From an uncultured Pseudomonadota bacterium (lineage in GTDB: Bacteria; Pseudomonadota; Gammaproteobacteria; Ga0077536): a stretch of DNA of 64,000 bases. The translations under genes and the position numbers were made by a program. Where the stretch lies: assembly GCA_903825645.1 (NCBI GenBank), contig CAIKBL010000083.1, forward strand, positions 1 to 64,000, given 5' to 3'. Below the pieces are notes generated by a model, which searched no databases, was not told where the DNA came from, and was given only the letters and a program-made list of their open reading frames with translations. This document shows, in pieces, positions 1-64,000 of the stretch (position 1 is the stretch's first letter; every line of letters begins with the position of its first letter).

Positions 1-2
1 GC

Positions 3-110
3 CCCGCGACCCTGGCCGCGGCACGTGAGTTGCCGAATATCCGCGACATCGTCCGTAAGCCTTTCCGGTATCAGGAGCTGAAGACCGTGTTGGACGCTGT
101 TCTTGGCTAA
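3..110 (+). CDS. C-terminal end of a receiver-domain protein (partial)
   Basis: The open frame enters from the left edge and stops at TAA 108-110, giving 35 residues that end in a KPFRYQELKTVLDAVL-type tail. The conserved Lys-Pro followed by an amphipathic last helix is the usual end of a CheY-like receiver (REC) domain, where the lysine contacts the phosphorylated aspartate. Because the protein ends directly after this helix, it is either a stand-alone response regulator or a hybrid histidine kinase with a C-terminal receiver. The upstream part lies outside the window, so the choice cannot be made. Confidence 0.6.
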   Translation, partial: PATLAAARELPNIRDIVRKPFRYQELKTVLDAVLG

Positions 111-337
111 GGACGCACCTACCAAGGTGCTTGCCGGCGCCAACGCGACGCAACCCCCCAGGCGTCGGCGGGTATACAGCGCCCGGGGGCAAGCTCCAGG
201 GGGAGAGCAGGCCCGCGGCTGGCTTGATTCTGGAGCGACGCGCTGACAGGATGGCGCCGGATTGTTCACGACAGCACAGAAGCGTGACGGACGCTCGTGT
301 CCACAACATTATCTGCATCCTTGCGGCCCGAGCTCTG
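111..337. other. Intergenic gap, no gene supported
   Basis: The reading frame of the downstream hydrolase is open through this stretch, but its translation is Pro/Arg-rich and low in complexity, unlike an alpha/beta-hydrolase N-terminus. I therefore start that gene at ATG 338. No promoter or RNA gene was recognised here. Confidence 0.4.
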
Positions 338-1117
338 ATGATCGATGGTCCTTACCCCCGGCTGAACGTCGGCGCACACCAAATCGAATACCGGCGATTA
401 GCCGGTGATCCGCAGAAACCGACGCTCGTTCTGCTGCACGAGGGCTTAGGCTGTGTCGCGTTGTGGCGTGATTTTCCCGAGCGACTGGCGGCCCGTACAG
501 GTTGCCCTGTCTTCGTCTATTCCCGTTTCGGTTACGGCGGATCTTCCTCTCGCGCACTGCCCTGGCCGCTCGACTACATGGAGCAAGAAGGCGGCCATGG
601 CTTGCCGCAAGTGTTAGCCGCGGCCGAAATCTCCCGCTGTGTGCTCATTGGCCACAGTGACGGCGCCTCGATCGCGCTGGTTGCCGCGGGCAGCCACGCT
701 GTGTCGGGGTTGGTGGGACTGGTGGTGCTGGCGCCCCACGTTTTTGCCGAGGCGTTGGGGCTCGCCAGCATTCGCAAGGCACGCACCGCGTTCATCGACG
801 GCAATCTGCGGGACCGCCTCGCGCGCTATCACGGCGCTAATGTTGAGGGGGCGTTTTATGGCTGGTGTGATGCCTGGCTGCATCCTGATTTCGTGCGCTG
901 GAATCTTGAACCATACCTTCCGGGGATCAGAGTCCCCCTGCTGCAGCTGCAGGGGGACGCCGACCAGTATGGGACGCGGGCACAGTTGCAGGCGATTGAA
1001 CGTCAAGTATCTGGCCCTGTGCAAACCCAGGTGCTGCCTTGTCAGCATGCCCCTCAGTTTGAATTGCCGGCCGAATCCCTTGCGTTGATGGCGGATTTTG
1101 TCGCCGCCCTGATGTGA
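338..1117 (+). CDS. Alpha/beta-hydrolase
   Basis: This 259-residue protein has the alpha/beta-hydrolase fold pattern. An HEGLG oxyanion segment lies near residue 34, the nucleophile elbow GHSDGA has Ser107, acidic residues lie in GDADQ near 207, and a catalytic His sits in CQHAP near 237. The start at ATG 338 is chosen because upstream sequence does not look like the family. Members hydrolyse esters, lactones or C-C bonds; the substrate cannot be told from sequence. It lies on the same strand as a 2-hydroxyacid dehydrogenase and a Baeyer-Villiger monooxygenase, so a lactone or ester substrate is an attractive inference. A 267-bp gap separates it from the next gene, so it need not share a transcript. 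Confidence 0.82.
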   Translation: MIDGPYPRLNVGAHQIEYRRLAGDPQKPTLVLLHEGLGCVALWRDFPERLAARTGCPVFVYSRFGYGGSSSRALPWPLDYMEQEGGHGLPQVLAAAEISRCVLIGHSDGASIALVAAGSHAVSGLVGLVVLAPHVFAEALGLASIRKARTAFIDGNLRDRLARYHGANVEGAFYGWCDAWLHPDFVRWNLEPYLPGIRVPLLQLQGDADQYGTRAQLQAIERQVSGPVQTQVLPCQHAPQFELPAESLALMADFVAALM

Positions 1118-1132
1118 TTAGGGATCAGGAAG

Positions 1133-1186
1133 GGCCCGGACAGCGTGGGGCCATCCGGGCCGGTGCAGAAGATCCTGCTTTTTTTT
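1133..1186 (+). terminator. Possible terminator after the hydrolase gene
   Basis: An 8-bp inverted repeat, GGCCCGGA (1133-1140) with TCCGGGCC (1154-1161), is followed after a short second GCAG/CTGC stem by a run of eight T (1179-1186). The T-run does not abut the main stem, so this is an imperfect intrinsic terminator. Confidence 0.4.
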
Positions 1187-1384
1187 GAGTCCAGCGTATC
1201 GGGGAGACATGTGCGGCACACGCGGCCGCACCGACCTTGCTAGACTAGCCTATCAGCCGAAAAAATCCAGCGCTCAGGGGGCGTCGCCTTGTTTTTGTTG
1301 CACACACTGCCCTTGGCGCCGAGCCCCCCTTATGATGACCACCGATGTGGGGATGCCGGCCCTGCCTGAACTACCGAGACCACG

Positions 1385-2389
1385 ATGACGAATAACCCAC
1401 CCAACATTTTTCGGATTGGCGTTTGTACCCAAGAAGGTGCCCGTCTTTTTCAAATCTTGAAAGCCGCCTTACCGACCGACGATCTCTATGCCTGTGCGCC
1501 GCGGGAGGTGGTCGCGCAGGCGCCGCAGACCGACATCTTCATCCCCATCGTGACCCGCATCCCATCCGAGGCCTTCGCCGCGCCTCGCCTGCAGTTGATC
1601 CAGCAATTCGGGGTCGGTCTGGACTGCGTGGATATTCCCGCGGCCTCCCGTGCCGGGGTGCTCGTTGCCAATGTGCCGAGCGTGGGGACCGGGAACGCGG
1701 AATCCGTCGCGGAGCTGGCGATTGCCCACATGATGATGCTGGGCCGCGAACTCCCCCTCGCGTTTGCCCGGTTTCGGGAGCGACGGGTAAGCTCGCCCCT
1801 CGGTCACTGTTTGTGGCGTAGTACGGTCGTGATTCTCGGCTATGGTGGGATCGGCGAGGAAATCGCCCGCCGGCTGGCCGGGTTTGGTACACGCATTATC
1901 GCGGTCTCGCGCAGGGGGCCATCGGGCAGTCGCGCGCGAGATCCCCACGTCCATCTGGATTTGCATGTTGATGCCACGCAAACGGTTGCCGTGCTCGGCG
2001 AAGCGGACTATGTGATCGTTGCCGCCCCGGCCACACCGGAGAATATCGGGTTGGTGGATGCCAATGCCTTTGCGGCGATGAAGCCCGGCACCTTCCTCGT
2101 GAATATCGCCCGCGGACCGGTCGTCGACTACGACGCCCTGCTAGCGGCGCTGCGCGCGGGGCGCGTGGCCGGTGCAGGCCTGGATGTGTTCTGGGAAGAG
2201 CCGTTCGACCCGGCCGATCCCCTGCTCGCTGAAAATGTTATCGCGACCCCGCATGTGGGCGGTGCCACCGAACGCAGCCTGACCGGGATTGGCCAGGCGG
2301 TCGCCGCGAACATTGAGCAATTGCGCGCGGGCGAAATGCCCGCGTGCTGCGTAAATCCTGAAGTCGGTCGCCGTCGACTCGGCAAGTGA
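1385..2389 (+). CDS. D-isomer-specific 2-hydroxyacid dehydrogenase, NAD(P)-dependent
   Basis: The protein (334 aa) interconverts a D-2-hydroxyacid and a 2-oxoacid. The NAD-binding motif GYGGIG is at residues 152-157. The catalytic triad of the family is present: Arg243 in NIARGP, Glu272 in FWEEP and His290 in ATPHVGG. Length and domain order (split substrate domain, inserted Rossmann domain) are normal. It starts a run of four same-strand genes separated by three gaps of 75-78 bp, followed by the LLM oxidoreductase, a Baeyer-Villiger monooxygenase and a methyltransferase-like membrane protein. The specific hydroxyacid is unknown. Glyoxylate/hydroxypyruvate reductase or phosphoglycerate dehydrogenase roles are alternatives, but no ACT domain is seen. 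Confidence 0.88.
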   Translation: MTNNPPNIFRIGVCTQEGARLFQILKAALPTDDLYACAPREVVAQAPQTDIFIPIVTRIPSEAFAAPRLQLIQQFGVGLDCVDIPAASRAGVLVANVPSVGTGNAESVAELAIAHMMMLGRELPLAFARFRERRVSSPLGHCLWRSTVVILGYGGIGEEIARRLAGFGTRIIAVSRRGPSGSRARDPHVHLDLHVDATQTVAVLGEADYVIVAAPATPENIGLVDANAFAAMKPGTFLVNIARGPVVDYDALLAALRAGRVAGAGLDVFWEEPFDPADPLLAENVIATPHVGGATERSLTGIGQAVAANIEQLRAGEMPACCVNPEVGRRRLGK

Positions 2390-2467
2390 GCGTCGTTCGC
2401 CGGTGATTTGAACAGACCGCGCGTACCCGGTCTAATACGTAACATCGTGAGCTTGGGAGAAGTAGAT

Positions 2468-3550
2468 ATGCAATTCGGCATCGGCGTCAGCACGCACATC
2501 AATAATTGGGACATCATTCGGTACGCGGAAGAGCTCGGCTACGACCGCGCATGGGTCGGGGATTCGCAGATGCTTTGGTCTGACTGCTATGCCACCATGG
2601 CGCTGGCGGCGCATCACACGAAACGCATTCAGATCGGCACCGGCGTGTCGATTGCGGGGACACGAATTGCGCCTGTCACGGCCCATTCCATCGGGAGCCT
2701 CAATGCACTGGCGCCGGGGCGCATTTTTCTCGGACTGGGCACCGGACACACGGCCATGCGGGTGATGGGACAAGATCCGATGCGGGTCGGCGAGTTTCGC
2801 GAATACCTCCGGGTGGTCCGGGCGTTACTCGACGGTGAGGCCGTGGATTACACCTATGGCGGGGAAACCCGTGAGATTCAGTTTCTGCACCGGGAGCGTG
2901 GTTTTGTCGAACTCGAGCCCCGCATTCCCATTTACGTCGCAGCAAACGGCCCTAAGGCGCTGGAGGCCACCGGTAAGTTTGGGGATGGCTGGATAACGGT
3001 CGGCGGCGAGCCGGAAGTCGTCGCGCCCAAGCTTGCCCACATACAGGCAGGGGCCGCGAAGGCGAGTCGTGTGCTGCCCACGGACTTCCATACGGCCTTC
3101 ATCACCTCCAGTTGCGTGTTGCGTCCCGGAGACAAACTGACTGATGCCCGTGTCATCGATGAAACCGGCAGCTGGATCGCTTGCGAGCTGCATTTCTATT
3201 ATGAGATCTGGAAAGACAACGGGCGCAATGACGTGGTCGTCCCGTCGCATTTTCAGGCCATCTGGCCTGACTATCTGCAGCATGTCGAACGCATGAGCCT
3301 GCCCGAAGCCACCCGCTTCCGGCAGATCCATGACGGCCATCTGGTTTATCTCCAACCTGAAGAGCGCCGGTTTGTTACGCCGGAGGCGATTAAGGCCACT
3401 ACGCTCATTGGTGAGCCGGATGAAATCATCGCCCACGTGCGGCGTCTGGAAGCGGGCGGCATCCGCGAAATCGATCTGTGGCCCCCGATGGATTCGGAAC
3501 GCAAAGTACTGCGTGATTTTGCCGAGCAGGTCATGCCCGCTTTCCGGTAA
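2468..3550 (+). CDS. LLM-class (luciferase-like, F420/FMN-dependent) oxidoreductase
   Basis: This 360-residue protein has the bacterial-luciferase-like TIM-barrel pattern: an FGIGVSTH start, AEELGYDRAWVGDSQ, RIQIGTGVS, the GRIFLGLGTGH segment, and IPIYVAANGPKALE before a GDGW motif. ATG 2468 is preceded by a good GGGAGAAG ribosome site, so it is preferred to upstream in-frame starts. Family members use F420 or FMN to oxidise or reduce small alcohols, sugars or unsaturated compounds. F420 use cannot be decided here, and no F420 biosynthesis gene is in the window. Its place directly before a Baeyer-Villiger monooxygenase suggests shared catabolism of an alicyclic or terpenoid compound (inference). 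Confidence 0.8.
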   Translation: MQFGIGVSTHINNWDIIRYAEELGYDRAWVGDSQMLWSDCYATMALAAHHTKRIQIGTGVSIAGTRIAPVTAHSIGSLNALAPGRIFLGLGTGHTAMRVMGQDPMRVGEFREYLRVVRALLDGEAVDYTYGGETREIQFLHRERGFVELEPRIPIYVAANGPKALEATGKFGDGWITVGGEPEVVAPKLAHIQAGAAKASRVLPTDFHTAFITSSCVLRPGDKLTDARVIDETGSWIACELHFYYEIWKDNGRNDVVVPSHFQAIWPDYLQHVERMSLPEATRFRQIHDGHLVYLQPEERRFVTPEAIKATTLIGEPDEIIAHVRRLEAGGIREIDLWPPMDSERKVLRDFAEQVMPAFR

Positions 3551-3565
3551 ACGGTAAACGGTAAA
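3545..3565 (+). repeat. Tandem heptamer CGGTAAA x3
   Basis: Three perfect direct copies of CGGTAAA overlap the end of the LLM oxidoreductase gene; its TAA stop (3548-3550) lies in the first copy. It looks like a slippage-generated microsatellite. Confidence 0.9.
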
Positions 3566-3625
3566 CGCGCACGGCGCGCTGTGGCCCCGACTCACGCGCG
3601 TGTGGACATAAACCAGGAGTCTGTC

Positions 3626-5131
3626 ATGGATCATTTTGACGTCATTATTGTCGGCGCTGGGCTGTCCGGCATCGGCACCGCGCGCCAGCTGCAGGACAAG
3701 TGTCCGGGCAAGACCTTCGCAATCCTGGAAGGTCGCCAAACGCTGGGGGGAACCTGGGATCTGTTCCGCTATCCCGGGATCCGGTCGGACAGCGACATGT
3801 ACACCATGGGCTATGACTCCAAACCCTGGCTCGAGCCGAAGGCCATTGCGGATGGATCGTCAATCCTTGCCTATGTGAAGGATGCGGCGAAGGAGCGTGG
3901 CCTCGAGCGGCACATTCATTTCGACCATCATGTCGATTCGGCGGCATGGTCCTCAGCCGAGGCGCGGTGGGCGATTACGACGCGTCGACCGCAGAGCGGT
4001 GGCGAGGGCCAGTTCACCTGCAATATGTTGCTGATGTGCAGTGGCTACTATCGCTACTCGGCCGGGCATTGTCCGCAGTTTGCGGGCGAGTCAGAATTCA
4101 AAGGTGCGGTGGTCCATCCGCAACGTTGGCCCGACACGCTCGATTACGTGGGCAAGCGGGTCGTGATTATTGGCAGTGGTGCGACCGCAATGACGCTCGT
4201 GCCCGCCCTGGCAAAAACTGCGGCCAAGGTTACGATGCTGCAACGGTCGCCAACCTATGTGGTCTCACTGCCTGCTAAAGATGCTATCGCAGGGGTGCTT
4301 CGGCGCATCCTGCCGGAGTCACTCGCTTACCGCTTGGTGCGGTGGAAGAACATCCTGTTTCAACGTTATGTTTATCAACAGACTCGGATTAATCCGGACA
4401 AGGTCAAGCAGAAATTATTGAGCATGATCCGCAAGCAACTGGGCGCGGATTATGACGTCGAGACCCATTTCACGCCGCGCTATGCGCCGTGGGATCAGCG
4501 ATTGTGTCTGGTACCTGATGGTGATCTCTTTCAGGCGATTCGATCAGGTAAGGCAGAAGTCGTGACTGATGAGATCGAGACCTTCACCCACGCGGGGATC
4601 CGTCTTAAATCCGGTGGACAAATCTCCGCGGATATTATCGTCACCGCCACGGGGCTTGAACTGGAATGGCTGGGCGGAGCGCGTTTCAGCAGAGATGGCA
4701 CACCCATTGATTTTTCAACCACGTTTTCCTACAAGGGGATGATGTTCTCGGATGTGCCCAACCTCGTGTATACACTGGGCTACATCAATGCCTCCTGGAC
4801 GCTGCGTTCCGAACTCGTGGCGGAATTTGCCTGTCGGGTGATCAATCAGCTTTCGGCCACCGGGACGCAGCAGTGCACGCCGCGGTTAAGACCGGGCGAG
4901 CAGGGGATGACGCCCCACCCGATGATCGGTGATTTTTCGCCGGGTTACATGCAGCGTGCGCTGCACCTATTTCCGCGTCAGGGTGATCATGATCCCTGGC
5001 GCAACACCCAGAATTACCTGCTTGACCGTAAAATCATCCGCGAGGCGTCGCTATCGGATGGCGTGCTCACCTTCACGGCCGCCACGGCAGGTGCGGTGGG
5101 CGCCGAACGGACGACGCGCAGCGCTGCCTGA
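3626..5131 (+). CDS. Baeyer-Villiger flavin monooxygenase
   Basis: The 501-residue protein is a class B flavoprotein monooxygenase, which inserts oxygen next to a ketone to give an ester or lactone using NADPH and O2. Two Rossmann motifs are visible: VGAGLSGIG near residue 9 (FAD) and IIGSGATAM near 181 (NADPH). Between them lies an exact Baeyer-Villiger fingerprint FxGxxxHxxxWP at residues 158-169. ATG 3626 follows an AGGAG site and fits the usual short lead before the first Rossmann motif. The gene sits between an LLM oxidoreductase and an isoprenylcysteine-methyltransferase-like gene. Substrate is unknown; cyclic ketones, steroids and terpenoids are family precedents. Confidence 0.92.
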   Translation: MDHFDVIIVGAGLSGIGTARQLQDKCPGKTFAILEGRQTLGGTWDLFRYPGIRSDSDMYTMGYDSKPWLEPKAIADGSSILAYVKDAAKERGLERHIHFDHHVDSAAWSSAEARWAITTRRPQSGGEGQFTCNMLLMCSGYYRYSAGHCPQFAGESEFKGAVVHPQRWPDTLDYVGKRVVIIGSGATAMTLVPALAKTAAKVTMLQRSPTYVVSLPAKDAIAGVLRRILPESLAYRLVRWKNILFQRYVYQQTRINPDKVKQKLLSMIRKQLGADYDVETHFTPRYAPWDQRLCLVPDGDLFQAIRSGKAEVVTDEIETFTHAGIRLKSGGQISADIIVTATGLELEWLGGARFSRDGTPIDFSTTFSYKGMMFSDVPNLVYTLGYINASWTLRSELVAEFACRVINQLSATGTQQCTPRLRPGEQGMTPHPMIGDFSPGYMQRALHLFPRQGDHDPWRNTQNYLLDRKIIREASLSDGVLTFTAATAGAVGAERTTRSAA

Positions 5132-5206
5132 GGCGGCTTCACGGTCGCGGCACGGGTCGCGATGGGGTGGACGTGCTGGGCAGCATGAACGAAAAGGATT
5201 TTTTTA

Positions 5207-5812
5207 GTGGCAATGTTGTTGAATAAAACGCGTGGTCGGGACACGAAGGTACTGCTCGGGCTCGGCCTCCTTGCCACGGTGTTGACGAGCCCCGTGCTGG
5301 TGTCCGGAACGGGCGGGTACTTACTCGTTAAAACGGTGGGCTCGTTGCTGATCGCGCTGTGCGCGATGGGGCGCGTGTATTGCACCGCTTTTTTGGGGGG
5401 CTACAAGAACCAGCGGTTGATTACGGGTGGGCCCTTTTCGGTCTGCCGCAATCCCCTTTATGTCTGCTCGTTCGTGGGCGTCTGTGGCATCGCCCTGGTT
5501 TCCTGTCACCTCGTTATTATGGTCTTGCTGCCGCTCGGCTTGTGGCGCGTGTACGAGGCGCTGGTTATCCGGGAAGAGCAGTTTCTGCGCCAGACCTTTG
5601 GTCAGGACTATGCCGACTATTGTGCGGTCACCCCGCGGTTCGTGCCGGCTTTAGTGCGCTTCCGGTTACCGGAAACGGTGGCCGCCGATCCGCGTTTGCT
5701 GATGTTGGCGGTGCGCGATGGAATGGCCTGGTTCTTCGTCCTGCCGGTGTTCGACTTCATTGATTATCTGCATCGAGCAGGTTTACTCACATCACTTTTC
5801 CGGCTGCCTTGA
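5207..5812 (+). CDS. Isoprenylcysteine carboxyl methyltransferase-like integral membrane protein
   Basis: This 201-residue hydrophobic protein carries the ICMT/phospholipid-methyltransferase signature: GPFSVCRNPLY followed by a membrane segment, then REEQFLRQTFGQDYADY and a PRFVP tail. Three or four membrane spans are likely, with another hydrophobic stretch near the C-terminus. In this family the region binds S-adenosylmethionine at the membrane surface. The likely start is GTG 5207, with AAAGGA about nine bases upstream; ATG 5213 is an alternative. Bacterial members have mostly unknown substrates. It closes the same-strand group containing the Baeyer-Villiger monooxygenase. Confidence 0.75.
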   Translation: MAMLLNKTRGRDTKVLLGLGLLATVLTSPVLVSGTGGYLLVKTVGSLLIALCAMGRVYCTAFLGGYKNQRLITGGPFSVCRNPLYVCSFVGVCGIALVSCHLVIMVLLPLGLWRVYEALVIREEQFLRQTFGQDYADYCAVTPRFVPALVRFRLPETVAADPRLLMLAVRDGMAWFFVLPVFDFIDYLHRAGLLTSLFRLP

Positions 5813-6022
5813 GTCGTCTGCGCTTCATGCGAGGCGCAGGCTTAATCGCGGCGCAGACTCCGATAGGGTTGCGGGGTCTCGTGCTCGCCCGCGGCGTCAA
5901 ATGAGGGTACGCCAAGGCACGGGCCGTTTCCCGTATTGGCGCTGCGTGTCTATGCCGAGAAACGAGGCCAATGTATTTGCCCAGCGACAAGGCCTTGCAT
6001 GGCCACCGGAGCCGTCTTTAGA

Positions 6023-6457
6023 TCACGCGAAGCGTTTGCGCAGATAGCGAAGTACGCCGCCGATCAGGGGAAAATGGACGTAGAGCTCAGACGCTGCGTC
6101 CCAATAATCCCGGTGATACCTGACGCGCCCACAAGGCGCGAAGCGCACATGCGTCGTGCCATGGATGAGCCGCGTCAATTGCGGTCGAAAGGCCTGTATG
6201 CGAAAGGTGAAATCCCAAATTAAAAACGTGCTTTGACCTTCGCTGATCGTCTCCAAAATTTCGAAGCGAGGCGCTTCTAAACGTTCGAACATGGCCTCGA
6301 AAATTACCGTGATTGGCGCAAGCCCCGTCACCTCGTTGAAGGGATCGCGAAAGTAGGCGTCCGCAGTGTAGTAGCGCGACAAGTCTGTCAGCGACGCCGG
6401 CGTCAGCGAGGTCCAGAAGGCCACATAATCGGTCAGGGTCGGCGGCGTTGGCGTCAT
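6023..6457 (-). CDS. NTF2/SnoaL-like protein
   Basis: This 144-residue protein resembles the NTF2-like (SnoaL) fold. Its pattern is an N-terminal helix pair, YYTADAYFRDPFNEVTG, a central IFEAMFERL helix, then strands containing FLIWDFTF, GTTHVRFAP and YHRDYWDAASELY. Its ATG (6457) overlaps the TGA of the upstream SDR gene in an ATGA arrangement, so the two are probably translationally coupled. Proteins of this type occur next to SDR, DUF1365 and CFA-like genes in other Gammaproteobacteria (known context). The biochemical role is unknown; binding of a hydrophobic ligand or an isomerase activity is only inference. Confidence 0.75.
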   Translation of the reverse strand: MTPTPPTLTDYVAFWTSLTPASLTDLSRYYTADAYFRDPFNEVTGLAPITVIFEAMFERLEAPRFEILETISEGQSTFLIWDFTFRIQAFRPQLTRLIHGTTHVRFAPCGRVRYHRDYWDAASELYVHFPLIGGVLRYLRKRFA

Positions 6458-7233
6458 GATTGTGTTTTGCGCAGGATAAGAGGGAAATACCATCGATAGG
6501 GCAGTAGCCGGAGCAGTTTCAGTAATCGCGTGAAACGACGCGGAAAATGGATTTCGAAATCACCCCGGGCGAGTCCTTCCATGATTTCGGCAGCGGCCTC
6601 GTCGGCCGAGATAAGGGCCGGCATCTCGAAATCGTTGACGGCCGTCAGCCGGGTGCGGACAAAGCCGGGGTTGACCAGATAGACCGACAAGCCTTTCGGG
6701 TGGAGGTCTAAATACAGGGACTCGGCCAGATTGATGAGCGCGGCTTTGCTCGGTCCATAGACCAGACTGAGCGGGAGTCCCCGATAGCCGGCGACACTGG
6801 AGACGAGGACAACACCACCTTCACCCTGTTGACGGAGGGCTGGCAGAACGGCATCAAGGACGTTCAGCGGTCCATGCAAGTTGACCGCAAGCAGGGCGTC
6901 CGCCCGTTCGAGATCAAGATTCCACGCCCCCATGGGTTGATAATCACCGGCCATCACGACGATGAGATCAATACCGGTCCATACCTGAAGTAACACCTCT
7001 TTCGCCGCATAGATTTCGGCTGGGCGCGTAATATCGAGTGGGAGAATGGCGGTATTCTCAGGTGAGAGACCCGTGGCCACGATGGCCAGCGCCTCGCGAT
7101 CTCGTGCGGACAGGGCAACCCGCGCGCCGCGTTGGCCGAGTGCGCGAGCGAGGCTCGCACCGATGCCGGCGGACGCCCCGATAATCCAGACGCGTTTCCC
7201 GGACCAGTCTTGCAGGCGAGCATTCAGCGGCAT
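6454..7233 (-). CDS. Short-chain dehydrogenase/reductase (SDR)
   Basis: This 259-residue classical SDR has the cofactor motif GASAGIG at residues 19-25, VVMAGD in place of the usual NNAG near residue 92, a catalytic Ser at 145/146, and YxxxK at Tyr159/Lys163, followed by NPGFVRT. The C-terminal part (RRFTRLLKLLRLLPYRWYFPLI) is basic and hydrophobic and may sit against the membrane. ATG 7233 is preceded by AAGGAT. It is transcribed with the NTF2-like gene by a 4-bp overlap. By context it may act on a modified fatty acid or related lipid made by the CFA/flavin-oxidoreductase genes further upstream on the same strand (inference). Confidence 0.88.
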   Translation of the reverse strand: MPLNARLQDWSGKRVWIIGASAGIGASLARALGQRGARVALSARDREALAIVATGLSPENTAILPLDITRPAEIYAAKEVLLQVWTGIDLIVVMAGDYQPMGAWNLDLERADALLAVNLHGPLNVLDAVLPALRQQGEGGVVLVSSVAGYRGLPLSLVYGPSKAALINLAESLYLDLHPKGLSVYLVNPGFVRTRLTAVNDFEMPALISADEAAAEIMEGLARGDFEIHFPRRFTRLLKLLRLLPYRWYFPLILRKTQS

Positions 7234-8035
7234 TTTCAGCGATCCTTGTCCGGTCTTGGGTTGTTCCGTGCACTGAAGCGTTCGCCTGTCACCCCCGTTT
7301 GGCGGGATAGGCCAACCAACCGTACGACGAGCGCTGGCGGCGGTCCGAAACTGCGGAGAACGCTACCCCAAACGCCGTAGCACGGACTGTGTCCGCCGCG
7401 TGGGGGCGCCAGAGGGGCGTTTTGCGCAGATACGCGATGGCTTTCAAGCGACCACCAGCGCGGCCATTCGGCATGCAGGCGCCTACGGGTGAACGTTGGT
7501 TTCGCCACCCAGCGTCTGGCGATGTATCCCCGGGCACACGGGACGAATTCGAACCGCTGTCTTAATGCGTACCGAATGTTATCGCCGGACATCGCTGCCG
7601 TCATCAACTTCGCCAGGTGGCCCCATTCGCATGTGCGTTCCGATCTTGGTTGAGGCACGGTGACGCTTCGGGCGGCCGTGGCGTACGCAGATGCCGGTGT
7701 ACTCGCCGGTCAGTTCTGTTCAACGGGTCCAGATGCGGTCGATTGTTTGCAGGCTAAGGGCGTCTGACAAGGCCTGTAGGCTCATCACTTTCGCCGGGCC
7801 ACCACCGGCGGAAAGGCTATGCGCGTTGACGCAAAACTCCGGCGGGATCCTGTCTCTGTGATGGCGCTAATTTACAGCAGCCCACCACGACTTTGAGAGG
7901 GTTATCGAAGCTCTCGATAAGAAAAGCGACCACAAGCGCTATCTTTTATCCCACGGGCAATCACCGGGGTTTTAGGGGTTGGGGCTCGGGTTTCTCCGCG
8001 CTCACTTGTCGCAGGTATGCACACGTCACCCTCGA
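7234..8035. other. About 0.8 kb with no intact gene inside the lipid-modification locus
   Basis: No reading frame here shows a recognisable family. The largest minus-strand frames (roughly 7236-7658) give Arg/Trp/Pro-rich translations typical of non-coding GC-rich DNA, and short plausible pieces change frame. The stretch separates the flavin oxidoreductase-DUF1365-CFA-chalcone isomerase run from the SDR-NTF2 pair, genes usually found close together. It may hold decayed genes such as the DUF2878/DUF3833 members seen in related loci, or remnants of an insertion, but I could not identify either. No terminal inverted repeats were recognised. Confidence 0.5.
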
Positions 8036-8539
8036 TTAGCGCGACAAAAGCGCTAGGCGCACATCCGGCGCGCTGGTGCTCGGCGCCAGCCAGATATCAA
8101 AAAACGCCCGAACAAATGCCGGATCACGCACACTGCCAAGCGCACGAGAATCTAGGTAGAACTGTGCCTCCTGACCAGGCAGTGCGATACCTATCAAGCG
8201 ATCGCCAGCATGGACATCGGGCAGGATCTGGTGCATATCCAGTGACCAGCGCGCGAGTTGAGTTTCATCCTGGCGTCCCTGGTGGCGCATTTCCTGCAGC
8301 GTTCGCGCGACGATATCGTGCCCACTAAAGCGCATCGCGTATTCGAGCTCCAGGGCAAAAGGCTGATCGGCGTAGAAGACGCCGTGACGAGTCCAGAGCC
8401 GAATGGTATAAATCCGCAACCCGAAATAACGCATCGTGGCCTGCCCCGTCAGTTGCCAGTCGGCAAGCGGTTGGGCCGCGAGCGCGTCGCTTGCGATGAA
8501 CAAGCCGAGCAGAATGGGGAGCCATCGAAAATGCGACAC
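8036..8539 (-). CDS. Exported chalcone isomerase-like protein
   Basis: This protein of about 168 residues has a signal-peptide-like start (basic-hydrophobic stretch ending near ASDALAAQ) and then the chalcone-isomerase-like pattern of bacterial periplasmic members: GQATMRYFGLRIYTIRLW, PFALELEYAMRFSG, a GDRLIG stretch and a C-terminal FDIWLAP segment. The start is uncertain. No in-frame ATG precedes the signal peptide except one deep inside the CFA-like gene, so GTG 8539, 12 bases after that gene's stop, is preferred. Bacterial homologues are not expected to act on flavonoids; their role is unknown. It is the last gene of the run starting at 11912. Confidence 0.75.
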   Translation of the reverse strand: MSHFRWLPILLGLFIASDALAAQPLADWQLTGQATMRYFGLRIYTIRLWTRHGVFYADQPFALELEYAMRFSGHDIVARTLQEMRHQGRQDETQLARWSLDMHQILPDVHAGDRLIGIALPGQEAQFYLDSRALGSVRDPAFVRAFFDIWLAPSTSAPDVRLALLSR

Positions 8540-8550
8540 GGGCGGGCTGA

Positions 8551-9768
8551 TCAGTGACGCGCGAGTGTTAGTTGGATCACATCCGTTCGCCCACTGCGGA
8601 AACCTGCCTCGCAGTAATTGAGATAGAACTGCCAAAGCCGCTGGAACCGGCGATCGAAGCCCAGCGCTTCGATTTTATGACTGACCGCGATCACCCGTTG
8701 ATGCCAGATACGGAGGGTTTGTGCATAGTCGGCACCGAAGCGATGTGGCGGGCTGACGTGAAGCCCCGCTTTCGTGGCGTCTTCCATCATGCGCTCAACG
8801 GGTGCCAGCATACCGCCCGGAAAAATGTATTCGCGAATGAAATCGCTGTTGCGGCGATAGCGTCGAAAGGCGGAGCCTGTGATGGTGATGGCCTGTACCA
8901 CGGCGCGACCGCCAGGCCGCAATCGTTGTTGCAGGGTTTTAAAGTAAGTCCGCCAATAACGTTCGCCCACGGCTTCGAACATTTCAATAGAGACCACATG
9001 GTCGAAAGTTCCTTCGACGTCACGGTAATCAATGAGCGCGAATTTGACCGAATCCTGCAAATTGGCCCGCACGATTCGCGCGTTGGCATAGGTAAGCTGG
9101 GCCTCGGAAAGCGTGATGCCGGTGACTTTCAGTCCATGGCTGCGGGCTGCATATTCAGCGAAACCGCCCCAACCGCAGCCAATTTCCAGGAGATGTGCGC
9201 CGGGTTGGGGGTTCAACTCGGCAATGATGCGGGCGTATTTTGCCGTTTGCGCGGCCGAGAGTGTGTCGGCCTGGGGATGACGGTCCTCGGTGTTGAACAA
9301 CGCACTCGAATAGGTCATCGTTGAATCCAGCCAAAGGGCATAAAACTCGTTCGATAAATCATAGTGGGCAGCATTATTACGGCGTGCCTGCCGGCGAGTA
9401 TTGGCTCGCCACTGGTGCTTAAGCCATAACCAGGCAGCCGCTATCGGTCGCGCATAAAAATAGGCTGCCAGCGCGCGTTCATTAGCGGCACAAAAACATA
9501 ACAAGCTCGTCAGGTTCGTGGTCTCCACCCGGCCGTCCCGAAAGCATTCGCCGAGGCCGACATCTGCCGTGCGCAGAAGCTCCTCAGCGACTGCCCAATC
9601 GCGCAGCGTCAGATCGGCCGTGGGACCGGGATGGGTGCCGACTAAGTGGACTACGGGCCCGCTGGGCATGGTGAAGGTCAACGTACCCGTATCGAGTCGA
9701 TCAAGTAGTTTGCAGAAGGTTCGCGCCGCGCTCGGCAGGTGAAGATCGGATAATTCGGTGGGGGACAT
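8551..9768 (-). CDS. Cyclopropane-fatty-acyl-phospholipid synthase family methyltransferase
   Basis: This 405-residue protein belongs to the CFA synthase family, which transfers a methyl or methylene group from S-adenosylmethionine to the double bond of membrane phospholipid acyl chains. The SAM motif EIGCGWGG is at residues 195-202. Other family stretches are HYDLSNEFYALWLD with MTYSSALF, SIEMFEAVG, and FIREYIFPGGMLAP. It is transcribed after DUF1365 (9-bp gap). In this genetic setting such enzymes have been linked to methylation of unsaturated chains, including furan fatty acid synthesis in Rhodobacter, rather than simple cyclopropanation. Which product is made here cannot be read from sequence. 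Confidence 0.9.
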   Translation of the reverse strand: MSPTELSDLHLPSAARTFCKLLDRLDTGTLTFTMPSGPVVHLVGTHPGPTADLTLRDWAVAEELLRTADVGLGECFRDGRVETTNLTSLLCFCAANERALAAYFYARPIAAAWLWLKHQWRANTRRQARRNNAAHYDLSNEFYALWLDSTMTYSSALFNTEDRHPQADTLSAAQTAKYARIIAELNPQPGAHLLEIGCGWGGFAEYAARSHGLKVTGITLSEAQLTYANARIVRANLQDSVKFALIDYRDVEGTFDHVVSIEMFEAVGERYWRTYFKTLQQRLRPGGRAVVQAITITGSAFRRYRRNSDFIREYIFPGGMLAPVERMMEDATKAGLHVSPPHRFGADYAQTLRIWHQRVIAVSHKIEALGFDRRFQRLWQFYLNYCEAGFRSGRTDVIQLTLARH

Positions 9769-9777
9769 GGGTTGGGC

Positions 9778-10560
9778 TCAGCGTGAGGTTTCAGTTGAAG
9801 GTGGTGCGGGTTTGGCAAACCAAGGCACCCGCTTGAGCCACAGCCGTAGGGCTTGCCAGTGGATGCGGGCCATGACGGCGAAGGTAAACAACGGGAAGCG
9901 GAGGAATGCCCACAGCGTATTTTTTGCGGTCAGCGGGCGGGGTACCCCGGTGATGTGGGTGGCGAGCAGCCGATCGGAGACGAGTGGCCCCGCGTAATAA
10001 TCCACTACCGTCGTCCAATGGCCGTCCTGCGCACTGAAGCGAAAACGGTAATGTCCTTTGACTTCGCAGAAGGGGGAGACGTGCAACAGTTTTTGCGCAA
10101 CGAGGCAGTCGGTGCCGAGAATAGGTGCCCCGTCGGGATGGGCGATGACGTAGTTGTGGCGCTCCCCGAAGGTATTGCTCACCTCGGCGATCACGGCTCT
10201 GAGCGCTTGGGTGTGATCATGCACAAACCACAAACTGATCGGGTTGAAGACATAGCCGAGGACGCGGGGGAAAGTCTGCAGGACAATGTCCCCTTCAATG
10301 GGCGACAAACCGGCGTCGCACAAGCGCGCGCGCACCCAGGCGGCGAAATCCGTACCGTCGCGTGGGCCATAATCCCGGCTCATGAAGGACAGCAGATTAA
10401 AGCGGTCGCGGCTCAACCAACGATTGGGTAGCTGGCCCATTTTGGCCAAGGGGATCCGCAGATAGAACACCCGGTAGGAAAAGCTGTGGTGGACGGGCCG
10501 AAGCCGTCGATGGTAGACGGTTCCTTCACACAGCGTCGGTGCAGACGATGTTGCTATCAT
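9778..10560 (-). CDS. DUF1365 protein
   Basis: The 260-residue protein matches DUF1365. It has LCEGTVYHRRLRPVHHSFSYRVF at the N-terminus, a central FPRVLGYVFNPISLWFVHD segment, and later HNYVIAH and KLLHVSPFCEVKGHYRF. Its ATG overlaps the TGA of the flavin oxidoreductase gene (ATGA, 10557-10560), so the pair is coupled. DUF1365 almost always sits beside this amine-oxidase-like flavoprotein and a CFA-type methyltransferase, pointing to a joint lipid modification. The biochemical function is not established. Confidence 0.88.
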   Translation of the reverse strand: MIATSSAPTLCEGTVYHRRLRPVHHSFSYRVFYLRIPLAKMGQLPNRWLSRDRFNLLSFMSRDYGPRDGTDFAAWVRARLCDAGLSPIEGDIVLQTFPRVLGYVFNPISLWFVHDHTQALRAVIAEVSNTFGERHNYVIAHPDGAPILGTDCLVAQKLLHVSPFCEVKGHYRFRFSAQDGHWTTVVDYYAGPLVSDRLLATHITGVPRPLTAKNTLWAFLRFPLFTFAVMARIHWQALRLWLKRVPWFAKPAPPSTETSR

Positions 10561-11912
10561 GCAGCAACGGAAAGCGCGTCGCGGGTTGTCGGCAGCGAGA
10601 TCCGGCTCGCCTGGGACGGCATTGGCCAGGGGCGACGGCCGCCACCCAAGGTTTCTGCGACCAACAAGCCTGCCTGTAAGGCATCTTCATGAAAGCCGTA
10701 GCCGAAGTAACTCCCGCAGTACCACGTCCGGTGTTGACCCTGCAGCGCCCAGAGTTGACGCTGTGTGGCGACCGCACGCAGGTCAAACTGTGGATGTTCA
10801 TAAACAGTCTGATAGTGCGTGAGCGTTGGATGCGGTGGCTCGGCAGGATTCAGCGTTAAAAAAAACTGGCGGGTTGTGGCCAGTGGCTGCAATCGATTCA
10901 TCCAGTAGCTCACACACAGTTGGGCGGGACCTACGGCAGGCGCGGCTTCTAAATAATTCCAGCTCGCCCAGGCGCGTCGTCGCTTCGGCATCCAGGTCGG
11001 ATCTTCATGCAGATAGGCGGTGTTGCGACTGTATTGGAACGCGCTCAAAACTTGCGCTTCTTCGGGTGTCGGCGCCGCCAGCAAGCGCAAGGCCTGATCC
11101 GCATGCGTGGCCAGAACGAGGTGATCAAAGGCGTGGGCATGGCCATCGCCGGTGTGCAGCACGACCTGTGCCGGTTGACGCGCCACGTGCGTGACCGCCT
11201 GATGGATAATCGTGGTCTCGGGCATGGCGGCCTGAAGACGCTGGACGTATTCCCGGGCGCCACCTAAGACGGTCCGCCACTGCGGACGATCCGACAACTG
11301 AAGCAGCCCGTGGTTCGCAAAAAACTCGATGAACGAGCGAGCCGGGTAGTCACGGATATCTTGGGCGGTGGCCGACCAAATTGCACCGGCCATCGGCCAC
11401 AAATGATCATCCCCGAAGGCGCTCGAGTAACGTTCGTGGCTGAGGAGTTCGCCGATCGATAAGCGCGCGGCTGGGCCCGTCAGATAGCTTGGTGCCTCCG
11501 CATAAAAACGTTTCAGATCCCGCAACATCCGCCAGAACCTGGGGCGAATGAGATTGCGGGGTTGCGCGAACAGTCCGCGCAAGTCGGTCCCTGCGTATTC
11601 CAGCGAGCCCGCACGGAGCGAGGCGGCAAACGACATGTCGCTGGCCACCGTGGGCACTCCGAGACGGTCAAACAGCGCGACGAGATTGGGGTAGTTCAGC
11701 GCGTTGTAGACGATGAAGCCGGTGTCGATCGGAATTTCACCTCCATCTATTTCCACCCCGACCGTATTCGTATGGCCGCCGAGCGTCGCGCGTTGCTCGA
11801 ATAAGGTTACGCGATGACGTTGGGCGAGCAGCCAGGCGGCGCTCAGTCCCGCAATGCCACTGCCGACCACGGCAATTCGCTGGCCAGCCTGTCTGGTTTC
11901 TGTGTATGTCAT
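10557..11912 (-). CDS. FAD-dependent amine oxidase-like oxidoreductase
   Basis: This 451-residue flavoprotein opens with the FAD dinucleotide motif VVGSGIAGLSAAW near residue 15, followed by an acidic segment TLFEQRATLGGHTNT and the DTGFIVYN stretch. Near the C-terminus CGSYFGYGFHEDALQAGLLVAE closes the FAD site. The family resembles amine oxidases and phytoene desaturases and acts on hydrophobic substrates. It is first in the run flavin oxidoreductase-DUF1365-CFA-like-chalcone isomerase-like. In related loci this gene type takes part in fatty-acid desaturation or oxidation (family knowledge). No ECF sigma/anti-sigma pair, often linked to such loci, is present nearby. Confidence 0.88.
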   Translation of the reverse strand: MTYTETRQAGQRIAVVGSGIAGLSAAWLLAQRHRVTLFEQRATLGGHTNTVGVEIDGGEIPIDTGFIVYNALNYPNLVALFDRLGVPTVASDMSFAASLRAGSLEYAGTDLRGLFAQPRNLIRPRFWRMLRDLKRFYAEAPSYLTGPAARLSIGELLSHERYSSAFGDDHLWPMAGAIWSATAQDIRDYPARSFIEFFANHGLLQLSDRPQWRTVLGGAREYVQRLQAAMPETTIIHQAVTHVARQPAQVVLHTGDGHAHAFDHLVLATHADQALRLLAAPTPEEAQVLSAFQYSRNTAYLHEDPTWMPKRRRAWASWNYLEAAPAVGPAQLCVSYWMNRLQPLATTRQFFLTLNPAEPPHPTLTHYQTVYEHPQFDLRAVATQRQLWALQGQHRTWYCGSYFGYGFHEDALQAGLLVAETLGGGRRPWPMPSQASRISLPTTRDALSVAA

Positions 11913-12178
11913 CGGCGTGTCAACCTCGTCTTCTTAATCGTGCGCGGATGCTCGAGGTCGCGCGCCGCCTTGTGGCATCAAGAGCATACAAAGAGCGCAC
12001 CTCTATGGCGCTTTGGCGCCCTAAGGCGGGCACGGGCGGGTGCTGTGCGTCCTCGCTATCACGCAGAACGCCGCGGGCCCCAAGCAGGCGTCCGATTGTA
12101 AGTGCTCTCTGTGACATCTGTTAAGGAGCGGGCGTGCCTTGCGCGCCGGCGATGGCGGTACAATAGACGAGGCGCTCA

Positions 12179-12799
12179 CTATAGCGGGCCATTATTAGCA
12201 ATGCGCCACATATACAGCGCCAGAAATGAACGGTAGGGGGCAAAAAGGGCAGCTCCTGTCTCGACATCGTGACGGGCGTCTGCGCTGACATAGCGCTCAA
12301 AGGTTTTACGTACGGCAAGATCCCCCAAAGGCCAGATATCCGGCTCGTGGAAGAAAAACATCGAGACCATGTCGGCGGTCCAGGGCCCGATGCCTCGGAG
12401 TCGCACTAAGGCCGTATTCCGCTCAAGCGTCGTCAATTTTGAGAGTGCTTTGACGTTCAACGCGCCCGCGGCCTCTGCGTCCCGGAGTGACAACAAGGCT
12501 TTTACCTTGTTGTTCGACAGTCCGCACCCGCGCAGGGTGTCGTAGTTATCAGGTATACAGAACTCGAGCACCTGACTTTCTCCGACAGCCGTCGTCACGC
12601 GGCCCCAGATGGTACTGGCGGCGTGCGTGGAAAGTTGCTGACCGACGACCATGCGGGCCAGATGCACCCCGAGATCGCTGGTGCTGCGGCGATGATAGCC
12701 AATGGGGCCTATGGCCTCGAGGGCGCTCGCCAGGGCACCGGAGACGCGTTTCGCACGCGTTAGAAAATGCTGATGGAGTTCGGGGGTAAGTGTACGCAT
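12179..12799 (-). CDS. DNA-3-methyladenine glycosylase II family (HhH-GPD)
   Basis: This 206-residue base-excision glycosylase removes alkylated bases from DNA. The helix-hairpin-helix GPD pattern is clear: VGQQLST, LSNNKVKALLSL, then LRGIGPWTADM (hairpin near residues 134-143), and the catalytic aspartate of WPLGD at Asp160. The protein lacks the N-terminal domain of E. coli AlkA and is of the shorter bacterial or yeast-Mag1-like type. It stands alone, with no same-strand neighbour within 200 bp. Confidence 0.88.
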   Translation of the reverse strand: MRTLTPELHQHFLTRAKRVSGALASALEAIGPIGYHRRSTSDLGVHLARMVVGQQLSTHAASTIWGRVTTAVGESQVLEFCIPDNYDTLRGCGLSNNKVKALLSLRDAEAAGALNVKALSKLTTLERNTALVRLRGIGPWTADMVSMFFFHEPDIWPLGDLAVRKTFERYVSADARHDVETGAALFAPYRSFLALYMWRIANNGPL

Positions 12800-12997
12800 G
12801 GGGGATCCGGCTTGGCTGCAGGGGCCATGATAACAGCCCTCGGGGTCTGGAAACTCCCCAACCGATCCCCGGGGCCGGGAGAGATCACGACCGCCATTCG
12901 AACAAAGGCGGGTCCGTGATCGCGTCGATTGGCGACGCGCGATTAAGCGCTCCGCACCGCATCATCGCCCGCTCAAGCGGCTGCCAGATAAGGGGGC

Positions 12998-14374
12998 TTA
13001 AGGGTTAACGCGGGGTGCCGCATGCCATCCCGATGCCCGATGGCTAGGCGGTGCTGGGAAGGGGCGTGTGGGCGGCGGGGCATAAAGGGAATAGGCACCC
13101 GCCACCATCTGGTGCGGGCGGCCCAGTTTTTCGGCAACGAAATTTAGGGCAAACGTCGGCCTAAGCGCACGGCCATCCCAGCGATAGCCCTTCAGATATT
13201 GTAATTCACCATGCGGGCCCTGGCGTTTGTCCCAACTCGCGAGAAAAGACGAGGTGAAATACACACGCTTGCCATCCCAACTCTGGGTGACGGAGGCTAC
13301 CTGCTCGCCAATATGGCGGCTGTAGATCTCTTTTGGTGAGAGGGGGGCTGAGATGTCGAATAGATGTGCCATCCCATCATTCCACGTACTGATCCACAGC
13401 CGCTTGTCATCAGCGGAAATCGACATATCAACGGGTAGGGGGTGTTTTGGGGGCGCGCCAATATTGGCGACCGGTTGCATTCTCCATTCGCCTTGCGGAT
13501 CGCGGGCGATCAGATGGAGTCGCGCAGTCAACGCGGTGACGGTGAAGCAGTAGTCATGCGCATTGGACAGCGCGCAGCGAATTTCGATCGGCGCGCCAGG
13601 CACGTCGAATACTTTAATCGGCGTCAGGCTTGCCAGATCCCACAGCACGACGGAGTTGCCAAAATGACGGAAATCAGGATTGCGTAACGTCCGTTTGCCA
13701 TCCGTCATGTAGTCGTTCCATCCGGTGAACGACGACGTAAACAGGGCGTTGAGACGGGGCAGGGCCCGCACATCGCCACCGAAACCATCCGCATGCGCGC
13801 TGCTGCCGACCGTCCCGCGTAGCGTCTGCGCAGTGGGCATCCAGACGGCCGAGAGGAATGCTCCATCGTTGCTATATTGCGCCATGCCGGTGTGGCCACC
13901 CCGATCAGTGCTGTTGGATAACCCCGTGATCAACATCCGCCCGGGCAGCGCATACAGCGTATGGGGTCCGACCATCCCGCGGGTGTCCGCGACAAAATCC
14001 GTCAATGTCTGCACGAGTTTCGGCTCGGCCGGATCGGTATGGACATCAAAAACGAAGATGGCACTCGTATCGAGACCGGCCGCCCAGAGGAACTGGCGAT
14101 CGTCCGTGAGTCCCATCTGATGCGCTTCGTTGTGCCGGCCGACCGACAGAAAATGGATGACTTTCCCGTATCCCGGTGAGCCGGGTCGGACATCTACGGT
14201 CACCAGCTTGTCCTGCTCGTCGCCGAAGCCGTCAACCCCGAGGGTCCAGACGTAGAGGAAATCTTCCTGGCCGGTGATTTTCGGAATGTAGGGCGATAGG
14301 CGTGTTTCATCGGCGCGCGCGGTGCAAGCCAAGAGTAGGACCAAAAGAGTGAAAAACGGTGTGCGGTGAATCAT
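12998..14374 (-). CDS. mtoX: Exported SBP56-family protein, probable methanethiol oxidase
   Basis: This 458-residue protein belongs to the selenium-binding protein 56 family. Characteristic stretches are FLYVWTLGVDG, GRHNEAHQMGLTDD, LPGRMLITGLSN, MSISADDKRLWISTWNDG and the late GRPHQM. It begins with a clear Sec signal peptide (hydrophobic stretch, cleavage near ARADE), so it should be periplasmic. Bacterial exported members (MtoX) are copper-dependent methanethiol oxidases giving formaldehyde, sulfide and peroxide; that activity is inferred here from family and export. No Cu-chaperone partner gene (SCO1/SenC) is adjacent. ATG 14374 is chosen because it begins the signal peptide. Confidence 0.85.
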   Translation of the reverse strand: MIHRTPFFTLLVLLLACTARADETRLSPYIPKITGQEDFLYVWTLGVDGFGDEQDKLVTVDVRPGSPGYGKVIHFLSVGRHNEAHQMGLTDDRQFLWAAGLDTSAIFVFDVHTDPAEPKLVQTLTDFVADTRGMVGPHTLYALPGRMLITGLSNSTDRGGHTGMAQYSNDGAFLSAVWMPTAQTLRGTVGSSAHADGFGGDVRALPRLNALFTSSFTGWNDYMTDGKRTLRNPDFRHFGNSVVLWDLASLTPIKVFDVPGAPIEIRCALSNAHDYCFTVTALTARLHLIARDPQGEWRMQPVANIGAPPKHPLPVDMSISADDKRLWISTWNDGMAHLFDISAPLSPKEIYSRHIGEQVASVTQSWDGKRVYFTSSFLASWDKRQGPHGELQYLKGYRWDGRALRPTFALNFVAEKLGRPHQMVAGAYSLYAPPPTRPFPAPPSHRASGWHAAPRVNP

Positions 14375-14687
14375 CGCTGGCGGATCTGCGGCGGTTGTAT
14401 CGTGCGTTAAGTTGCCGCGACCATAGAGCGCACGCAAGGACGCCGCAAGCGTTAGTTGTCTGTGCCCGCATAGGCGGCTGTTCACGTCGGGGCGATGGCC
14501 TTGTGGGGCGACAACAAACGTCACGCGCACTCCAATGTCGCACACCCGAAAGCCGTGACTGCGCGTGCGTAAACGTCAACCTCCGCCGCCCACGCCCCGG
14601 GAAAGTCAGGTACCTTCATTAGCGCTTTGCTGCAGAGTACACTCCCCGCCAGTCACGATCCCCACTACCGGATCAGTCGGAACCGCC
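14375..14687. other. Divergent intergenic region between mtoX-like and hisN
   Basis: These 313 bp separate two divergent genes and must carry both promoters. A weak match, TTCATT (14615-14620) with TACACT (14638-14643) at 17-bp spacing, could serve hisN. I found no convincing promoter for the minus-strand gene and no gene or structured RNA. Confidence 0.4.
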
Positions 14688-15488
14688 ATGAATGCTGTTA
14701 ATGCGACCGAAATCACTGCTTTTTTGGCTGAATTGGCCGCTCTCGCCGCGGCCACCGTGCTCCCTTACTTCCGCACGCCGGTGCACATCGATGATAAGGG
14801 AGGCGCGCGCTTTGATCCGGTGACGATAGCCGATCGGGCGGCGGAGCAGGTCCTGCGAAAAACGATCCGGGCGAGGTTCCCCACGCATGGCGTGATTGGG
14901 GAAGAGTTCGGTGAGACGCCGGGCCACTCGGCCTACGTGTGGGTGATTGATCCGATCGACGGGACCCGATCGTTCGTCTCCGGGTTACCGACCTGGGGGA
15001 CGTTGATCGCGCTCTGCGAAGATGCGCGACCGCGTTTCGGGTTGATGTCCCAACCCTACGTCGGTGAGTACTTCGTCGGTGGGGATGGCATCGCACGCTG
15101 GCATCGTGGCAATTCATCAACGGCCTTATTCACGCGTGGGACGCAGGACCTGTCGGCCGCTTCGCTTTTCGCGACGACGCCAGACATGTTTGTCTCCGCA
15201 TTCGAGCAAGCAGCCTTCGCACAACTTTCGGGTCGTGTGCGCATGACCCGTTTCGGCGCAGATTGCTATGCCTACTGCATGCTGGCCGCCGGTCATGTCG
15301 ACCTTGTGGTCGAAGCCAGCCTGGGTTTTTATGACATTGCCGCACTGATTCCTATTGTCGAAGGCGCGGGTGGTCTCGTCACCGACTGGGACGGCGCCCC
15401 GGTACGGGGGGGCGGACGGGTCATCGCTGCGGCCAATGCCGTGATTCATGCGCAAGCGCTGGTGATGCTGAATCAAGCACCGGCATGA
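14688..15488 (+). CDS. hisN: Histidinol-phosphatase (inositol monophosphatase family)
   Basis: This 266-residue metal-dependent phosphatase has the family metal-binding motifs GEEFGE (Glu72/73), DPIDGTRSF (Asp88, Asp91) and a C-terminal YDIAALIPIVEGAGG. The GTRSFVSGLPTWGTLIAL stretch is typical of HisN-type histidinol-phosphate phosphatases, the penultimate step of histidine synthesis, rather than SuhB or CysQ. ATG 14688 gives a normal-length protein; the frame extends upstream but with unrelated sequence. The next gene starts only three bases after its stop, so the two are probably cotranscribed. Confidence 0.82.
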   Translation: MNAVNATEITAFLAELAALAAATVLPYFRTPVHIDDKGGARFDPVTIADRAAEQVLRKTIRARFPTHGVIGEEFGETPGHSAYVWVIDPIDGTRSFVSGLPTWGTLIALCEDARPRFGLMSQPYVGEYFVGGDGIARWHRGNSSTALFTRGTQDLSAASLFATTPDMFVSAFEQAAFAQLSGRVRMTRFGADCYAYCMLAAGHVDLVVEASLGFYDIAALIPIVEGAGGLVTDWDGAPVRGGGRVIAAANAVIHAQALVMLNQAPA

Positions 15489-15491
15489 TCG

Positions 15492-16511
15492 GTGAGGCCG
15501 TCCTCGTCGACGCTTCGTCATCGGCTCCCGGCTCTGCTGTGGTGTCTGGTCGCGTCGGCGGCGTGCATCGTGGCGGTGTTGGCGCAGGAAACGCCTCCCA
15601 ACGCGTACGCCACGGCACTTGACACGGTCGCGTCGGGCGATCTGGAACTACGGCGTTATTTTGCCGAGCGGGCGCTTAATGCGCTCATCAGCGCCAACCG
15701 TGCAGAAATGACCCGCGCAGGCGGCAAGGCGCGATGGCGCGCGGGCGCCGCACGCTTCGTGAGGCAACTCGAAGACACGCAGGCGCGACTCGGACGCGTT
15801 TCAAGCATCGATATCCTCCGCGAACGACCAGGGGCGGTCGTTTTAGTCCTCGATGCGGAGCGGGTGATGCTCAGCGTGCCGCGGCTGAGTACGGAGGCGG
15901 CTTTCGAAGCCATGCTCGCGGAGACGGTTTGTCAGCACGTTGCCTGTGTGGAAACCACCCCAGCGGGACGCGCGTCAGCGACAGGATCTCCGCCATCGGA
16001 GGTTGCGGGACAGGCCGGGATAACGACGGAGATAGGCACTGCGCCGGACCCCGGGAATGACGACTTGGTTAGCCCTGCGTTATCCGACGAAGACGATCCG
16101 TCGGTCGCGATGGCATGGCAGTTCGGCGATCACGCGCTGCCGGTGCTCGCGGCGCGGGACGGCTTGAGCTGTACCTTTGACGATAGCCGCGATCTCTATC
16201 TCAAGGCGCGCGTCTGCGCGGCCATCATGGCAGAGCTGCGAGGCCTTGCTGCGGGACTCACCGGCATTGTGGCACGCGGCGGGAACCTTGATTGGCCAGC
16301 GCTTGCGATTGAACAGCCGCCCTTGGCGCCCGTTGTCCACGTGATCTACGCACGCGACGGCGCCTACTTCCGGATGCGGCAGGGCTTTCTCGCGCAAGCG
16401 CCAGGACTTTGGCAGGCCGCATTGCCCTGGTTGGCGGCACGTGTGAGTGGCGCAAGTGGTGAGGCCATGATCAAAATACCGAAGACGCTCGTCCACGCCC
16501 CACGTGCCTGA
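15492..16511 (+). CDS. Exported protein of unknown function
   Basis: I do not recognise a family. The 339-residue product begins with a likely signal peptide or anchor (LPALLWCLVASAACIVAVLAQE), followed by a helical region rich in Ala, Arg and Glu, a Pro/Gly/Asp-rich linker around residues 155-205, and a C-terminal domain with paired Cys (near 240 and 256). The start is GTG 15492, three bases after the hisN stop; no ATG in frame fits. Codon use and GC content match the neighbours. It is probably periplasmic and cotranscribed with hisN. Confidence 0.65.
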   Translation: MRPSSSTLRHRLPALLWCLVASAACIVAVLAQETPPNAYATALDTVASGDLELRRYFAERALNALISANRAEMTRAGGKARWRAGAARFVRQLEDTQARLGRVSSIDILRERPGAVVLVLDAERVMLSVPRLSTEAAFEAMLAETVCQHVACVETTPAGRASATGSPPSEVAGQAGITTEIGTAPDPGNDDLVSPALSDEDDPSVAMAWQFGDHALPVLAARDGLSCTFDDSRDLYLKARVCAAIMAELRGLAAGLTGIVARGGNLDWPALAIEQPPLAPVVHVIYARDGAYFRMRQGFLAQAPGLWQAALPWLAARVSGASGEAMIKIPKTLVHAPRA

Positions 16512-16708
16512 ATCGAGCTGCGGTGCAACGGCGATGTCGCCGGCGCTTAGGGTGGTGGCGCGTTTGGCCGCTAACCCAGAGCAATTGTGCGCTTGGTCTG
16601 CTTGTGGAGCCGGTGTGCTCGACTCAGGGGCGCGCAGGCGCGCGACAGGGTTCGGTGACAACTTTGGCCGGATCGACTTGGAATCAGAAATCAAGGGGCA
16701 AAACCCGG

Positions 16709-17062
16709 ATGAATAGGATGAAACGTGTACTGCTGATCGGCGGCTTCACCGGCATGATGGTTACGGCGAGCGCGGATGAGCGTTACCAGGCGATTCCGAT
16801 CAGTTCCGGTTCCGATTTTGGGACCGAAAAAGCCTTGATTCTCGATACGGCCGCCGGTCACATCTGGATTTGGACCGAAAGTCCCGCGACCGATACTGAG
16901 CCTGGCGGCCGCTACGTGATCTATCAAGGGCAACTGACCCCGGGCAAGAAAATTGGTGATGTGGTCCTGAAACAAGAATGGCCGGTGCCGACCGTAGCCC
17001 CGGTGAGTGCGGCCTCCCCCCCGATCTTGGCCTCAAAATTAGCAGTGAAAAAGAAAAAATAG
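16709..17062 (+). CDS. Small exported protein of unknown function
   Basis: This 117-residue protein has a signal peptide (MNRMKRVLLIGGFTGMMVTASADE, cleavage near SADE) and a mature part with alternating beta-like segments (KALILDTAAGHIWIWTE, GRYVIYQGQL) ending in a lysine-rich tail. ATG 16709 follows an AAGGGG site; ATG 16718 is an alternative. The beta segments resemble repeat units found in small periplasmic proteins, but I could not assign a family. A 197-bp gap separates it from the preceding exported-protein gene, so it may have its own promoter. Confidence 0.65.
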   Translation: MNRMKRVLLIGGFTGMMVTASADERYQAIPISSGSDFGTEKALILDTAAGHIWIWTESPATDTEPGGRYVIYQGQLTPGKKIGDVVLKQEWPVPTVAPVSAASPPILASKLAVKKKK

Positions 17063-17139
17063 CCGGCAGACGGACACTTCACCGTGGTCGGCGAGGCGAG
17101 TTCGCGGCGCTGCTGGATGCGCCCGGATACAGGTGGGAG

Positions 17140-17889
17140 TTAGGGCAACATCGCGATCACGAAACGACTTTCCCCAGCGCTTTTGGCGTCAGGGGTGTAG
17201 CGACGTTCGACAAAATCCACACTTTCTTCGACCGGACTGCGCAAGACCACTGAGGAGCACCGGGTGCCGTAGCTCTGGCTCCGGACGAAAATCGTCTCCT
17301 CTAGGCGGCGCAGATCCGGTACCGTGGGGACGCAGCCGATCGCCGAGCCGTCCAGGAGGATCCCGAACAGGGCCTCCGTCAAATGGGGGCCGGTCAAGTG
17401 GCAGAGTGGGGCAAAAGCAGACTTCAGACGCTCGACCTTCGGCCAGGCCTGATCCAGCGGCGTATTACTGATCCCATAAACACCAGGCTCAAGTCGTCGG
17501 TAGGCGTCGTTAGACCACCACCAGAGGGAACTGTGATCGCTCAGCATGAGATTACAGCCCGCATAACGTGAGGCGTCGGGACGCAGTGCGTCGATGAAAG
17601 TTTCAGCGCCTTCCTGTCCTTGCAAAAAGTCGCGGACCAGATGACCTCGCGACAGACCCGCCGCAGGGGAAAAGCCGCCCCGAAGATTCGTTACCGCTCC
17701 AAAGTGTCCCCGCTGGTTGACGCCCAACCAGGTCCCACCGGCCTGTAAGTCACGGCCTGCCCACAGGGTCGGTTGTCCCGGCCACACGGCTGCGGCCGCG
17801 GTGGGTCGCGCATAAAATTCATCGCGGTTAGCCGCGATGACCAAATCGTATTGAGGGTGAACCTGATAGGCGACGAGGAGAATGCACAT
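17140..17889 (-). CDS. NRDE-family (TANGO2-like) protein
   Basis: The 249-residue protein begins MCILLVAY and has the family-defining Asn-Arg-Asp-Glu in IAANRDEFYARPTA near residue 21, followed by WAGRDLQAGGTWLGVN, FGAVTNLR and GVYGISN. The N-terminal Cys2 is conserved in this Ntn-hydrolase-like family. Eukaryotic TANGO2 has been linked to heme trafficking and lipid homeostasis; the bacterial role is not settled. It ends convergently with the small exported-protein gene and lies just downstream of apt on the same strand (20-bp gap), so cotranscription with apt is likely. Confidence 0.88.
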   Translation of the reverse strand: MCILLVAYQVHPQYDLVIAANRDEFYARPTAAAAVWPGQPTLWAGRDLQAGGTWLGVNQRGHFGAVTNLRGGFSPAAGLSRGHLVRDFLQGQEGAETFIDALRPDASRYAGCNLMLSDHSSLWWWSNDAYRRLEPGVYGISNTPLDQAWPKVERLKSAFAPLCHLTGPHLTEALFGILLDGSAIGCVPTVPDLRRLEETIFVRSQSYGTRCSSVVLRSPVEESVDFVERRYTPDAKSAGESRFVIAMLP

Positions 17890-17909
17890 GCGGGGGTCTA
17901 TAGCTGCGC

Positions 17910-18431
17910 TCAGTAGTTAATGAGCGCATGCACGAGATGCGGGGCGAGACGTGCGCGTCCTTGGAGGGCGTCCAACTCGATGACGAAGCTGCAGCCCACG
18001 ATCGCGGCGCCGGTGCGGCGCACTAATTCGCAACTTGCAACGGCGGTGCCACCCGTCGCGAGCAAGTCGTCTACCAGCAAAACCTTATCCCCAGAGCCTA
18101 CCGCATCAACGTGCATTTCCAGCACGGCCTCGCCGTATTCGAGTGCATAGGCGGCGCGATAAATCTGATGGGGTAGCTTACCGGCCTTGCGCAGCGGCAC
18201 GAAGCCGACACCCAACTCACGCGCGACCAGGCTGCCGAAAATAAAACCGCGTGCTTCCATACCGGCGACCATGGTGACGCCGCCAGCGCGAAAGGGTGCG
18301 GCGAGCGCGTCGACGGCGAGCTGTAGTAGTCGCGGATCTCCCATCACGGGGGTTAAATCCTTGAAGAGGATCCCGGGTTTAGGGAAATCAGGGATGTCTC
18401 TTATTTTTGACTTCAATAGATCCAACACCAT
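17910..18431 (-). CDS. apt: Adenine phosphoribosyltransferase
   Basis: This 173-residue enzyme salvages adenine to AMP using PRPP. Family stretches are IRDIPDFPKPGILFKDLTP, AGMEARGFIFG, VGFVPLRKAGKLP and the PRPP loop VLLVDDLLATGGTA. ATG 18431 has an AAAGGAAAG ribosome site. Length is normal. It is followed by the NRDE gene on the same strand. Confidence 0.95.
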   Translation of the reverse strand: MVLDLLKSKIRDIPDFPKPGILFKDLTPVMGDPRLLQLAVDALAAPFRAGGVTMVAGMEARGFIFGSLVARELGVGFVPLRKAGKLPHQIYRAAYALEYGEAVLEMHVDAVGSGDKVLLVDDLLATGGTAVASCELVRRTGAAIVGCSFVIELDALQGRARLAPHLVHALINY

Positions 18432-18639
18432 GGCTTTCCTTTCAAGAAAGAACGGAGCGCGGACGACGCCCGCACCTCTCTCGTCTTTAAGATGTTAACG
18501 ATTTCCGGCTTGGCGATACAGTTTCGCCGCCCGCGAGGCGACGGGTGCCGGGATGGGATCACAAGCGGGACTTCGCGGGGGAGAAGCGATCCGGGTGGCC
18601 AGCTGCGCGCCGTGATGAACTAGGCGCCGCGGGTGGGCT

Positions 18640-20070
18640 TTAGGCCGGCTCGGAGACGATGAGTTGCTGACCTGGCCGCAACGAGCGTTTTGCCTTCAGA
18701 TTGTTCCAGCTCAGCAGCTGGTCGATCGTGATTTTAAATTGCCGGGAGATCGTCCATAGCGTGTCCCCGTCCTGAACCTGGTACTTGTGGGCGCGCGCTT
18801 GCGTCTGCGCATGACGGCTCGCCGCATGCCCTGGCGTCGGGGCCAGCACAATGAGCTGGCCGATCCTGAGCGGAGTATCGCGACTGAGCTTGTTCAACTG
18901 CTCGAGTTGACTGACCCGCGTGTCGTAACGACGGGCGATGGTCCACAGTGAATCCCCTTGCTTCGCGGCATAGGTGCGCGGCGGGCCCATCTTGTGGTTC
19001 GGCGTGGCGGCAAGTCTTTCGGCAGGGGCCTGCGGGGGCTTTGACGGGCCAAGTGTCTGCGCCATCCGCGTGGTAGCCTCGAGACTGGCGAGTGGTACCA
19101 GAATACGCTGATCATGACTCGGACCCGTATGTCCCCGTCTGAAGCCGGGATTCAGGGCCCGAAACGTCGCCTCGTCAATCCGTGCGAGGCTGACCAGTTG
19201 TTTGAGATCGGTTGGTTCGCGGAGTACCAGCGGCGCGAAAAAGGGCGCCATGGGGACCTCTTCCAGCACGAGGTTGTTGGTCGGCGCGTGCCGATAAAGT
19301 TCGACGAGTGCGAGCAGCCGCACGACGAGATGACGGGTCTCTTCGCTGGTCCGGATGGACCACACATCGGTCGGGCGTTTGGCCCGCTGGTTTTGTTCAA
19401 CGGCGCGGGCAATATTGCCCCAACCGGCATTGTAGGCGGCAATGGCCAGCAGCCAATCGCCGCCAAACTGACCCTGTAGCGTATTTAGATAATCCAGTGC
19501 CGCTTGCGTGGAAGCGATGATATCCAGCCGATTGTCGACCCACTGGGTCTGTTGCAGGCCGAACTTGTTGCTCGTGCCGTTCATGAATTGCCATAGTCCG
19601 GTAGCCCCGTAAGGCGAATGGGCGTTGGGTTCGTAGCCACTTTCGAGGATGGGCAAGAGCGCCAAGTCTGGCGGCATGTGGCGCTTCTTCAGCTCCGTCA
19701 TGATGAAATACAGGTAGGGCGTTGCCCGCGCTGAGGCCGCCTGCAGGAATTTCGGCTGTGCCTGATAAGCGTCCATCTCGCGGCGCACATCGCGCCGTTG
19801 AACCCCTTTGAGGATCAGCGACTGGGCTAAGGAATGCCACAGACCGGCGGCATCCGAGTCGCGCGCGCGGGCACCCTCATGCACGACGGACCCTGCGGAA
19901 AGGGATGTCAATGCAGCATGTCGGGTTGCATGGTCCGCGATTTCAGCCACCGGCGCAGGGCCGGGCAACCGACTCGAAACGGGCTTGAGGCCGTCCTCGG
20001 AACAGCCGCCGCACAGCGTCATGGTCAGCCACATGAATGCGGACCAGGGATGTCTTTTGAGCCGTCGCAT
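18640..20070 (-). CDS. mltD: Membrane-bound lytic murein transglycosylase D
   Basis: The 476-residue protein cleaves peptidoglycan glycan strands. A signal peptide ends in a CGGC stretch that may serve as a lipobox. The SLT domain follows, with the catalytic Glu in LPILESGYEPNAHSPYGATGLWQFM and a late AIAAYNAGWGNIARAV. Two LysM repeats close the protein (KQGDSLWTIARRYDTRVSQLEQLN and a second in the last 45 residues). The start at 20070 is preferred since AGGA lies eight bases upstream; 20088 adds six residues. It is divergent from the yafS-like gene as in other Gammaproteobacteria, but gloB is missing between them. Confidence 0.93.
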   Translation of the reverse strand: MRRLKRHPWSAFMWLTMTLCGGCSEDGLKPVSSRLPGPAPVAEIADHATRHAALTSLSAGSVVHEGARARDSDAAGLWHSLAQSLILKGVQRRDVRREMDAYQAQPKFLQAASARATPYLYFIMTELKKRHMPPDLALLPILESGYEPNAHSPYGATGLWQFMNGTSNKFGLQQTQWVDNRLDIIASTQAALDYLNTLQGQFGGDWLLAIAAYNAGWGNIARAVEQNQRAKRPTDVWSIRTSEETRHLVVRLLALVELYRHAPTNNLVLEEVPMAPFFAPLVLREPTDLKQLVSLARIDEATFRALNPGFRRGHTGPSHDQRILVPLASLEATTRMAQTLGPSKPPQAPAERLAATPNHKMGPPRTYAAKQGDSLWTIARRYDTRVSQLEQLNKLSRDTPLRIGQLIVLAPTPGHAASRHAQTQARAHKYQVQDGDTLWTISRQFKITIDQLLSWNNLKAKRSLRPGQQLIVSEPA

Positions 20071-20328
20071 GGGGGCTATCCTAGACATTGAACCTAAAGA
20101 GCGTCAACCCTAAAAGACACTAAATTGCAATTCTAATGGCAAACGTACCGCCTTTTGAGTCTCCGGAACGCCGCAAAATAGATCAGCGGGGAGATCAGAT
20201 CGAACCGCGATTTGGTATGGTGACGGCCCGATCCGATCCGTCCAGCACGACGTGGCAGTTCACGCGCTCAAGCGCACACGCATGATGTAAAACGCGGGCG
20301 ATCGACATCGCGAACAAGAGGATTATCG

Positions 20329-21126
20329 ATGAATGAGGCGAATGCGCGGATCGGGTCGAGCCTGCCGGACCTTGCGGGCTTGCTGGCCTGGTATGGCACC
20401 CTCCCGGGACAAGCGCTCGGCGAGGCGGAGGAGACCATCACGAGCGACATTCTGCCCAACCTTTTTGGGTACCACTTGGTGCAGATTGGGGACAGTGCAC
20501 GCGATCTGACCACGACGAGCCGGATCTCTTACCGCCTGGTGATCGGGTTGAACGCAGCGGCCGGGCAAGGTATCAGCGTGGTGGCCCGCGCAGATGCCTT
20601 GCCGGTACAAGCCAACGCCATCGATGTGGTGATGCTCCCGCATACGCTTGAGTTTGCGCCTAATCCCCATGGGGTGTTGCGGGAAGCGGAGCGTATTCTG
20701 ATTGGTGAAGGACATCTACTCATTCTCGGCTTTAATCCCTGGAGTTTTTTTGGTCTTTACCGACGGGCGTTGAACTGGCGGGGCGATGCCCCGTGGTCTG
20801 GCCATTTCTTATCGCTGTCCCGTCTCAAAGACTGGCTAGGCCTGCTGGGTTTCGATATAGAGCGCGTCCTGCGCGCGAGCTTTAGGCCACCGATTGCCAG
20901 CCCGCGCTGGCATCAGCGCCTCGCCTTTTTAGAACGGCTAGGGGCACATTTCTGGCCCATGACGAGTAACGTCTACGGCGTGTTGGCGCGCAAAAGAGTG
21001 TTGTCGGCGCGTCCCCTGCGGACCGCGTGGAAAGTGCGTCGGCGTTTTCCGGCGGGCAGCGTGGTCGAGCCCACCACGCGACAGCCGATCCCCCAAAAGC
21101 CCCATGAGGAAGGTCATCCCCGATGA
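20329..21126 (+). CDS. YafS-like class I SAM methyltransferase
   Basis: The 265-residue protein resembles the methyltransferase found before rnhA in Gammaproteobacteria (YafS in E. coli). The post-motif regions are recognisable: [35 protein letters not shown], then [16 protein letters not shown]. Motif I is degenerate ([10 protein letters not shown] in place of a Gly-rich loop). ATG 20329 has an AGAGGA site. It overlaps rnhA by four bases (ATGA). The substrate is unknown. Confidence 0.8.
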
Positions 21127-21566
21127 GTGAACATGTGATTATTTATACAGATGGTGCCTGCCGCGGCAACCCGGGGCCGGGTGGCTGGGGAGCACTGCTA
21201 CGGTCCGGCACCCGCGTGCTGGAATTGTCCGGTGCGGAGCGCGCGACCACCAACAACCGGATGGAGCTGATGGGGGCGATTCAGGCACTCGAAGCCTTGA
21301 AGCAACCGAGTCAGGTGACCCTTTTTACGGATTCTCAGTACGTACAGAAAGGGATCTCGGAATGGTTGGTCGGATGGATCGCCCGTGGCTGGCGCACGGC
21401 AGGCAAGACGCCCGTCAAAAATGCCGATCTTTGGCAGCGGCTGCAGGCAGCCGAAGCCCCTCATGAAGTGGCGTGGCGATGGGTGAAGGGACATTCCGGC
21501 GTGCCGGAAAACGAGGCGGTCGACCGCCTCGCCAACTTGGCTATCGACGTCTTACTCGGCGGCTGA
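21123..21566 (+). CDS. rnhA: Ribonuclease HI
   Basis: This 147-residue enzyme degrades RNA in RNA-DNA hybrids. The catalytic residues of the family are visible: Asp in [15 protein letters not shown], Glu in [10 protein letters not shown], Asp in [10 protein letters not shown], and the late Asp in [10 protein letters not shown] after the conserved KGHSG. The start codon overlaps the stop of the methyltransferase gene. dnaQ follows after 40 bp. Confidence 0.97.
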
Positions 21567-21606
21567 GTGGCTGGTTAATGGCGGCGTAGTAAAGGGAGCG
21601 AAAATT

Positions 21607-22323
21607 ATGCGGCAAATTGTACTGGATACTGAAACCACGGGCCTTGCGCCTGAGGACGGGCACCGCATCATCGAAATAGGGTGCATCGAAATCAAGAATC
21701 GCCGGATGACGGATCTGCGCTTTCATCGTTATCTCAATCCGGAGCGGGAAATCGACGAGGGTGCGGCTGAAGTCCACGGTCTTACGCTGGATAAGCTGAG
21801 GGAGTACCCGCGGTTTCAGGAAGTCGCCCTTGAATTTATCGAATTCATCAAAGGGGCGGAGCTGATTATCCACAACGCGCCCTTTGACGTCGGGTTCATT
21901 AACCATGAATTAGCCTTGCTGGGGCCGGCCTGGGGGTGCTTGGCGGATTACTGCCAGATCTTCGACACGCTGCGGCTGGCCAGAGACCGTCATCCGGGGC
22001 AGCGCAATAGCCTGGACGCGTTGTGCAAGCGCTATGAGATCGACAATGCGCATCGTAATCTGCACGGCGCGCTGCTCGATGCGGAGTTGCTGAGTGATGT
22101 CTACTTCGCCCTGACCGGCGGCCAGAGCGCGTTGGTGCTGGAGGCCGAAACGAGTTCAGGCGAGCCCAGTGAGAGCGTATCGTTGCGCGTGAATCACGCA
22201 CGGCAGCGGCGCGTAGTGGTGGCGGACGCGCAGGAGCTGTCGGCGCATCGCGAGCGCCTTGCCCACATTGGAGAAGCCAGCGGGGGACGCCTAGTCTGGA
22301 CAGAGGCGGAACCCGCCGGTTAG
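21607..22323 (+). CDS. dnaQ: DNA polymerase III epsilon subunit (3'-5' exonuclease)
   Basis: This 238-residue proofreading subunit has the DEDDh motifs LDTETTGL (Asp7, Glu9), IIHNAPFDVGFINHEL, and HRNLHGALLDAELLSDVY with the catalytic His and Asp. The C-terminal segment after residue 190, which in E. coli binds the polymerase alpha subunit, is present but poorly conserved. The TAG stop lies in the loop of a strong hairpin (22305-22340). The rnhA-dnaQ order is typical for the group. Confidence 0.95.
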   Translation: MRQIVLDTETTGLAPEDGHRIIEIGCIEIKNRRMTDLRFHRYLNPEREIDEGAAEVHGLTLDKLREYPRFQEVALEFIEFIKGAELIIHNAPFDVGFINHELALLGPAWGCLADYCQIFDTLRLARDRHPGQRNSLDALCKRYEIDNAHRNLHGALLDAELLSDVYFALTGGQSALVLEAETSSGEPSESVSLRVNHARQRRVVVADAQELSAHRERLAHIGEASGGRLVWTEAEPAG

Positions 22324-22340
22324 CCGGCCTGGGTTCCGCC
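22305..22340 (+). terminator. Hairpin terminator spanning the dnaQ stop codon
   Basis: GGCGGAACCC (22305-22314) pairs with GGGTTCCGCC (22331-22340), continued by GCCGG/CCGGC around a TTAG tetraloop with a two-base bulge. The stop TAG of dnaQ (22321-22323) lies at the loop. CTGTTTCC follows. Since dnaQ and grxD converge here, it may work in both directions. Confidence 0.6.
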
Positions 22341-22348
22341 CTGTTTCC

Positions 22349-22666
22349 TCAGTTGGCGGTTGGGGCTTCCACCATGGTCTTCAACTCGCCGCGCTGATAC
22401 AGGTCCAGCATGATGTCGCAGCCGCCGACCAATTCCCCATTAATGAAAACCTGGGGGAAGGTTGGCCATTGGGAAAACTGCGGCAAATGTTGCCGGTATT
22501 CCGGTTGGCTTAGGATATCCACAGGGTGGAATTCGGCGCCGCAAGCCTGCAGCACCTGCACGGTACGCATTGAGAAGCCGCATTGCGGAAACTGGGGTGT
22601 CCCTTTCATGAACAGCACAATGCGATGCTGTGAGATGAGATCCTGAATTTTTTGGGTCATATCCAT
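22349..22666 (-). CDS. grxD: Monothiol glutaredoxin, Grx4 type
   Basis: This 105-residue protein has the single-cysteine active site CGFS in MKGTPQFPQCGFSMRTVQVL, then WPTFPQVFINGELVGGCDI with the glutathione-binding TFPQ and GGCD stretches. Grx4-type proteins bind [2Fe-2S] clusters with glutathione and pass them to targets or act with BolA. ATG 22666 follows AGAAGGAA, so the longer upstream frame is not used. It converges on dnaQ. Confidence 0.95.
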   Translation of the reverse strand: MDMTQKIQDLISQHRIVLFMKGTPQFPQCGFSMRTVQVLQACGAEFHPVDILSQPEYRQHLPQFSQWPTFPQVFINGELVGGCDIMLDLYQRGELKTMVEAPTAN

Positions 22667-22791
22667 TACGGGTTCCTTCTGTGACAGAAAGTCGAGAGCG
22701 CGTCTAGTGTAGGCGAGCAGGGGCAGCAAAAAAACGTATGCTTTGCAGGGTTATTGGGGCACGCGCCAACGGACGCGGCGGGACTGCAGAC

Positions 22792-22820
22792 TTGAATCTT
22801 GGGAGAGCGTCAAAGACAAT
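22792..22820 (+). promoter_or_regulatory. Possible sigma-70 promoter for the 31-aa peptide gene
   Basis: TTGAAT (22792-22797) and GACAAT (22815-22820) are spaced by 17 bp, about 53 bp before the start codon of the small membrane peptide. The -35 is good and the -10 is a 4/6 match. Confidence 0.4.
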
Positions 22821-22873
22821 GGGGTTTGTTGCTCGCGAATTTACCCGCTTGCTGAAACTGAAGGGATAACATA

Positions 22874-22969
22874 ATGAATCCATTAGAGACTTTGGGTGGC
22901 ACTGTGACGGCTGGTGTCATTCTGGCGATCGTGCTTGCCTATGTGGCGAAAATTGTCGCCGGCGTGTGA
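22874..22969 (+). CDS. 31-residue single-pass membrane peptide
   Basis: A complete small gene: ATG 22874, TGA 22967-22969, with a strong GAAGGGA ribosome site eight bases upstream. The peptide has a short polar N-terminus (MNPLETLGG) and one membrane span of about 20 residues (TVTAGVILAIVLAYVAKIVAGV) with a single Lys near the end. It lies 61 bp before a DUF989/urate-oxidase-N-type membrane protein on the same strand. Size and design recall small accessory subunits of membrane enzymes such as CydX or CcoQ, but I recognise no family, so the link is inference. Confidence 0.65.
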   Translation: MNPLETLGGTVTAGVILAIVLAYVAKIVAGV

Positions 22970-23030
22970 TTGAATAATGACGAATTGACCCGGTCAGGAA
23001 CAATAAAATGTGCAACTCTGGGGAGGGGAC

Positions 23031-23573
23031 ATGATAGACGTTAGTATTTTGGTGCGCTGGCTGCATCTCGTGGTTGGTGTGATGTGGATCGGTCTACTGT
23101 ATTACTTCAATTTCGTGCAGGTCGGCGCGCTTGCCCAGGCCAATGCGGAAGCCAGTAATGGCGGACCCGGGGCCGCCGCGATTACTAAGTATGTAGCGCC
23201 GCGGGCACTCTTTTGGTTTCGCTGGGCCGCGCTGGCGACCTGGTTGACCGGGGCTTTCTATCTCGAGTCCTCGGCGCAGTACGCGCAAGCAGGACTGGCG
23301 GGTGCTTTCAGCTTGGGGGCGAACGGGCACAATATTCAGTTGACCTCCATCGGCATGGGCGCTTGGCTTGGCACGATCATGCTGCTGAATGTGTGGGGCC
23401 TTATCTGGCCAAACCAAAAGAAAGTGCTAGGTCTTGTGCAAGCTACAGACGCCGAAAAGGCCAAGGCCCGCCGCGTGGCTTTTCTGGCCTCCCGCGCAAA
23501 CACGATGCTGTCGATCCCGATGCTCATGTTTATGCAGGCAGGCGGCCACAAGCTACCGTTCTTCATGAATTGA
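23031..23573 (+). CDS. DUF989/urate oxidase N-terminal-like integral membrane protein
   Basis: This 180-residue protein has four predicted membrane spans. It starts VRWLHLVVGVMWIGLLYYFNFVQ, a hallmark of the PF06181 family (N-terminal domain of PuuD-type urate hydroxylase). Later spans include RWAALATWLTGAFYL, GMGAWLGTIMLLNVWGLIWPNQKK and a C-terminal SIPMLMFMQAGGH. It lacks the cytochrome-c domain that completes PuuD, so urate oxidation is not supported. Conserved His near the N-terminus and C-terminus could bind heme (inference). ATG 23031 follows GGGGAGGGG. A strong terminator follows at 23599. Confidence 0.78.
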   Translation: MIDVSILVRWLHLVVGVMWIGLLYYFNFVQVGALAQANAEASNGGPGAAAITKYVAPRALFWFRWAALATWLTGAFYLESSAQYAQAGLAGAFSLGANGHNIQLTSIGMGAWLGTIMLLNVWGLIWPNQKKVLGLVQATDAEKAKARRVAFLASRANTMLSIPMLMFMQAGGHKLPFFMN

Positions 23574-23598
23574 CCGTACGGAGCAGCTCTCGTCTGCG

Positions 23599-23630
23599 TG
23601 AGCCCGGCCACCCGGCCGGGCTCACTGTTT
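23599..23630 (+). terminator. Intrinsic terminator after the DUF989-like gene
   Basis: A perfect 11-bp stem, TGAGCCCGGCC (23599-23609) with GGCCGGGCTCA (23614-23624), has a four-base ACCC loop and is followed by CTGTTT. Confidence 0.75.
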
Positions 23631-23798
23631 CGGGGCTGCCGGTCCTCTGCAATGCGCGAATTGCGATTAGCCCACCGCCAGATTCTGCGCCCGACGCGAG
23701 GTCTGGGATTGACGCTCCGGGTTGAATTTTCTGGCGGGTCAGGGCGACCCCATGGCTGGGCAATGCACGCGACGAATCTGGGTTGAGGCCTGCGCAAG

Positions 23799-24716
23799 GT
23801 GTCTGTACGTCATTTTTTGAGTTTGTTTGATCTCACCCGCGAAGAGTTGCTCGCGATCCTCGGTCGCGCCACGGAACTCAAGCGTCAGCGCGCCGAAGGG
23901 GTGCGTTCGCCGGTGCTTGAACACCGTGTCTTGGCGATGATTTTTGAAAAATCATCGACGCGCACTCGAGTCTCGTTCGAGGTGGCCATGCGGGAAGCTG
24001 GCGGCGGTGCGATCTTTCTGTCCCCCAGCGATTCACAACTTGGGCGCGGAGAGCCCATTCAAGACACCGCGCGCGTGCTCTCGCAAATGTGTGATGCCAT
24101 CACGGCCCGGACCTTTTCTCATCAGACTGTCGAGGAGCTGGCGGCCGCGGCGACGGTTCCGGTCATCAATGCGCTCACCGATCGGTTGCACCCGTGTCAG
24201 CTTTTGGCAGACATGCAAACTTTTCGGGAACACCGGGGGGATATCAAGGGTCGCCGCGTGGCTTGGGTAGGTGACGGCAACAATATGTGCAACACCTATA
24301 TCGAAGCGGCACAACTCTTCGGTTTCCAGCTCGCGATAGCGTGCCCGCTGGGCTACCTGCCTCGCGTGGAGGAGTATGTGCGGGGACCCGCGGATATCGA
24401 AATCTGTGCAACCCCACAGGCGGCCGTCGCCGGTGCCGATCTCGTCGCAACCGACGTCTGGGTCAGCATGGGACAGGAGGCGGAAGCGGCGCAGCGACGC
24501 CGTGATTTTGAGACCTTTCAGGTCGACGCGGCCCTGATGGCCGGCGCGCGATCGGACGCGTTATTCCTGCACTGTCTGCCCGCCCATCGGGGTGAAGAAG
24601 TCGCGGCCGAGGTGATTGACCACCCGCACAGCGTGGTGTGGGACGAAGCAGGTAACCGTCTCCACGCCCAAAAAGCACTGCTTGAGTTCTTGTTGCCCCA
24701 AAAGAAACGCGGGTAG
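23799..24716 (+). CDS. argF: Ornithine carbamoyltransferase
   Basis: This 305-residue enzyme makes citrulline from ornithine and carbamoyl phosphate in arginine synthesis. The carbamoyl-phosphate motif FEKSSTRTRVSFE, the HPCQLLADM motif and the ornithine-binding HCLPAHRGEEV loop are all present. The start is GTG 23799. surE begins at the very next base after its stop codon, so the genes are probably cotranscribed. Confidence 0.96.
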   Translation: MSVRHFLSLFDLTREELLAILGRATELKRQRAEGVRSPVLEHRVLAMIFEKSSTRTRVSFEVAMREAGGGAIFLSPSDSQLGRGEPIQDTARVLSQMCDAITARTFSHQTVEELAAAATVPVINALTDRLHPCQLLADMQTFREHRGDIKGRRVAWVGDGNNMCNTYIEAAQLFGFQLAIACPLGYLPRVEEYVRGPADIEICATPQAAVAGADLVATDVWVSMGQEAEAAQRRRDFETFQVDAALMAGARSDALFLHCLPAHRGEEVAAEVIDHPHSVVWDEAGNRLHAQKALLEFLLPQKKRG

Positions 24717-25478
24717 ATGCGGATCCTACTCAGTAACGATGACGGCTATCGTGCGCCGGGGCTCGTCATGCTTGCCGAGAAACTCCGGTCTATCGCTGAA
24801 GTCACCCTGGTTGCCCCGGAGCGTAACCGGAGCGGGGCGAGTAATTCACTGACATTGGATCGTCCCCTGCGATTGCATGAATTCGCGCAGGATTCCTATG
24901 CGCTGGATGGTACCCCCGCCGATTGCGTCAACCTTGCCTTGACCGGCATGCTGGAGAAACGCCCAGACTTAGTGATCGCCGGAATCAACGCGGGCGAGAA
25001 CCTGGGCGAAGATGTGCTGTATTCCGGGACGGTTGCCGCCGCGATGGAAGGGGCGCTGCTGGGTTATCCGGCGCTGGCGATTTCACTGGCCTTCCAGGGA
25101 GAAACCGCGGATTACGCGGAAGCGGCGGAGGTGGTCTGTCGACTGGTGGCGCAGTTCAAGATGAGCCCGCTGCCGGCAGGTAAACTCGTCAACATTAACG
25201 TGCCCACCGGGGCTCGCTGCCAGGGGCACTTGGTGACGCGGCTAGGACGACGTCACAGAGACGCGCAGAGCGTGCGACAATTGGACCCGAAGAATCGTCC
25301 CGTATACTGGATCGGTGCGATTGGCTCCCCGGGGTTCGATGCAGGGCCGGGTACGGACTTTCACGCGATTGCTAATCATTACGTTTCGATCACGCCCTTG
25401 CAGACTGATCTCACCGCGTTTACACAAATGGAAGACATGGACAATTGGCTGAATCCAGGCACCCCGATCTCAAAATGA
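24717..25478 (+). CDS. surE: 5'/3'-nucleotidase SurE
   Basis: This 253-residue phosphatase for nucleoside monophosphates and other stress-related substrates starts with the metal-binding LLSNDDGYRAPGL. GTPADCVNLAL and SGINxGxNLG-like INAGENLGEDVLYSGTVAAA follow. It begins the classical surE-pcm-nlpD-rpoS order and overlaps pcm by four bases (ATGA). Confidence 0.96.
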   Translation: MRILLSNDDGYRAPGLVMLAEKLRSIAEVTLVAPERNRSGASNSLTLDRPLRLHEFAQDSYALDGTPADCVNLALTGMLEKRPDLVIAGINAGENLGEDVLYSGTVAAAMEGALLGYPALAISLAFQGETADYAEAAEVVCRLVAQFKMSPLPAGKLVNINVPTGARCQGHLVTRLGRRHRDAQSVRQLDPKNRPVYWIGAIGSPGFDAGPGTDFHAIANHYVSITPLQTDLTAFTQMEDMDNWLNPGTPISK

Positions 25479-26131
25479 ATGACCGCCACGGCATTGGCCT
25501 GACGTCCCAACGCGCGCGGAATCGCTTGGTCGATCAGCTGCGAGGGATGGGTATCAACTCGGAAGAGGTGCTCGACCTGATCAGAAATACGCCGCGACAT
25601 CTTTTTGTGGATGAGGCCTTGGCGAGCCGCGCCTATGAAAATAACGCGCTGCCAATCGGTTTCGGCCAGACCATTTCACAACCCTACATCGTAGCGGCGA
25701 TGACCGAATTATTGCTCACGACCGGCTCAGTTAGCCGCGTTCTGGAAATCGGGGCGGGCTGTGGATACCAGACCATTCTCCTTTCTAAACTGGCAAAACA
25801 GGTCTTCAGCATCGAACGCATCGCGGCGCTCGCGAATCGCCTGCGGGAGCGCTTGCATGAGTTGCGCGTCGTTAACGTGCGGGTTCGGCATGGCGATGGG
25901 CGGCTGGGTTGGGCGATCCACGGCCCCTTCGACGCCATCCTGATTGCGGCCGCTGCGGGTGTCGTGCCACAGCCGCTGCTGGAGCAGCTGGCGATCGGCG
26001 GCCGACTGGTGATGCCCGTCGGCGTTCCCGGCGAACAGACCCTCACGCTCATCAGGCGCACCGAGGAAGGCCTGAGTGAAGAGGCGCTCCAACGGGTGAG
26101 TTTCGTGCCGCTCATCGATGGCGTGGGGTAA
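25475..26131 (+). CDS. pcm: Protein-L-isoaspartate O-methyltransferase
   Basis: The 218-residue repair enzyme methylates isoaspartyl residues in damaged proteins. It has the PCMT motifs LPIGFGQTISQPYIVAAMTELL, the SAM motif VLEIGAGCGYQT, and a late region GGRLVMPVG. The ATG overlaps the surE stop, which decides the start over a longer frame. A second PCMT-like gene lies at 58267-58920. Confidence 0.95.
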   Translation: MNDRHGIGLTSQRARNRLVDQLRGMGINSEEVLDLIRNTPRHLFVDEALASRAYENNALPIGFGQTISQPYIVAAMTELLLTTGSVSRVLEIGAGCGYQTILLSKLAKQVFSIERIAALANRLRERLHELRVVNVRVRHGDGRLGWAIHGPFDAILIAAAAGVVPQPLLEQLAIGGRLVMPVGVPGEQTLTLIRRTEEGLSEEALQRVSFVPLIDGVG

Positions 26132-26141
26132 GGGGATCTCG

Positions 26142-27059
26142 ATGTCGTCATCAGGCCACCTTCGATGGGTCTTCGCCGTGTCGATAGCCTTGTCGCTGGC
26201 GGGATGTGCGAACGAAGAGCTCGCACCGATAGAGCAAAAGACATCCGTACCTACGCATCGCCACGCGCGCAGCACCGCGGAGGCTTCGAAACCCGACGCG
26301 TCACGGCATCATCATCCCATCAAGGACAGAAAATCCTATCGGGTGAAAGCGGGAGACACGCTTTATTCGGTCGCCTGGCGATTGGGCGTGGATTATCGGC
26401 AACTCATCCAGTGGAACAACATCAAAGATCCGCAGCATATCGTCGTGGGGCAGGTGCTGTTAATCAATCCAACCGGCGCGACGAATTCGGTCGCCTCGCC
26501 AGCCGTCGGGGTGGTGGTGTCCCCGCTTCCTGCTATGCCGCTCGCCACGTCCGCGCGGACGATTCCCGCACCAGAACCAGGACCTGGGCCTGAGCGGACC
26601 AGCGATGCCGCGCCGTTGCGCAGCGCGGCCCCCGCTAAGCCTGCGGCGCCAGCCGAAGTTGGCGTCAAGGAAGAGATCAGCGCTAAAGATAAAAGTCTCG
26701 AGTGGGCTTGGCCGGCAGAAGGAAAAATGTCGAGGGCAGTGTCGGCCACCGGTTCCATCGGACTCGAGATCCGCGGCAGGCGCGGACAAACCGTGCGCAC
26801 GGCGGGCCCCGGACAAGTGGTTTATGCGGGCAGTGGTCTGCGCGGCTATGGACAGCTGCTCATCATCAAGCATGACGAGCGGTTTTTGAGTGCCTATGCG
26901 CACAACGACAAATTACTCGTCACAGAAGGCCAACATGTTGATCGGGGACAACCTATTGCGCTGATGGGCGATTCCGGCGCTTCGGAGGTTATGCTACATT
27001 TCGAAATCAGAAAGGGGGGTAAGGCGGTCGAGCCACTCCAATACCTCCCTAAACGTTAG
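26142..27059 (+). CDS. nlpD: NlpD-like LysM/LytM lipoprotein
   Basis: The 305-residue envelope protein activates an amidase at the septum in its family. It has a lipoprotein signal with lipobox LAGC (near residue 20), a LysM repeat ([28 protein letters not shown]), a Pro/Ala-rich linker, and a C-terminal LytM (M23) domain. The LytM domain is degenerate: the first metal-binding His/Asp motif is missing, while AYAHND and LHFEIR remain. This is expected for NlpD, which is not itself a hydrolase. ATG 26142 follows AAGGGGAT. In related bacteria the main rpoS promoter lies within nlpD. Confidence 0.92.
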
Positions 27060-27073
27060 TAGGCATCCTCCCC

Positions 27074-28132
27074 ATGGCCGGTACTCGAAATAAAAATCAG
27101 GGTCCCGGCGAGCCGTCCACCGATCCGCCGCAAACTCCCAGCGATACTCTCGCGAACGCCACCGGCATAACCGACGATGAGTTGTTCGCTGCGGAAGCGA
27201 ACGACGATCTCGAAATCGATCCGGACTCAGCGGGGGCCGCCGCGTCTCACGCAGCAGCAACGCGGGAAGCGGCGAGCGCAGATCTCACCGACGGTGAGCA
27301 TGACGCGACGCGACTTTATCTCAATGAAATCGGGTTCTCTCCGCTCCTCAGCGCGGCGGAAGAAGTCAAATTCGGCCGCTTGGCGCAACAGGGTGATGGA
27401 GCCGGTCGACGGCGCATGATCGAAAGCAATCTTCGGTTGGTCGTCAAGATTGCGCGACGCTACATGAATCGCGGACTCCCCCTGCTGGATTTGATCGAAG
27501 AGGGAAACTTGGGTCTGATTCGGGCAGTTGAGAAGTTCGATCCGGAGCGCGGGTTCAGATTTTCGACGTATGCCACTTGGTGGATACGGCAGACCATCGA
27601 GCGTGCCTTGATGGACCAGACTCGCACGATCCGGTTGCCGATTCATATCGTCAAGGAATTAAATGTTTACCTGCGCGCGGCCCGTCAGCTGGGGCGGACA
27701 CTCGAGCGCGAACCGACCCCGGAAGATGTGGCCCATTTTCTTGACCGCCCGTTAGAAGACGTGCGGCACATGCTTAGCCTCAATGAGCGGGTGGTGTCAG
27801 CGGATAGTCCGGTTAGCCGCGATTCTGACCAGACGCTGATTGATATGATCCCTGACGTCCGTAACGGTGATCCGGCGCGTCTCCTGCAGGATGCTGACAT
27901 GCAGCGACATGTCGATGCCTGGCTGGCACAATTGAGCGACAAGCAGCGTGCAGTCGTCGAGCGAAGGTTCGGACTGGACGGTCGCGAGGGCGCGACCCTC
28001 GAAGAGGTCGGGGCAGAAATTGGCGTTACCCGCGAGCGGGTCCGACAGATTCAGGTGGAGGCGCTGCGTCGGCTGCGCCAGATCCTCGTCGGAGAAGGGT
28101 TTTCTGTCGACAGCTTATTTGAAGAGTTGTAA
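27074..28132 (+). CDS. rpoS: RNA polymerase sigma factor RpoS
   Basis: This 352-residue general-stress sigma factor has an acidic N-terminal region (about 75 residues), then [22 protein letters not shown] (region 1.2), [30 protein letters not shown] (region 2.2) and [21 protein letters not shown] (2.3-2.4). Region 4 is in the C-terminal part, with a [19 protein letters not shown] helix-turn-helix. It follows nlpD by 14 bp. The short region 1.1 and the gene order separate it from RpoD. Confidence 0.96.
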
Positions 28133-28148
28133 TGCGGTCCGCGGCAGA

Positions 28149-28523
28149 TCACCCCCCGATGAAAAGGGCTGCCGCAACGGCGCGATGCTCTGCGACCAGG
28201 ACGTTGTAACAGCGGCAGGCGGCGGGATTCCCCATGATTTCCACGCCAATGCCGCGCGCGCCCATTTGCGCGATGAGTCGCGCATCCGTGAGGATCTGTC
28301 GGCTTCCGGTCCCGATAATCAATATCTCGGCGCCGAGGGCGGCGATCACAAAAAGATGGTCGAGGGAGAGCTCAGCGAAACTGTGCGGGAGGAGATCGGT
28401 ATGGATCGCCTCGGGAGTGATGACCAGTGGGCGGGTGTGGCGCGTGTCGCCGATGAGGATGCCGCCCTCGTCATATCCGCTGACGCTGAGCCCCGCACGC
28501 GCCGTATCAAGTTCGAATTTCAT
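28149..28523 (-). CDS. Mth938-like domain protein
   Basis: This 124-residue protein matches the Mth938-like (DUF498) family, related to mitochondrial NDUFAF3. Its pattern includes LSVSGYDEGGILIGDTRHTRPLVITP, DHLFVIAALGAEILIIGTGSRQ and a RGIGVEIMGNPAACRCYNVLVAE segment. It converges with rpoS, leaving 16 bp. Function in bacteria is not established; an assembly role for respiratory complexes is suggested only by the eukaryotic homologue. Confidence 0.85.
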   Translation of the reverse strand: MKFELDTARAGLSVSGYDEGGILIGDTRHTRPLVITPEAIHTDLLPHSFAELSLDHLFVIAALGAEILIIGTGSRQILTDARLIAQMGARGIGVEIMGNPAACRCYNVLVAEHRAVAAALFIGG

Positions 28524-28589
28524 TGTTCACCGTCCGCTAGAAACGATTGGACCGCGTGCCGATCGGCACCGGCGGCGGACAGAGTTTAA

Positions 28590-29258
<669 letters not shown>

Positions 29259-29399
29259 TGCACGCTTGAAGCGACGAGGGCAATTTTATTGAAGGCGCGG
29301 CGAACTATTTTTAGGTCGCGTGCAGGTGTTGTTTTTATCATTGAATTTTATGTGGCGCAGACGAAACATAAACACGCACACACAGAAAAAATTCATACT

Positions 29400-29434
29400 A
29401 AACCTTTGCATAAGGTTTAAAGGTAATGTATATA
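29400..29434 (+). promoter_or_regulatory. Promoter of the H1-like gene with an overlapping palindrome
   Basis: TTGCAT (29406-29411) and TATATA (29429-29434) are spaced by 17 bp, a strong sigma-70-type promoter in an AT-rich stretch about 55 bp before the H1-like start. A perfect inverted repeat AAACCTT-N5-AAGGTTT (29400-29418) covers the -35 element and could be an operator. Confidence 0.6.
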
Positions 29435-29489
29435 GCCACGTGTGGTGTTGCATTTTTTGTTTAAACCATTGTTGAAGGGGATTATGGAT

Positions 29490-29714
29490 ATGGCGACAGC
29501 GAAAAAAAAGGTAACCAAGAAAGCTGCGGCGAAGAAGCCAGCTGCTAAAAAGGTAGCCAAAAAAGTAGTGAAGAAAGTGACCAAGAAGGCCGTCGTGAAG
29601 AAGCCTGCGGTTGCGAAGAAGCCGGCAGCCAAGAAGGCTGTCGCAAAGAAGGCAGTAGCGAAGAAAGCAGTAGCGAAGAAGGCTGTAGCCAAGAAGGCCG
29701 CTGCGAAGAAGTAG
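29490..29714 (+). CDS. Lysine/alanine-rich histone H1-like protein
   Basis: The 74-residue protein is almost wholly Lys, Ala, Val, Pro and Thr, built from KKxxAKK and KKAVA units, like bacterial histone-H1-like proteins (Hc1 or AlgP tails). It should bind DNA or RNA non-specifically and affect nucleoid structure or global expression. ATG 29490 is preferred to ATG 29484 since it lies nine bases after GAAGGGG. The promoter at 29406-29434 serves it. Low-complexity composition makes homology weak evidence, but the strong ribosome site and promoter argue that it is real. Confidence 0.85.
   Translation: MATAKKKVTKKAAAKKPAAKKVAKKVVKKVTKKAVVKKPAVAKKPAAKKAVAKKAVAKKAVAKKAVAKKAAAKK
29631..29705 (+). 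repeat. Five tandem 15-bp units encoding KKAVA/KKAAA
   Basis: Five in-phase 15-bp units encode Lys-Lys-Ala-Val-Ala (four times) and Lys-Lys-Ala-Ala-Ala (once). Differences between the first four units are at synonymous third positions, so the peptide is kept while the DNA has diverged. Confidence 0.9.
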
Positions 29715-29935
29715 TCTGAGGTAATACCGAAGACTGCGCTTGCGGGAGTGTCTGGGCTGAATGAATAGACAGCCACTCCCGCGAACCCGACCGACCCGCT
29801 GAAAAAAAATTGCCCGATAGGGCACCCTGCCGATATCGTTGTGCAGTCGAACTGCGAACCAACCATTGTCTGCTTCCGAGACTTTTCTCTCGTCATGATG
29901 AAAATACCCGCGACGTTTTTCTGCGGCGCGCGCGC

Positions 29936-32263
29936 ATGATTCCAAACGAGTCCGACCCAGAGCAGACGCCGGAGCGCGGAACTGCGCTGCGCGATCAGAT
30001 CGCCTTTTATCTCAAGCATTTGACTATCTGGTGTGCACTGGCGGGGGTGGTGTACTGGGGCTGGCTTGATCGCAAGGTCGTCGAGGCGTTTAACGCCCGT
30101 AAATGGGAACTGCCTGCGCGTATCTATGCCAGTCCGCTTGATCTCTACCGCGACATGCAGATTTCGCCGGCGACGGTCACGCAAGTGCTGACGATGCTGG
30201 GTTACCGCGAAGTGCCTCATCCCTCCGGTCCAGGGCAATATCGGCGAGAGGACGGTCACATCCAAGTGGTGACCCGTGGATTTTATTTTGTGGATGGCGC
30301 TGAGGCGTCGCGCGCCGTCCGCCTCGATTTTTCCGGCAATCAGATTTCCGCAATCGTCGCGGCAGATGGAGGCGCGCAACCCGGCGTGTTGCGTGTCGAG
30401 CCGCTCGAGATCGGACGCATCCACACGGTGGATTTTCAAGATCGGGTGCCGCTTGCTCGACATGAGCTTCCTGATTACTTCGTCCGCGCCTTGACCGCTG
30501 TGGAAGATCGCCGCTATTTCACCCATATCGGTGTTGATTGGACGGGTATATTGCGGGCAATTTTTGTGAACGTAGTGCATGGACATATTGCCCAAGGCGG
30601 CAGCACGTTAACGCAGCAACTCGTCAAAAATCTCTATCTCGATCAAAGACGCACACTGACGCGTAAGCTCAATGAAGCGCTCATGGCGTTGTCAATCGAA
30701 CGCCGTTTTTCTAAGGACGAAATTCTTGAGACTTACGCCAACGAGGTATTCCTCGGACAAGATGGCAGTCGCGCGATCCATGGTTTTGGGCTCGCGGCTA
30801 GATTTTACTTCGGCCGACCATTAAGCGAATTATCGACGCCCGAGATGGCCACGCTCATTGGCATGATTCGGGGACCTTCACGTTATAACCCATTAAAATA
30901 TCCCGCGCGTGCGCTGTCGCGCCGCGCGACCGTGCTGGATGTTTTCGCGTCGAGCGGACTCATCTCGGCAGCGAATGCTGAAACTTTTAAAAACACCCCA
31001 CTGGGTTTGCGACACGGGGACTGGGAAGGCGAGGGTCGATATGCGGCTTATTTGGATCTGGTACGCAGGCAACTCCAACAGGATTATCAGGAAAGCGATT
31101 TGAGATCTGCGGGCCTCAAGGTGTTCACCGGCCTCGATATTCTCGCGCAGTCTGCAGCTGAACAAGCCGTGGCGACGGGCGTGGGGGAGCTCGAGCATGC
31201 GATGCCGCGACAAAAAGATCAGTTGCAGGCCGCCGTCATCGTGACCGATGCGCGGACGGCGGACATCAAGGCGATGGTCGGTGGTCGCAGTAACGATTTG
31301 GGCGGTTTCAATCGCGCGCTAGACGCCAAGCGTCAGATAGGGTCGCTGATCAAACCGTTCGTTTACCTGACGGCGCTGTCGCAGCTGCGGGATTTTAATG
31401 TGGCAACGCCACTGCATGACGTGCCGCAGACCTGGCAGGGCGAAGACGGGAAAATATGGACGCCCAAAAATTACGAGGGGAACTATCATGGGACCATTGC
31501 CGCACAGGACGCGCTTGCGAACTCGCTTAATCTCGCGACGGTTGATCTCGGATTCAGGGTAGGGATTGAGGCGGTCCGTAATACACTGCTGCACTTTGGT
31601 GTCGAAGAAGAAGTGTCCCACTTCCCGGCGCTGTTTTTGGGCGCGCTCGACCTGAGCCCGTTTGAGGTGACGCAGCTCTATCAAATTATCGCAAACGATG
31701 GCTTCCGCATTCCGCTCCGTGCCATCCAGGCGGTCGTGGATAACCAGAACAATCCGATCAAGCGCTATGGTATGAAAGTGGAGCGGGTGACGGATATGCA
31801 AACCGCGTTTCTGACGCGATATTTGCTAACGCGAGTGGTCGAGCGTGGGACGGCAAGTCGTATCTCCCGCGAATTTCCGCAACAGCTACCCCTTGCGGGT
31901 AAAACGGGAACGACGAATGATGCGCGTGACAGTTGGTTTGTCGGGTTCACCGGTAATGATCTCATGACGGTATGGATCGGCCGCGACGACAACAAATCCG
32001 CGGGACTCACCGGTGCGGCCGGCGCGTTAAAGATTTGGGTGGAGGCCGTTCGAAAAATAGGTGCCAAGCCTATCTTGATGGACCCGCCACCGACAGTCGA
32101 ATGGCACTGGCTGACTCGCGATGGCAGTGCCTTGACCGAAGCCGGTTGTGGGGACGCCTTGTATGTCCCGCTGAATATCAATTTTCTGCCTGCGAAGACC
32201 GTGGCCTGCGGTGCCGGTAACTCTTCGCTTGGCCCTACCTCAATCTTTGGACGTGCACATTAA
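29936..32263 (+). CDS. mrcB: Penicillin-binding protein 1B (bifunctional transglycosylase/transpeptidase)
   Basis: This 775-residue class A PBP polymerises and crosslinks peptidoglycan. A short cytoplasmic tail precedes one membrane span (LTIWCALAGVVYWGWL, near residue 30). A UB2H-like domain follows (LDLYRDMQISPATVTQVLTMLGY). The GT51 domain has the catalytic Glu in AVEDRRYFTHIGVDW and GGSTLTQQLVKNL. The transpeptidase has SLIK (SxxK), NSLN (SxN) and AGKTGTTND (KTG). ATG 29936 lacks a clear ribosome site, but no better start fits. A TPR lipoprotein gene starts at the base after its stop. Confidence 0.95.
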   Translation: MIPNESDPEQTPERGTALRDQIAFYLKHLTIWCALAGVVYWGWLDRKVVEAFNARKWELPARIYASPLDLYRDMQISPATVTQVLTMLGYREVPHPSGPGQYRREDGHIQVVTRGFYFVDGAEASRAVRLDFSGNQISAIVAADGGAQPGVLRVEPLEIGRIHTVDFQDRVPLARHELPDYFVRALTAVEDRRYFTHIGVDWTGILRAIFVNVVHGHIAQGGSTLTQQLVKNLYLDQRRTLTRKLNEALMALSIERRFSKDEILETYANEVFLGQDGSRAIHGFGLAARFYFGRPLSELSTPEMATLIGMIRGPSRYNPLKYPARALSRRATVLDVFASSGLISAANAETFKNTPLGLRHGDWEGEGRYAAYLDLVRRQLQQDYQESDLRSAGLKVFTGLDILAQSAAEQAVATGVGELEHAMPRQKDQLQAAVIVTDARTADIKAMVGGRSNDLGGFNRALDAKRQIGSLIKPFVYLTALSQLRDFNVATPLHDVPQTWQGEDGKIWTPKNYEGNYHGTIAAQDALANSLNLATVDLGFRVGIEAVRNTLLHFGVEEEVSHFPALFLGALDLSPFEVTQLYQIIANDGFRIPLRAIQAVVDNQNNPIKRYGMKVERVTDMQTAFLTRYLLTRVVERGTASRISREFPQQLPLAGKTGTTNDARDSWFVGFTGNDLMTVWIGRDDNKSAGLTGAAGALKIWVEAVRKIGAKPILMDPPPTVEWHWLTRDGSALTEAGCGDALYVPLNINFLPAKTVACGAGNSSLGPTSIFGRAH

Positions 32264-32836
32264 ATGAAGCGCTTATTAGGCAAGATGATTCGATATTCGC
32301 CGTTATGTGGGACCGTATTGCTCTTAGCCGGGTGCGGTGACGCGCCGACGCGCTCAGCACCCGTCGAAGGACGTTCACTCACGCCACCATCCGCAGTTTC
32401 GTCGCGGAAAATCGTAGCGACGCCTGTGGTCAAAGCTGAGCCCTCAAAAGAACCGGGAATTAAAGTTTTCCCACTACCAGAAGCGCCAGACAAGCCACTC
32501 CCGCCAGTCGCCGTCAATAGTGCGCAAGCAGACAAATTACCTGACATCGCGCCAGCCACCGATCCGGCCGTGCGCGGCCTGTTGGCGCAGGCTCAGATCG
32601 CCAAGGCGCGGGGCGATCGCGGGGCCGCGCGTGCGACGCTTGAGCGTGCGATGAAAATAAAACCGGGTGACGGTCAGGTCTGGTTTCGCCTCGCGGAATT
32701 GAATTACGCGGATAGTGACTACGATCAAGCAGCAACGATGGCGCAGCGCGCGTGCGAGCTCGAGCCTAAGAACGCGGCCCTGGTGACGCAGGCAAAGGCG
32801 TTGATGGCCCAGGCGCGCGCGAAGCTTCCTCGGTAA
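32264..32836 (+). CDS. TPR-containing lipoprotein
   Basis: The 190-residue protein has a lipoprotein signal (TVLLLAGCGD, lipobox LAGC near residue 22), a Pro-rich linker, and a C-terminal tetratricopeptide region (LLAQAQIAKARGDRGAARATLERAMKIKPGDGQVWFRLAELNY and a second, partial repeat). It directly follows mrcB, so it may be an outer-membrane partner of PBP1B in the way LpoB is in enterics. That is inference: TPR is characteristic of LpoA rather than LpoB. Its 3' end overlaps the FlhB-like gene by 71 bp on the other strand. Confidence 0.82.
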   Translation: MKRLLGKMIRYSPLCGTVLLLAGCGDAPTRSAPVEGRSLTPPSAVSSRKIVATPVVKAEPSKEPGIKVFPLPEAPDKPLPPVAVNSAQADKLPDIAPATDPAVRGLLAQAQIAKARGDRGAARATLERAMKIKPGDGQVWFRLAELNYADSDYDQAATMAQRACELEPKNAALVTQAKALMAQARAKLPR

Positions 32837-33116
32837 CGCGCGCGGGAATTTGAGCGGGCCGTAACGAATACGCAAAGGCGATGACTTCCGCGACGGCACG
32901 ATAGAGTGCCTCAGGTATTTCACGGCCCAAATCGACGTGTCGTAGCACTTCAACCAAGGCGGGATCTTCGCGCAGCGGGACTTTGTGCTGGGCGGCCAAG
33001 GCGAGAATTTTTTTGGCGATTTCGCCTTCGCCCTTGGCAACGACTTGAGGGGCGCCTAATCCTTCCCAACGTAAAGCGACGGCTAATGGCCGACCCGGTT
33101 TTTTAGGCGTGTTCAT
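32766..33116 (-). CDS. FlhB C-terminal-domain-like protein (orphan)
   Basis: This 116-residue soluble protein corresponds to the cytoplasmic C-terminal fragment of FlhB/YscU: LAVALRWEG, APQVVAKGEGEIAKKILALAAQHKVPL, and GREIPEALYRAVAEVIAFAYSLR. It lacks the membrane domain, and the NPTH autocleavage motif is replaced by NTPKKPGRP. Its ATG overlaps the stop of the FliK-like gene. No other flagellar gene is near. It may switch substrates in a remote export apparatus or have a separate role (inference). The C-terminal tail is Pro/Ser-rich. Confidence 0.85.
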   Translation of the reverse strand: MNTPKKPGRPLAVALRWEGLGAPQVVAKGEGEIAKKILALAAQHKVPLREDPALVEVLRHVDLGREIPEALYRAVAEVIAFAYSLRPAQIPARVTEEASRAPGPSTPLPASPGPRS

Positions 33117-34261
33117 ATTTGGGTGTTGATCAAGCCATGCGGCAGGAATGCCTGCGTGCGGCTGGCTTCCACCGGGGCGATGACCAGGGTCTCGATATTA
33201 AATCCGGAGGCGCCGAGGCTCGTCCGGAATTCCTCGCGTCGGGCTTGTAGTTGCTGGTTCAGCGCGGCATCACTACCCCAGGCAACCACGGATAAGTTTT
33301 CGCCATGAAGGGTGAGGCGTGCCGTGAGCTTCGCGTCGTTGGGCAATGGAACCGTTACCGTCAAAGTATGGTGTGCAATGTCTTGTTCGTGCTGTGCGGG
33401 ACCCTCACGCGCGTATTGTAATGTCAGGACATCGGGGTGCCCAGCGACGCGGACGGGGATCTCGAACTGTCCGTAGACTTGGCCTTGCTGAGCCGCTTCA
33501 GCTGTCTGGATTTGGCGCGTGGTAATGCGCGCCAAAATACCTTCGGCGAGTGCTTTGAGATGGGCGGGGGCAGCGGCTATCCTGTCGGCGCTCTCCGCGA
33601 TCGGATCTGCGGGGGATGCCGGCGGCACTGGTGCGACGATGGGCGCGATGGCAGGTGGCGTGGTCGGTTGCCCGTCCTTCATAGGCGCCAGTTGTTGCAA
33701 GAGTTGCAGGACCTGCCATTTCAGATCGGAGAGCGGGGGAGGCGTGTTGGCGCCGCCGCTCAACTGATTCGCGAGTGTCGCCTCGAGTCCCGATCCACTC
33801 TGGGTGACGGCCGCCAGGATTTTAGGGGCCGACGCGATTTCAGCGAGCGTCGGCAGCTGGCGTAGTAGCATGTCGACCGCTGGGGTGTCTGCGGAGGGCG
33901 CAGCGCTCTGCAAGGCCTGCAGTGCTGGGCTCAGGTCCAGTTGCGCCGGGAGCAGCGTGCGCAGCGCAGCAGATTGAACGCTGGACACATCGACTTCTGG
34001 GAGCGGGGCGGCATTGGGGACGATGGAGAGCGACACCGGCGACTGTACTCCGGTCACACGCACCGTGAAGCTGTCCCCGGGACCGTAGGGGATCTGCCCA
34101 GCAGCAGCAACTGTCACCCCTCCGACCTGGAGTAGGGTCGAGTTTTGGTCCGTAGGGCCGATAACCGTGACGTCGAGAAGCTGACCAAGCGTCCATGCCC
34201 GACTGAGCGCTGGACTCCAATTTGTTCCAAGACTAACCGGCACGGGGATGTCGAGTTTCAT
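33113..34261 (-). CDS. FliK-like hook-length control domain protein (orphan)
   Basis: The 382-residue protein has a variable Ala/Pro/Leu-rich N-terminal two-thirds and a C-terminal Flg_hook-like domain: FEIPVRVAGHPDVLTLQYARE, HTLTVTVPLPNDAKLTARLTLHGENLSVVAWGSDAALNQQL, then LGASGFNIETLVI. In flagella FliK measures hook length and interacts with FlhB. The ATGA overlap with the FlhB-like gene therefore keeps a natural pair together outside any flagellar cluster. The start is ATG 34261; a longer frame exists but is unlike the family. Confidence 0.82.
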   Translation of the reverse strand: MKLDIPVPVSLGTNWSPALSRAWTLGQLLDVTVIGPTDQNSTLLQVGGVTVAAAGQIPYGPGDSFTVRVTGVQSPVSLSIVPNAAPLPEVDVSSVQSAALRTLLPAQLDLSPALQALQSAAPSADTPAVDMLLRQLPTLAEIASAPKILAAVTQSGSGLEATLANQLSGGANTPPPLSDLKWQVLQLLQQLAPMKDGQPTTPPAIAPIVAPVPPASPADPIAESADRIAAAPAHLKALAEGILARITTRQIQTAEAAQQGQVYGQFEIPVRVAGHPDVLTLQYAREGPAQHEQDIAHHTLTVTVPLPNDAKLTARLTLHGENLSVVAWGSDAALNQQLQARREEFRTSLGASGFNIETLVIAPVEASRTQAFLPHGLINTQI

Positions 34262-34344
34262 GAACACGCCAGCGGCAGAGAGATCTAAAACTTGATGAGA
34301 ACAAGCAGGCCGATTGTGCACCCTCGGGATACGGATGAGATGCG

Positions 34345-35235
34345 ATGCCGGTAGGTCACCTATGGTATGTCCGTCGCGGCGAGGAGCAACGAGGTCCGTA
34401 CCCCGTGGCACTCATCGAGCGGAACATCGGACTGGGGCGGATCTTAGCGGAGGATTTGCTGAGCGCCGATGGCGAGCAATGGCATCCTGCACGCGAATTT
34501 CCCGATTTCGATCTCTATCGACAGGCCGGCGCGCAAGAAACGCATCGTCGGCTCGATGAGCGGCAAGCCGAGCGGCGTCGCTTGAGCGAAAAGAGTATCG
34601 ACGGCCCGGACAATCGTCTGCGCACGGATCGCAGACAAGCCGAAGATCCGCTTGAAGTTCAACGGCGCGAGCATTCGAACCGTGTCTGGCAGGGGCTCGC
34701 TAGCGGCGGTGTCCACCCGCGCCATCTCTATCTCGCGGTAGGGCTCGTCGCCGTGGGCGTTTTTCTTCTCGGCTGGTGGCTGCGGTGGCCGCAGTCCAAG
34801 CCGAGTGTGCAGTGTGAGGCGGCTGCGACGCCGGCGATCGTGTGGGATTTTTGCGACAAACAAGGACTGAACTTGACGGGTGCACGCCTGCAAGGGGCAC
34901 ATCTGAGGAATGTTAATTTCCGGGGAGCGAACCTGACCTCGGCGAATCTGACCACCGCTAATCTGGCCTATACCAACCTGTCGGAAGCGCGTCTGGTTGC
35001 GGCGCGCCTGGGCGCGGCGGATCTCACCGGCGCTACCCTGCACGGCGCCGACTTGACGCAGGCTAATCTTACCGGGGCGAACCTGTCTTTTGCCGATCTC
35101 AGTGGGGCGAAATTGGGCGGGGCGACGCTTTCTGGCGCCAACCTATCGAATACGATCTGGACCGACGGCCAGCTTTGCGAGGCGGCCTCGCGCGGCACGT
35201 GCGCGAGCGCGGGTGCCGCGCGCCCGGACAAATAA
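34345..35235 (+). CDS. GYF-domain, single-span, pentapeptide-repeat protein
   Basis: This 296-residue protein has three parts. Residues 5-58 form a GYF_2-type domain (HLWYVRRGEEQRGPYPVALI, then DLLSADGEQWHPAREFPDF). A charged linker with Arg/Glu/Asp follows to about 128, then a membrane span (YLAVGLVAVGVFLLGWWLRW). After the span, from about residue 172, are around twenty pentapeptide repeats of A(N/D)Lxx type. The repeats should form a right-handed beta-helix in the periplasm if the GYF part is cytoplasmic. It is divergent from the FliK/FlhB-like pair. Function unknown. Confidence 0.85.
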   Translation: MPVGHLWYVRRGEEQRGPYPVALIERNIGLGRILAEDLLSADGEQWHPAREFPDFDLYRQAGAQETHRRLDERQAERRRLSEKSIDGPDNRLRTDRRQAEDPLEVQRREHSNRVWQGLASGGVHPRHLYLAVGLVAVGVFLLGWWLRWPQSKPSVQCEAAATPAIVWDFCDKQGLNLTGARLQGAHLRNVNFRGANLTSANLTTANLAYTNLSEARLVAARLGAADLTGATLHGADLTQANLTGANLSFADLSGAKLGGATLSGANLSNTIWTDGQLCEAASRGTCASAGAARPDK

Positions 35236-35419
35236 CGTGTCGCACTGACGGCGCGTTTCCACGCAAGTATATTTCAATTTTTCGTAACAGATTAATCTAA
35301 AAGACTTTTCTATCCAGTCACCCGTGCCTGCTCAGGTGCGGCTCCCCGCTTTCTCTCCGGCCATTGTCGGCACACGTTGCGCGATTAAGCGCTGAGTTCA
35401 GAATAAGTACGAATTGCTC

Positions 35420-35448
35420 TTGAAAAAAATGTTTCGAGTCAGTACGAT
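35420..35448 (+). promoter_or_regulatory. Sigma-70 promoter with GC-rich discriminator for the initiator tRNA operon
   Basis: TTGAAA (35420-35425) and TACGAT (35443-35448) have exact 17-bp spacing. The -10 is followed by GCGCGGCC, a GC-rich discriminator typical of stable-RNA promoters under stringent control. The tRNA begins 16 bp downstream of the -10. Confidence 0.8.
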
Positions 35449-35463
35449 GCGCGGCCTAGCTAG

Positions 35464-35540
35464 TGCGGGGTGGAGCAGTCTGGCAGCTCGTCGGGCTCAT
35501 AACCCGAAGGTCGCAGGTTCAAATCCTGCCCCCGCTACCA
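35464..35540 (+). tRNA. metY: Initiator tRNA-fMet (anticodon CAT)
   Basis: This 77-nt tRNA has a seven-base acceptor stem, an anticodon loop CTCATAA flanked by the three G-C pairs (GGG/CCC) that mark initiators, a T arm GCAGG-TTCAAAT-CCTGC, and encoded CCA. The first base pair is not Watson-Crick, as needed for formylation; here it is U1 opposite U72 instead of the E. coli C1-A72. It precedes rimP-nusA-infB exactly as metY does in E. coli. Confidence 0.97.
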
Positions 35541-35546
35541 TCTAAG

Positions 35547-35580
35547 CAAAAAGGCCCCGGGATTTCGGGGCTTTTTGTTT
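35547..35580 (+). terminator. Intrinsic terminator between initiator tRNA and rimP
   Basis: AAAAGGCCCCG pairs with CGGGGCTTTTT (11 pairs including one G-U) around a GGATTT loop, followed by GTTTT. It ends most tRNA transcripts, with read-through feeding rimP-nusA-infB. Confidence 0.85.
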
Positions 35581-35594
35581 TATAAGGATAAAAT

Positions 35595-36098
35595 TTGGTT
35601 TCGAGTGACGCTCTTGAGTCGGTAATCGGCCCGACCGTTAACGGTCTGGGTTACGAACTGTGGGGGATCGAACGGCAGCGTTCGCCGCGCGGGCTTCTTT
35701 TGCGCGTCTATATTGACCATCCTGAAGGCATCGCAGTGACTGATTGTGAGCGGGTGAGTAAGCAGGTGAGCGATTTGCTCGCAGCCGAGTCCGCCGTGGC
35801 CGAAGACTATCAGCTCGAAATCTCCTCACCCGGGATGGATCGCCAGCTCTTCACCGTAGAACAATACCAGCGATTTTGCGGAAGCCCCGTACAGATTAAA
35901 CTGCGTATTCCCCAACAGGGGCGGCGGAATCTGCAGGGGATCTTGCGCGAGGCAAATGAGAGATCTGTGATCGTCGAATGCGACGATGTGAAAATCGAAC
36001 TCACGTTCGGTACGATTGATCGGACCAGAATCGTGCCAGAGTGGCCGGAGAAGGGGCCCGCAAAACGCGGGGCCACAGGACGCAAGCATACGGGCTGA
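35595..36098 (+). CDS. rimP: Ribosome maturation factor RimP
   Basis: This 167-residue 30S assembly factor shows [46 protein letters not shown] and [16 protein letters not shown]. No ATG fits; TTG 35595 has an AAGGA site six bases upstream and starts the protein at the expected place. It is first in rimP-nusA-infB-rbfA-truB-rpsO-pnp. Confidence 0.95.
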
Positions 36099-36105
36099 AT
36101 ATAGT

Positions 36106-37662
36106 ATGAATAAAGAGATCCTCACCGTAGTCGACGTCGTTTCCAACGAAAAGGGCGTTGCCAAAGAGATTATTTTCGAGGCCCTCGAAGCGGCACTCGC
36201 TAGCGCGACAAAGAAACGCTACGGCGATGAAATCGACGTGCGCGTGGCCATCAACCGCGGTACCGGCGAATACGCTGCGTACAAGCGATGGGCTGTCGTC
36301 GACCCGATTCAGCATCGCGAAGATTTTGAGCTGGAGGCTGACGATCCGATCGCCCTCGAGTTCCCCCAACGCCAAATCTGGCTGGAAGACGCGCGAGCCC
36401 AGCAGCCCGCGATCCTCGCGGGTGACTTCATTGAGGAGCCGCTGGAAGCTGCTGATTTCGGGCGTATTGCAGCCCAGACCGCAAAACAGGTCATTGTCCA
36501 GAAAGTCCGTGAAGCCGAACGCGCTCAAGTGGTCGAGGCTTTCCAAAGTCGGATAGGGGACCTCGTGATGGGGGTCGTCAAACGTGTCGAGCGGGGGAGT
36601 GTGTATCTCGACCTCGGCGGTAATGCCGAGGCGCTGATCCCGAAGGAGCACATGATCGCGAGAGAAGTGGTGCGACCGGGCGATCGGGTTCGCGGTTATC
36701 TGTTTGAAGTACGTCCCGAAAAGCGCGGACCACAATTGTTCGTGAGCCGCACGGCGCGGGAATTGCTTATCGAGCTTTTCAAACTTGAAGTCCCTGAAAT
36801 CGGCGAAGGCGTTATCGAAATCCATGGCGCGGCCCGTGATCCGGGGCTGCGCGCGAAAATCGCGGTGCGCAGCACCGATCCGCGTATCGATCCCGTGGGT
36901 GCCTGTGTGGGTATGCGGGGTTCCCGAGTCCAAGCTGTGTCCAACGAACTGGCCGGCGAACGGGTAGATATCATTCTCTGGGATGAAAATCCCGCGCAAT
37001 TCGTCATCAACGCGATGTCACCTGCTGAAGTGGTCTCCATTCTGGTGGATGAGGATGCTAAGAGCATGGATGTGGCGGTTGTGGAAGAGCAGCTCTCGCA
37101 AGCCATCGGGCGCAGCGGTCAAAACGTTCGGCTCGCCGGCCAGCTCACGGGTTGGGAACTCAACGTCATGACGGAAACCGACGCCGAGTCCAAAAGCGAA
37201 GCTGAAACCCAGAAAGCCCAGAAGACCTTCATGGACTTGCTGGATGTCGACGAAGAAATCGCCGTCATCCTGGTCCAGGAAGGGTTTACCACGATTGAGG
37301 AAATCGCTTACGTCCCCGAGCACGAGATGCAAGGCATCGAAGAATTCGATGAAACGCTGATCAGTGAGTTGCGGCAACGCGCGAAGGATTTGTTGCTGAC
37401 CAGAGCCATCGCTTCGGAAGAGAAAATGAGCAGTGCAACGCCCGGCGCGGATCTGCTCGCGATGGAAGGAATGGATCTGGATTTGGCCTATCGGCTTGCC
37501 GAAAGCGGGATCCTGACGATGGAAGATCTGGCTGAGCAGGCCGTTGATGATCTGACGCAGATAGAAGGCCTGGACGCTGAGCGCGCAGCTCAGCTGATTT
37601 TGAAGGCGCGGGAACCTTGGTTTGTCGCCGCCGCCACCACATCCGGAGCGACCGATGGCTGA
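36106..37662 (+). CDS. nusA: Transcription termination/antitermination factor NusA
   Basis: The 518-residue protein has the N-terminal RNA-polymerase-binding domain ([25 protein letters not shown]), an S1 domain ([34 protein letters not shown]), two KH domains ([17 protein letters not shown] and the later [12 protein letters not shown]), and two C-terminal acidic repeats like those of E. coli. ATG 36106 is chosen. The gene overlaps infB by eight bases. Confidence 0.97.
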
Positions 37663-40246
37663 AATCACCGTAAGAGACTTTGCTAATTCGATAGGTGTTC
37701 CAGTCGAACGGCTTATCGCACAACTCGAAGAAGCGGGGCTGGCGAACAAGCAAGCTCCGGACATCATCAACGAAAGCGAAAAGAGCCAGCTGCTCACGCA
37801 TTTGAGAAAGCTTCACGGTCGCGACGACCAAACCTCGGAACCCTCCAAAATTACGCTGAAACGTAAAACGGTCAGCGAGATCAAAATTCCTGCTGAAAAA
37901 GGCAAGAGTCCAGCGGGGCGACTGGGGGTTGCCACGAGACCTACGGCGTCCAAAACAGTCGCTGTGGAATTCCGACGTACGAAGGCCTACGTCAAGCGTA
38001 GCGTCGTGACAGAAGAAGAGTCCGCTCGCATCGAGAAAGAAGTCGCCGAAGCCGAACGTCTCAGACTCGAGGCGGAGGCATTGAATCCGCCGCCAGTCGT
38101 CGTCGTTCCTGAGCCGTCAGTGGAAGCAGCGCCCGTCGCGCCGGAACCCGTTGTGACAATCGTTGCCGTTGACGAGGAGACCCCCGCGGCGACGGTCAGC
38201 GTAGCGCCGCCGGAAGAGCCAGTCGCCGCCGCACCCGAAATACTACCGACACCCGTTGTCGCGACGCCGCCGTCGCCACCGGCAGCTCGCCCGCGACCCG
38301 AATTCACCCAGCGACCAGAAGTGCGTCCGGACGCGCGACCGCCCGATCGCGATAACCGCGGACATGCGGGACGCAAAGAGTTGCATGTCGCGACGGACAA
38401 ATCCGGCAAACGCAAGAAGAAATCGCCCCCACAGCGGCGTCCCATTGCGCACTCGGGCGCGAAACACGGCTTCGAGCGACCTACCCAACCGGTGATTCGC
38501 GAGGTGCTGATCCCGGAAAGCGTGACCGTCGCCGAACTCGCCCAGAGAATGTCCGTTAAGGCGGCCGAAGTCATCAAGGCCATGATGAAGCTCGGCACGA
38601 TGGTGACCATCAACCAGATGATCGATCAGGAAACGGCTGCCATTGTCGTCGAAGAGATGGGCCATCGGGCAAAGCTGACCCGCGAAGATGCGATGGAGAC
38701 CGAAGCGCGTGCCCAGGGCGGGGCGGAGGCGGATTCGCTGCCGCGCGCACCGATCGTCACCATCATGGGGCACGTCGACCACGGTAAAACCTCGTTACTG
38801 GACTACATTCGAAAAACCAGCGTCGTGGCGGGTGAAGCAGGTGGCATTACGCAGCATATTGGTGCCTACCGGGTTGAAACGCCGAACGGCTACATCACCT
38901 TTCTCGATACTCCCGGCCACGAAGCGTTTACCTCCATGCGGGCGCGGGGTGCCAAGGTCACAGATATCGTCATACTGGTCGTCGCGGCCGATGATGGGGT
39001 GATGCCACAGACCGAAGAAGCGGTAAAACACGCCAGGGCCGCCGGGGTCCCGATGATCGTGGCGGTGAACAAGATAGACAAATCGGGCGCAGATCCCGAA
39101 CGGATTAAGCAAGAACTTTCGAGTCGCGGTGTCCTCGCGGAAGACTGGGGCGGTGATACGCAGTTCGTCCCCGTATCTGCGAAGACCGGCGATGGCATCG
39201 ATCGGTTGCTCGAAGCGATTTCATTACAAGCCGAAGTGCTTGAGTTACGCGCGATTCCGCATGGTCCTGCCAGAGGAGTCGTTATTGAGTCGAGACTGGA
39301 TAGAGGTCGCGGCCCCGTGGCCACCGTGCTCGTCCAGCGTGGTGAGCTACGCCGGGGTGACGTGCTGTTGACCGGGACAGAGTTCGGACGTGTGCGGGCG
39401 ATGGTCGATGCGTTTGGCCAGACGGTTGAACGCGCCGGACCGTCGGAACCTGTCGAAGTCCTCGGCTTGTCCAGCCCACCCAATGCCGGTGATGAGGCCA
39501 TGGTGGTCGATGACGAACGAAAAGCGCGCGAGATTGCTATTTTCCGACAGGATAAAGGCCGTGAATCTAAACTAGCACGTCAGCAGGCGTCCAAACTCGA
39601 GAACGTCTTTGCCCAGATGAAAGATGGCGGTGGACCGGCGACGCTGAAGATCTTGATCAAGGCGGACGTGCAGGGCTCGGCCGAAGCGTTGACCGAATCC
39701 TTGACGGCGCTCAGTAATGTAGAAGTCCGTGTGGATGTCATCGCCAACGGCGTCGGCGGTATTAACGAGTCCGATGTCAACTTGGCAATGGCCTCACGGG
39801 CCTTTATCGTCGGCTTCAATGTGCGTGCTGATAACGCCGCGCGTCGTATCGTGGATGAAGAAGGGCTCGATCTCCGCTATTACAGTATTATTTACGATGT
39901 CATCGACGAAGTGCGCGCCGCCGTGACGGGCATGCTGGCACCCGAAATTCGCGAAACCATCGTCGGCGTGGCGGAAGTCCGAGACGTCTTCCGCTCTTCC
40001 AAGTTGGGCGCCATTGCGGGTTGCTTGGTGAACAGTGGTTCGGTGAAGCGGAACAACCCTATTCGCGTGCTGCGTAACAATGTCGTGATCTACGAAGGGG
40101 AGCTGGAATCGCTGCGCCGCTTCAAGGATGACGTGAACGAAGTCAGGGCCGGGACCGAATGCGGGATCGGCGTCAAGAATTATAATGATGTGAAGCCGGG
40201 TGACAACATCGAAGTGTATGAACGCACGATAGTGGCGAGAACTTGA
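37655..40246 (+). CDS. infB: Translation initiation factor IF-2
   Basis: This 863-residue GTPase brings initiator tRNA to the ribosome. It has an IF2N domain at residues 1-55, a long Pro/Ala/Glu-rich linker, a second IF2N near 280-345, and the G domain with [22 protein letters not shown] and AVNKIDK. The late domains include [13 protein letters not shown] and the end [20 protein letters not shown] 37655 lies inside the end of nusA. Confidence 0.97.
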
Positions 40247-40261
40247 GCGACAGGAATTGCG

Positions 40262-40612
40262 ATGCCGCGTGAGTTCACCCGGAATGTGCGGATCGCGGAG
40301 GCCATTCAGCGAATTGCGGCCCCGCTCCTGATGATGATTGCACGGGAAAAGCGGCTCGGGATGGTGACGATTACGGATGTGGCGGTTGCCAGTGACCTGT
40401 CGGTGGCCACGATTTTCGTGAGCGTACTGGGTGCGGCGAACGAGGCTGACGCGATCACCGCGCTCAAGCTGCGGGTGCCGGAGATCCGAACCGCGGTTGC
40501 CCAGGATCTGCGCTTGAAGAAGGTCCCCTCGCTGAAGCTCGCGCATGATGGATCGAGCGCGCGGAGTGTGCGGATTGGCGAGCTACTCCGAGCGCCCAAG
40601 CCGCCAGTTTAA
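40262..40612 (+). CDS. rbfA: Ribosome-binding factor A
   Basis: This 116-residue 30S maturation and cold-adaptation factor has VRIAEAIQRIAAPLLMM, MVTITDVAVASDLSVATIFVSVLG and LRLKKVPSLKLAHDGS, the type II KH pattern of the family. It has an AGGA site and lies 15 bp after infB. Confidence 0.95.
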   Translation: MPREFTRNVRIAEAIQRIAAPLLMMIAREKRLGMVTITDVAVASDLSVATIFVSVLGAANEADAITALKLRVPEIRTAVAQDLRLKKVPSLKLAHDGSSARSVRIGELLRAPKPPV

Positions 40613-40618
40613 TTGCCG

Positions 40619-41554
40619 ATGCCAGCTGAACGAGCCAAGCGGTATTGGCGTGGTGTGAATGGTATCCTGCTCCTCGATAAGCCGACCGGTGTCAGCTCGA
40701 ATCAGGCGCTCCAGATCGTACGCCGTGCGTTCAGCGCCGCAAAAGCGGGCCATACGGGTAATCTGGATGTGGCCGCGAGCGGCCTTTTGCCCTTGTGTTT
40801 CGGCGAAGCGACCAAAGTCTGCGGCTTTCTCCTGGACTCCGATAAGCGCTACCACACGTGGGTGAAGCTCGGGCAAACGACTACGACGGGAGATATCGAA
40901 GGGGAAATCACCGGGACGAGTGCGGTGCTCCCCGGCATTGCCGACATTGAAGCGGCACTGGCGCAATTACGGGGACCGTTGTTGCAGGTGCCGCCGATGT
41001 ACTCGGCGCTCAAGCACGCCGGGCAACCGCTGTACAAGCTCGCGCGGCAGGGAATTGAAATTGAACGTAAGGCCCGACCGATCGAGATTTTTTCTCTCGA
41101 CTTGGTGCAACACGTAGGGGACCAGTTGGCCCTCGACATCCGCTGCTCCAAAGGGACCTATATACGTTCGTTGGCCATCACCCTCGGTGAAATATTGGGG
41201 TGTGGCGCCCATCTATCGGCATTGCGCCGGTTAGAGGCGGGGCCATTTGATATCGGAAAGGCGTCACCCTTGCGCCTTTTCCAAGTGGAAGACTACGCGA
41301 CGGCAGACTATGACGAGCTGCTCATCCCGATGGATGTGGCGCTGACGGGACTCCCGTCGGTGGCGTTGGAGCCCGCGGGGGTACTACGTTTTCGACAGGG
41401 GCAGCCGGTGCACTGTCCGGACTGCAAATCCGGTGCGGCGACGGTTAGAGTGTATGAGGGGCAGGGCTTATTTCTCGGAATTGGCGCCCTGAGTGAAGAT
41501 GGAATTGTCCGGCCAAAGCGTCTGGTGAACTCCGGATTGACGGAGCAGACGTGA
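40619..41554 (+). CDS. truB: tRNA pseudouridine(55) synthase
   Basis: The 311-residue enzyme makes pseudouridine 55 in the T loop. It has GILLLDKPTGVSSNQAL, then the catalytic region KAGHTGNLDVAASGLLPLCFGEATK. The catalytic Asp is kept, but the usual GTLDPLATG context is GNLDVAASG. Further motifs are KRYHTWVKLG, PPMYSALKHAGQPLYKLAR and SKGTYIRSLA. ATG 40619 is used; TTG 40613 directly after rbfA is possible. A PUA-like C-terminal region follows. Confidence 0.93.
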   Translation: MPAERAKRYWRGVNGILLLDKPTGVSSNQALQIVRRAFSAAKAGHTGNLDVAASGLLPLCFGEATKVCGFLLDSDKRYHTWVKLGQTTTTGDIEGEITGTSAVLPGIADIEAALAQLRGPLLQVPPMYSALKHAGQPLYKLARQGIEIERKARPIEIFSLDLVQHVGDQLALDIRCSKGTYIRSLAITLGEILGCGAHLSALRRLEAGPFDIGKASPLRLFQVEDYATADYDELLIPMDVALTGLPSVALEPAGVLRFRQGQPVHCPDCKSGAATVRVYEGQGLFLGIGALSEDGIVRPKRLVNSGLTEQT

Positions 41555-41582
41555 GAAACCCGATGATTTTCATATAAAAAGG

Positions 41583-41612
41583 TTGTGATAAAGGGGGGTG
41601 CGCGGGTAGAAT
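41583..41612 (+). promoter_or_regulatory. Promoter before rpsO
   Basis: TTGTGA (41583-41588) and TAGAAT (41607-41612) are spaced by 18 bp, with a GCGCGCCGC discriminator, about 45 bp before rpsO. rpsO also has its own promoter in E. coli. Confidence 0.65.
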
Positions 41613-41657
41613 GCGCGCCGCAATAACAGAGTACGTAGCTAGATTAGGAGCGCGTTA

Positions 41658-41927
41658 ATGACTTTGAAGAGCGAACAGAAGCAGGAAATCCTGCAAGGTT
41701 ATCAACGTGGGGCCAGTGACACGGGTTCCCCCGAAGTACAGGTCGCGCTCCTGTCGGCCCGGATTGAAGATCTTTCCGTGCATTTCAAATCGCATGCGCA
41801 TGACAACCATTCCCGACAGGGTTTGCTGCGGATGGTTAATCGTCGTCGCAAATTGCTCGATTATCTGAAGACAAATCACAGCGATCGGTATCGTGAACTC
41901 ATCGCACGTTTAGGTCTCCGAAAGTAA
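41658..41927 (+). CDS. rpsO: Ribosomal protein uS15
   Basis: The 89-residue 30S protein has the family stretches [53 protein letters not shown] and [18 protein letters not shown] precedes ATG 41658. It is followed by a hairpin and pnp, as in enterics. Confidence 0.98.
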
Positions 41928-41954
41928 TTGCTGTTCCGCTGTCCGCGGTCTCCA

Positions 41955-41990
41955 CGCCTGATCCTTAAGCGAGGATCAGGCGCGCTTCTT
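41955..41990 (+). terminator. Strong hairpin between rpsO and pnp
   Basis: CGCCTGATCC (41955-41964) and GGATCAGGCG (41973-41982) form a perfect 10-bp stem with an eight-base loop, followed by CGCTTCTT. The weak U-run suggests an attenuator or processing hairpin that lets part of the transcripts continue into pnp. Confidence 0.7.
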
Positions 41991-42024
41991 ATCACCTCAT
42001 TTCGCAAGCGACGGTTAATCATCC

Positions 42025-44115
42025 ATGACTTCTAATATCGTTACATTTCAGTACGGTGACCATCAGGTTCAACTCGAGACAGGCCGCATCGCCAGACAGG
42101 CGACCGCCGCAGTTCTGGTCACCATGGGACAGACGATCGTGCTGACCACCGTGGTGGGTGCCAAGACGGCGTCGCCCGGGCGGGACTTCTTCCCGCTGAC
42201 GGTGGATTACCAAGAACGCACGTATGCCGCCGGCAAGATTCCGGGCGGGTTCTTCAAACGCGAAGGCAGACCAACCGAGAAAGAAACGTTGACCTGCCGT
42301 TTGATCGACCGTCCCATCCGCCCGTTGTTTCCTGAAGGCTTTACCAACGAAGTCCAGATCATCTGTACGGTGATGTCGCTTGATCCGCAGGTTGATCCGG
42401 ATATCCCCGCACTGCTCGGCGCCTCCGCCGCACTCGCGCTCTCGGGTATGCCTTTCCAGGGACCTATTGGCGCCGCACGCGTGGGCTATCGCAATGGCGA
42501 ATACCTGCTTAACCCCAGTTTTGCTGCGTTAGATGATTCCGAGCTTGATTTGGTCGTCGCCGGTACCGAAAGCTCGGTGTTGATGGTCGAATCAGAAGCG
42601 AAACAACTTTCTGAGGAAGTGATGTTGGGCGCTGTCATGTTTGGGCACACGCAAGCCCAGACCGCCATCAACGCCATCAAAGACCTCGTCGCGAAGGTCC
42701 AACCACAATCCTGGAACTGGCAGCCGGCGGGTGATCCCACCGAGTTGAACGCGTTGATCCGCGACCGTTATGGTGCGGCATTTGCCGAAGCCTACCTCAT
42801 TATCGACAAGATGCAGCGTCGCGACCGTCTCTCCGCGCTGCGGAAGGAAGTCATTGCTGCGTTGACGACCGGTGAAAACCCAGTGGCCACGGAAGCTGTG
42901 GTGGGTACCGGCATCGAAGGGCTTGAGTACGATACGGTGCGCGGCAATATCCTTGCCGGTAAGCCCCGTATAGACGGTCGTGGCAAGGCAGACATTCGTA
43001 ATATCGCGGTTGAAGTGGGTCTCCTACCGAGAACACACGGCTCCGCACTCTTCACCCGCGGGGAGACCCAAGCCATCGTCGTCGTGGCCCTGGGCACCGA
43101 GCGTGATTCACAGATCATCGATGCCATTGAAGGGGAGCGCCGCGAACCCTTTATGCTGCACTACAACTTCCCGCCGTTCTCCGTCGGCGAAGTCGGACGT
43201 GTCGGCTCGCCCAAGCGTCGTGAGATCGGGCACGGCCGTCTCGCCAAGCGGGGCGTTCAGGCTGTGATGCCAGACATGGCCAAGTTCCCATATTCGGTCC
43301 GTGTGGTCTCCGAGATCACCGAATCAAATGGTTCAAGTTCCATGGCCTCGGTGTGCGGTTCGAGCTTGGCTATGATGGACGCGGGTGTCCCGTTGACGGC
43401 GCCTGTCGCCGGTATCGCCATGGGCCTCATCAAGTCCGGTGACGCCTTTGTGGTGCTGTCCGATATCCTGGGTGATGAAGATCATCTCGGCGATATGGAT
43501 TTCAAGGTCGCCGGTACCTCGAGTGGGGTGACCGCGCTGCAGATGGATATCAAGATCAACGGTATCACGCGCGAAATCATGGAAGTGGCCTTGACCCAGG
43601 CAAAGCAGGGTCGGCTGCACATTCTGGATTGCATGAATCAGGTGCTGAGTACACCTCGTATCGAGATGTCGGAATTCGCGCCCCGCATCATTACGATCAA
43701 GATTGACCCAGACAAAATCAGAGACGTCATCGGTAAAGGCGGCAGCGTCATCCGCCAGATCACGGAAGAAACCGGCACGACCATCGATATTACAGACGAT
43801 GGCACCGTGAAAATCGCCTCGGTCGATTACGCCGCGGGCCAAGAAGCCAAGCGACGGGTGGAAGCGATTACGGCGGACGTTCTGGTCGGCGCCATTTACG
43901 AGGGACGCGTGCAAAAATTGATGGATTTCGGCGCCTTTGTAAACATTCTGCCGGGTAAAGATGGTCTCGTGCATATCTCGCAGATTTCTAATGAGCGCGT
44001 CGAGAATGTCAGCGACAAGCTCCGTGAGGGCGATACCGTCAAGGTTAAAGTCTTGGAAGTCGACAAGCAGGGCCGCATTCGGCTCAGCATGAAAGCGGTC
44101 GACGCGGCGGAGTAG
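42025..44115 (+). CDS. pnp: Polyribonucleotide nucleotidyltransferase
   Basis: This 696-residue phosphorolytic RNase of the degradosome type has two RNase PH domains (start to about 240 and about 310-550, the second with [19 protein letters not shown] and [22 protein letters not shown]), a KH domain ([20 protein letters not shown]) and a C-terminal S1 domain ([28 protein letters not shown]). Length is normal. Confidence 0.97.
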
Positions 44116-44124
44116 GCGCGCCAG

Positions 44125-44715
44125 TCAGGTCCTAAATTGCCGGGTGATGTGGATTACCCGGCGCTCGGTGACTATCTGATCGACCGCCTGGTCGTGTTGA
44201 GCACGGGGTACCGCCGAGAGGAGCTCATCCTCTCGGCAAACGCCGATCCGAAATACGGTGGGATGGGCGGTAAGCCACCGATCGTAGAATCCTCCGCCAT
44301 AACCGAGGCGATGCCCGTCTAGCGAAAATCGCAAGCCGGGCACAATCACGGTATCGATGGTGCCAGCATAGGGTTCAAGCGCCGGCGGCATCGGGATCCC
44401 CAAGGGACCCATGCACAAGGTTGACCAGTCGCCAAAGGGTACGGCGAACATCTCGGACGCATGAAGCCGTGGCACCAACACAGCGCGCCCCTGACGGTGC
44501 AGATGTTGGATGAGACGGCGGGTATCGATCTCCTGCTGCACCGAGATGAATACGAACACGCTTTCGGACAGCACAAGCTTCGGGTGCGCCGTTAACTGAT
44601 GAAAGATAGCCCGATCCGACGCCTGCAGATCCGTGAGGGTGTGCTGGTCACGACCAGCCAATGCCGTGTGGCGCAGCGATCGTTTGCGGGTGGCAATGTC
44701 GTGAGGAAGCTGCAC
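44125..44715 (-). CDS. 5-formyltetrahydrofolate cyclo-ligase
   Basis: The 196-residue protein matches the YgfA family, which converts 5-formyl-THF to 5,10-methenyl-THF with ATP. It has DTRRLIQHLHRQGRAVLVPRL, a PLGIPMPP segment and the conserved nucleotide-binding loop DGHRLGYGGGFYDRWL. It converges with pnp (nine-base gap). E. coli ygfA lies downstream of ssrS (6S RNA); I see no 6S RNA here. Confidence 0.9.
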   Translation of the reverse strand: MQLPHDIATRKRSLRHTALAGRDQHTLTDLQASDRAIFHQLTAHPKLVLSESVFVFISVQQEIDTRRLIQHLHRQGRAVLVPRLHASEMFAVPFGDWSTLCMGPLGIPMPPALEPYAGTIDTVIVPGLRFSLDGHRLGYGGGFYDRWLTAHPTVFRIGVCREDELLSAVPRAQHDQAVDQIVTERRVIHITRQFRT

Positions 44716-44754
44716 GCTGGGCTTTCAAATTTATGGGGGGCGACCGGCAAGCCT

Positions 44755-44783
44755 TTAACTACAGGCGGCGTTCCCCTTACAAT
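44755..44783 (+). promoter_or_regulatory. Probable promoter for rpsP-rimM-trmD
   Basis: TTAACT (44755-44760) and TACAAT (44778-44783) have 17-bp spacing, 68 bp before the rpsP start codon. Confidence 0.55.
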
Positions 44784-44851
44784 GTGCCCCCCGCCAAGTG
44801 GCGCAGGGCTTAGTTTCCCGTATCGTACTCATAAAGGAAGGTTGCATATAG

Positions 44852-45109
44852 ATGGTCACGATTAGACTCTCGCGCGGAGGCGCCAAGGCTCGGCCCTTCT
44901 ATCACGTGGTGGTGACAGACAGCCGTAACAAGCGCGATGGCCGTTTTATTGAACGCCTCGGCTTTTTCAATCCAATCGCCGTCAAGCAAGACGTGCCATT
45001 CAGGATTGCCCGTGAACGTTATGAATACTGGATTTCGACTGGCGCACAGCCCTCCGATCGCGTTGCGAACCTCGTCAAACAGTTCAATAAGACTGCCGCA
45101 GTCGCCTAG
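44852..45109 (+). CDS. rpsP: Ribosomal protein bS16
   Basis: The 85-residue 30S protein starts [21 protein letters not shown] and has the typical [12 protein letters not shown] and [24 protein letters not shown] lies upstream. It heads the rpsP-rimM-trmD-rplS order. Confidence 0.98.
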
Positions 45110-45171
45110 CTATCCGGCAATTCCCCGTCGGTGGGGACTTGCCGATATCTTAAGTGCCGGCGATAAGCCTC

Positions 45172-45723
45172 ATGTCCCTGCAGCCTGATCATCTGCTCCC
45201 CCCGGCCCAATCCACGGCTGCGGACGGGGAGCTGGCCATGATGGGGTACGTCTCTGGTGTCTTTGGCACCCGAGGTTGGCTGAAGATCCATTCCTACACG
45301 CGACCACGCAGTAACCTGCTCGATTATCCGGGCTGGCTGCTGGGCTCTTCTGCCGGGTGGAAAGCAGTCAAAATCCTCGAGTCCAAAAGTCAGGGGCCGT
45401 CGCTTCTGGTCTCGTTCGCGGGCATTGGGACCCGAGAGGAGGCCGAGCCTCTGGTGCGCCTCCAAATCGCTATCCCGCGTGCGAACTTGCCAGTATTACC
45501 GGCGCAACAGTACTACTGGTCGGACTTGCTCGGCCTTAATGTGGTCAATGTCGACGGCCATAACTTCGGGCGCGTGGTGCGTATGATGGAAGCCGGCGAT
45601 CACGATGTGATGGTGTCGCGTGCCGATCGCGACTACCTGATCCCTTTCGTGCGCGAACGCTACGTCCTCAACGTGGATCTGGACACAGGCAAAATTCTGG
45701 TCGACTGGCATATCGACGATTGA
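45172..45723 (+). CDS. rimM: 16S rRNA processing protein RimM
   Basis: The 183-residue assembly factor has [21 protein letters not shown], then the linker and the PRC-barrel part [13 protein letters not shown] with [24 protein letters not shown] 45172 is chosen; GTG 45154 would add six residues. Its TGA overlaps the trmD ATG (TGATG). Confidence 0.94.
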
Positions 45724-46484
45724 TGGCCCACGCTTTTACTGTCATCACGTTATTTCCGGAATTCGTTGAGGCGTTTGCGCAGGTCGGGCTTGCCCGCAAG
45801 GCTACTTCTCTTGGATTACTCCAACTTAACACGCTGAATCCCCGCGACTTCACCCACGACGCGAGACGGACGGTCGATGACGTGTCGTATGGGGGAGGGC
45901 CGGGGATGGTGATGCAGGTCGCGCCGCTTCGGGCGGCCATCCGTCAGGCGCGCGCCTCATTGCCCGAGGCCCACGTCATTTATCTGAGCCCGCAGGGGCG
46001 TCGCCTGGTCCAGGCGGATATGGCGGCGTTGCTGCAATGCCCGCAACTCGTGTTCGTGGCCGGTCGGTATGAAGGGATCGATGAGCGGGTGGTGATGCAT
46101 GATGTCGACGCCGAGTGGTCGATTGGTGACTACGTGCTGTCCGGCGGCGAGTTACCCGCCATGGTATTGATGGACGGGCTCATTCGCCTTATCCCCGGGG
46201 TCATCGGCGCGCCCGAGTCGGCAATTGCCGAATCCTTTATGGATGGGCTGCTCGATTTTCCACACTATACGCGACCCGAAATCATCGATGGGCAGCCGGT
46301 GCCGCCGGTCCTGTTGAGTGGTAATCACCTGGCGATTGCGCGCTGGCGGCTGCGCGAAGCCGTTCGCCGAACCCTGGTCCGGCGGCCTGATTTGCTCGAA
46401 CAAGCGAGTCACCCGGTGGAGATCGCGAAGATAATCCGCGAGATCACCACAGAAATATCACAAAAAACCGACGACCGGACTTAA
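45723..46484 (+). CDS. trmD: tRNA (guanine-37-N1)-methyltransferase
   Basis: This 253-residue SPOUT methyltransferase makes m1G37, preventing frameshifts. It has [44 protein letters not shown] and the knot [22 protein letters not shown] 45723 shares bases with the rimM stop. Confidence 0.97.
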
Positions 46485-46509
46485 TCACGGCAGCTTTATC
46501 CGCTATAAT
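46481..46509 (+). promoter_or_regulatory. Possible internal promoter before rplS
   Basis: TTAATC (46481-46486) and a perfect TATAAT (46504-46509) have 17-bp spacing, at the end of trmD and 37 bp before the rplS start codon. Confidence 0.6.
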
Positions 46510-46546
46510 TCCGTGCTTACCACGGGCTCAAACGCTGGAGTACCTT

Positions 46547-46915
46547 ATGACCGATTTGATTCGCCAATTAGAAGCCGAGCTGACCGAGCGCAAACTTCCC
46601 GATTTCGCTCCGGGTGACACCATTGTCGTGCAGGTCAAAGTCGTCGAGGGAGCTCGCGAACGCCTTCAGGCTTTTGAAGGGGTCGTTATCGCAAAACGAA
46701 ACCGTGGTGCGAATTCCTCGTTTACTGTGCGCAAGATATCGCATGGTGAGGGGGTTGAGCGCGTTTTCCCGACCTACAGCCCGATGGTGGCGGATGTCGT
46801 TGTGAAGCGTCGCGGCGCGGTGCGCCGGGCGAAGCTCTACTACATGCGTGATTTGAAAGGTAAGGCGGCGCGTATCAAGGAAAAAATTGCGTCCAGCAGA
46901 CGGCAAGCCGGCTGA
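46547..46915 (+). CDS. rplS: Ribosomal protein bL19
   Basis: This 122-residue 50S protein has [26 protein letters not shown], then [43 protein letters not shown] in standard order. It ends the operon, followed by a hairpin at 46931. Confidence 0.97.
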
Positions 46916-46930
46916 GGGATTAGCGAATCA

Positions 46931-46958
46931 AGGCACATCGCGCCGATGCGATGTGCCT
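46931..46958 (+). terminator. Hairpin after rplS
   Basis: AGGCACATCGC (46931-46941) and GCGATGTGCCT (46948-46958) form a perfect 11-bp stem with a six-base loop. There is no T-run, so it may stop processing rather than cause intrinsic termination by itself. Confidence 0.5.
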
Positions 46959-46984
46959 GAAATAGGCCGCGCTTGCGCGTCGGC

Positions 46985-47275
46985 CTAATGCGCGAAACGT
47001 CGTGAGAGGTAGGCGGCGATATCGGCCGATTCATAGAGCCAACTGATCTGGTTAGGCTCGTCTTCGATTCTCAAGCAGGGAACCTGGGCTTTACCGCCAC
47101 CCGCGCTCAACTCTTGCCGGCGTCCCGCATCGTGATCGATGTCCCGCATTTCCAGCGTCACGCCCAGATCGCGCATCGTCTGTCGGACCTTGGCGCAAAA
47201 CCAGCAACTTTCCGAGTGATAGAGTGCCAAGCCTTTTGTAATATTCGTTTGTGTGGGTGAGTCTGTAGGGCTCAT
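46985..47275 (-). CDS. Glutaredoxin/GST N-terminal-domain protein
   Basis: The 96-residue thioredoxin-fold protein has LALYHSESCWFCAKVRQTM with a CxxC (CWFC), then KAQVPCLRIE with the cis-Pro and YESADIAAYLS. It is a single-domain glutaredoxin-like form of the GST N-terminal family and may reduce disulfides or bind glutathione. It faces rplS and is divergent from xerD. Confidence 0.82.
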   Translation of the reverse strand: MSPTDSPTQTNITKGLALYHSESCWFCAKVRQTMRDLGVTLEMRDIDHDAGRRQELSAGGGKAQVPCLRIEDEPNQISWLYESADIAAYLSRRFAH

Positions 47276-47368
47276 GTGCAGTTCCGCGATTTTTGATTAG
47301 GATTAAAGCCCCGCTAGGCTAACGTTAGGTTGGGATTCGGACAAGCAGATCGCGCACAGGATTTTGAC

Positions 47369-48277
47369 ATGATTCCAAAGGGAGAATCCGCGCCGGACAT
47401 CCACCCGCTGGTGGGGCGTTTCCTCGACAGCCTGTGGGCGGAAGATGGCGTCAGCGACAATACCCTCGAGGCCTATCGCAACGATCTGGCGAAACTCAGC
47501 GTGTTTATCCGGCACGCTGGCGGCAGTCTTGAAACGACCTCCGAAGCCGAGCTGTTTTCTTTTCTCAGCGTAGAGAGCGTCCTATCGACACGAACGGCGG
47601 CGCGACGCCTTTCCGCGCTGCGTCGATTCTTCCGGTACCTCGTTCGCGAACGCATGATTGCCACCGATCCGACCCAACGGATCGCCAGTCCTCGGATAGG
47701 GCGCGCCCTACCGAAAGCGATGTCTGAAATCGAGGTTGAAGCCCTGCTCGCCGCACCCGATACCGAGACGCTGTTGGGGTTGCGAGACCGCACCATGCTT
47801 GAGCTACTCTACGCGACCGGTTTGCGGGTCTCTGAGCTGGTCGGTATTCTCGTGACACAAATTAACTTATCGCAGGGCGTGGTTCGCGTCATCGGCAAGG
47901 GCGATCGCGAACGCCTTGTGCCCGTCGGCGAGGAGGCGCATGGCTGGTTAATTCGGTTTTTCCAGCACGGGCGGCCCGAGTTGTTGCACGGACGCCCGGC
48001 TGAGCACGCTTTCCCGACCTACCGGGGTGCCGGCATGACGCGACAGGCGTTTTGGTACTTGATTAAACGATACGCCCGCAAGGCCGAGATCACCGCGATG
48101 CTGTCACCCCATACGCTCCGGCATGCGTTCGCGACCCACCTGCTGAATCACGGGGCCGATCTGCGCGTCGTTCAGATGTTGCTTGGGCACGCGGACATCT
48201 CAACAACCCAGATTTACACGCACGTGGCGCAGGCGCGCCTGAAGCAGCTCCACCAAACTCACCATCCACGTGGCTAG
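47369..48277 (+). CDS. xerD: Tyrosine recombinase XerD
   Basis: The 302-residue recombinase resolves chromosome dimers at dif with XerC. The N-terminal SAM-like domain contains EDGVSDNTLEAYRNDL. The catalytic set is Arg in GLRVSEL, Lys in GKGDRERLVP, HTLRHAFATH (His, Arg), GHADISTTQIYTH (His and the nucleophilic Tyr). ATG 47369 follows CAGGA. In enterics xerD precedes dsbC; here an opposite-strand ATPase gene lies between. Confidence 0.93.
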   Translation: MIPKGESAPDIHPLVGRFLDSLWAEDGVSDNTLEAYRNDLAKLSVFIRHAGGSLETTSEAELFSFLSVESVLSTRTAARRLSALRRFFRYLVRERMIATDPTQRIASPRIGRALPKAMSEIEVEALLAAPDTETLLGLRDRTMLELLYATGLRVSELVGILVTQINLSQGVVRVIGKGDRERLVPVGEEAHGWLIRFFQHGRPELLHGRPAEHAFPTYRGAGMTRQAFWYLIKRYARKAEITAMLSPHTLRHAFATHLLNHGADLRVVQMLLGHADISTTQIYTHVAQARLKQLHQTHHPRG

Positions 48278-48281
48278 CGAA

Positions 48282-50081
48282 TTAAAGCGTTGATGGCCCG
48301 GCGGGTTGGGCGGGAGGTACCACGGCAAGGACTTCGCTGAAGGTTGATTTGCCAGCGGCGACCTTGTGTGCACCCGCCAGTCGCAGTGGCCGCATGCCTT
48401 CGCGGATCGCCATCTCCCGCAATACCGACGTCTGCACGCCGGGACGAATCAAATGCGCGACGGATTCGCTCACGGTCATGATTTCGAACAGACCTTCGCG
48501 ACCGCGGAAACCGGTGTTCCGGCATTCGTCACAACCCGTGGCGCGTGCCATCCGTTGCGGCGCCGTCAACGGATAGGCACCCACGAGTGCCTGCCACGCC
48601 CGGCGATCGAGCGCGGTGTCGGTTTTGCAGTGTGGGCACAGCACTCGGACGAGACGTTGGGCCATCGCGCCGAGCAAAGTGGCCCCAATCAGATAAGGCT
48701 CGACTCCGAGATCCATCAGTCGGGTAATCGCCGAGGGCGCATCATTGGTATGCAAGGTCGAGAGCACGAGATGTCCGGTTAGGGCCGCTTGTGTCGCCAC
48801 TTCAGCCGTCTCCCGATCGCGGATTTCCCCGACCATGATTATGTCCGGATCTTGCCGTAATAAGGTCCTGACCCCTGCTGCAAAATCAAGTTCGATATTA
48901 GGCTGTACTTGCATCTGATTGAAGGAGGCTTCAACCATCTCGATCGGATCTTCAATCGTACAGATATTGATGGCCGGTCTTGCGATGGCCCTGAGCGCCG
49001 AATAAAGCGTCGTCGGTTTACCTGAGCCGGTGGGCCCGGTGACGAGAACTATCCCGTGGGGATGTCCGACGATTTGGTTCCAGGCGTCGATCTCGGCCGC
49101 TTCAAAGCCGAGCGCGGCAAAGGGCTGCTCAAGTTTCTCCGGATCGAAAATACGCATCACGAGTTTTTCGCCGAAAGCCGTCGGCATCGTGGATAAGCGC
49201 AGTTCGACTTCCTTGCCGAGCGTTGTTTTGGTCTTGAGACGGCCATCCTGCGGCCTGCGTTTATCGGCGACGTCCATGCGCCCGATCGATTTGATCCGAC
49301 TTGTGATGGCCGAAATGATGGGCGTCGGCATCTGATTGACGAGGTGTAATACCCCATCAATTCGGAATTTCACATTGCCGTCCTCGCGCCTAGGTTCAAA
49401 GTGGATATCGCTGGCGCGCTGCTCAAACGCATATTGCAGTAACCAATCGACCAAATGGACGACGTGCCGATCGTTAGCGTCCGGCTCACCGATTTGGCCT
49501 AGCTGCGTGAGCTGCTCAAGATTTTCGATCCCGCTGGGGCGCTCCGCCGCCTTGCTGGCCGTTGCCTTGAAAATCGATCGACTGACGCCATAGAACTCGC
49601 GGAGATAACGGGTGATGTCTGTCGGGTTGGCGAGCACCCGATGGATACGACGCTTGATGATAGGGGCAATTTCCGCCTCCCACTCAATCACGAAGGGCTC
49701 GGCCGAGGCAATGGTGACGGCGTCGTCGCGCACTTCGATGGGGATAAAACCGAACCGGGTGGCGTAGGCTTGAGAGACCAAGCCCGTGATCGCTTCCACA
49801 TCAATTTTCAGCGGATCAATCCGGACATAGGGCAAGCGTAAGCTCTCGGCCGTCAGGCGCGTCACGGTCTCCAGTGCGAGCAGATACGGCGGCACTGTGG
49901 CGCTGGGTACATTTTGTGCGGCGATTTGGACGAAAGGGTGCCGAGAATCATTGACGCGGATATTGGCGGCGATTTGCTGCGCTGTGCGCGGGCTCAGCAC
50001 GCCGTTTGCGACCAGTAGTTCGAGCACTTCGGGCAATTCGAGACGCCGGTTGGCGGGGCGCGTTGGGCGGATCTCGAGCAT
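48282..50081 (-). CDS. GspE/PilB-type secretion ATPase with Pro in the Walker A loop
   Basis: This 599-residue type II secretion/type IV pilus ATPase has an N-terminal GspE_N-like domain, an RASDIHFEPRREDGNVKFRIDG stretch, Walker A GPTGSGKPTTLYS, Asp box CTIEDPIEM, Walker B RQDPDIIMVGEIRD, His box TGHLVLSTLHTND, and a tetracysteine zinc site (CPHC and CDEC). The Walker A threonine that usually follows Lys and binds Mg2+ is Pro. No other gsp or pil genes are near. It is opposite to xerD and dsbC and four bases from xerD. ATG 50081 is chosen over GTG 50084. Confidence 0.92.
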   Translation of the reverse strand: MLEIRPTRPANRRLELPEVLELLVANGVLSPRTAQQIAANIRVNDSRHPFVQIAAQNVPSATVPPYLLALETVTRLTAESLRLPYVRIDPLKIDVEAITGLVSQAYATRFGFIPIEVRDDAVTIASAEPFVIEWEAEIAPIIKRRIHRVLANPTDITRYLREFYGVSRSIFKATASKAAERPSGIENLEQLTQLGQIGEPDANDRHVVHLVDWLLQYAFEQRASDIHFEPRREDGNVKFRIDGVLHLVNQMPTPIISAITSRIKSIGRMDVADKRRPQDGRLKTKTTLGKEVELRLSTMPTAFGEKLVMRIFDPEKLEQPFAALGFEAAEIDAWNQIVGHPHGIVLVTGPTGSGKPTTLYSALRAIARPAINICTIEDPIEMVEASFNQMQVQPNIELDFAAGVRTLLRQDPDIIMVGEIRDRETAEVATQAALTGHLVLSTLHTNDAPSAITRLMDLGVEPYLIGATLLGAMAQRLVRVLCPHCKTDTALDRRAWQALVGAYPLTAPQRMARATGCDECRNTGFRGREGLFEIMTVSESVAHLIRPGVQTSVLREMAIREGMRPLRLAGAHKVAAGKSTFSEVLAVVPPAQPAGPSTL

Positions 50082-50100
50082 CACAACTCTCTGCCTTCCA

Positions 50101-50128
50101 GGCGTCGAAAGCGACGCCGTTTTATTTT
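50101..50128 (+). terminator. Plus-strand intrinsic terminator upstream of the GspE-like gene
   Basis: GGCGTCG-AAAG-CGACGCC (50101-50118) is a perfect seven-bp stem followed by GTTTTATTTT. It is oriented to stop plus-strand transcription coming from xerD across the GspE-like gene in antisense. Confidence 0.7.
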
Positions 50129-50444
50129 GCCATGGATTGTCGGCGGCGCAGGGTCAAGTTCGCCCCAGGGGCCTTGGGCTAGTAGCGCCCCTCAGCTCGG
50201 TTCAACACGCGTCAGGTGCAGTGTAACGGTCGCGGCCCGCGATCGTCGTCAAGCACCGCCCGAGGCACTACCGTCCGGGTAAAATTGCAACTAAATATCC
50301 GATTAGCGGTGGCGAGCGACGAGATGTCGACCTATAGGCCACGGGCTCGCCGTCCAGATGTCAATCACTGTCTCTGGCTGCCCAGACCACGACCGCCTAC
50401 AATCTCGCCTGTCCCCTTATTTTATGGACACCGGAGCCCGTCGC
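50129..50444. other. Divergent upstream region of dsbC, no gene seen
   Basis: About 316 bp with no recognisable gene. A TACAAT -10-like element at 50398-50403, with no good -35, lies 42 bp before the dsbC start. The promoter of the GspE-like gene must lie at the left part but was not identified. Confidence 0.4.
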
Positions 50445-51170
50445 ATGCGTAAACCCTACTTGGCCGCTTTTTTCGGATTGCTAGCCGTCACCATGAGTGT
50501 CTCCGCGGACACCCATCTACAAGCTGATTTGGCGGCCAAGCTAAAAGCCGTTATGCCGGATGCCAAGATAACCAGCGTCAAGCCTGGACCTATTCCAGGC
50601 CTGTATGAAGTGATGCTGGGCGCCACGGTGCTCTATATGACGCAGGATGGCCGTTTCGCCGTCAGGGGAGACATCTTCGACTTGCGCAACAAGACCAATC
50701 TTACGGACGTGACGCGCGCGGTCGCCCGCGTGAGTGCTTTTGCCGGACAGCGGTCTAATGTCATCGAATTCGCGGCGACGAATGGTAAGCCGCAGCACAC
50801 GCTTTATGTCTTTACCGACATCGATTGCGGCTATTGCCGGAAATTTCACCAGCAGGTCACGGAGCTGAATGCCGCCGGCATTTCGGTGCGCTATCTGTCA
50901 TTCCCACGTACCGGTCTGAATACCGAATCCTACCGCAAGGCCGTGTCGGTCTGGTGTTCAGCCGATCCTAAGGCGGCGCTCACCGCCGCCAAAGCAGGAC
51001 AGCCCCTGGTAAACAAGACCTGTGATAACCCGGTGGCGGCGCAGTACGAGTTGGGACAATCGATAGGCGTCCATGGTACCCCGGCCGTTTTCTCCGAGGA
51101 CGGTGAAGAGCTCGGGGGTTACATTCCGGCGCCAGAACTCATCAAAATGCTGAAATCTGGCAATATTTGA
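50445..51170 (+). CDS. dsbC: Thiol:disulfide isomerase DsbC-like
   Basis: This 241-residue periplasmic protein has a signal peptide (YLAAFFGLLAVTMSVSAD), an N-terminal dimerisation domain (VMPDAKITSVKPGPIPGLYEV), and a thioredoxin domain with FTDIDCGYCRKFHQQV (CGYC) and the cis-Pro in GVHGTPAVFSEDG. It corrects wrong disulfides. ATG 50445 is preferred; ATG 50424 would add seven residues. Confidence 0.93.
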   Translation: MRKPYLAAFFGLLAVTMSVSADTHLQADLAAKLKAVMPDAKITSVKPGPIPGLYEVMLGATVLYMTQDGRFAVRGDIFDLRNKTNLTDVTRAVARVSAFAGQRSNVIEFAATNGKPQHTLYVFTDIDCGYCRKFHQQVTELNAAGISVRYLSFPRTGLNTESYRKAVSVWCSADPKAALTAAKAGQPLVNKTCDNPVAAQYELGQSIGVHGTPAVFSEDGEELGGYIPAPELIKMLKSGNI

Positions 51171-51183
51171 AATATTTGCCCGC

Positions 51184-51927
51184 TTAGGGCGAAGCGGTTG
51201 GCGACGGGATGAGGGTTGCCACGGTCACTTTGCCGTGTTCATCCTGATACGCTATTTTCACCGGTAGATAACCGTACTCGGCAGCACACCACAGGGTAGT
51301 CTGTCGTTGCGTTCCGGCGCGGGCATACACAATCTTTTGCGCGATTACGGCACGATTTTGGATTGCCACCGTCTCTTCCCCCACACGCTGCAGGTGATAG
51401 CTACGCAGCTGCCGATCATCCGCAACCACATAGTCCAGTGCCGTCGTCGCGTGAGAGAGATCCCGCATCAAGGCTAACTGGTAGGACAGCTTGTCGAGCA
51501 CCCGTCCACGGAAAATTAACGCGGTGCTCCCCGCCTTATCGCTGAAGAGTGCCTTGCCGTCGCGTCGGTCAAAACGTACCTTTTGGGATTTGTGTTTGCC
51601 GCCCGCGTGACGCAGGAAGGTATAGTCGAGCGGACGGACTTCGTTCGCATTGATTTCGCCTTCACTGATCTCCGCTTCGCCCGCATCGCGCAGGAGCGCC
51701 GCCAATCCAGTGGGCCGCAGATCCGAGGTGAATCGATAGTGCCCAGCAGGTGCCAAGGTGAGACGTCGCTCGAGTTGACCCACTTCTAGCCCGGCGGTGC
51801 GCACGGTATAAAGCGCGTGGAAACTCTGCAGCTCAGCCGCACAGACGCCGGTCAGCGGCATCCCACCGACGGCGAGTAAACAGCCCCAGGCGCGTAAGAC
51901 AGTCGCGAACGGGAAAAACAAACGCAT
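51184..51927 (-). CDS. Exported DUF3108 protein
   Basis: This 247-residue protein has a signal peptide (TVLRAWGCLLAVGGMPLTGVCAAE) and the DUF3108 pattern: FHALYTVRTAGLEVGQLERRL, HYRFTSDLRPTGLAALLR, VRPLDYTFLR, DKLSYQLALMRDL and a late YGYLPVKIAYQD. Function unknown; members are periplasmic and often annotated near purine or envelope genes. It converges with dsbC. Confidence 0.82.
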   Translation of the reverse strand: MRLFFPFATVLRAWGCLLAVGGMPLTGVCAAELQSFHALYTVRTAGLEVGQLERRLTLAPAGHYRFTSDLRPTGLAALLRDAGEAEISEGEINANEVRPLDYTFLRHAGGKHKSQKVRFDRRDGKALFSDKAGSTALIFRGRVLDKLSYQLALMRDLSHATTALDYVVADDRQLRSYHLQRVGEETVAIQNRAVIAQKIVYARAGTQRQTTLWCAAEYGYLPVKIAYQDEHGKVTVATLIPSPTASP

Positions 51928-52035
51928 ATGTTAAGATTCCACTCCGGTCACTGCCGCGCGTGACCCCGCACTGGGGCACCTCTAAGGTTAACGCGGTCAG
52001 GCACGTACCGATCCGATTATAACCAGATCCAGCGC

Positions 52036-53478
52036 ATGACTAGCCTTCTTGAAAATACCCTGTCTGCTTCCGTCATCGTGGTCGGTGACATCATGCTCGA
52101 CCGCTACTGGCGCGGGCTTGCGACGCGCATGTCGCCTGAGGCGCCGGTACCCATCGTGCGGGTGGTGGGCGATGAGCCGCGTGTCGGGGGGGCGGCGAAC
52201 GTGGCGGCCAATGCGGCGGCGCTGGGCGCAACCGTCTCGCTGATAGGGATCACGGGTGACGATGCGGATGCCCACGTGCTGGAAGCGCTGTGCCATGATC
52301 ACGGCTTGAACACGCATTTTATTCGCTGCCCGCAAATCCCAACAACCGTCAAACTTCGGGTGCTCGCCCAGCACCAGCAATTGATTCGGATGGATTTTGA
52401 GGCGACACCGCCAGCGGCGCTGGAAGGGGCGGTGCATGCTGCCTTACTGGCCTGTCTCAAGGACGCGCGGGTGGTGGTTTTCTCCGACTACGCCAAAGGA
52501 GCATTGAGCAACGTCTCGACGCTTATCGCGAGCGCTAAACAGGCGGACAAAATCGTCATTGTCGATCCGAAGGGGACCGACTTTGCGCGCTATCGTGGGG
52601 CAGACTTGTTGACGCCAAATCTGAGTGAGTTCGAGGCAGTCGTCGGCAAGTGTGAAGACGACGCGGCGATCGTTAAAGGTGCTGAAGCCCTGTGCCGTGA
52701 ACATGCGTTGGGCGCCGTCTTGGTGACCCGGGGTGAGCACGGCATGACCTTGGTAGCGGCGTCCGGGCGTGTCACCCATCTCGCGACACGCGCGCGCGAC
52801 GTGTTCGATGTCACGGGCGCGGGCGATACGGTTTGCGCGGCGTTAGCCTGGTCTCTCGCTGAAGGCATCGCGCTTGAGCGGGCGGTTGATTTCGCGAATA
52901 CCGCCGCCGGTATCGCCGTTGGGAAAGTAGGGACGGCGATTGTGACGGCGGCAGAGATGCATGCATTGACGGCGCGTCCTGCGGTGTGCGCCGGCGCCGA
53001 GGTCCTGACTCTTCCTGAGCTGTTGGAGGCGGTGAAGACGGCCAAACACAAGGGCCTGCGGATCGTGCTGACCAATGGTTGTTTTGATGTGCTACATGCT
53101 GGCCATGTCCGCTATTTGGAAGCCGCGGCAGCCCTCGGCGAGCGTCTCGTCATTGCGGTTAATTCGGATGCGTCCGTGCAACGCATCAAGGGATCGGGGC
53201 GACCCGTCAATGGACTCGCGGCGCGTGTCGAGGTGCTCTCCCGGTTGCGCGGGGTGGACTGGATCGTCACCTTTGATACCGATACGCCGCAGCAGCTTAT
53301 TGCCGCGGTGCTACCGGACGTGTTGGTGAAGGGCGGCGATTATGATGTCACTACTATCGCCGGGGCGGCTGAGGTCATAGCCGCGGGCGGCCGTGTCCTA
53401 GCCTTACCCTTTCATGCCGGGTTCTCGAGTACCGGCATTATCGATAAACTCGCGCGGCCTAAGGAGGATGCACTGTGA
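52036..53478 (+). CDS. hldE: Bifunctional heptose-7-phosphate kinase / heptose-1-phosphate adenylyltransferase
   Basis: The 480-residue enzyme performs two steps of ADP-heptose synthesis for the LPS inner core. The PfkB-type kinase domain (to about 320) has VVGDIMLDRYW, VGGAANVAANAAALGA and DVTGAGDTVCAALA. The nucleotidyltransferase domain starts near 345 with LTNGCFDVLHAGHVRYLEAA (HxGH). The gene overlaps hldD by four bases (GTGA). Confidence 0.96.
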   Translation: MTSLLENTLSASVIVVGDIMLDRYWRGLATRMSPEAPVPIVRVVGDEPRVGGAANVAANAAALGATVSLIGITGDDADAHVLEALCHDHGLNTHFIRCPQIPTTVKLRVLAQHQQLIRMDFEATPPAALEGAVHAALLACLKDARVVVFSDYAKGALSNVSTLIASAKQADKIVIVDPKGTDFARYRGADLLTPNLSEFEAVVGKCEDDAAIVKGAEALCREHALGAVLVTRGEHGMTLVAASGRVTHLATRARDVFDVTGAGDTVCAALAWSLAEGIALERAVDFANTAAGIAVGKVGTAIVTAAEMHALTARPAVCAGAEVLTLPELLEAVKTAKHKGLRIVLTNGCFDVLHAGHVRYLEAAAALGERLVIAVNSDASVQRIKGSGRPVNGLAARVEVLSRLRGVDWIVTFDTDTPQQLIAAVLPDVLVKGGDYDVTTIAGAAEVIAAGGRVLALPFHAGFSSTGIIDKLARPKEDAL

Positions 53479-54431
53479 TAGTCGTGACCGGGGGAGCTGG
53501 GTTCATCGGCAGCAATCTTGTCCACGCACTTAATGCACGCGGGCGGCACGATATTCTGGTGGTCGATGATTTCACGGATGGCCACAAATTCCAGAACCTG
53601 GCGGATACCCAGATCATCGATTATCTGGATTACCAGGATTTTCGTGGCGTGGTCCAGAGCTCAGCGGCGTGGTTGAAATCGATCGAGATCATCTATCACC
53701 TGGGCGCGTGCTCCGATACCACCGAGTGGGATGGCCGTTACATGCTGGATACGAATTTCAGCTATTCAAAGGCCGTCCTTAACGGCTGTGAAGCTTTGCA
53801 GATCCCGCTGGTTTACGCGTCGAGTGCGGCCGTTTATGGCGCGCACGCGCACTGCATCGAGACGCCTGAATTTGAGCAGCCGCTCAATGTGTACGGTTAT
53901 TCAAAACTGCTTTTCGATCAGCATGTCCGACATCGTGCGGGCGCGTTGCGCATTCCCGTGACAGGCCTGCGTTACTTTAACGTCTATGGTCCGCGTGAAC
54001 AGCATAAGGGCCGGATGGCAAGTGTGGTGTACCACTTCAATCAACAGCTCAAGGAGACCGGGACCGTGCGTTTGTTCGGCGCTTCCCATGGGGTTTCAGC
54101 CGGCGAGCAATGTCGAGATTTTGTGAGCGTTGAGGATGTGGTCGCGGTGACCTTGTGGTGCGGCACGCTCTCGGCTGGGGTCCGAATCTTGAACTGTGGC
54201 ACTGGGAAGATGGCGACCTTTAACGAAGTTGCACGCGAGATCATCACCTGGCACGGCACCGGGACGGTCGACTATATTCCTTTCCCGAATGACTTGTTGG
54301 GTGCCTATCAGAACCGGACCTGTGCCGATCTGGGCGCCTTGCGTGGCGCGGGTTATCCGGATGAATGTCAGGGCATTGAATCCGGGATTGCGCGTTATCT
54401 CGCTTGGCTGAACTGTGGACACCCGGCGTAG
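53475..54431 (+). CDS. hldD: ADP-L-glycero-D-manno-heptose-6-epimerase
   Basis: The 318-residue epimerase starts IVVTGGAGFIGSNLVHAL (NAD site) with VVDDFTDGHKF, has HLGACSDTTEWDG, and YGYSKLLFD with the catalytic Tyr and Lys. The start is GTG 53475, overlapping the hldE stop. It makes the heptose used by LPS core enzymes; waaA follows after 81 bp. Confidence 0.96.
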   Translation: MIVVTGGAGFIGSNLVHALNARGRHDILVVDDFTDGHKFQNLADTQIIDYLDYQDFRGVVQSSAAWLKSIEIIYHLGACSDTTEWDGRYMLDTNFSYSKAVLNGCEALQIPLVYASSAAVYGAHAHCIETPEFEQPLNVYGYSKLLFDQHVRHRAGALRIPVTGLRYFNVYGPREQHKGRMASVVYHFNQQLKETGTVRLFGASHGVSAGEQCRDFVSVEDVVAVTLWCGTLSAGVRILNCGTGKMATFNEVAREIITWHGTGTVDYIPFPNDLLGAYQNRTCADLGALRGAGYPDECQGIESGIARYLAWLNCGHPA

Positions 54432-54512
54432 CGCCAGGGGTTGGCCACGCATGTCCGCGAGCGCCGATGAACGTATTGTGAGGGTGGTCAAAACTGTTAC
54501 TGGTGTCATGCG

Positions 54513-55778
54513 ATGAGGCTTCTCTATCGCGTGCTATACCTCGGGTTTCTACCTCTGCTTTTGCTGCGGTTGTTCTGGCGAGGACGCTCGAATCCGGCCT
54601 ATCGACATCGTTGGCAGGAGCGCTTCGGATACTACGCACGAGGCTCATTCGGCTTGCGCCCAATCTGGATCCACGCCGTCTCGGTCGGCGAGGTTGCGGC
54701 GGCGGTGCCGCTGGTCAAGGGATTGCGCGAACGCTATCCGGATTATCCCGTGCTGTTCACGACCACGACGCCGACGGGTTGTGACGCGGTGACGCGCCAG
54801 TTCGGCCAAAGCGTTAGTCATGCCTATTTCCCCTATGATTTGGCATTCATTGTGAGGCGCTTTTTAGCGCATTTTCAGCCGCGTCTGCTGCTGCTGATGG
54901 AGACGGAGCTGTGGCCTAATGTCATCGAAGGCTGTCAACAAGCAGGCGTTGCGGTATTGCTGGTGAATGGCCGGCTCTCGGCGGGATCGGCCCGGCGATA
55001 TCGCTGGATACAGCCCTTGATGAGACAAATGCTCGAGGCATTGACGCATGCTGCGATGCAGAGCCAGGCAGATGCCGATCGACTGTGTGATCTGGGCGCT
55101 CGCCCAGCGCGGGTCTCGGTGACTGGCAGCCTCAAATTTGATATCCAAATTGCCCCCAGCGTCTACGAAGAGGCCGCCGCCCTGCGTCGACGGTTAGGTG
55201 TGAACCGGCCGATTTGGATGGCGGCGAGTACGCGTCCAGGGGAGGAGGGCCTACTGTTGGAAGCGGCCGCGCAGGTTAGAGCGCGTTTTCCATCCTTGCT
55301 GCTGATCCTCTCGCCCCGACATCCTGAGCGCTTCGTTGAAGTCCTTGATCTGTGCACTCGTGCCGGGTTGAAAGTTCAGCGTCGCAGTGCAGATCTGCGA
55401 TGCGAGGCGGACACCACCGTGTTCTTACTGGACAGCATGGGCGAATTGACGCGTTTTTACGCCACCTGCGATATCGCCTTCGTGGGCGGAAGTCTCGTTC
55501 CGCTTGGTGGCCACAACGTCCTCGAACCGGCGGCACTCGGGATCCCCATTGTCGTGGGGCCGCATATGTTCAACTTTCTGGAGATTACGCATAAGTTGGC
55601 GGCAGGCGGGGCATTGCAGAGCGCCCCCGATGTGGCAGGCGTCAGTGCAATCGTGAATGCTTGGTTTGCCGATAGCGATGCGCGGGATGATACCGGTCGG
55701 CGAGGTCGTCTCATTGTGGAGGCGAATCGCGGTGCGACGCACCGTATTTTGACCCGGGTCGACGACGCCCTTCGCTGA
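54513..55778 (+). CDS. waaA: 3-deoxy-D-manno-octulosonic acid (Kdo) transferase
   Basis: This 421-residue GT30 glycosyltransferase adds Kdo to lipid A precursor. It has an N-terminal membrane anchor (VLYLGFLPLLLLRLFW), HAVSVGEVAAAVPLV with the catalytic Glu, METELWPN, VTGSLKFD, LILSPRHPERF and the CMP-Kdo-binding FVGGSLVPLGGHNVLEPAA. The function completes the hldE-hldD LPS group. Confidence 0.95.
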   Translation: MRLLYRVLYLGFLPLLLLRLFWRGRSNPAYRHRWQERFGYYARGSFGLRPIWIHAVSVGEVAAAVPLVKGLRERYPDYPVLFTTTTPTGCDAVTRQFGQSVSHAYFPYDLAFIVRRFLAHFQPRLLLLMETELWPNVIEGCQQAGVAVLLVNGRLSAGSARRYRWIQPLMRQMLEALTHAAMQSQADADRLCDLGARPARVSVTGSLKFDIQIAPSVYEEAAALRRRLGVNRPIWMAASTRPGEEGLLLEAAAQVRARFPSLLLILSPRHPERFVEVLDLCTRAGLKVQRRSADLRCEADTTVFLLDSMGELTRFYATCDIAFVGGSLVPLGGHNVLEPAALGIPIVVGPHMFNFLEITHKLAAGGALQSAPDVAGVSAIVNAWFADSDARDDTGRRGRLIVEANRGATHRILTRVDDALR

Positions 55779-55828
55779 CGCAGAGCAGCACATCGAGATC
55801 GCCGTGTACGGCGCGGGCGCAGTAAGCC

Positions 55829-56404
55829 CTATCGCAGGCAGGCGAGTAGTGTCTTGAACTGAGGATGTTGCGCGTCGCTCAACCACTCAAATACGAGGGA
55901 TTCCGCACTGGTGATTTTCACGCCGGCTTGCTCCAAACGTCTCAGGGCATTCACGCGGTTGGCGTGTGCTCTTGAGGAAACGGCATCTTCGACCACAAAG
56001 ACTTCGAAATCGAGCGCGAACAGATCGAGAGCAGTTTGCAGCACGCAGACGTGGGTTTCCATGCCCACGAGAATGAGCTGCCGCCGATCAGGATGTTGGC
56101 TTACGGTCTCGAGAAAAGCCGGTAGCGCGGCGCAACTGAACGTGGTTTTAATCAAGGGGCGCGTTGCAGTTGGCAGGACGGCGCTAAGACGGGCGTGTGT
56201 CGGGCCGAGACCTTGCGGATATTGCTCAGTCAGCAAGAGGGGAATTTCAAGCAGCCCGGCCGCGCGCACCAACAACGTGGTGTGGTTCAATACTTGTTCA
56301 AGCCGATCTGCGGGCATCGCCTCACAGAGCTGATGTTGGACGTCGACAACGACAAGTTGGCTGAGCGTGCGATCACATTTTCCCTTAGCGAAGTTCATGC
56401 CCAT
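55829..56404 (-). CDS. Isochorismatase-family hydrolase
   Basis: The 191-residue protein has an isochorismatase fold with LVVVDVQHQLCEAM (catalytic Asp), a Lys in RPLIKTTFSC, and VGMETHVCVLQTALDLF with the nucleophilic Cys. Cytosolic members include nicotinamidases and YcaC-like hydrolases; the substrate is unknown. ATG 56404 or 56398 are both possible. It converges with waaA and lies downstream of tolC on the same strand. Confidence 0.87.
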   Translation of the reverse strand: MGMNFAKGKCDRTLSQLVVVDVQHQLCEAMPADRLEQVLNHTTLLVRAAGLLEIPLLLTEQYPQGLGPTHARLSAVLPTATRPLIKTTFSCAALPAFLETVSQHPDRRQLILVGMETHVCVLQTALDLFALDFEVFVVEDAVSSRAHANRVNALRRLEQAGVKITSAESLVFEWLSDAQHPQFKTLLACLR

Positions 56405-56450
56405 GCGGTCCTGTACCTGTACAGCGGAGGAACGAGAAAAATTGCGATGC

Positions 56451-57854
56451 TTATCGGCGCAGGGTGTTTTGAGAGGCTTTGGCCTTTTCCGCTGGTGCGG
56501 CGCTCAGCAATTTGTTGGCCGCAGCCATATCCGCCGGGGCGAGGGTGCCCGCCGCTTTTTTTAGACGCAACCGGTCTAAGATATAGTCATAGCGGGCGTG
56601 CGCGTAATCGCGACGTGCCTGAGATAGGGCACGCTCGGACACGACGACATCGACCATGGTGCGCGTGCCTATTTCACTGCCGGCGACGGTGGCATCCAGG
56701 GCCGTTTGGGAGGAGACCACGGCCTGTCCCAAGGCTTTGACAGAGCTGATTCGGGAGACTATCCCTAAAAATGCCTCTCGCGTTGCACGATATACCGCGC
56801 GGCGGGCCTGCTCTAGGCGATCGATTGCTGCCGAATGCTCGTGCCGTGCCTGGCGGGTTTTCGATAACACGCTCCCGCCCGCATAGAGGGGAACATTGAG
56901 TCGCAGACCGATTTGGCCACCCTCCGTCACGTCGCCCAGCCGTCCACCCAGCGCGCTTTTTCCCTCGCTGCCGGTGATGTCGAGCGTAGGGTAGTTGCCT
57001 TCCGCAGACTGTGCGCCAATTTCTTCCATGGCGATTTCGGTCGCGATTTGTGCGACGCCGATGTCGAGATTTTGCGCTAGCGCCGTATCGGTCCAGTTCT
57101 CGATGCTATCGGGCACCGGACGCGCCAGATGCAGATCAGCCCCCAGGAGCATCAAGCTTTGGGGATAGCTCCCGGTGACCTCGCGAAGTGCTTCGCGGGT
57201 GTTTTCGAGGGTATTAATGGCGGAGATTTCCTCGGCGAGCGCGCGGTCATAGCCGGCCTGCGCCTCCTCGACGTCGGTAATGGCAATGACACCGACATCA
57301 AACCGCGTTTTGGCCTCATTGAGTTGACTGGCCAGCGACGCTTTTTCTGCGCGCGCGAAGGAAAGATCGTCCAGCGCAGCCAATACATCGAAATAGCGCT
57401 CGGCAACCCGGAGCATCAGGGCCTGATGGGCAGCGTCTAGTTGTGTCTGGGCTTGTTGCAGTCGCTTGTTAGCCTGCTCAAGTCGGATTTTTCGGTCGGC
57501 GTGGTAGACCGGTTGGACAATATTCAGGCTGTAATCGTAATTCCGAAAACCCGTGTCACCGGTGTTGCTGAAGCCACTGCCGGTACTGATCCGCTGACTG
57601 TTGTAGCTAATGCCGCTGGTTAAGTCCAAATGGGGCAACCATAACAGCGCCTGCGCCTGCGGGATCCCCTCCGCGACGGCCAAGGCGGTGGCCTGGGCTT
57701 CCTGATAGACAGGATCGGATGCTTCCGCTAGTTTCAAGGCGTCCAAGAGACTCGCGCTGAAGGCGCTAACCTGCACGAGCGCCAGCGTTAATCCGGCGCA
57801 GTAAGCAAACATCCTGCGGGACAGGCCGGGGGAATGTTTTTTGGTGAACAGCAA
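56451..57854 (-). CDS. tolC: TolC-family outer-membrane efflux protein
   Basis: The 467-residue protein has a signal peptide (MFAYCAGLTLALVQVSAFSA), then two repeats of TolC/OEP helix-strand structure: SLLDALKLAEASDPVYQEAQA, LNIVQPVYHADRKIRLEQAN, and IGLRLNVPLYAGGSVLSKTRQA in the second half. It forms the outer-membrane channel for type I secretion and RND efflux. TTG 57854 has GGAG six bases upstream and is preferred; ATG 57812 also gives a signal peptide. No inner-membrane partner is adjacent. Confidence 0.93.
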   Translation of the reverse strand: MLFTKKHSPGLSRRMFAYCAGLTLALVQVSAFSASLLDALKLAEASDPVYQEAQATALAVAEGIPQAQALLWLPHLDLTSGISYNSQRISTGSGFSNTGDTGFRNYDYSLNIVQPVYHADRKIRLEQANKRLQQAQTQLDAAHQALMLRVAERYFDVLAALDDLSFARAEKASLASQLNEAKTRFDVGVIAITDVEEAQAGYDRALAEEISAINTLENTREALREVTGSYPQSLMLLGADLHLARPVPDSIENWTDTALAQNLDIGVAQIATEIAMEEIGAQSAEGNYPTLDITGSEGKSALGGRLGDVTEGGQIGLRLNVPLYAGGSVLSKTRQARHEHSAAIDRLEQARRAVYRATREAFLGIVSRISSVKALGQAVVSSQTALDATVAGSEIGTRTMVDVVVSERALSQARRDYAHARYDYILDRLRLKKAAGTLAPADMAAANKLLSAAPAEKAKASQNTLRR

Positions 57855-57947
57855 ATCGAGCTCCGGGGTCTAAAAGCGGCTACCGTTCCAGCCCAGATAG
57901 ACGGGGATGTGGGCGATAAGCGACATCGTCTGTCGAGGGCTTGTGGG

Positions 57948-58262
57948 TCAATATTGTGGCATGGCAGGTTCTACCTCGCAGGCCCATCGATGGATCCCCC
58001 CACTCAGGTTCAGCACACGCTCGAATCCGCATCCACGTAGGAAGTCAGCCGCATAGTGGCTGCGCATGCCATGGTGACAAACCATGACGGTCAGCGCAGT
58101 CGGTGACAACTCGGCGTACCGCGCGGGCAGCGTGTCGAGCGGGATGAGTTGGGAACCCTCAATATGGCAGTGTGCATATTCCCAGGGTTCGCGCACATCG
58201 ACAATCACGATAGGCTCGTTCGAACGCAAGGCCTGCAATTTTGCGGGTACGATTTCCGTCAT
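57948..58262 (-). CDS. Single-domain rhodanese
   Basis: This 104-residue sulfurtransferase-type protein has VIVDVREPWEYAHCHIEGSQLIPLDTL and the active-site loop MVCHHGMRS with the persulfide Cys, then FERVLNLSGGIHRWA. It lies 4 bp from the PCMT-like gene upstream, so they are probably cotranscribed, and precedes tolC on the same strand. This PCMT-rhodanese-tolC order also occurs in pseudomonads. Confidence 0.9.
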   Translation of the reverse strand: MTEIVPAKLQALRSNEPIVIVDVREPWEYAHCHIEGSQLIPLDTLPARYAELSPTALTVMVCHHGMRSHYAADFLRGCGFERVLNLSGGIHRWACEVEPAMPQY

Positions 58263-58266
58263 CTGT

Positions 58267-58920
58267 TTAAAACTCGAATTTGGGCTTAAGCGCGGCCCCG
58301 ATTAAGGGCTCCAGCTCAAATTCAAAGAGCGCGGTGGCCGGGAAGACATCGTCCGCTTCGCGCGTGATGATCGTCGCTTCCATGACCGGCCCCGTGCCGA
58401 TGACGATGAAGAGTCGTCCCCCCAAAGCAAGCTGCCTTTCGATCAAGGGTCTGCGCGCGGGGGAGGAGGCTGTGATGGCGATGAGATCATAAGGTTGGGC
58501 AGAGGGCCATCCTTCCAATCCGTCACCAACCACGCATTCGACATTCGTCACCGCCGCGAGGCGGAGTCGGCGGGCGGCATCAGCCACGAATTCAGCATGC
58601 CGTTCGACGCTGAGGACTTCCTTGGCGAGATGGCCGAGCAGCGCTGCTAGATAGCCGCTACCGGTGCCGATTTCGAGCACACGTTCATGCTTTTGGGGGT
58701 TCAGGGCCTGTAGGAGTCGGCCTTCCAATTTGGGTGGGAACATCGACTGCCCCTTGCCCAGCGGAATGCGAATGTCCGAGAAAGCTAAAAGTCTGTAGGC
58801 CTCGGGGACGAACTGCTCACGGGGCACCGCCATCATGGCGTCGAGTACCGCCGGATCGAGGACCTCCCACGGCCGGACCTGTTGTTCGACCATATTGAAG
58901 CGAGCCTGATTGACATCCAT
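58267..58920 (-). CDS. Protein-L-isoaspartate O-methyltransferase family (second copy)
   Basis: This 217-residue protein has the PCMT-family arrangement: NMVEQQVRPWEVLD, REQFVPEAYRLLAFSDIRIPLGKGQSMFPP, the SAM motif VLEIGTGSGYLAALLG and YDLIAITASSP. It differs from the classical pcm at 25475 in the substrate loop (GKGQSMFPP rather than GFGQTISQP). ATG 58920 follows GAGGA. Whether it repairs isoaspartate is uncertain. Confidence 0.85.
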   Translation of the reverse strand: MDVNQARFNMVEQQVRPWEVLDPAVLDAMMAVPREQFVPEAYRLLAFSDIRIPLGKGQSMFPPKLEGRLLQALNPQKHERVLEIGTGSGYLAALLGHLAKEVLSVERHAEFVADAARRLRLAAVTNVECVVGDGLEGWPSAQPYDLIAITASSPARRPLIERQLALGGRLFIVIGTGPVMEATIITREADDVFPATALFEFELEPLIGAALKPKFEF

Positions 58921-59005
58921 CGTCGGTATCCTCAAAACATCGGTGAGCGCGGCCATCTCGGTTTTTCGCAAGCGACCTGGAGGTCGATCTGCGCGCCGAA
59001 AGGCT

Positions 59006-59035
59006 TTGAATGTAGTGGATTATATACGTTATAGT
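59006..59035 (+). promoter_or_regulatory. Promoter of the thiC leader
   Basis: TTGAAT (59006-59011) and TATAGT (59030-59035) are spaced by 18 bp, just upstream of the TPP riboswitch. Confidence 0.65.
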
Positions 59036-59052
59036 CGCACTGACGACAGCAG

Positions 59053-59150
59053 CTAGGGGTGCTCCTCGACTGATATTTGCCCGAGAGTCGAGCGAGCTGA
59101 GACACACCCTTTGAACCTGACCCGGATCATGCCGGCGTAGGGAAGCAAGC
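59053..59150 (+). promoter_or_regulatory. TPP riboswitch (THI box)
   Basis: The leader of thiC has the conserved THI-box parts in order: AGGGGTGC (59055-59062), GCTGAGAC (near 59096-59103), ACCCTTTGAACCTGA and CCGGATCATGCCGGCGTAGGGAA. It binds thiamine pyrophosphate and lowers thiC expression. A weak CCTGA/TCAGG hairpin follows (near 59152-59173), but no T-run; control of translation seems more likely than termination. Confidence 0.95.
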
Positions 59151-59219
59151 GCCCTGATGAAGGATATTCAGGTCACCGGGCTTTCCAGTCGGTAATCTGT
59201 TCCCCCCTATCCGCAATGA

Positions 59220-61115
<1,896 letters not shown>

Positions 61116-61134
61116 GCGTGACGCCTCGATCCGG

Positions 61135-61953
61135 ATGTCTGTGGCAGGCCGGATCTTCATTGCGCTGACCGTGATTTTTTGCTTGAACGGCCCTCGCAGC
61201 TGCTTGGCGCAGACGGGGTTTCCGGGACTAGATACGTTACTCGCCGGGACGCAGCGTAGTGCCGAACATCGGGCGCGCGATCAATATAGACACCCCGGGG
61301 AAACGCTCGATTTCTTCGGTCTCCTGCCGTCGATGACGGTGATTGAAATCTTGCCAGGCGCTGACGGGTGGTACACGGAAATCCTCGCACCCTTACTTCG
61401 CGCGCAAGGCAAGCTTATTACCGTCACCCAGCCACGAGATCCGGATCAGGCGTATTTCCGTCAAACGTTCGATACTTTCAACGCGAAGCTGGACGCTGCA
61501 CCTGACGTCTACGATAAGGTTGAGAGGCGAATCCTCGGCGAGGCGCTTGGCTCCCGGGATTCGGCGGATATGGTCCTGGCGATGCGCACGACCCATAACT
61601 GGATCGGTAATGGCGAGTTGGATGCGCGTTATAAAGCAATTTTAGCGGTCTTGAAGCCCGGCGGCATATTGGGGATCGAGCAGCACCGCGGCGCCGATGA
61701 TGGAGATCCGGTGATCACGGCGCGCTCAGGCTATGTATCGGAGCGATTTCTGATTGTGCATCTCGAATCGCTGGGTTTCCGCTTCATGAAAAAATCTGAG
61801 ATTAATGCAAACCCGCGCGACACCAAGGATTATCCCCGTGGTGTGTGGGCGCTGCCGCCAGGGCTTGCGCTGGGCGCGCAAGATCGCGCTAAATATCTTG
61901 CGATTGGTGAGTCGGATCGCATGACGTTAAAATTTATCAAACCCGGTCCATAG
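61135..61953 (+). CDS. Exported class I SAM methyltransferase-like protein (COG4798 type)
   Basis: This 272-residue protein has a signal peptide (GRIFIALTVIFCLNGPRSCLAQ) and a mature domain with MTVIEILPGADGWYTEILAPLL (motif I-like), an ADMVLAMRTTHNW stretch and LKPGGILGIEQHRGAD. These match the COG4798 predicted methyltransferases, many of which are exported. SAM is not normally available in the periplasm, so the true activity is unclear. ATG 61135 lies 19 bp after thiC and fits the signal peptide. It converges with dusA (2-bp gap). Confidence 0.83.
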   Translation: MSVAGRIFIALTVIFCLNGPRSCLAQTGFPGLDTLLAGTQRSAEHRARDQYRHPGETLDFFGLLPSMTVIEILPGADGWYTEILAPLLRAQGKLITVTQPRDPDQAYFRQTFDTFNAKLDAAPDVYDKVERRILGEALGSRDSADMVLAMRTTHNWIGNGELDARYKAILAVLKPGGILGIEQHRGADDGDPVITARSGYVSERFLIVHLESLGFRFMKKSEINANPRDTKDYPRGVWALPPGLALGAQDRAKYLAIGESDRMTLKFIKPGP

Positions 61954-61955
61954 CG

Positions 61956-62969
61956 CTACGCGGTCTGCTCGGGATAGTGCGGGCCCGCGACGAGCAGGGC
62001 AATCGCCTCGGCGATGGCGTCCGCAGGACTCAAGGTCGAGCGGCTTGCATGCGTCGCAATCAGGCGGCGCCACTCCCGGGCGCCCGGCTCCCCCTGCCGT
62101 AACCCGTTCCAATGTCGCGTCATGTGACGTAGGTCGGTACCCTTTGCCGCTTCTTCGATGAGATAGGGCGTAATAGTCTGGAGCAACGTCAGATTGTCTA
62201 CAGGCAACTCGGTCGCCCCGAACAAGGCGCGGTCGGCTTCCCTGAGCAGGCTGAGCTGCGCGTAAGCGGCGCGGCCGAGCATCACCCCATCGACGTGTTC
62301 CAGATGCGAGCGCGCCTCCTGTAGGGAGTTTATTCCGCCATTAATAACCACCGTGAGCGAAGGGAAGGCCTTTTTGATGGCGTAAACCCGCGCATAATCG
62401 AGTGGAGGAATGTCGCGGTTCTCTCGCGGCGAGAAATTGAGCAATGCCTTCCGGGCGTGCAGCACAAGTACCTTGCAGCCGGTGGACGCGAGCAAGCCGA
62501 CTAGGTGCACCAAGTGTTCGTAGCTATCGCAATCGTCGACCCCGAGACGCGTTTTTACGGTGACGGGAACCTGAACAGCGCGCTGCATTTCAGCAACGCA
62601 CGTGGCGACCAATTCCGGCTCGGCGATGAGGCAGGCGCCGAAGCGACCGGACTGGACCCGATCACTTGGGCAGCCAACGTTGAGATTGATCTCACAGTAG
62701 CCCGCGTCCTCGCCCATCCGCGCGGCTGCTGCGAGCTCCTTCGGCACACTGCCGCCCAACTGCAGGGCAACGGGATATTCTTGTGGCGAATGGGCGAGCA
62801 GGCGTTTGTGATCTCCGCGCAGGAGCGCCGTGGCGACGACCATCTCGGTGTAAAGGTGGCTGTGACGGGATAAACGTCGCGCAAGGTAACGAAAATGTCG
62901 GTCCGTGTACTGCATCATTGGCGCGACACAGAAGCGCCAAGGATTTTTTTTTTCAAAATAATTATTCAA
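61956..62969 (-). CDS. dusA: tRNA-dihydrouridine(20/20a) synthase DusA
   Basis: This 337-residue flavoenzyme reduces uridine in the tRNA D loop. It has FCVAPMMQYTDRHFRYLARRL, ALQLGGSVP, CEINLNVGCPSDRVQSGRFGACLI with the catalytic Cys, and VLHARKALL. The start is odd: an in-frame TAA lies just before ATT-TTG, with no ATG before the conserved core, so TTG 62969 (or the ATT) must start it. A run of ten A codes for EKKN at residues 6-9. Confidence 0.92.
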   Translation of the reverse strand: MNNYFEKKNPWRFCVAPMMQYTDRHFRYLARRLSRHSHLYTEMVVATALLRGDHKRLLAHSPQEYPVALQLGGSVPKELAAAARMGEDAGYCEINLNVGCPSDRVQSGRFGACLIAEPELVATCVAEMQRAVQVPVTVKTRLGVDDCDSYEHLVHLVGLLASTGCKVLVLHARKALLNFSPRENRDIPPLDYARVYAIKKAFPSLTVVINGGINSLQEARSHLEHVDGVMLGRAAYAQLSLLREADRALFGATELPVDNLTLLQTITPYLIEEAAKGTDLRHMTRHWNGLRQGEPGAREWRRLIATHASRSTLSPADAIAEAIALLVAGPHYPEQTA

Positions 62970-63168
62970 AATTTAAAATGTCGAGTGCTATTTCGTGGGC
63001 GCGGTCATGGCGCTATTCGTTATCTTTGAGGACTATTTCGTTGCGAGCCCGTTAGCAGAATCCATCTTAGGCGCTGATCGCAAGACCAGATCTCCAACGT
63101 GAGAGGACGGGCGAGTAGAGTCGAGGCATAATTGAATCATCGATAAAGCAATATAGCTAGTTCAAGCC

Positions 63169-63407
63169 ATGAGCCCGACAGTTTTCCGAGAGCGCGGGTA
63201 TCGATTTTATGTTTTCTCTCGAGAAGAACCGCGAGTACATATCCATGTCATGTCGGGGCAGGGCGAAGCCAAGTACTGGCTTGAACCTCTGTGAAACTGG
63301 CAAAGAATTACAAGCTGTCCGAGACCGAACCAAGAGAAATCGAACAAATAATTAAGGCGCACGTTGATGAGTTCAAGACAGCTTGGGACGCCCACTTCGG
63401 TGGTTGA
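63169..63407 (+). pseudogene. DUF4160 gene with a frameshift
   Basis: From ATG 63169 the frame reads MSPTVFRERGYRFYVFSREE and PRVHIHVMSGQGEAKYWLEP, a clear DUF4160 start, then stops at 63292-63294. The family continues without a gap in another frame from GTG 63291: VKLAKNYKLSE, EIEQIIKAHVDEFKTAWDAHFGG, ending at 63407. One base is missing near 63288-63291. The joined protein would be about 79 residues, normal for DUF4160. It overlaps the following DUF2442 gene. Confidence 0.8.
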
Positions 63408-63627
63408 AGTCACGAATGTTTCGGGCCACGGGTTCTGGCTGCTGGCCCGAGATGAAGAGTTGTTTCTCTCCTTTGAAGATTTTCCTTGGTTTCAGCATGC
63501 ACCAAGCGGGAAAGTCGTTCACGTCATCGAACCTGCCCCGGGCCACTATTATTGGCCCGAACTTGATATCGATCTTGGTCTGGAAACTATCCGGCATCCT
63601 GATCGGTATCCTCTAAAAGTGAAGTGA
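63367..63627 (+). CDS. DUF2442 protein
   Basis: The 86-residue protein matches DUF2442: VVEVTNVSGHGFWLLARDEELFLSFEDFPWFQHA, then VIEPAPGHYYWPELDIDLGLETI and a RHPDRYPL tail. DUF4160 and DUF2442 genes are often neighbours and have been suggested as a toxin-antitoxin-like pair. ATG 63367 lies inside the end of the DUF4160 frame (41-bp overlap). Since the partner is frameshifted, its function here may be lost. Confidence 0.83.
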   Translation: MSSRQLGTPTSVVEVTNVSGHGFWLLARDEELFLSFEDFPWFQHAPSGKVVHVIEPAPGHYYWPELDIDLGLETIRHPDRYPLKVK

Positions 63628-64000
63628 TGCCTAAATACCGCGATCAAGTGGACGGGCCGAGAAACGCCATCCCCGCTTGTGAGCGCCGCGGTGGGTTGCT
63701 GGGGCCAGACATGGGCACTGGCCTCCGATGGGCGACGTCAGTCTGCGTAATTCAAGTAGCGAAGGCGCGCTTCTTTTCGAGATCGGCCCGCGCGGTTAGA
63801 CAACAGCCTGAACAGGCAATCGTCGAACACTTACGCCAAAACTCAGATGCTTCAAAGACACCCGTCGCAAATGAGGCACGTCGCACGCGCAGACTGCCGC
63901 GGGGCTCCTACGTTTTCGAATAGGTTGCAAGGTCCCGAATAAACCGAGGGATTTGAACCGCGTTTCAAAGCATTATGAGGGCAATGCAGAGGCGTCAAGG
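63628..64000. other. Right edge, no gene supported
   Basis: About 370 bp after the DUF2442 gene. An open frame from 63627 gives an Arg/Ser/Ala-rich product with no recognisable family. A T-loop-like word GGGATTTGAACC (63948-63959) occurs, but no full tRNA folds around it. Confidence 0.4.

Follow-up and report, generated by a model that had tools for sequence, protein, structure and literature searches.

A 31-residue membrane peptide as the probable detached helix of its neighbouring short DUF989 protein

Is a small membrane peptide encoded beside a larger membrane protein an added subunit, or is it a part of that protein? The question is raised by a locus in the window, the whole stretch of 64,000 nucleotides analysed here, where a peptide with one hydrophobic span (MNPLETLGGTVTAGVILAIVLAYVAKIVAGV) is encoded upstream of a short protein of the DUF989 family, whose gene starts 61 nt past the peptide stop (Table 1). 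A sequence-only reading of this DNA had described the two genes as a membrane unit and had likened the peptide to small enzyme subunits such as CydX. The label of accessory subunit is often given to small membrane proteins without evidence; the present peptide is most probably a part of its partner, and we put at about 0.8 the probability that it is a fifth helix detached from the DUF989 core, the two genes making up one membrane module.

The peptide gene and its DUF989 partner

The complete frame and the single hydrophobic span noted by the sequence-only reading are both present, and the signals that it called a strong ribosome site, a plausible promoter and a strong terminator hold in part. 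The ribosome site GAAGGGAT, 5' of the peptide ATG, matches the Shine-Dalgarno core over only 4 nt (AAGG) in the window, but the signal is enriched across homologues: a core of at least 5 nt precedes 53% of the 47 separate peptides versus 19% in shuffles. A plain consensus promoter scan of the window found none, TTGAAT-N17-GACAAT being below its threshold, but TTGAAT-N17-(N)A(N)AAT is kept 81–102 nt upstream of the peptide ATG in 17 of 17, at a rate of 0.09% per shuffled sequence. The hairpin after the pair, with a 12-bp stem and a 4-nt loop, is indeed strong, but its tail is only TGTTT, a weak T tract, and it is not among the calls of a terminator scan of the window.

Table 1 Coordinates of the features of the peptide-DUF989 locus in the window
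Feature	Position	Strand	Basis
Promoter-like TTGAAT-N17-GACAAT	22792..22820	+	kept in 17/17 related loci
Peptide ribosome-binding site AAGGGA	22861..22866	+	sequence; Shine-Dalgarno enrichment in 47 homologues
Gene of the 31-aa single-helix peptide	22874..22969	+	ATG start, complete frame, homologues, pN<pS
DUF989 gene ribosome-binding site GGGGAGGGGA	23020..23029	+	sequence
DUF989 protein of the short group, 180 aa, core of four helices	23031..23573	+	Pfam PF06181 partial match, alignment, profile homology to PuuD and the C-terminal-helix form
GC-rich hairpin, possible terminator or attenuator before argF	~23598..23625	+	fold z -4.0
argF, ornithine carbamoyltransferase, conserved neighbour outside the unit proper	23799..24716	+	NCBIfam TIGR00658

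The partner is, as had been proposed, a relative of the N-terminal part of PuuD without its cytochrome. It scores 72.5 bits with PF06181 (DUF989/Urate_ox_N), against a Pfam gathering cut-off of 26.9, and its whole sequence contains no CXXCH and no cysteine at all, and therefore no cytochrome c motif. Aligned by profile with PuuD, it spans helices I, II, V and VI and lacks the III–IV stretch, so that it is a member of the short group and does not have the full-length eight-helix Urate_ox_N domain. None of the NCBIfam families matched the DUF989 protein, the peptide or the fused form described below above chance, and a sequence search of solved structures gave no match to the module.

Of 58 related genomes, 39 gave DUF989 matches in a first search. 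In 30 of 30 related loci, from the same family and from other families, the short DUF989 gene is preceded, 106–187 nt ahead of its start, by a homologous peptide some 31 residues long; one of the 30 (L021, MKNPLESIGG...) was identified by eye from the sequence. Alignment of the homologues gives the consensus MNPL(D/E)T..GTxxAGxVLAxxLAYVAK.xAG. In all 623 of 623 pairs of peptides pN is below pS (medians of 0.25 and 0.72, respectively), as is typical of a protein sequence under selection, here along the whole length of the peptide. These comparisons indicate that the 31-residue ORF is a genuine conserved coding gene. The sequence-only reading had staked its proposal on conservation of the peptide beside DUF989 genes in related genomes, and there it is conserved.

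Separate, N-fused and apparent C-terminal forms of the helix

The peptide profile and the DUF989 profile were each run over 369 genomes of the class and the coordinates of their matches were brought together. This gave 102 close DUF989-short genes, 93 of which carry the peptide, either as a separate upstream ORF (40 genes) or as an in-frame N-terminal fusion (53 genes), where it is the helix with which a protein of about 200 residues begins. Nine genes were left unassigned by the matching; inspection by eye showed an N-terminal helix, related or divergent, in five of these, and a contig end truncates another (L259). In L266, which has a close DUF989 gene, the peptide was looked for and not found. 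L274 and L275 carry another hydrophobic N-terminal extension, LERALxFGxxLVxVLALxxG, which gives no match to the peptide profile. Across the 369 genomes, every peptide-profile match with E<=1.4e-4 (90/90) lies directly upstream of a DUF989 gene. Together with the 30 loci and the fusions in frame, this bears out the proposed two-gene membrane unit, and the fusions in relatives argue for contact between the peptide and its partner.

There is almost no chance, on these data, that the ORF is accidental or encodes a small hydrophobic toxin that happens to lie beside DUF989. It is short and hydrophobic, and the Fst toxin model has marginal matches to two fused homologues (E about 0.01), but neither origin accounts for its presence in all 30 loci, the excess of pS over pN in every pair, the conserved promoter element, or the strict linkage to DUF989 and fusion with it.

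In a second collection of 80 records, 54 are fused, 25 split and one has neither form; Gallionella and other Betaproteobacteria are split, and Povalibacter and Woeseia are fused. The window's own genus has the peptide as a separate gene. A further 20 short DUF989 genes, more distant and chosen among the best matches, belong in 18 cases to another class of the phylum; all 20 encode an N-terminal hydrophobic extension, which matches the peptide profile in 11 (E<1e-3). Two records with DUF989 genes close to that of the window (L094 and L097, 73–82% identity) are named Klebsiella pneumoniae; they are environmental MAGs and their names look wrong.

In a third subfamily, more distant and with 16 members (L276-L294), the proteins have no N-terminal helix but two extra helices at the C-terminus, the last of which reads GPxxSVxGVIxxSxxLTxV. 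Comparison of this helix with 86 peptides by hhalign gave a probability of 96 and a P value of 3.1e-9, with only 27 columns aligned. The C-terminal-helix profile scored 76 of the 86 peptides above the best of 563 unrelated transmembrane segments; in the reverse direction, 5 of the 16 C-terminal helices scored above every true decoy, the transmembrane decoys excluding one real peptide from L180. A peptide-like helix is thus apparently attached at the C-terminus of the third subfamily. The N-fused form is laid out as the helix plus four and the C-terminal form as four, linker and helix; judging from these counts, the orientation of the helix should be preserved between them. The stand-alone helix, on the other hand, might be inserted in reverse relative to the fused one, because the charges next to the NPL motif differ, which matters under the positive-inside rule: D or E follows NPL in 24 of 33 stand-alone peptides and in 3 of 53 fused ones, usually K in the latter, these rows being related and not independent.

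On a tree of the core only, at least seven changes between the split and fused states are required and the C-terminal form is a single clade; read in this way, the two states interchange repeatedly. With the C-terminal clade by itself as the root, split lineages fall near the base of the gammaproteobacterial group, and this root suggested that the split state is ancestral. On a wider tree the short DUF989 proteins of the other class, which are all N-fused, fall outside the gammaproteobacterial group, and once they are added the fused state is more likely ancestral. Change may have run in either direction, because the split state looks old within the gammaproteobacterial group and the outsiders from the other class are fused.

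CydX-like subunits are small single-helix proteins encoded beside the gene of a membrane protein, and the peptide, as a small separate gene adjoining its partner, is like them. It could be an independent regulatory or accessory subunit of this kind that was fused to its partner later in some lineages, a history that would suit the split arrangement of 40 of the 102 close genes and of the window's genus, as well as the near-basal position of split lineages under the root on the C-terminal clade alone. Unlike CydX-like subunits, however, the helix is integral to its partner in over half of the genomes in which the peptide occurs. The short DUF989 proteins outside the gammaproteobacterial group are already N-fused and a similar helix is the C-terminal helix of another subfamily, so that the helix looks like part of the basic architecture of the protein. 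We consider the CydX-like subunit, as the sequence-only reading had it, rather improbable; a detached helix fits better.

In the detached-helix reading, the two genes would encode a single membrane module. The DUF989 protein would contribute the core, four helices with homology to I, II, V and VI of PuuD, and the peptide a fifth transmembrane helix packing on this core. Elsewhere the same helix would be covalently attached, to the N-terminus in many Gammaproteobacteria and in the short DUF989 proteins of another class or, as it appears, to the C-terminus with an additional linker helix in between. The peptide would bind the core physically and might be needed for its folding or stability, by analogy with subunit IIa of ba3 oxidase.

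Relation of the core to PuuD and HemJ

PuuD oxidises urate and is thought to hand the electrons to its cytochrome c (PMC4562309). The same paper noted a short DUF989 group, with four core helices similar to I, II, V and VI of PuuD and no cytochrome c, reported a gene context unlike that of puuD, and likened DUF989 to DUF2269; the parts of it drawn on here mention no peptide, no fusions and no helix at the other end (PMC4562309). What is new here is the most likely identity of the peptide, as its partner's own detached helix.

Profile comparison of the core with PuuD by hhalign gave P values of 4.6e-21 and 5.4e-19. Eight residues (H12, W19, P57, W62, F63, N120, Q129 and N157) occur in PuuD as well as in every form of the short protein, whether N-fused, split or C-terminal; where the N- and C-forms are invariant, the residue is for the most part one that PuuD has too. 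The homologous core is what the module has in common with PuuD; unlike PuuD, it has no cytochrome c, no helices III–IV or VII–VIII and no accompanying urate genes, neither the window nor the argD/argF-type relatives having urate or purine breakdown genes near the pair. The missing cytochrome c and the absence of a urate gene context rule out that the protein is PuuD itself. PuuD was also rejected as the source of the peptide helix, which was sought there by profile comparison and gave no match (P 0.03).

A HemJ-type protoporphyrinogen oxidase, or another CopD/HemJ-like four-helix protein, resembles the unit in the start of helix 1 (LH..xxxxW..GL.Y), and the DUF2269 profile touches a HemJ gene with an E value of 1.3e-4. 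Direct comparison of the DUF989 and HemJ (UPF0093) profiles, however, reached only P 0.02-0.06, and the genome already has a full HemJ of its own elsewhere (E 6.5e-47), so that it has no missing protoporphyrinogen oxidase for the unit to replace; we regard this identity as very improbable. DUF2269 was likewise set aside, with weak matches in just 2 of 20 relatives and none in the window's genome.

The AlphaFold models of the N-fused and C-terminal forms are confident (pLDDT 85–86). Foldseek searches with both models returned nothing significant (best E values of 0.34 and 0.49). VIA-align, run with the N-fused model, listed membrane b-type cytochromes and NOX/STEAP folds at Z 9–12; these matches are not used as evidence, because designed and soluble helical bundles were also listed and the Z scores are within the range of mere bundles.

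The residues shared with PuuD persist in all three forms of the short protein, which hints at a redox role; as the short form has no cytochrome c domain, an oxidoreductase with another acceptor is the simplest guess. Electrons would then pass to a separate acceptor. That the module is a small membrane oxidoreductase is a tentative proposal, with odds clearly below even.

Parallels and gene neighbourhood

The closest parallel to the peptide is subunit IIa of ba3 oxidase, although the enzyme and the operon differ. Subunit IIa is a single helix of 34–41 residues whose gene lies just upstream of that of its partner; it replaces the missing first helix of subunit II, to which it has no sequence similarity and opposite polarity, and gene fission or fusion has been suggested (PMC3128077). 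In the DUF989 case, by contrast, the homology between fused and separate helices is clear, and there is apparently a third place of attachment, at the C-terminus. No oxidase genes were found near the pair in the window or in the neighbourhoods of the relatives, unlike the setting of subunit IIa. A multi-helix membrane protein naturally split into two genes is also known from Kluyveromyces, Split-Doa10 (PMC3464245); that case is eukaryotic and a single fission, whereas the DUF989 case is bacterial and recurrent and detaches a single helix. The latter would be an unusually clear example of a movable protein helix, and its natural series of split, N-fused and C-terminal forms is material for testing helix insertion, orientation and assembly. 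It also adds a defined part to the widespread DUF989 family.

In the window the neighbours of the pair are grxD, argF, surE and pcm. The pair exists, but it is usually linked to argD-argF and is thus less isolated than the sequence-only reading had it: argD and/or argF come next on the same strand in 33 of 43 split, 39 of 58 fused and 3 of 16 C-terminal loci, and they are neighbours in most Gammaproteobacteria examined, the names of the arg neighbours having been checked with NCBIfam on one locus and for the window argF only. The tie to arginine synthesis is one of genomic context only.

This position recalls a leader peptide controlling the downstream arg genes by attenuation: the ORF precedes argF in the window and argD-argF in most relatives, and a hairpin stands ahead of argF. 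Such a role is next to impossible to reconcile with the peptide itself: the window peptide contains no arginine codon and arginine is absent from 76 of 86 peptides, 53 of 93 genomes have it as part of the DUF989 protein, selection acts at the protein level over its full length, and it is kept in loci of another type as well.

In these loci, four divergent DUF989 paralogs ('GHNYANxVQ'; L283, L293, L295 and L296) sit between radical SAM and aminotransferase genes. The flanks of L293, the one locus for which the gene names were checked, are PqqE, with PqqD upstream, and SerC. All four of these pqqDE-serC-type paralogs have their own separate peptide of about 30 residues upstream, of the KLPHETPAGTVLAGALLTIIL... 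type. Since the separate peptide is kept here too, the peptide and the core travel as a module, as far as gene order tells, in two unrelated loci. A wider proposal, that a movable helix, standing alone and possibly inverted, N-terminal, or C-terminal behind a linker, completes a redox module for arginine and PQQ loci, seems to us unlikely as a whole.

Among the C-terminal-form loci, those with argD and/or argF downstream include L287, L288 and L290. In L278, L281, L282 and L294 the DUF989 gene lies directly downstream of groES-groEL-like genes, with the C-terminal form in L278, L282 and L294. Two of the paralog genomes (G167 and G374) also encode the fused DUF989 protein of the argDF type.
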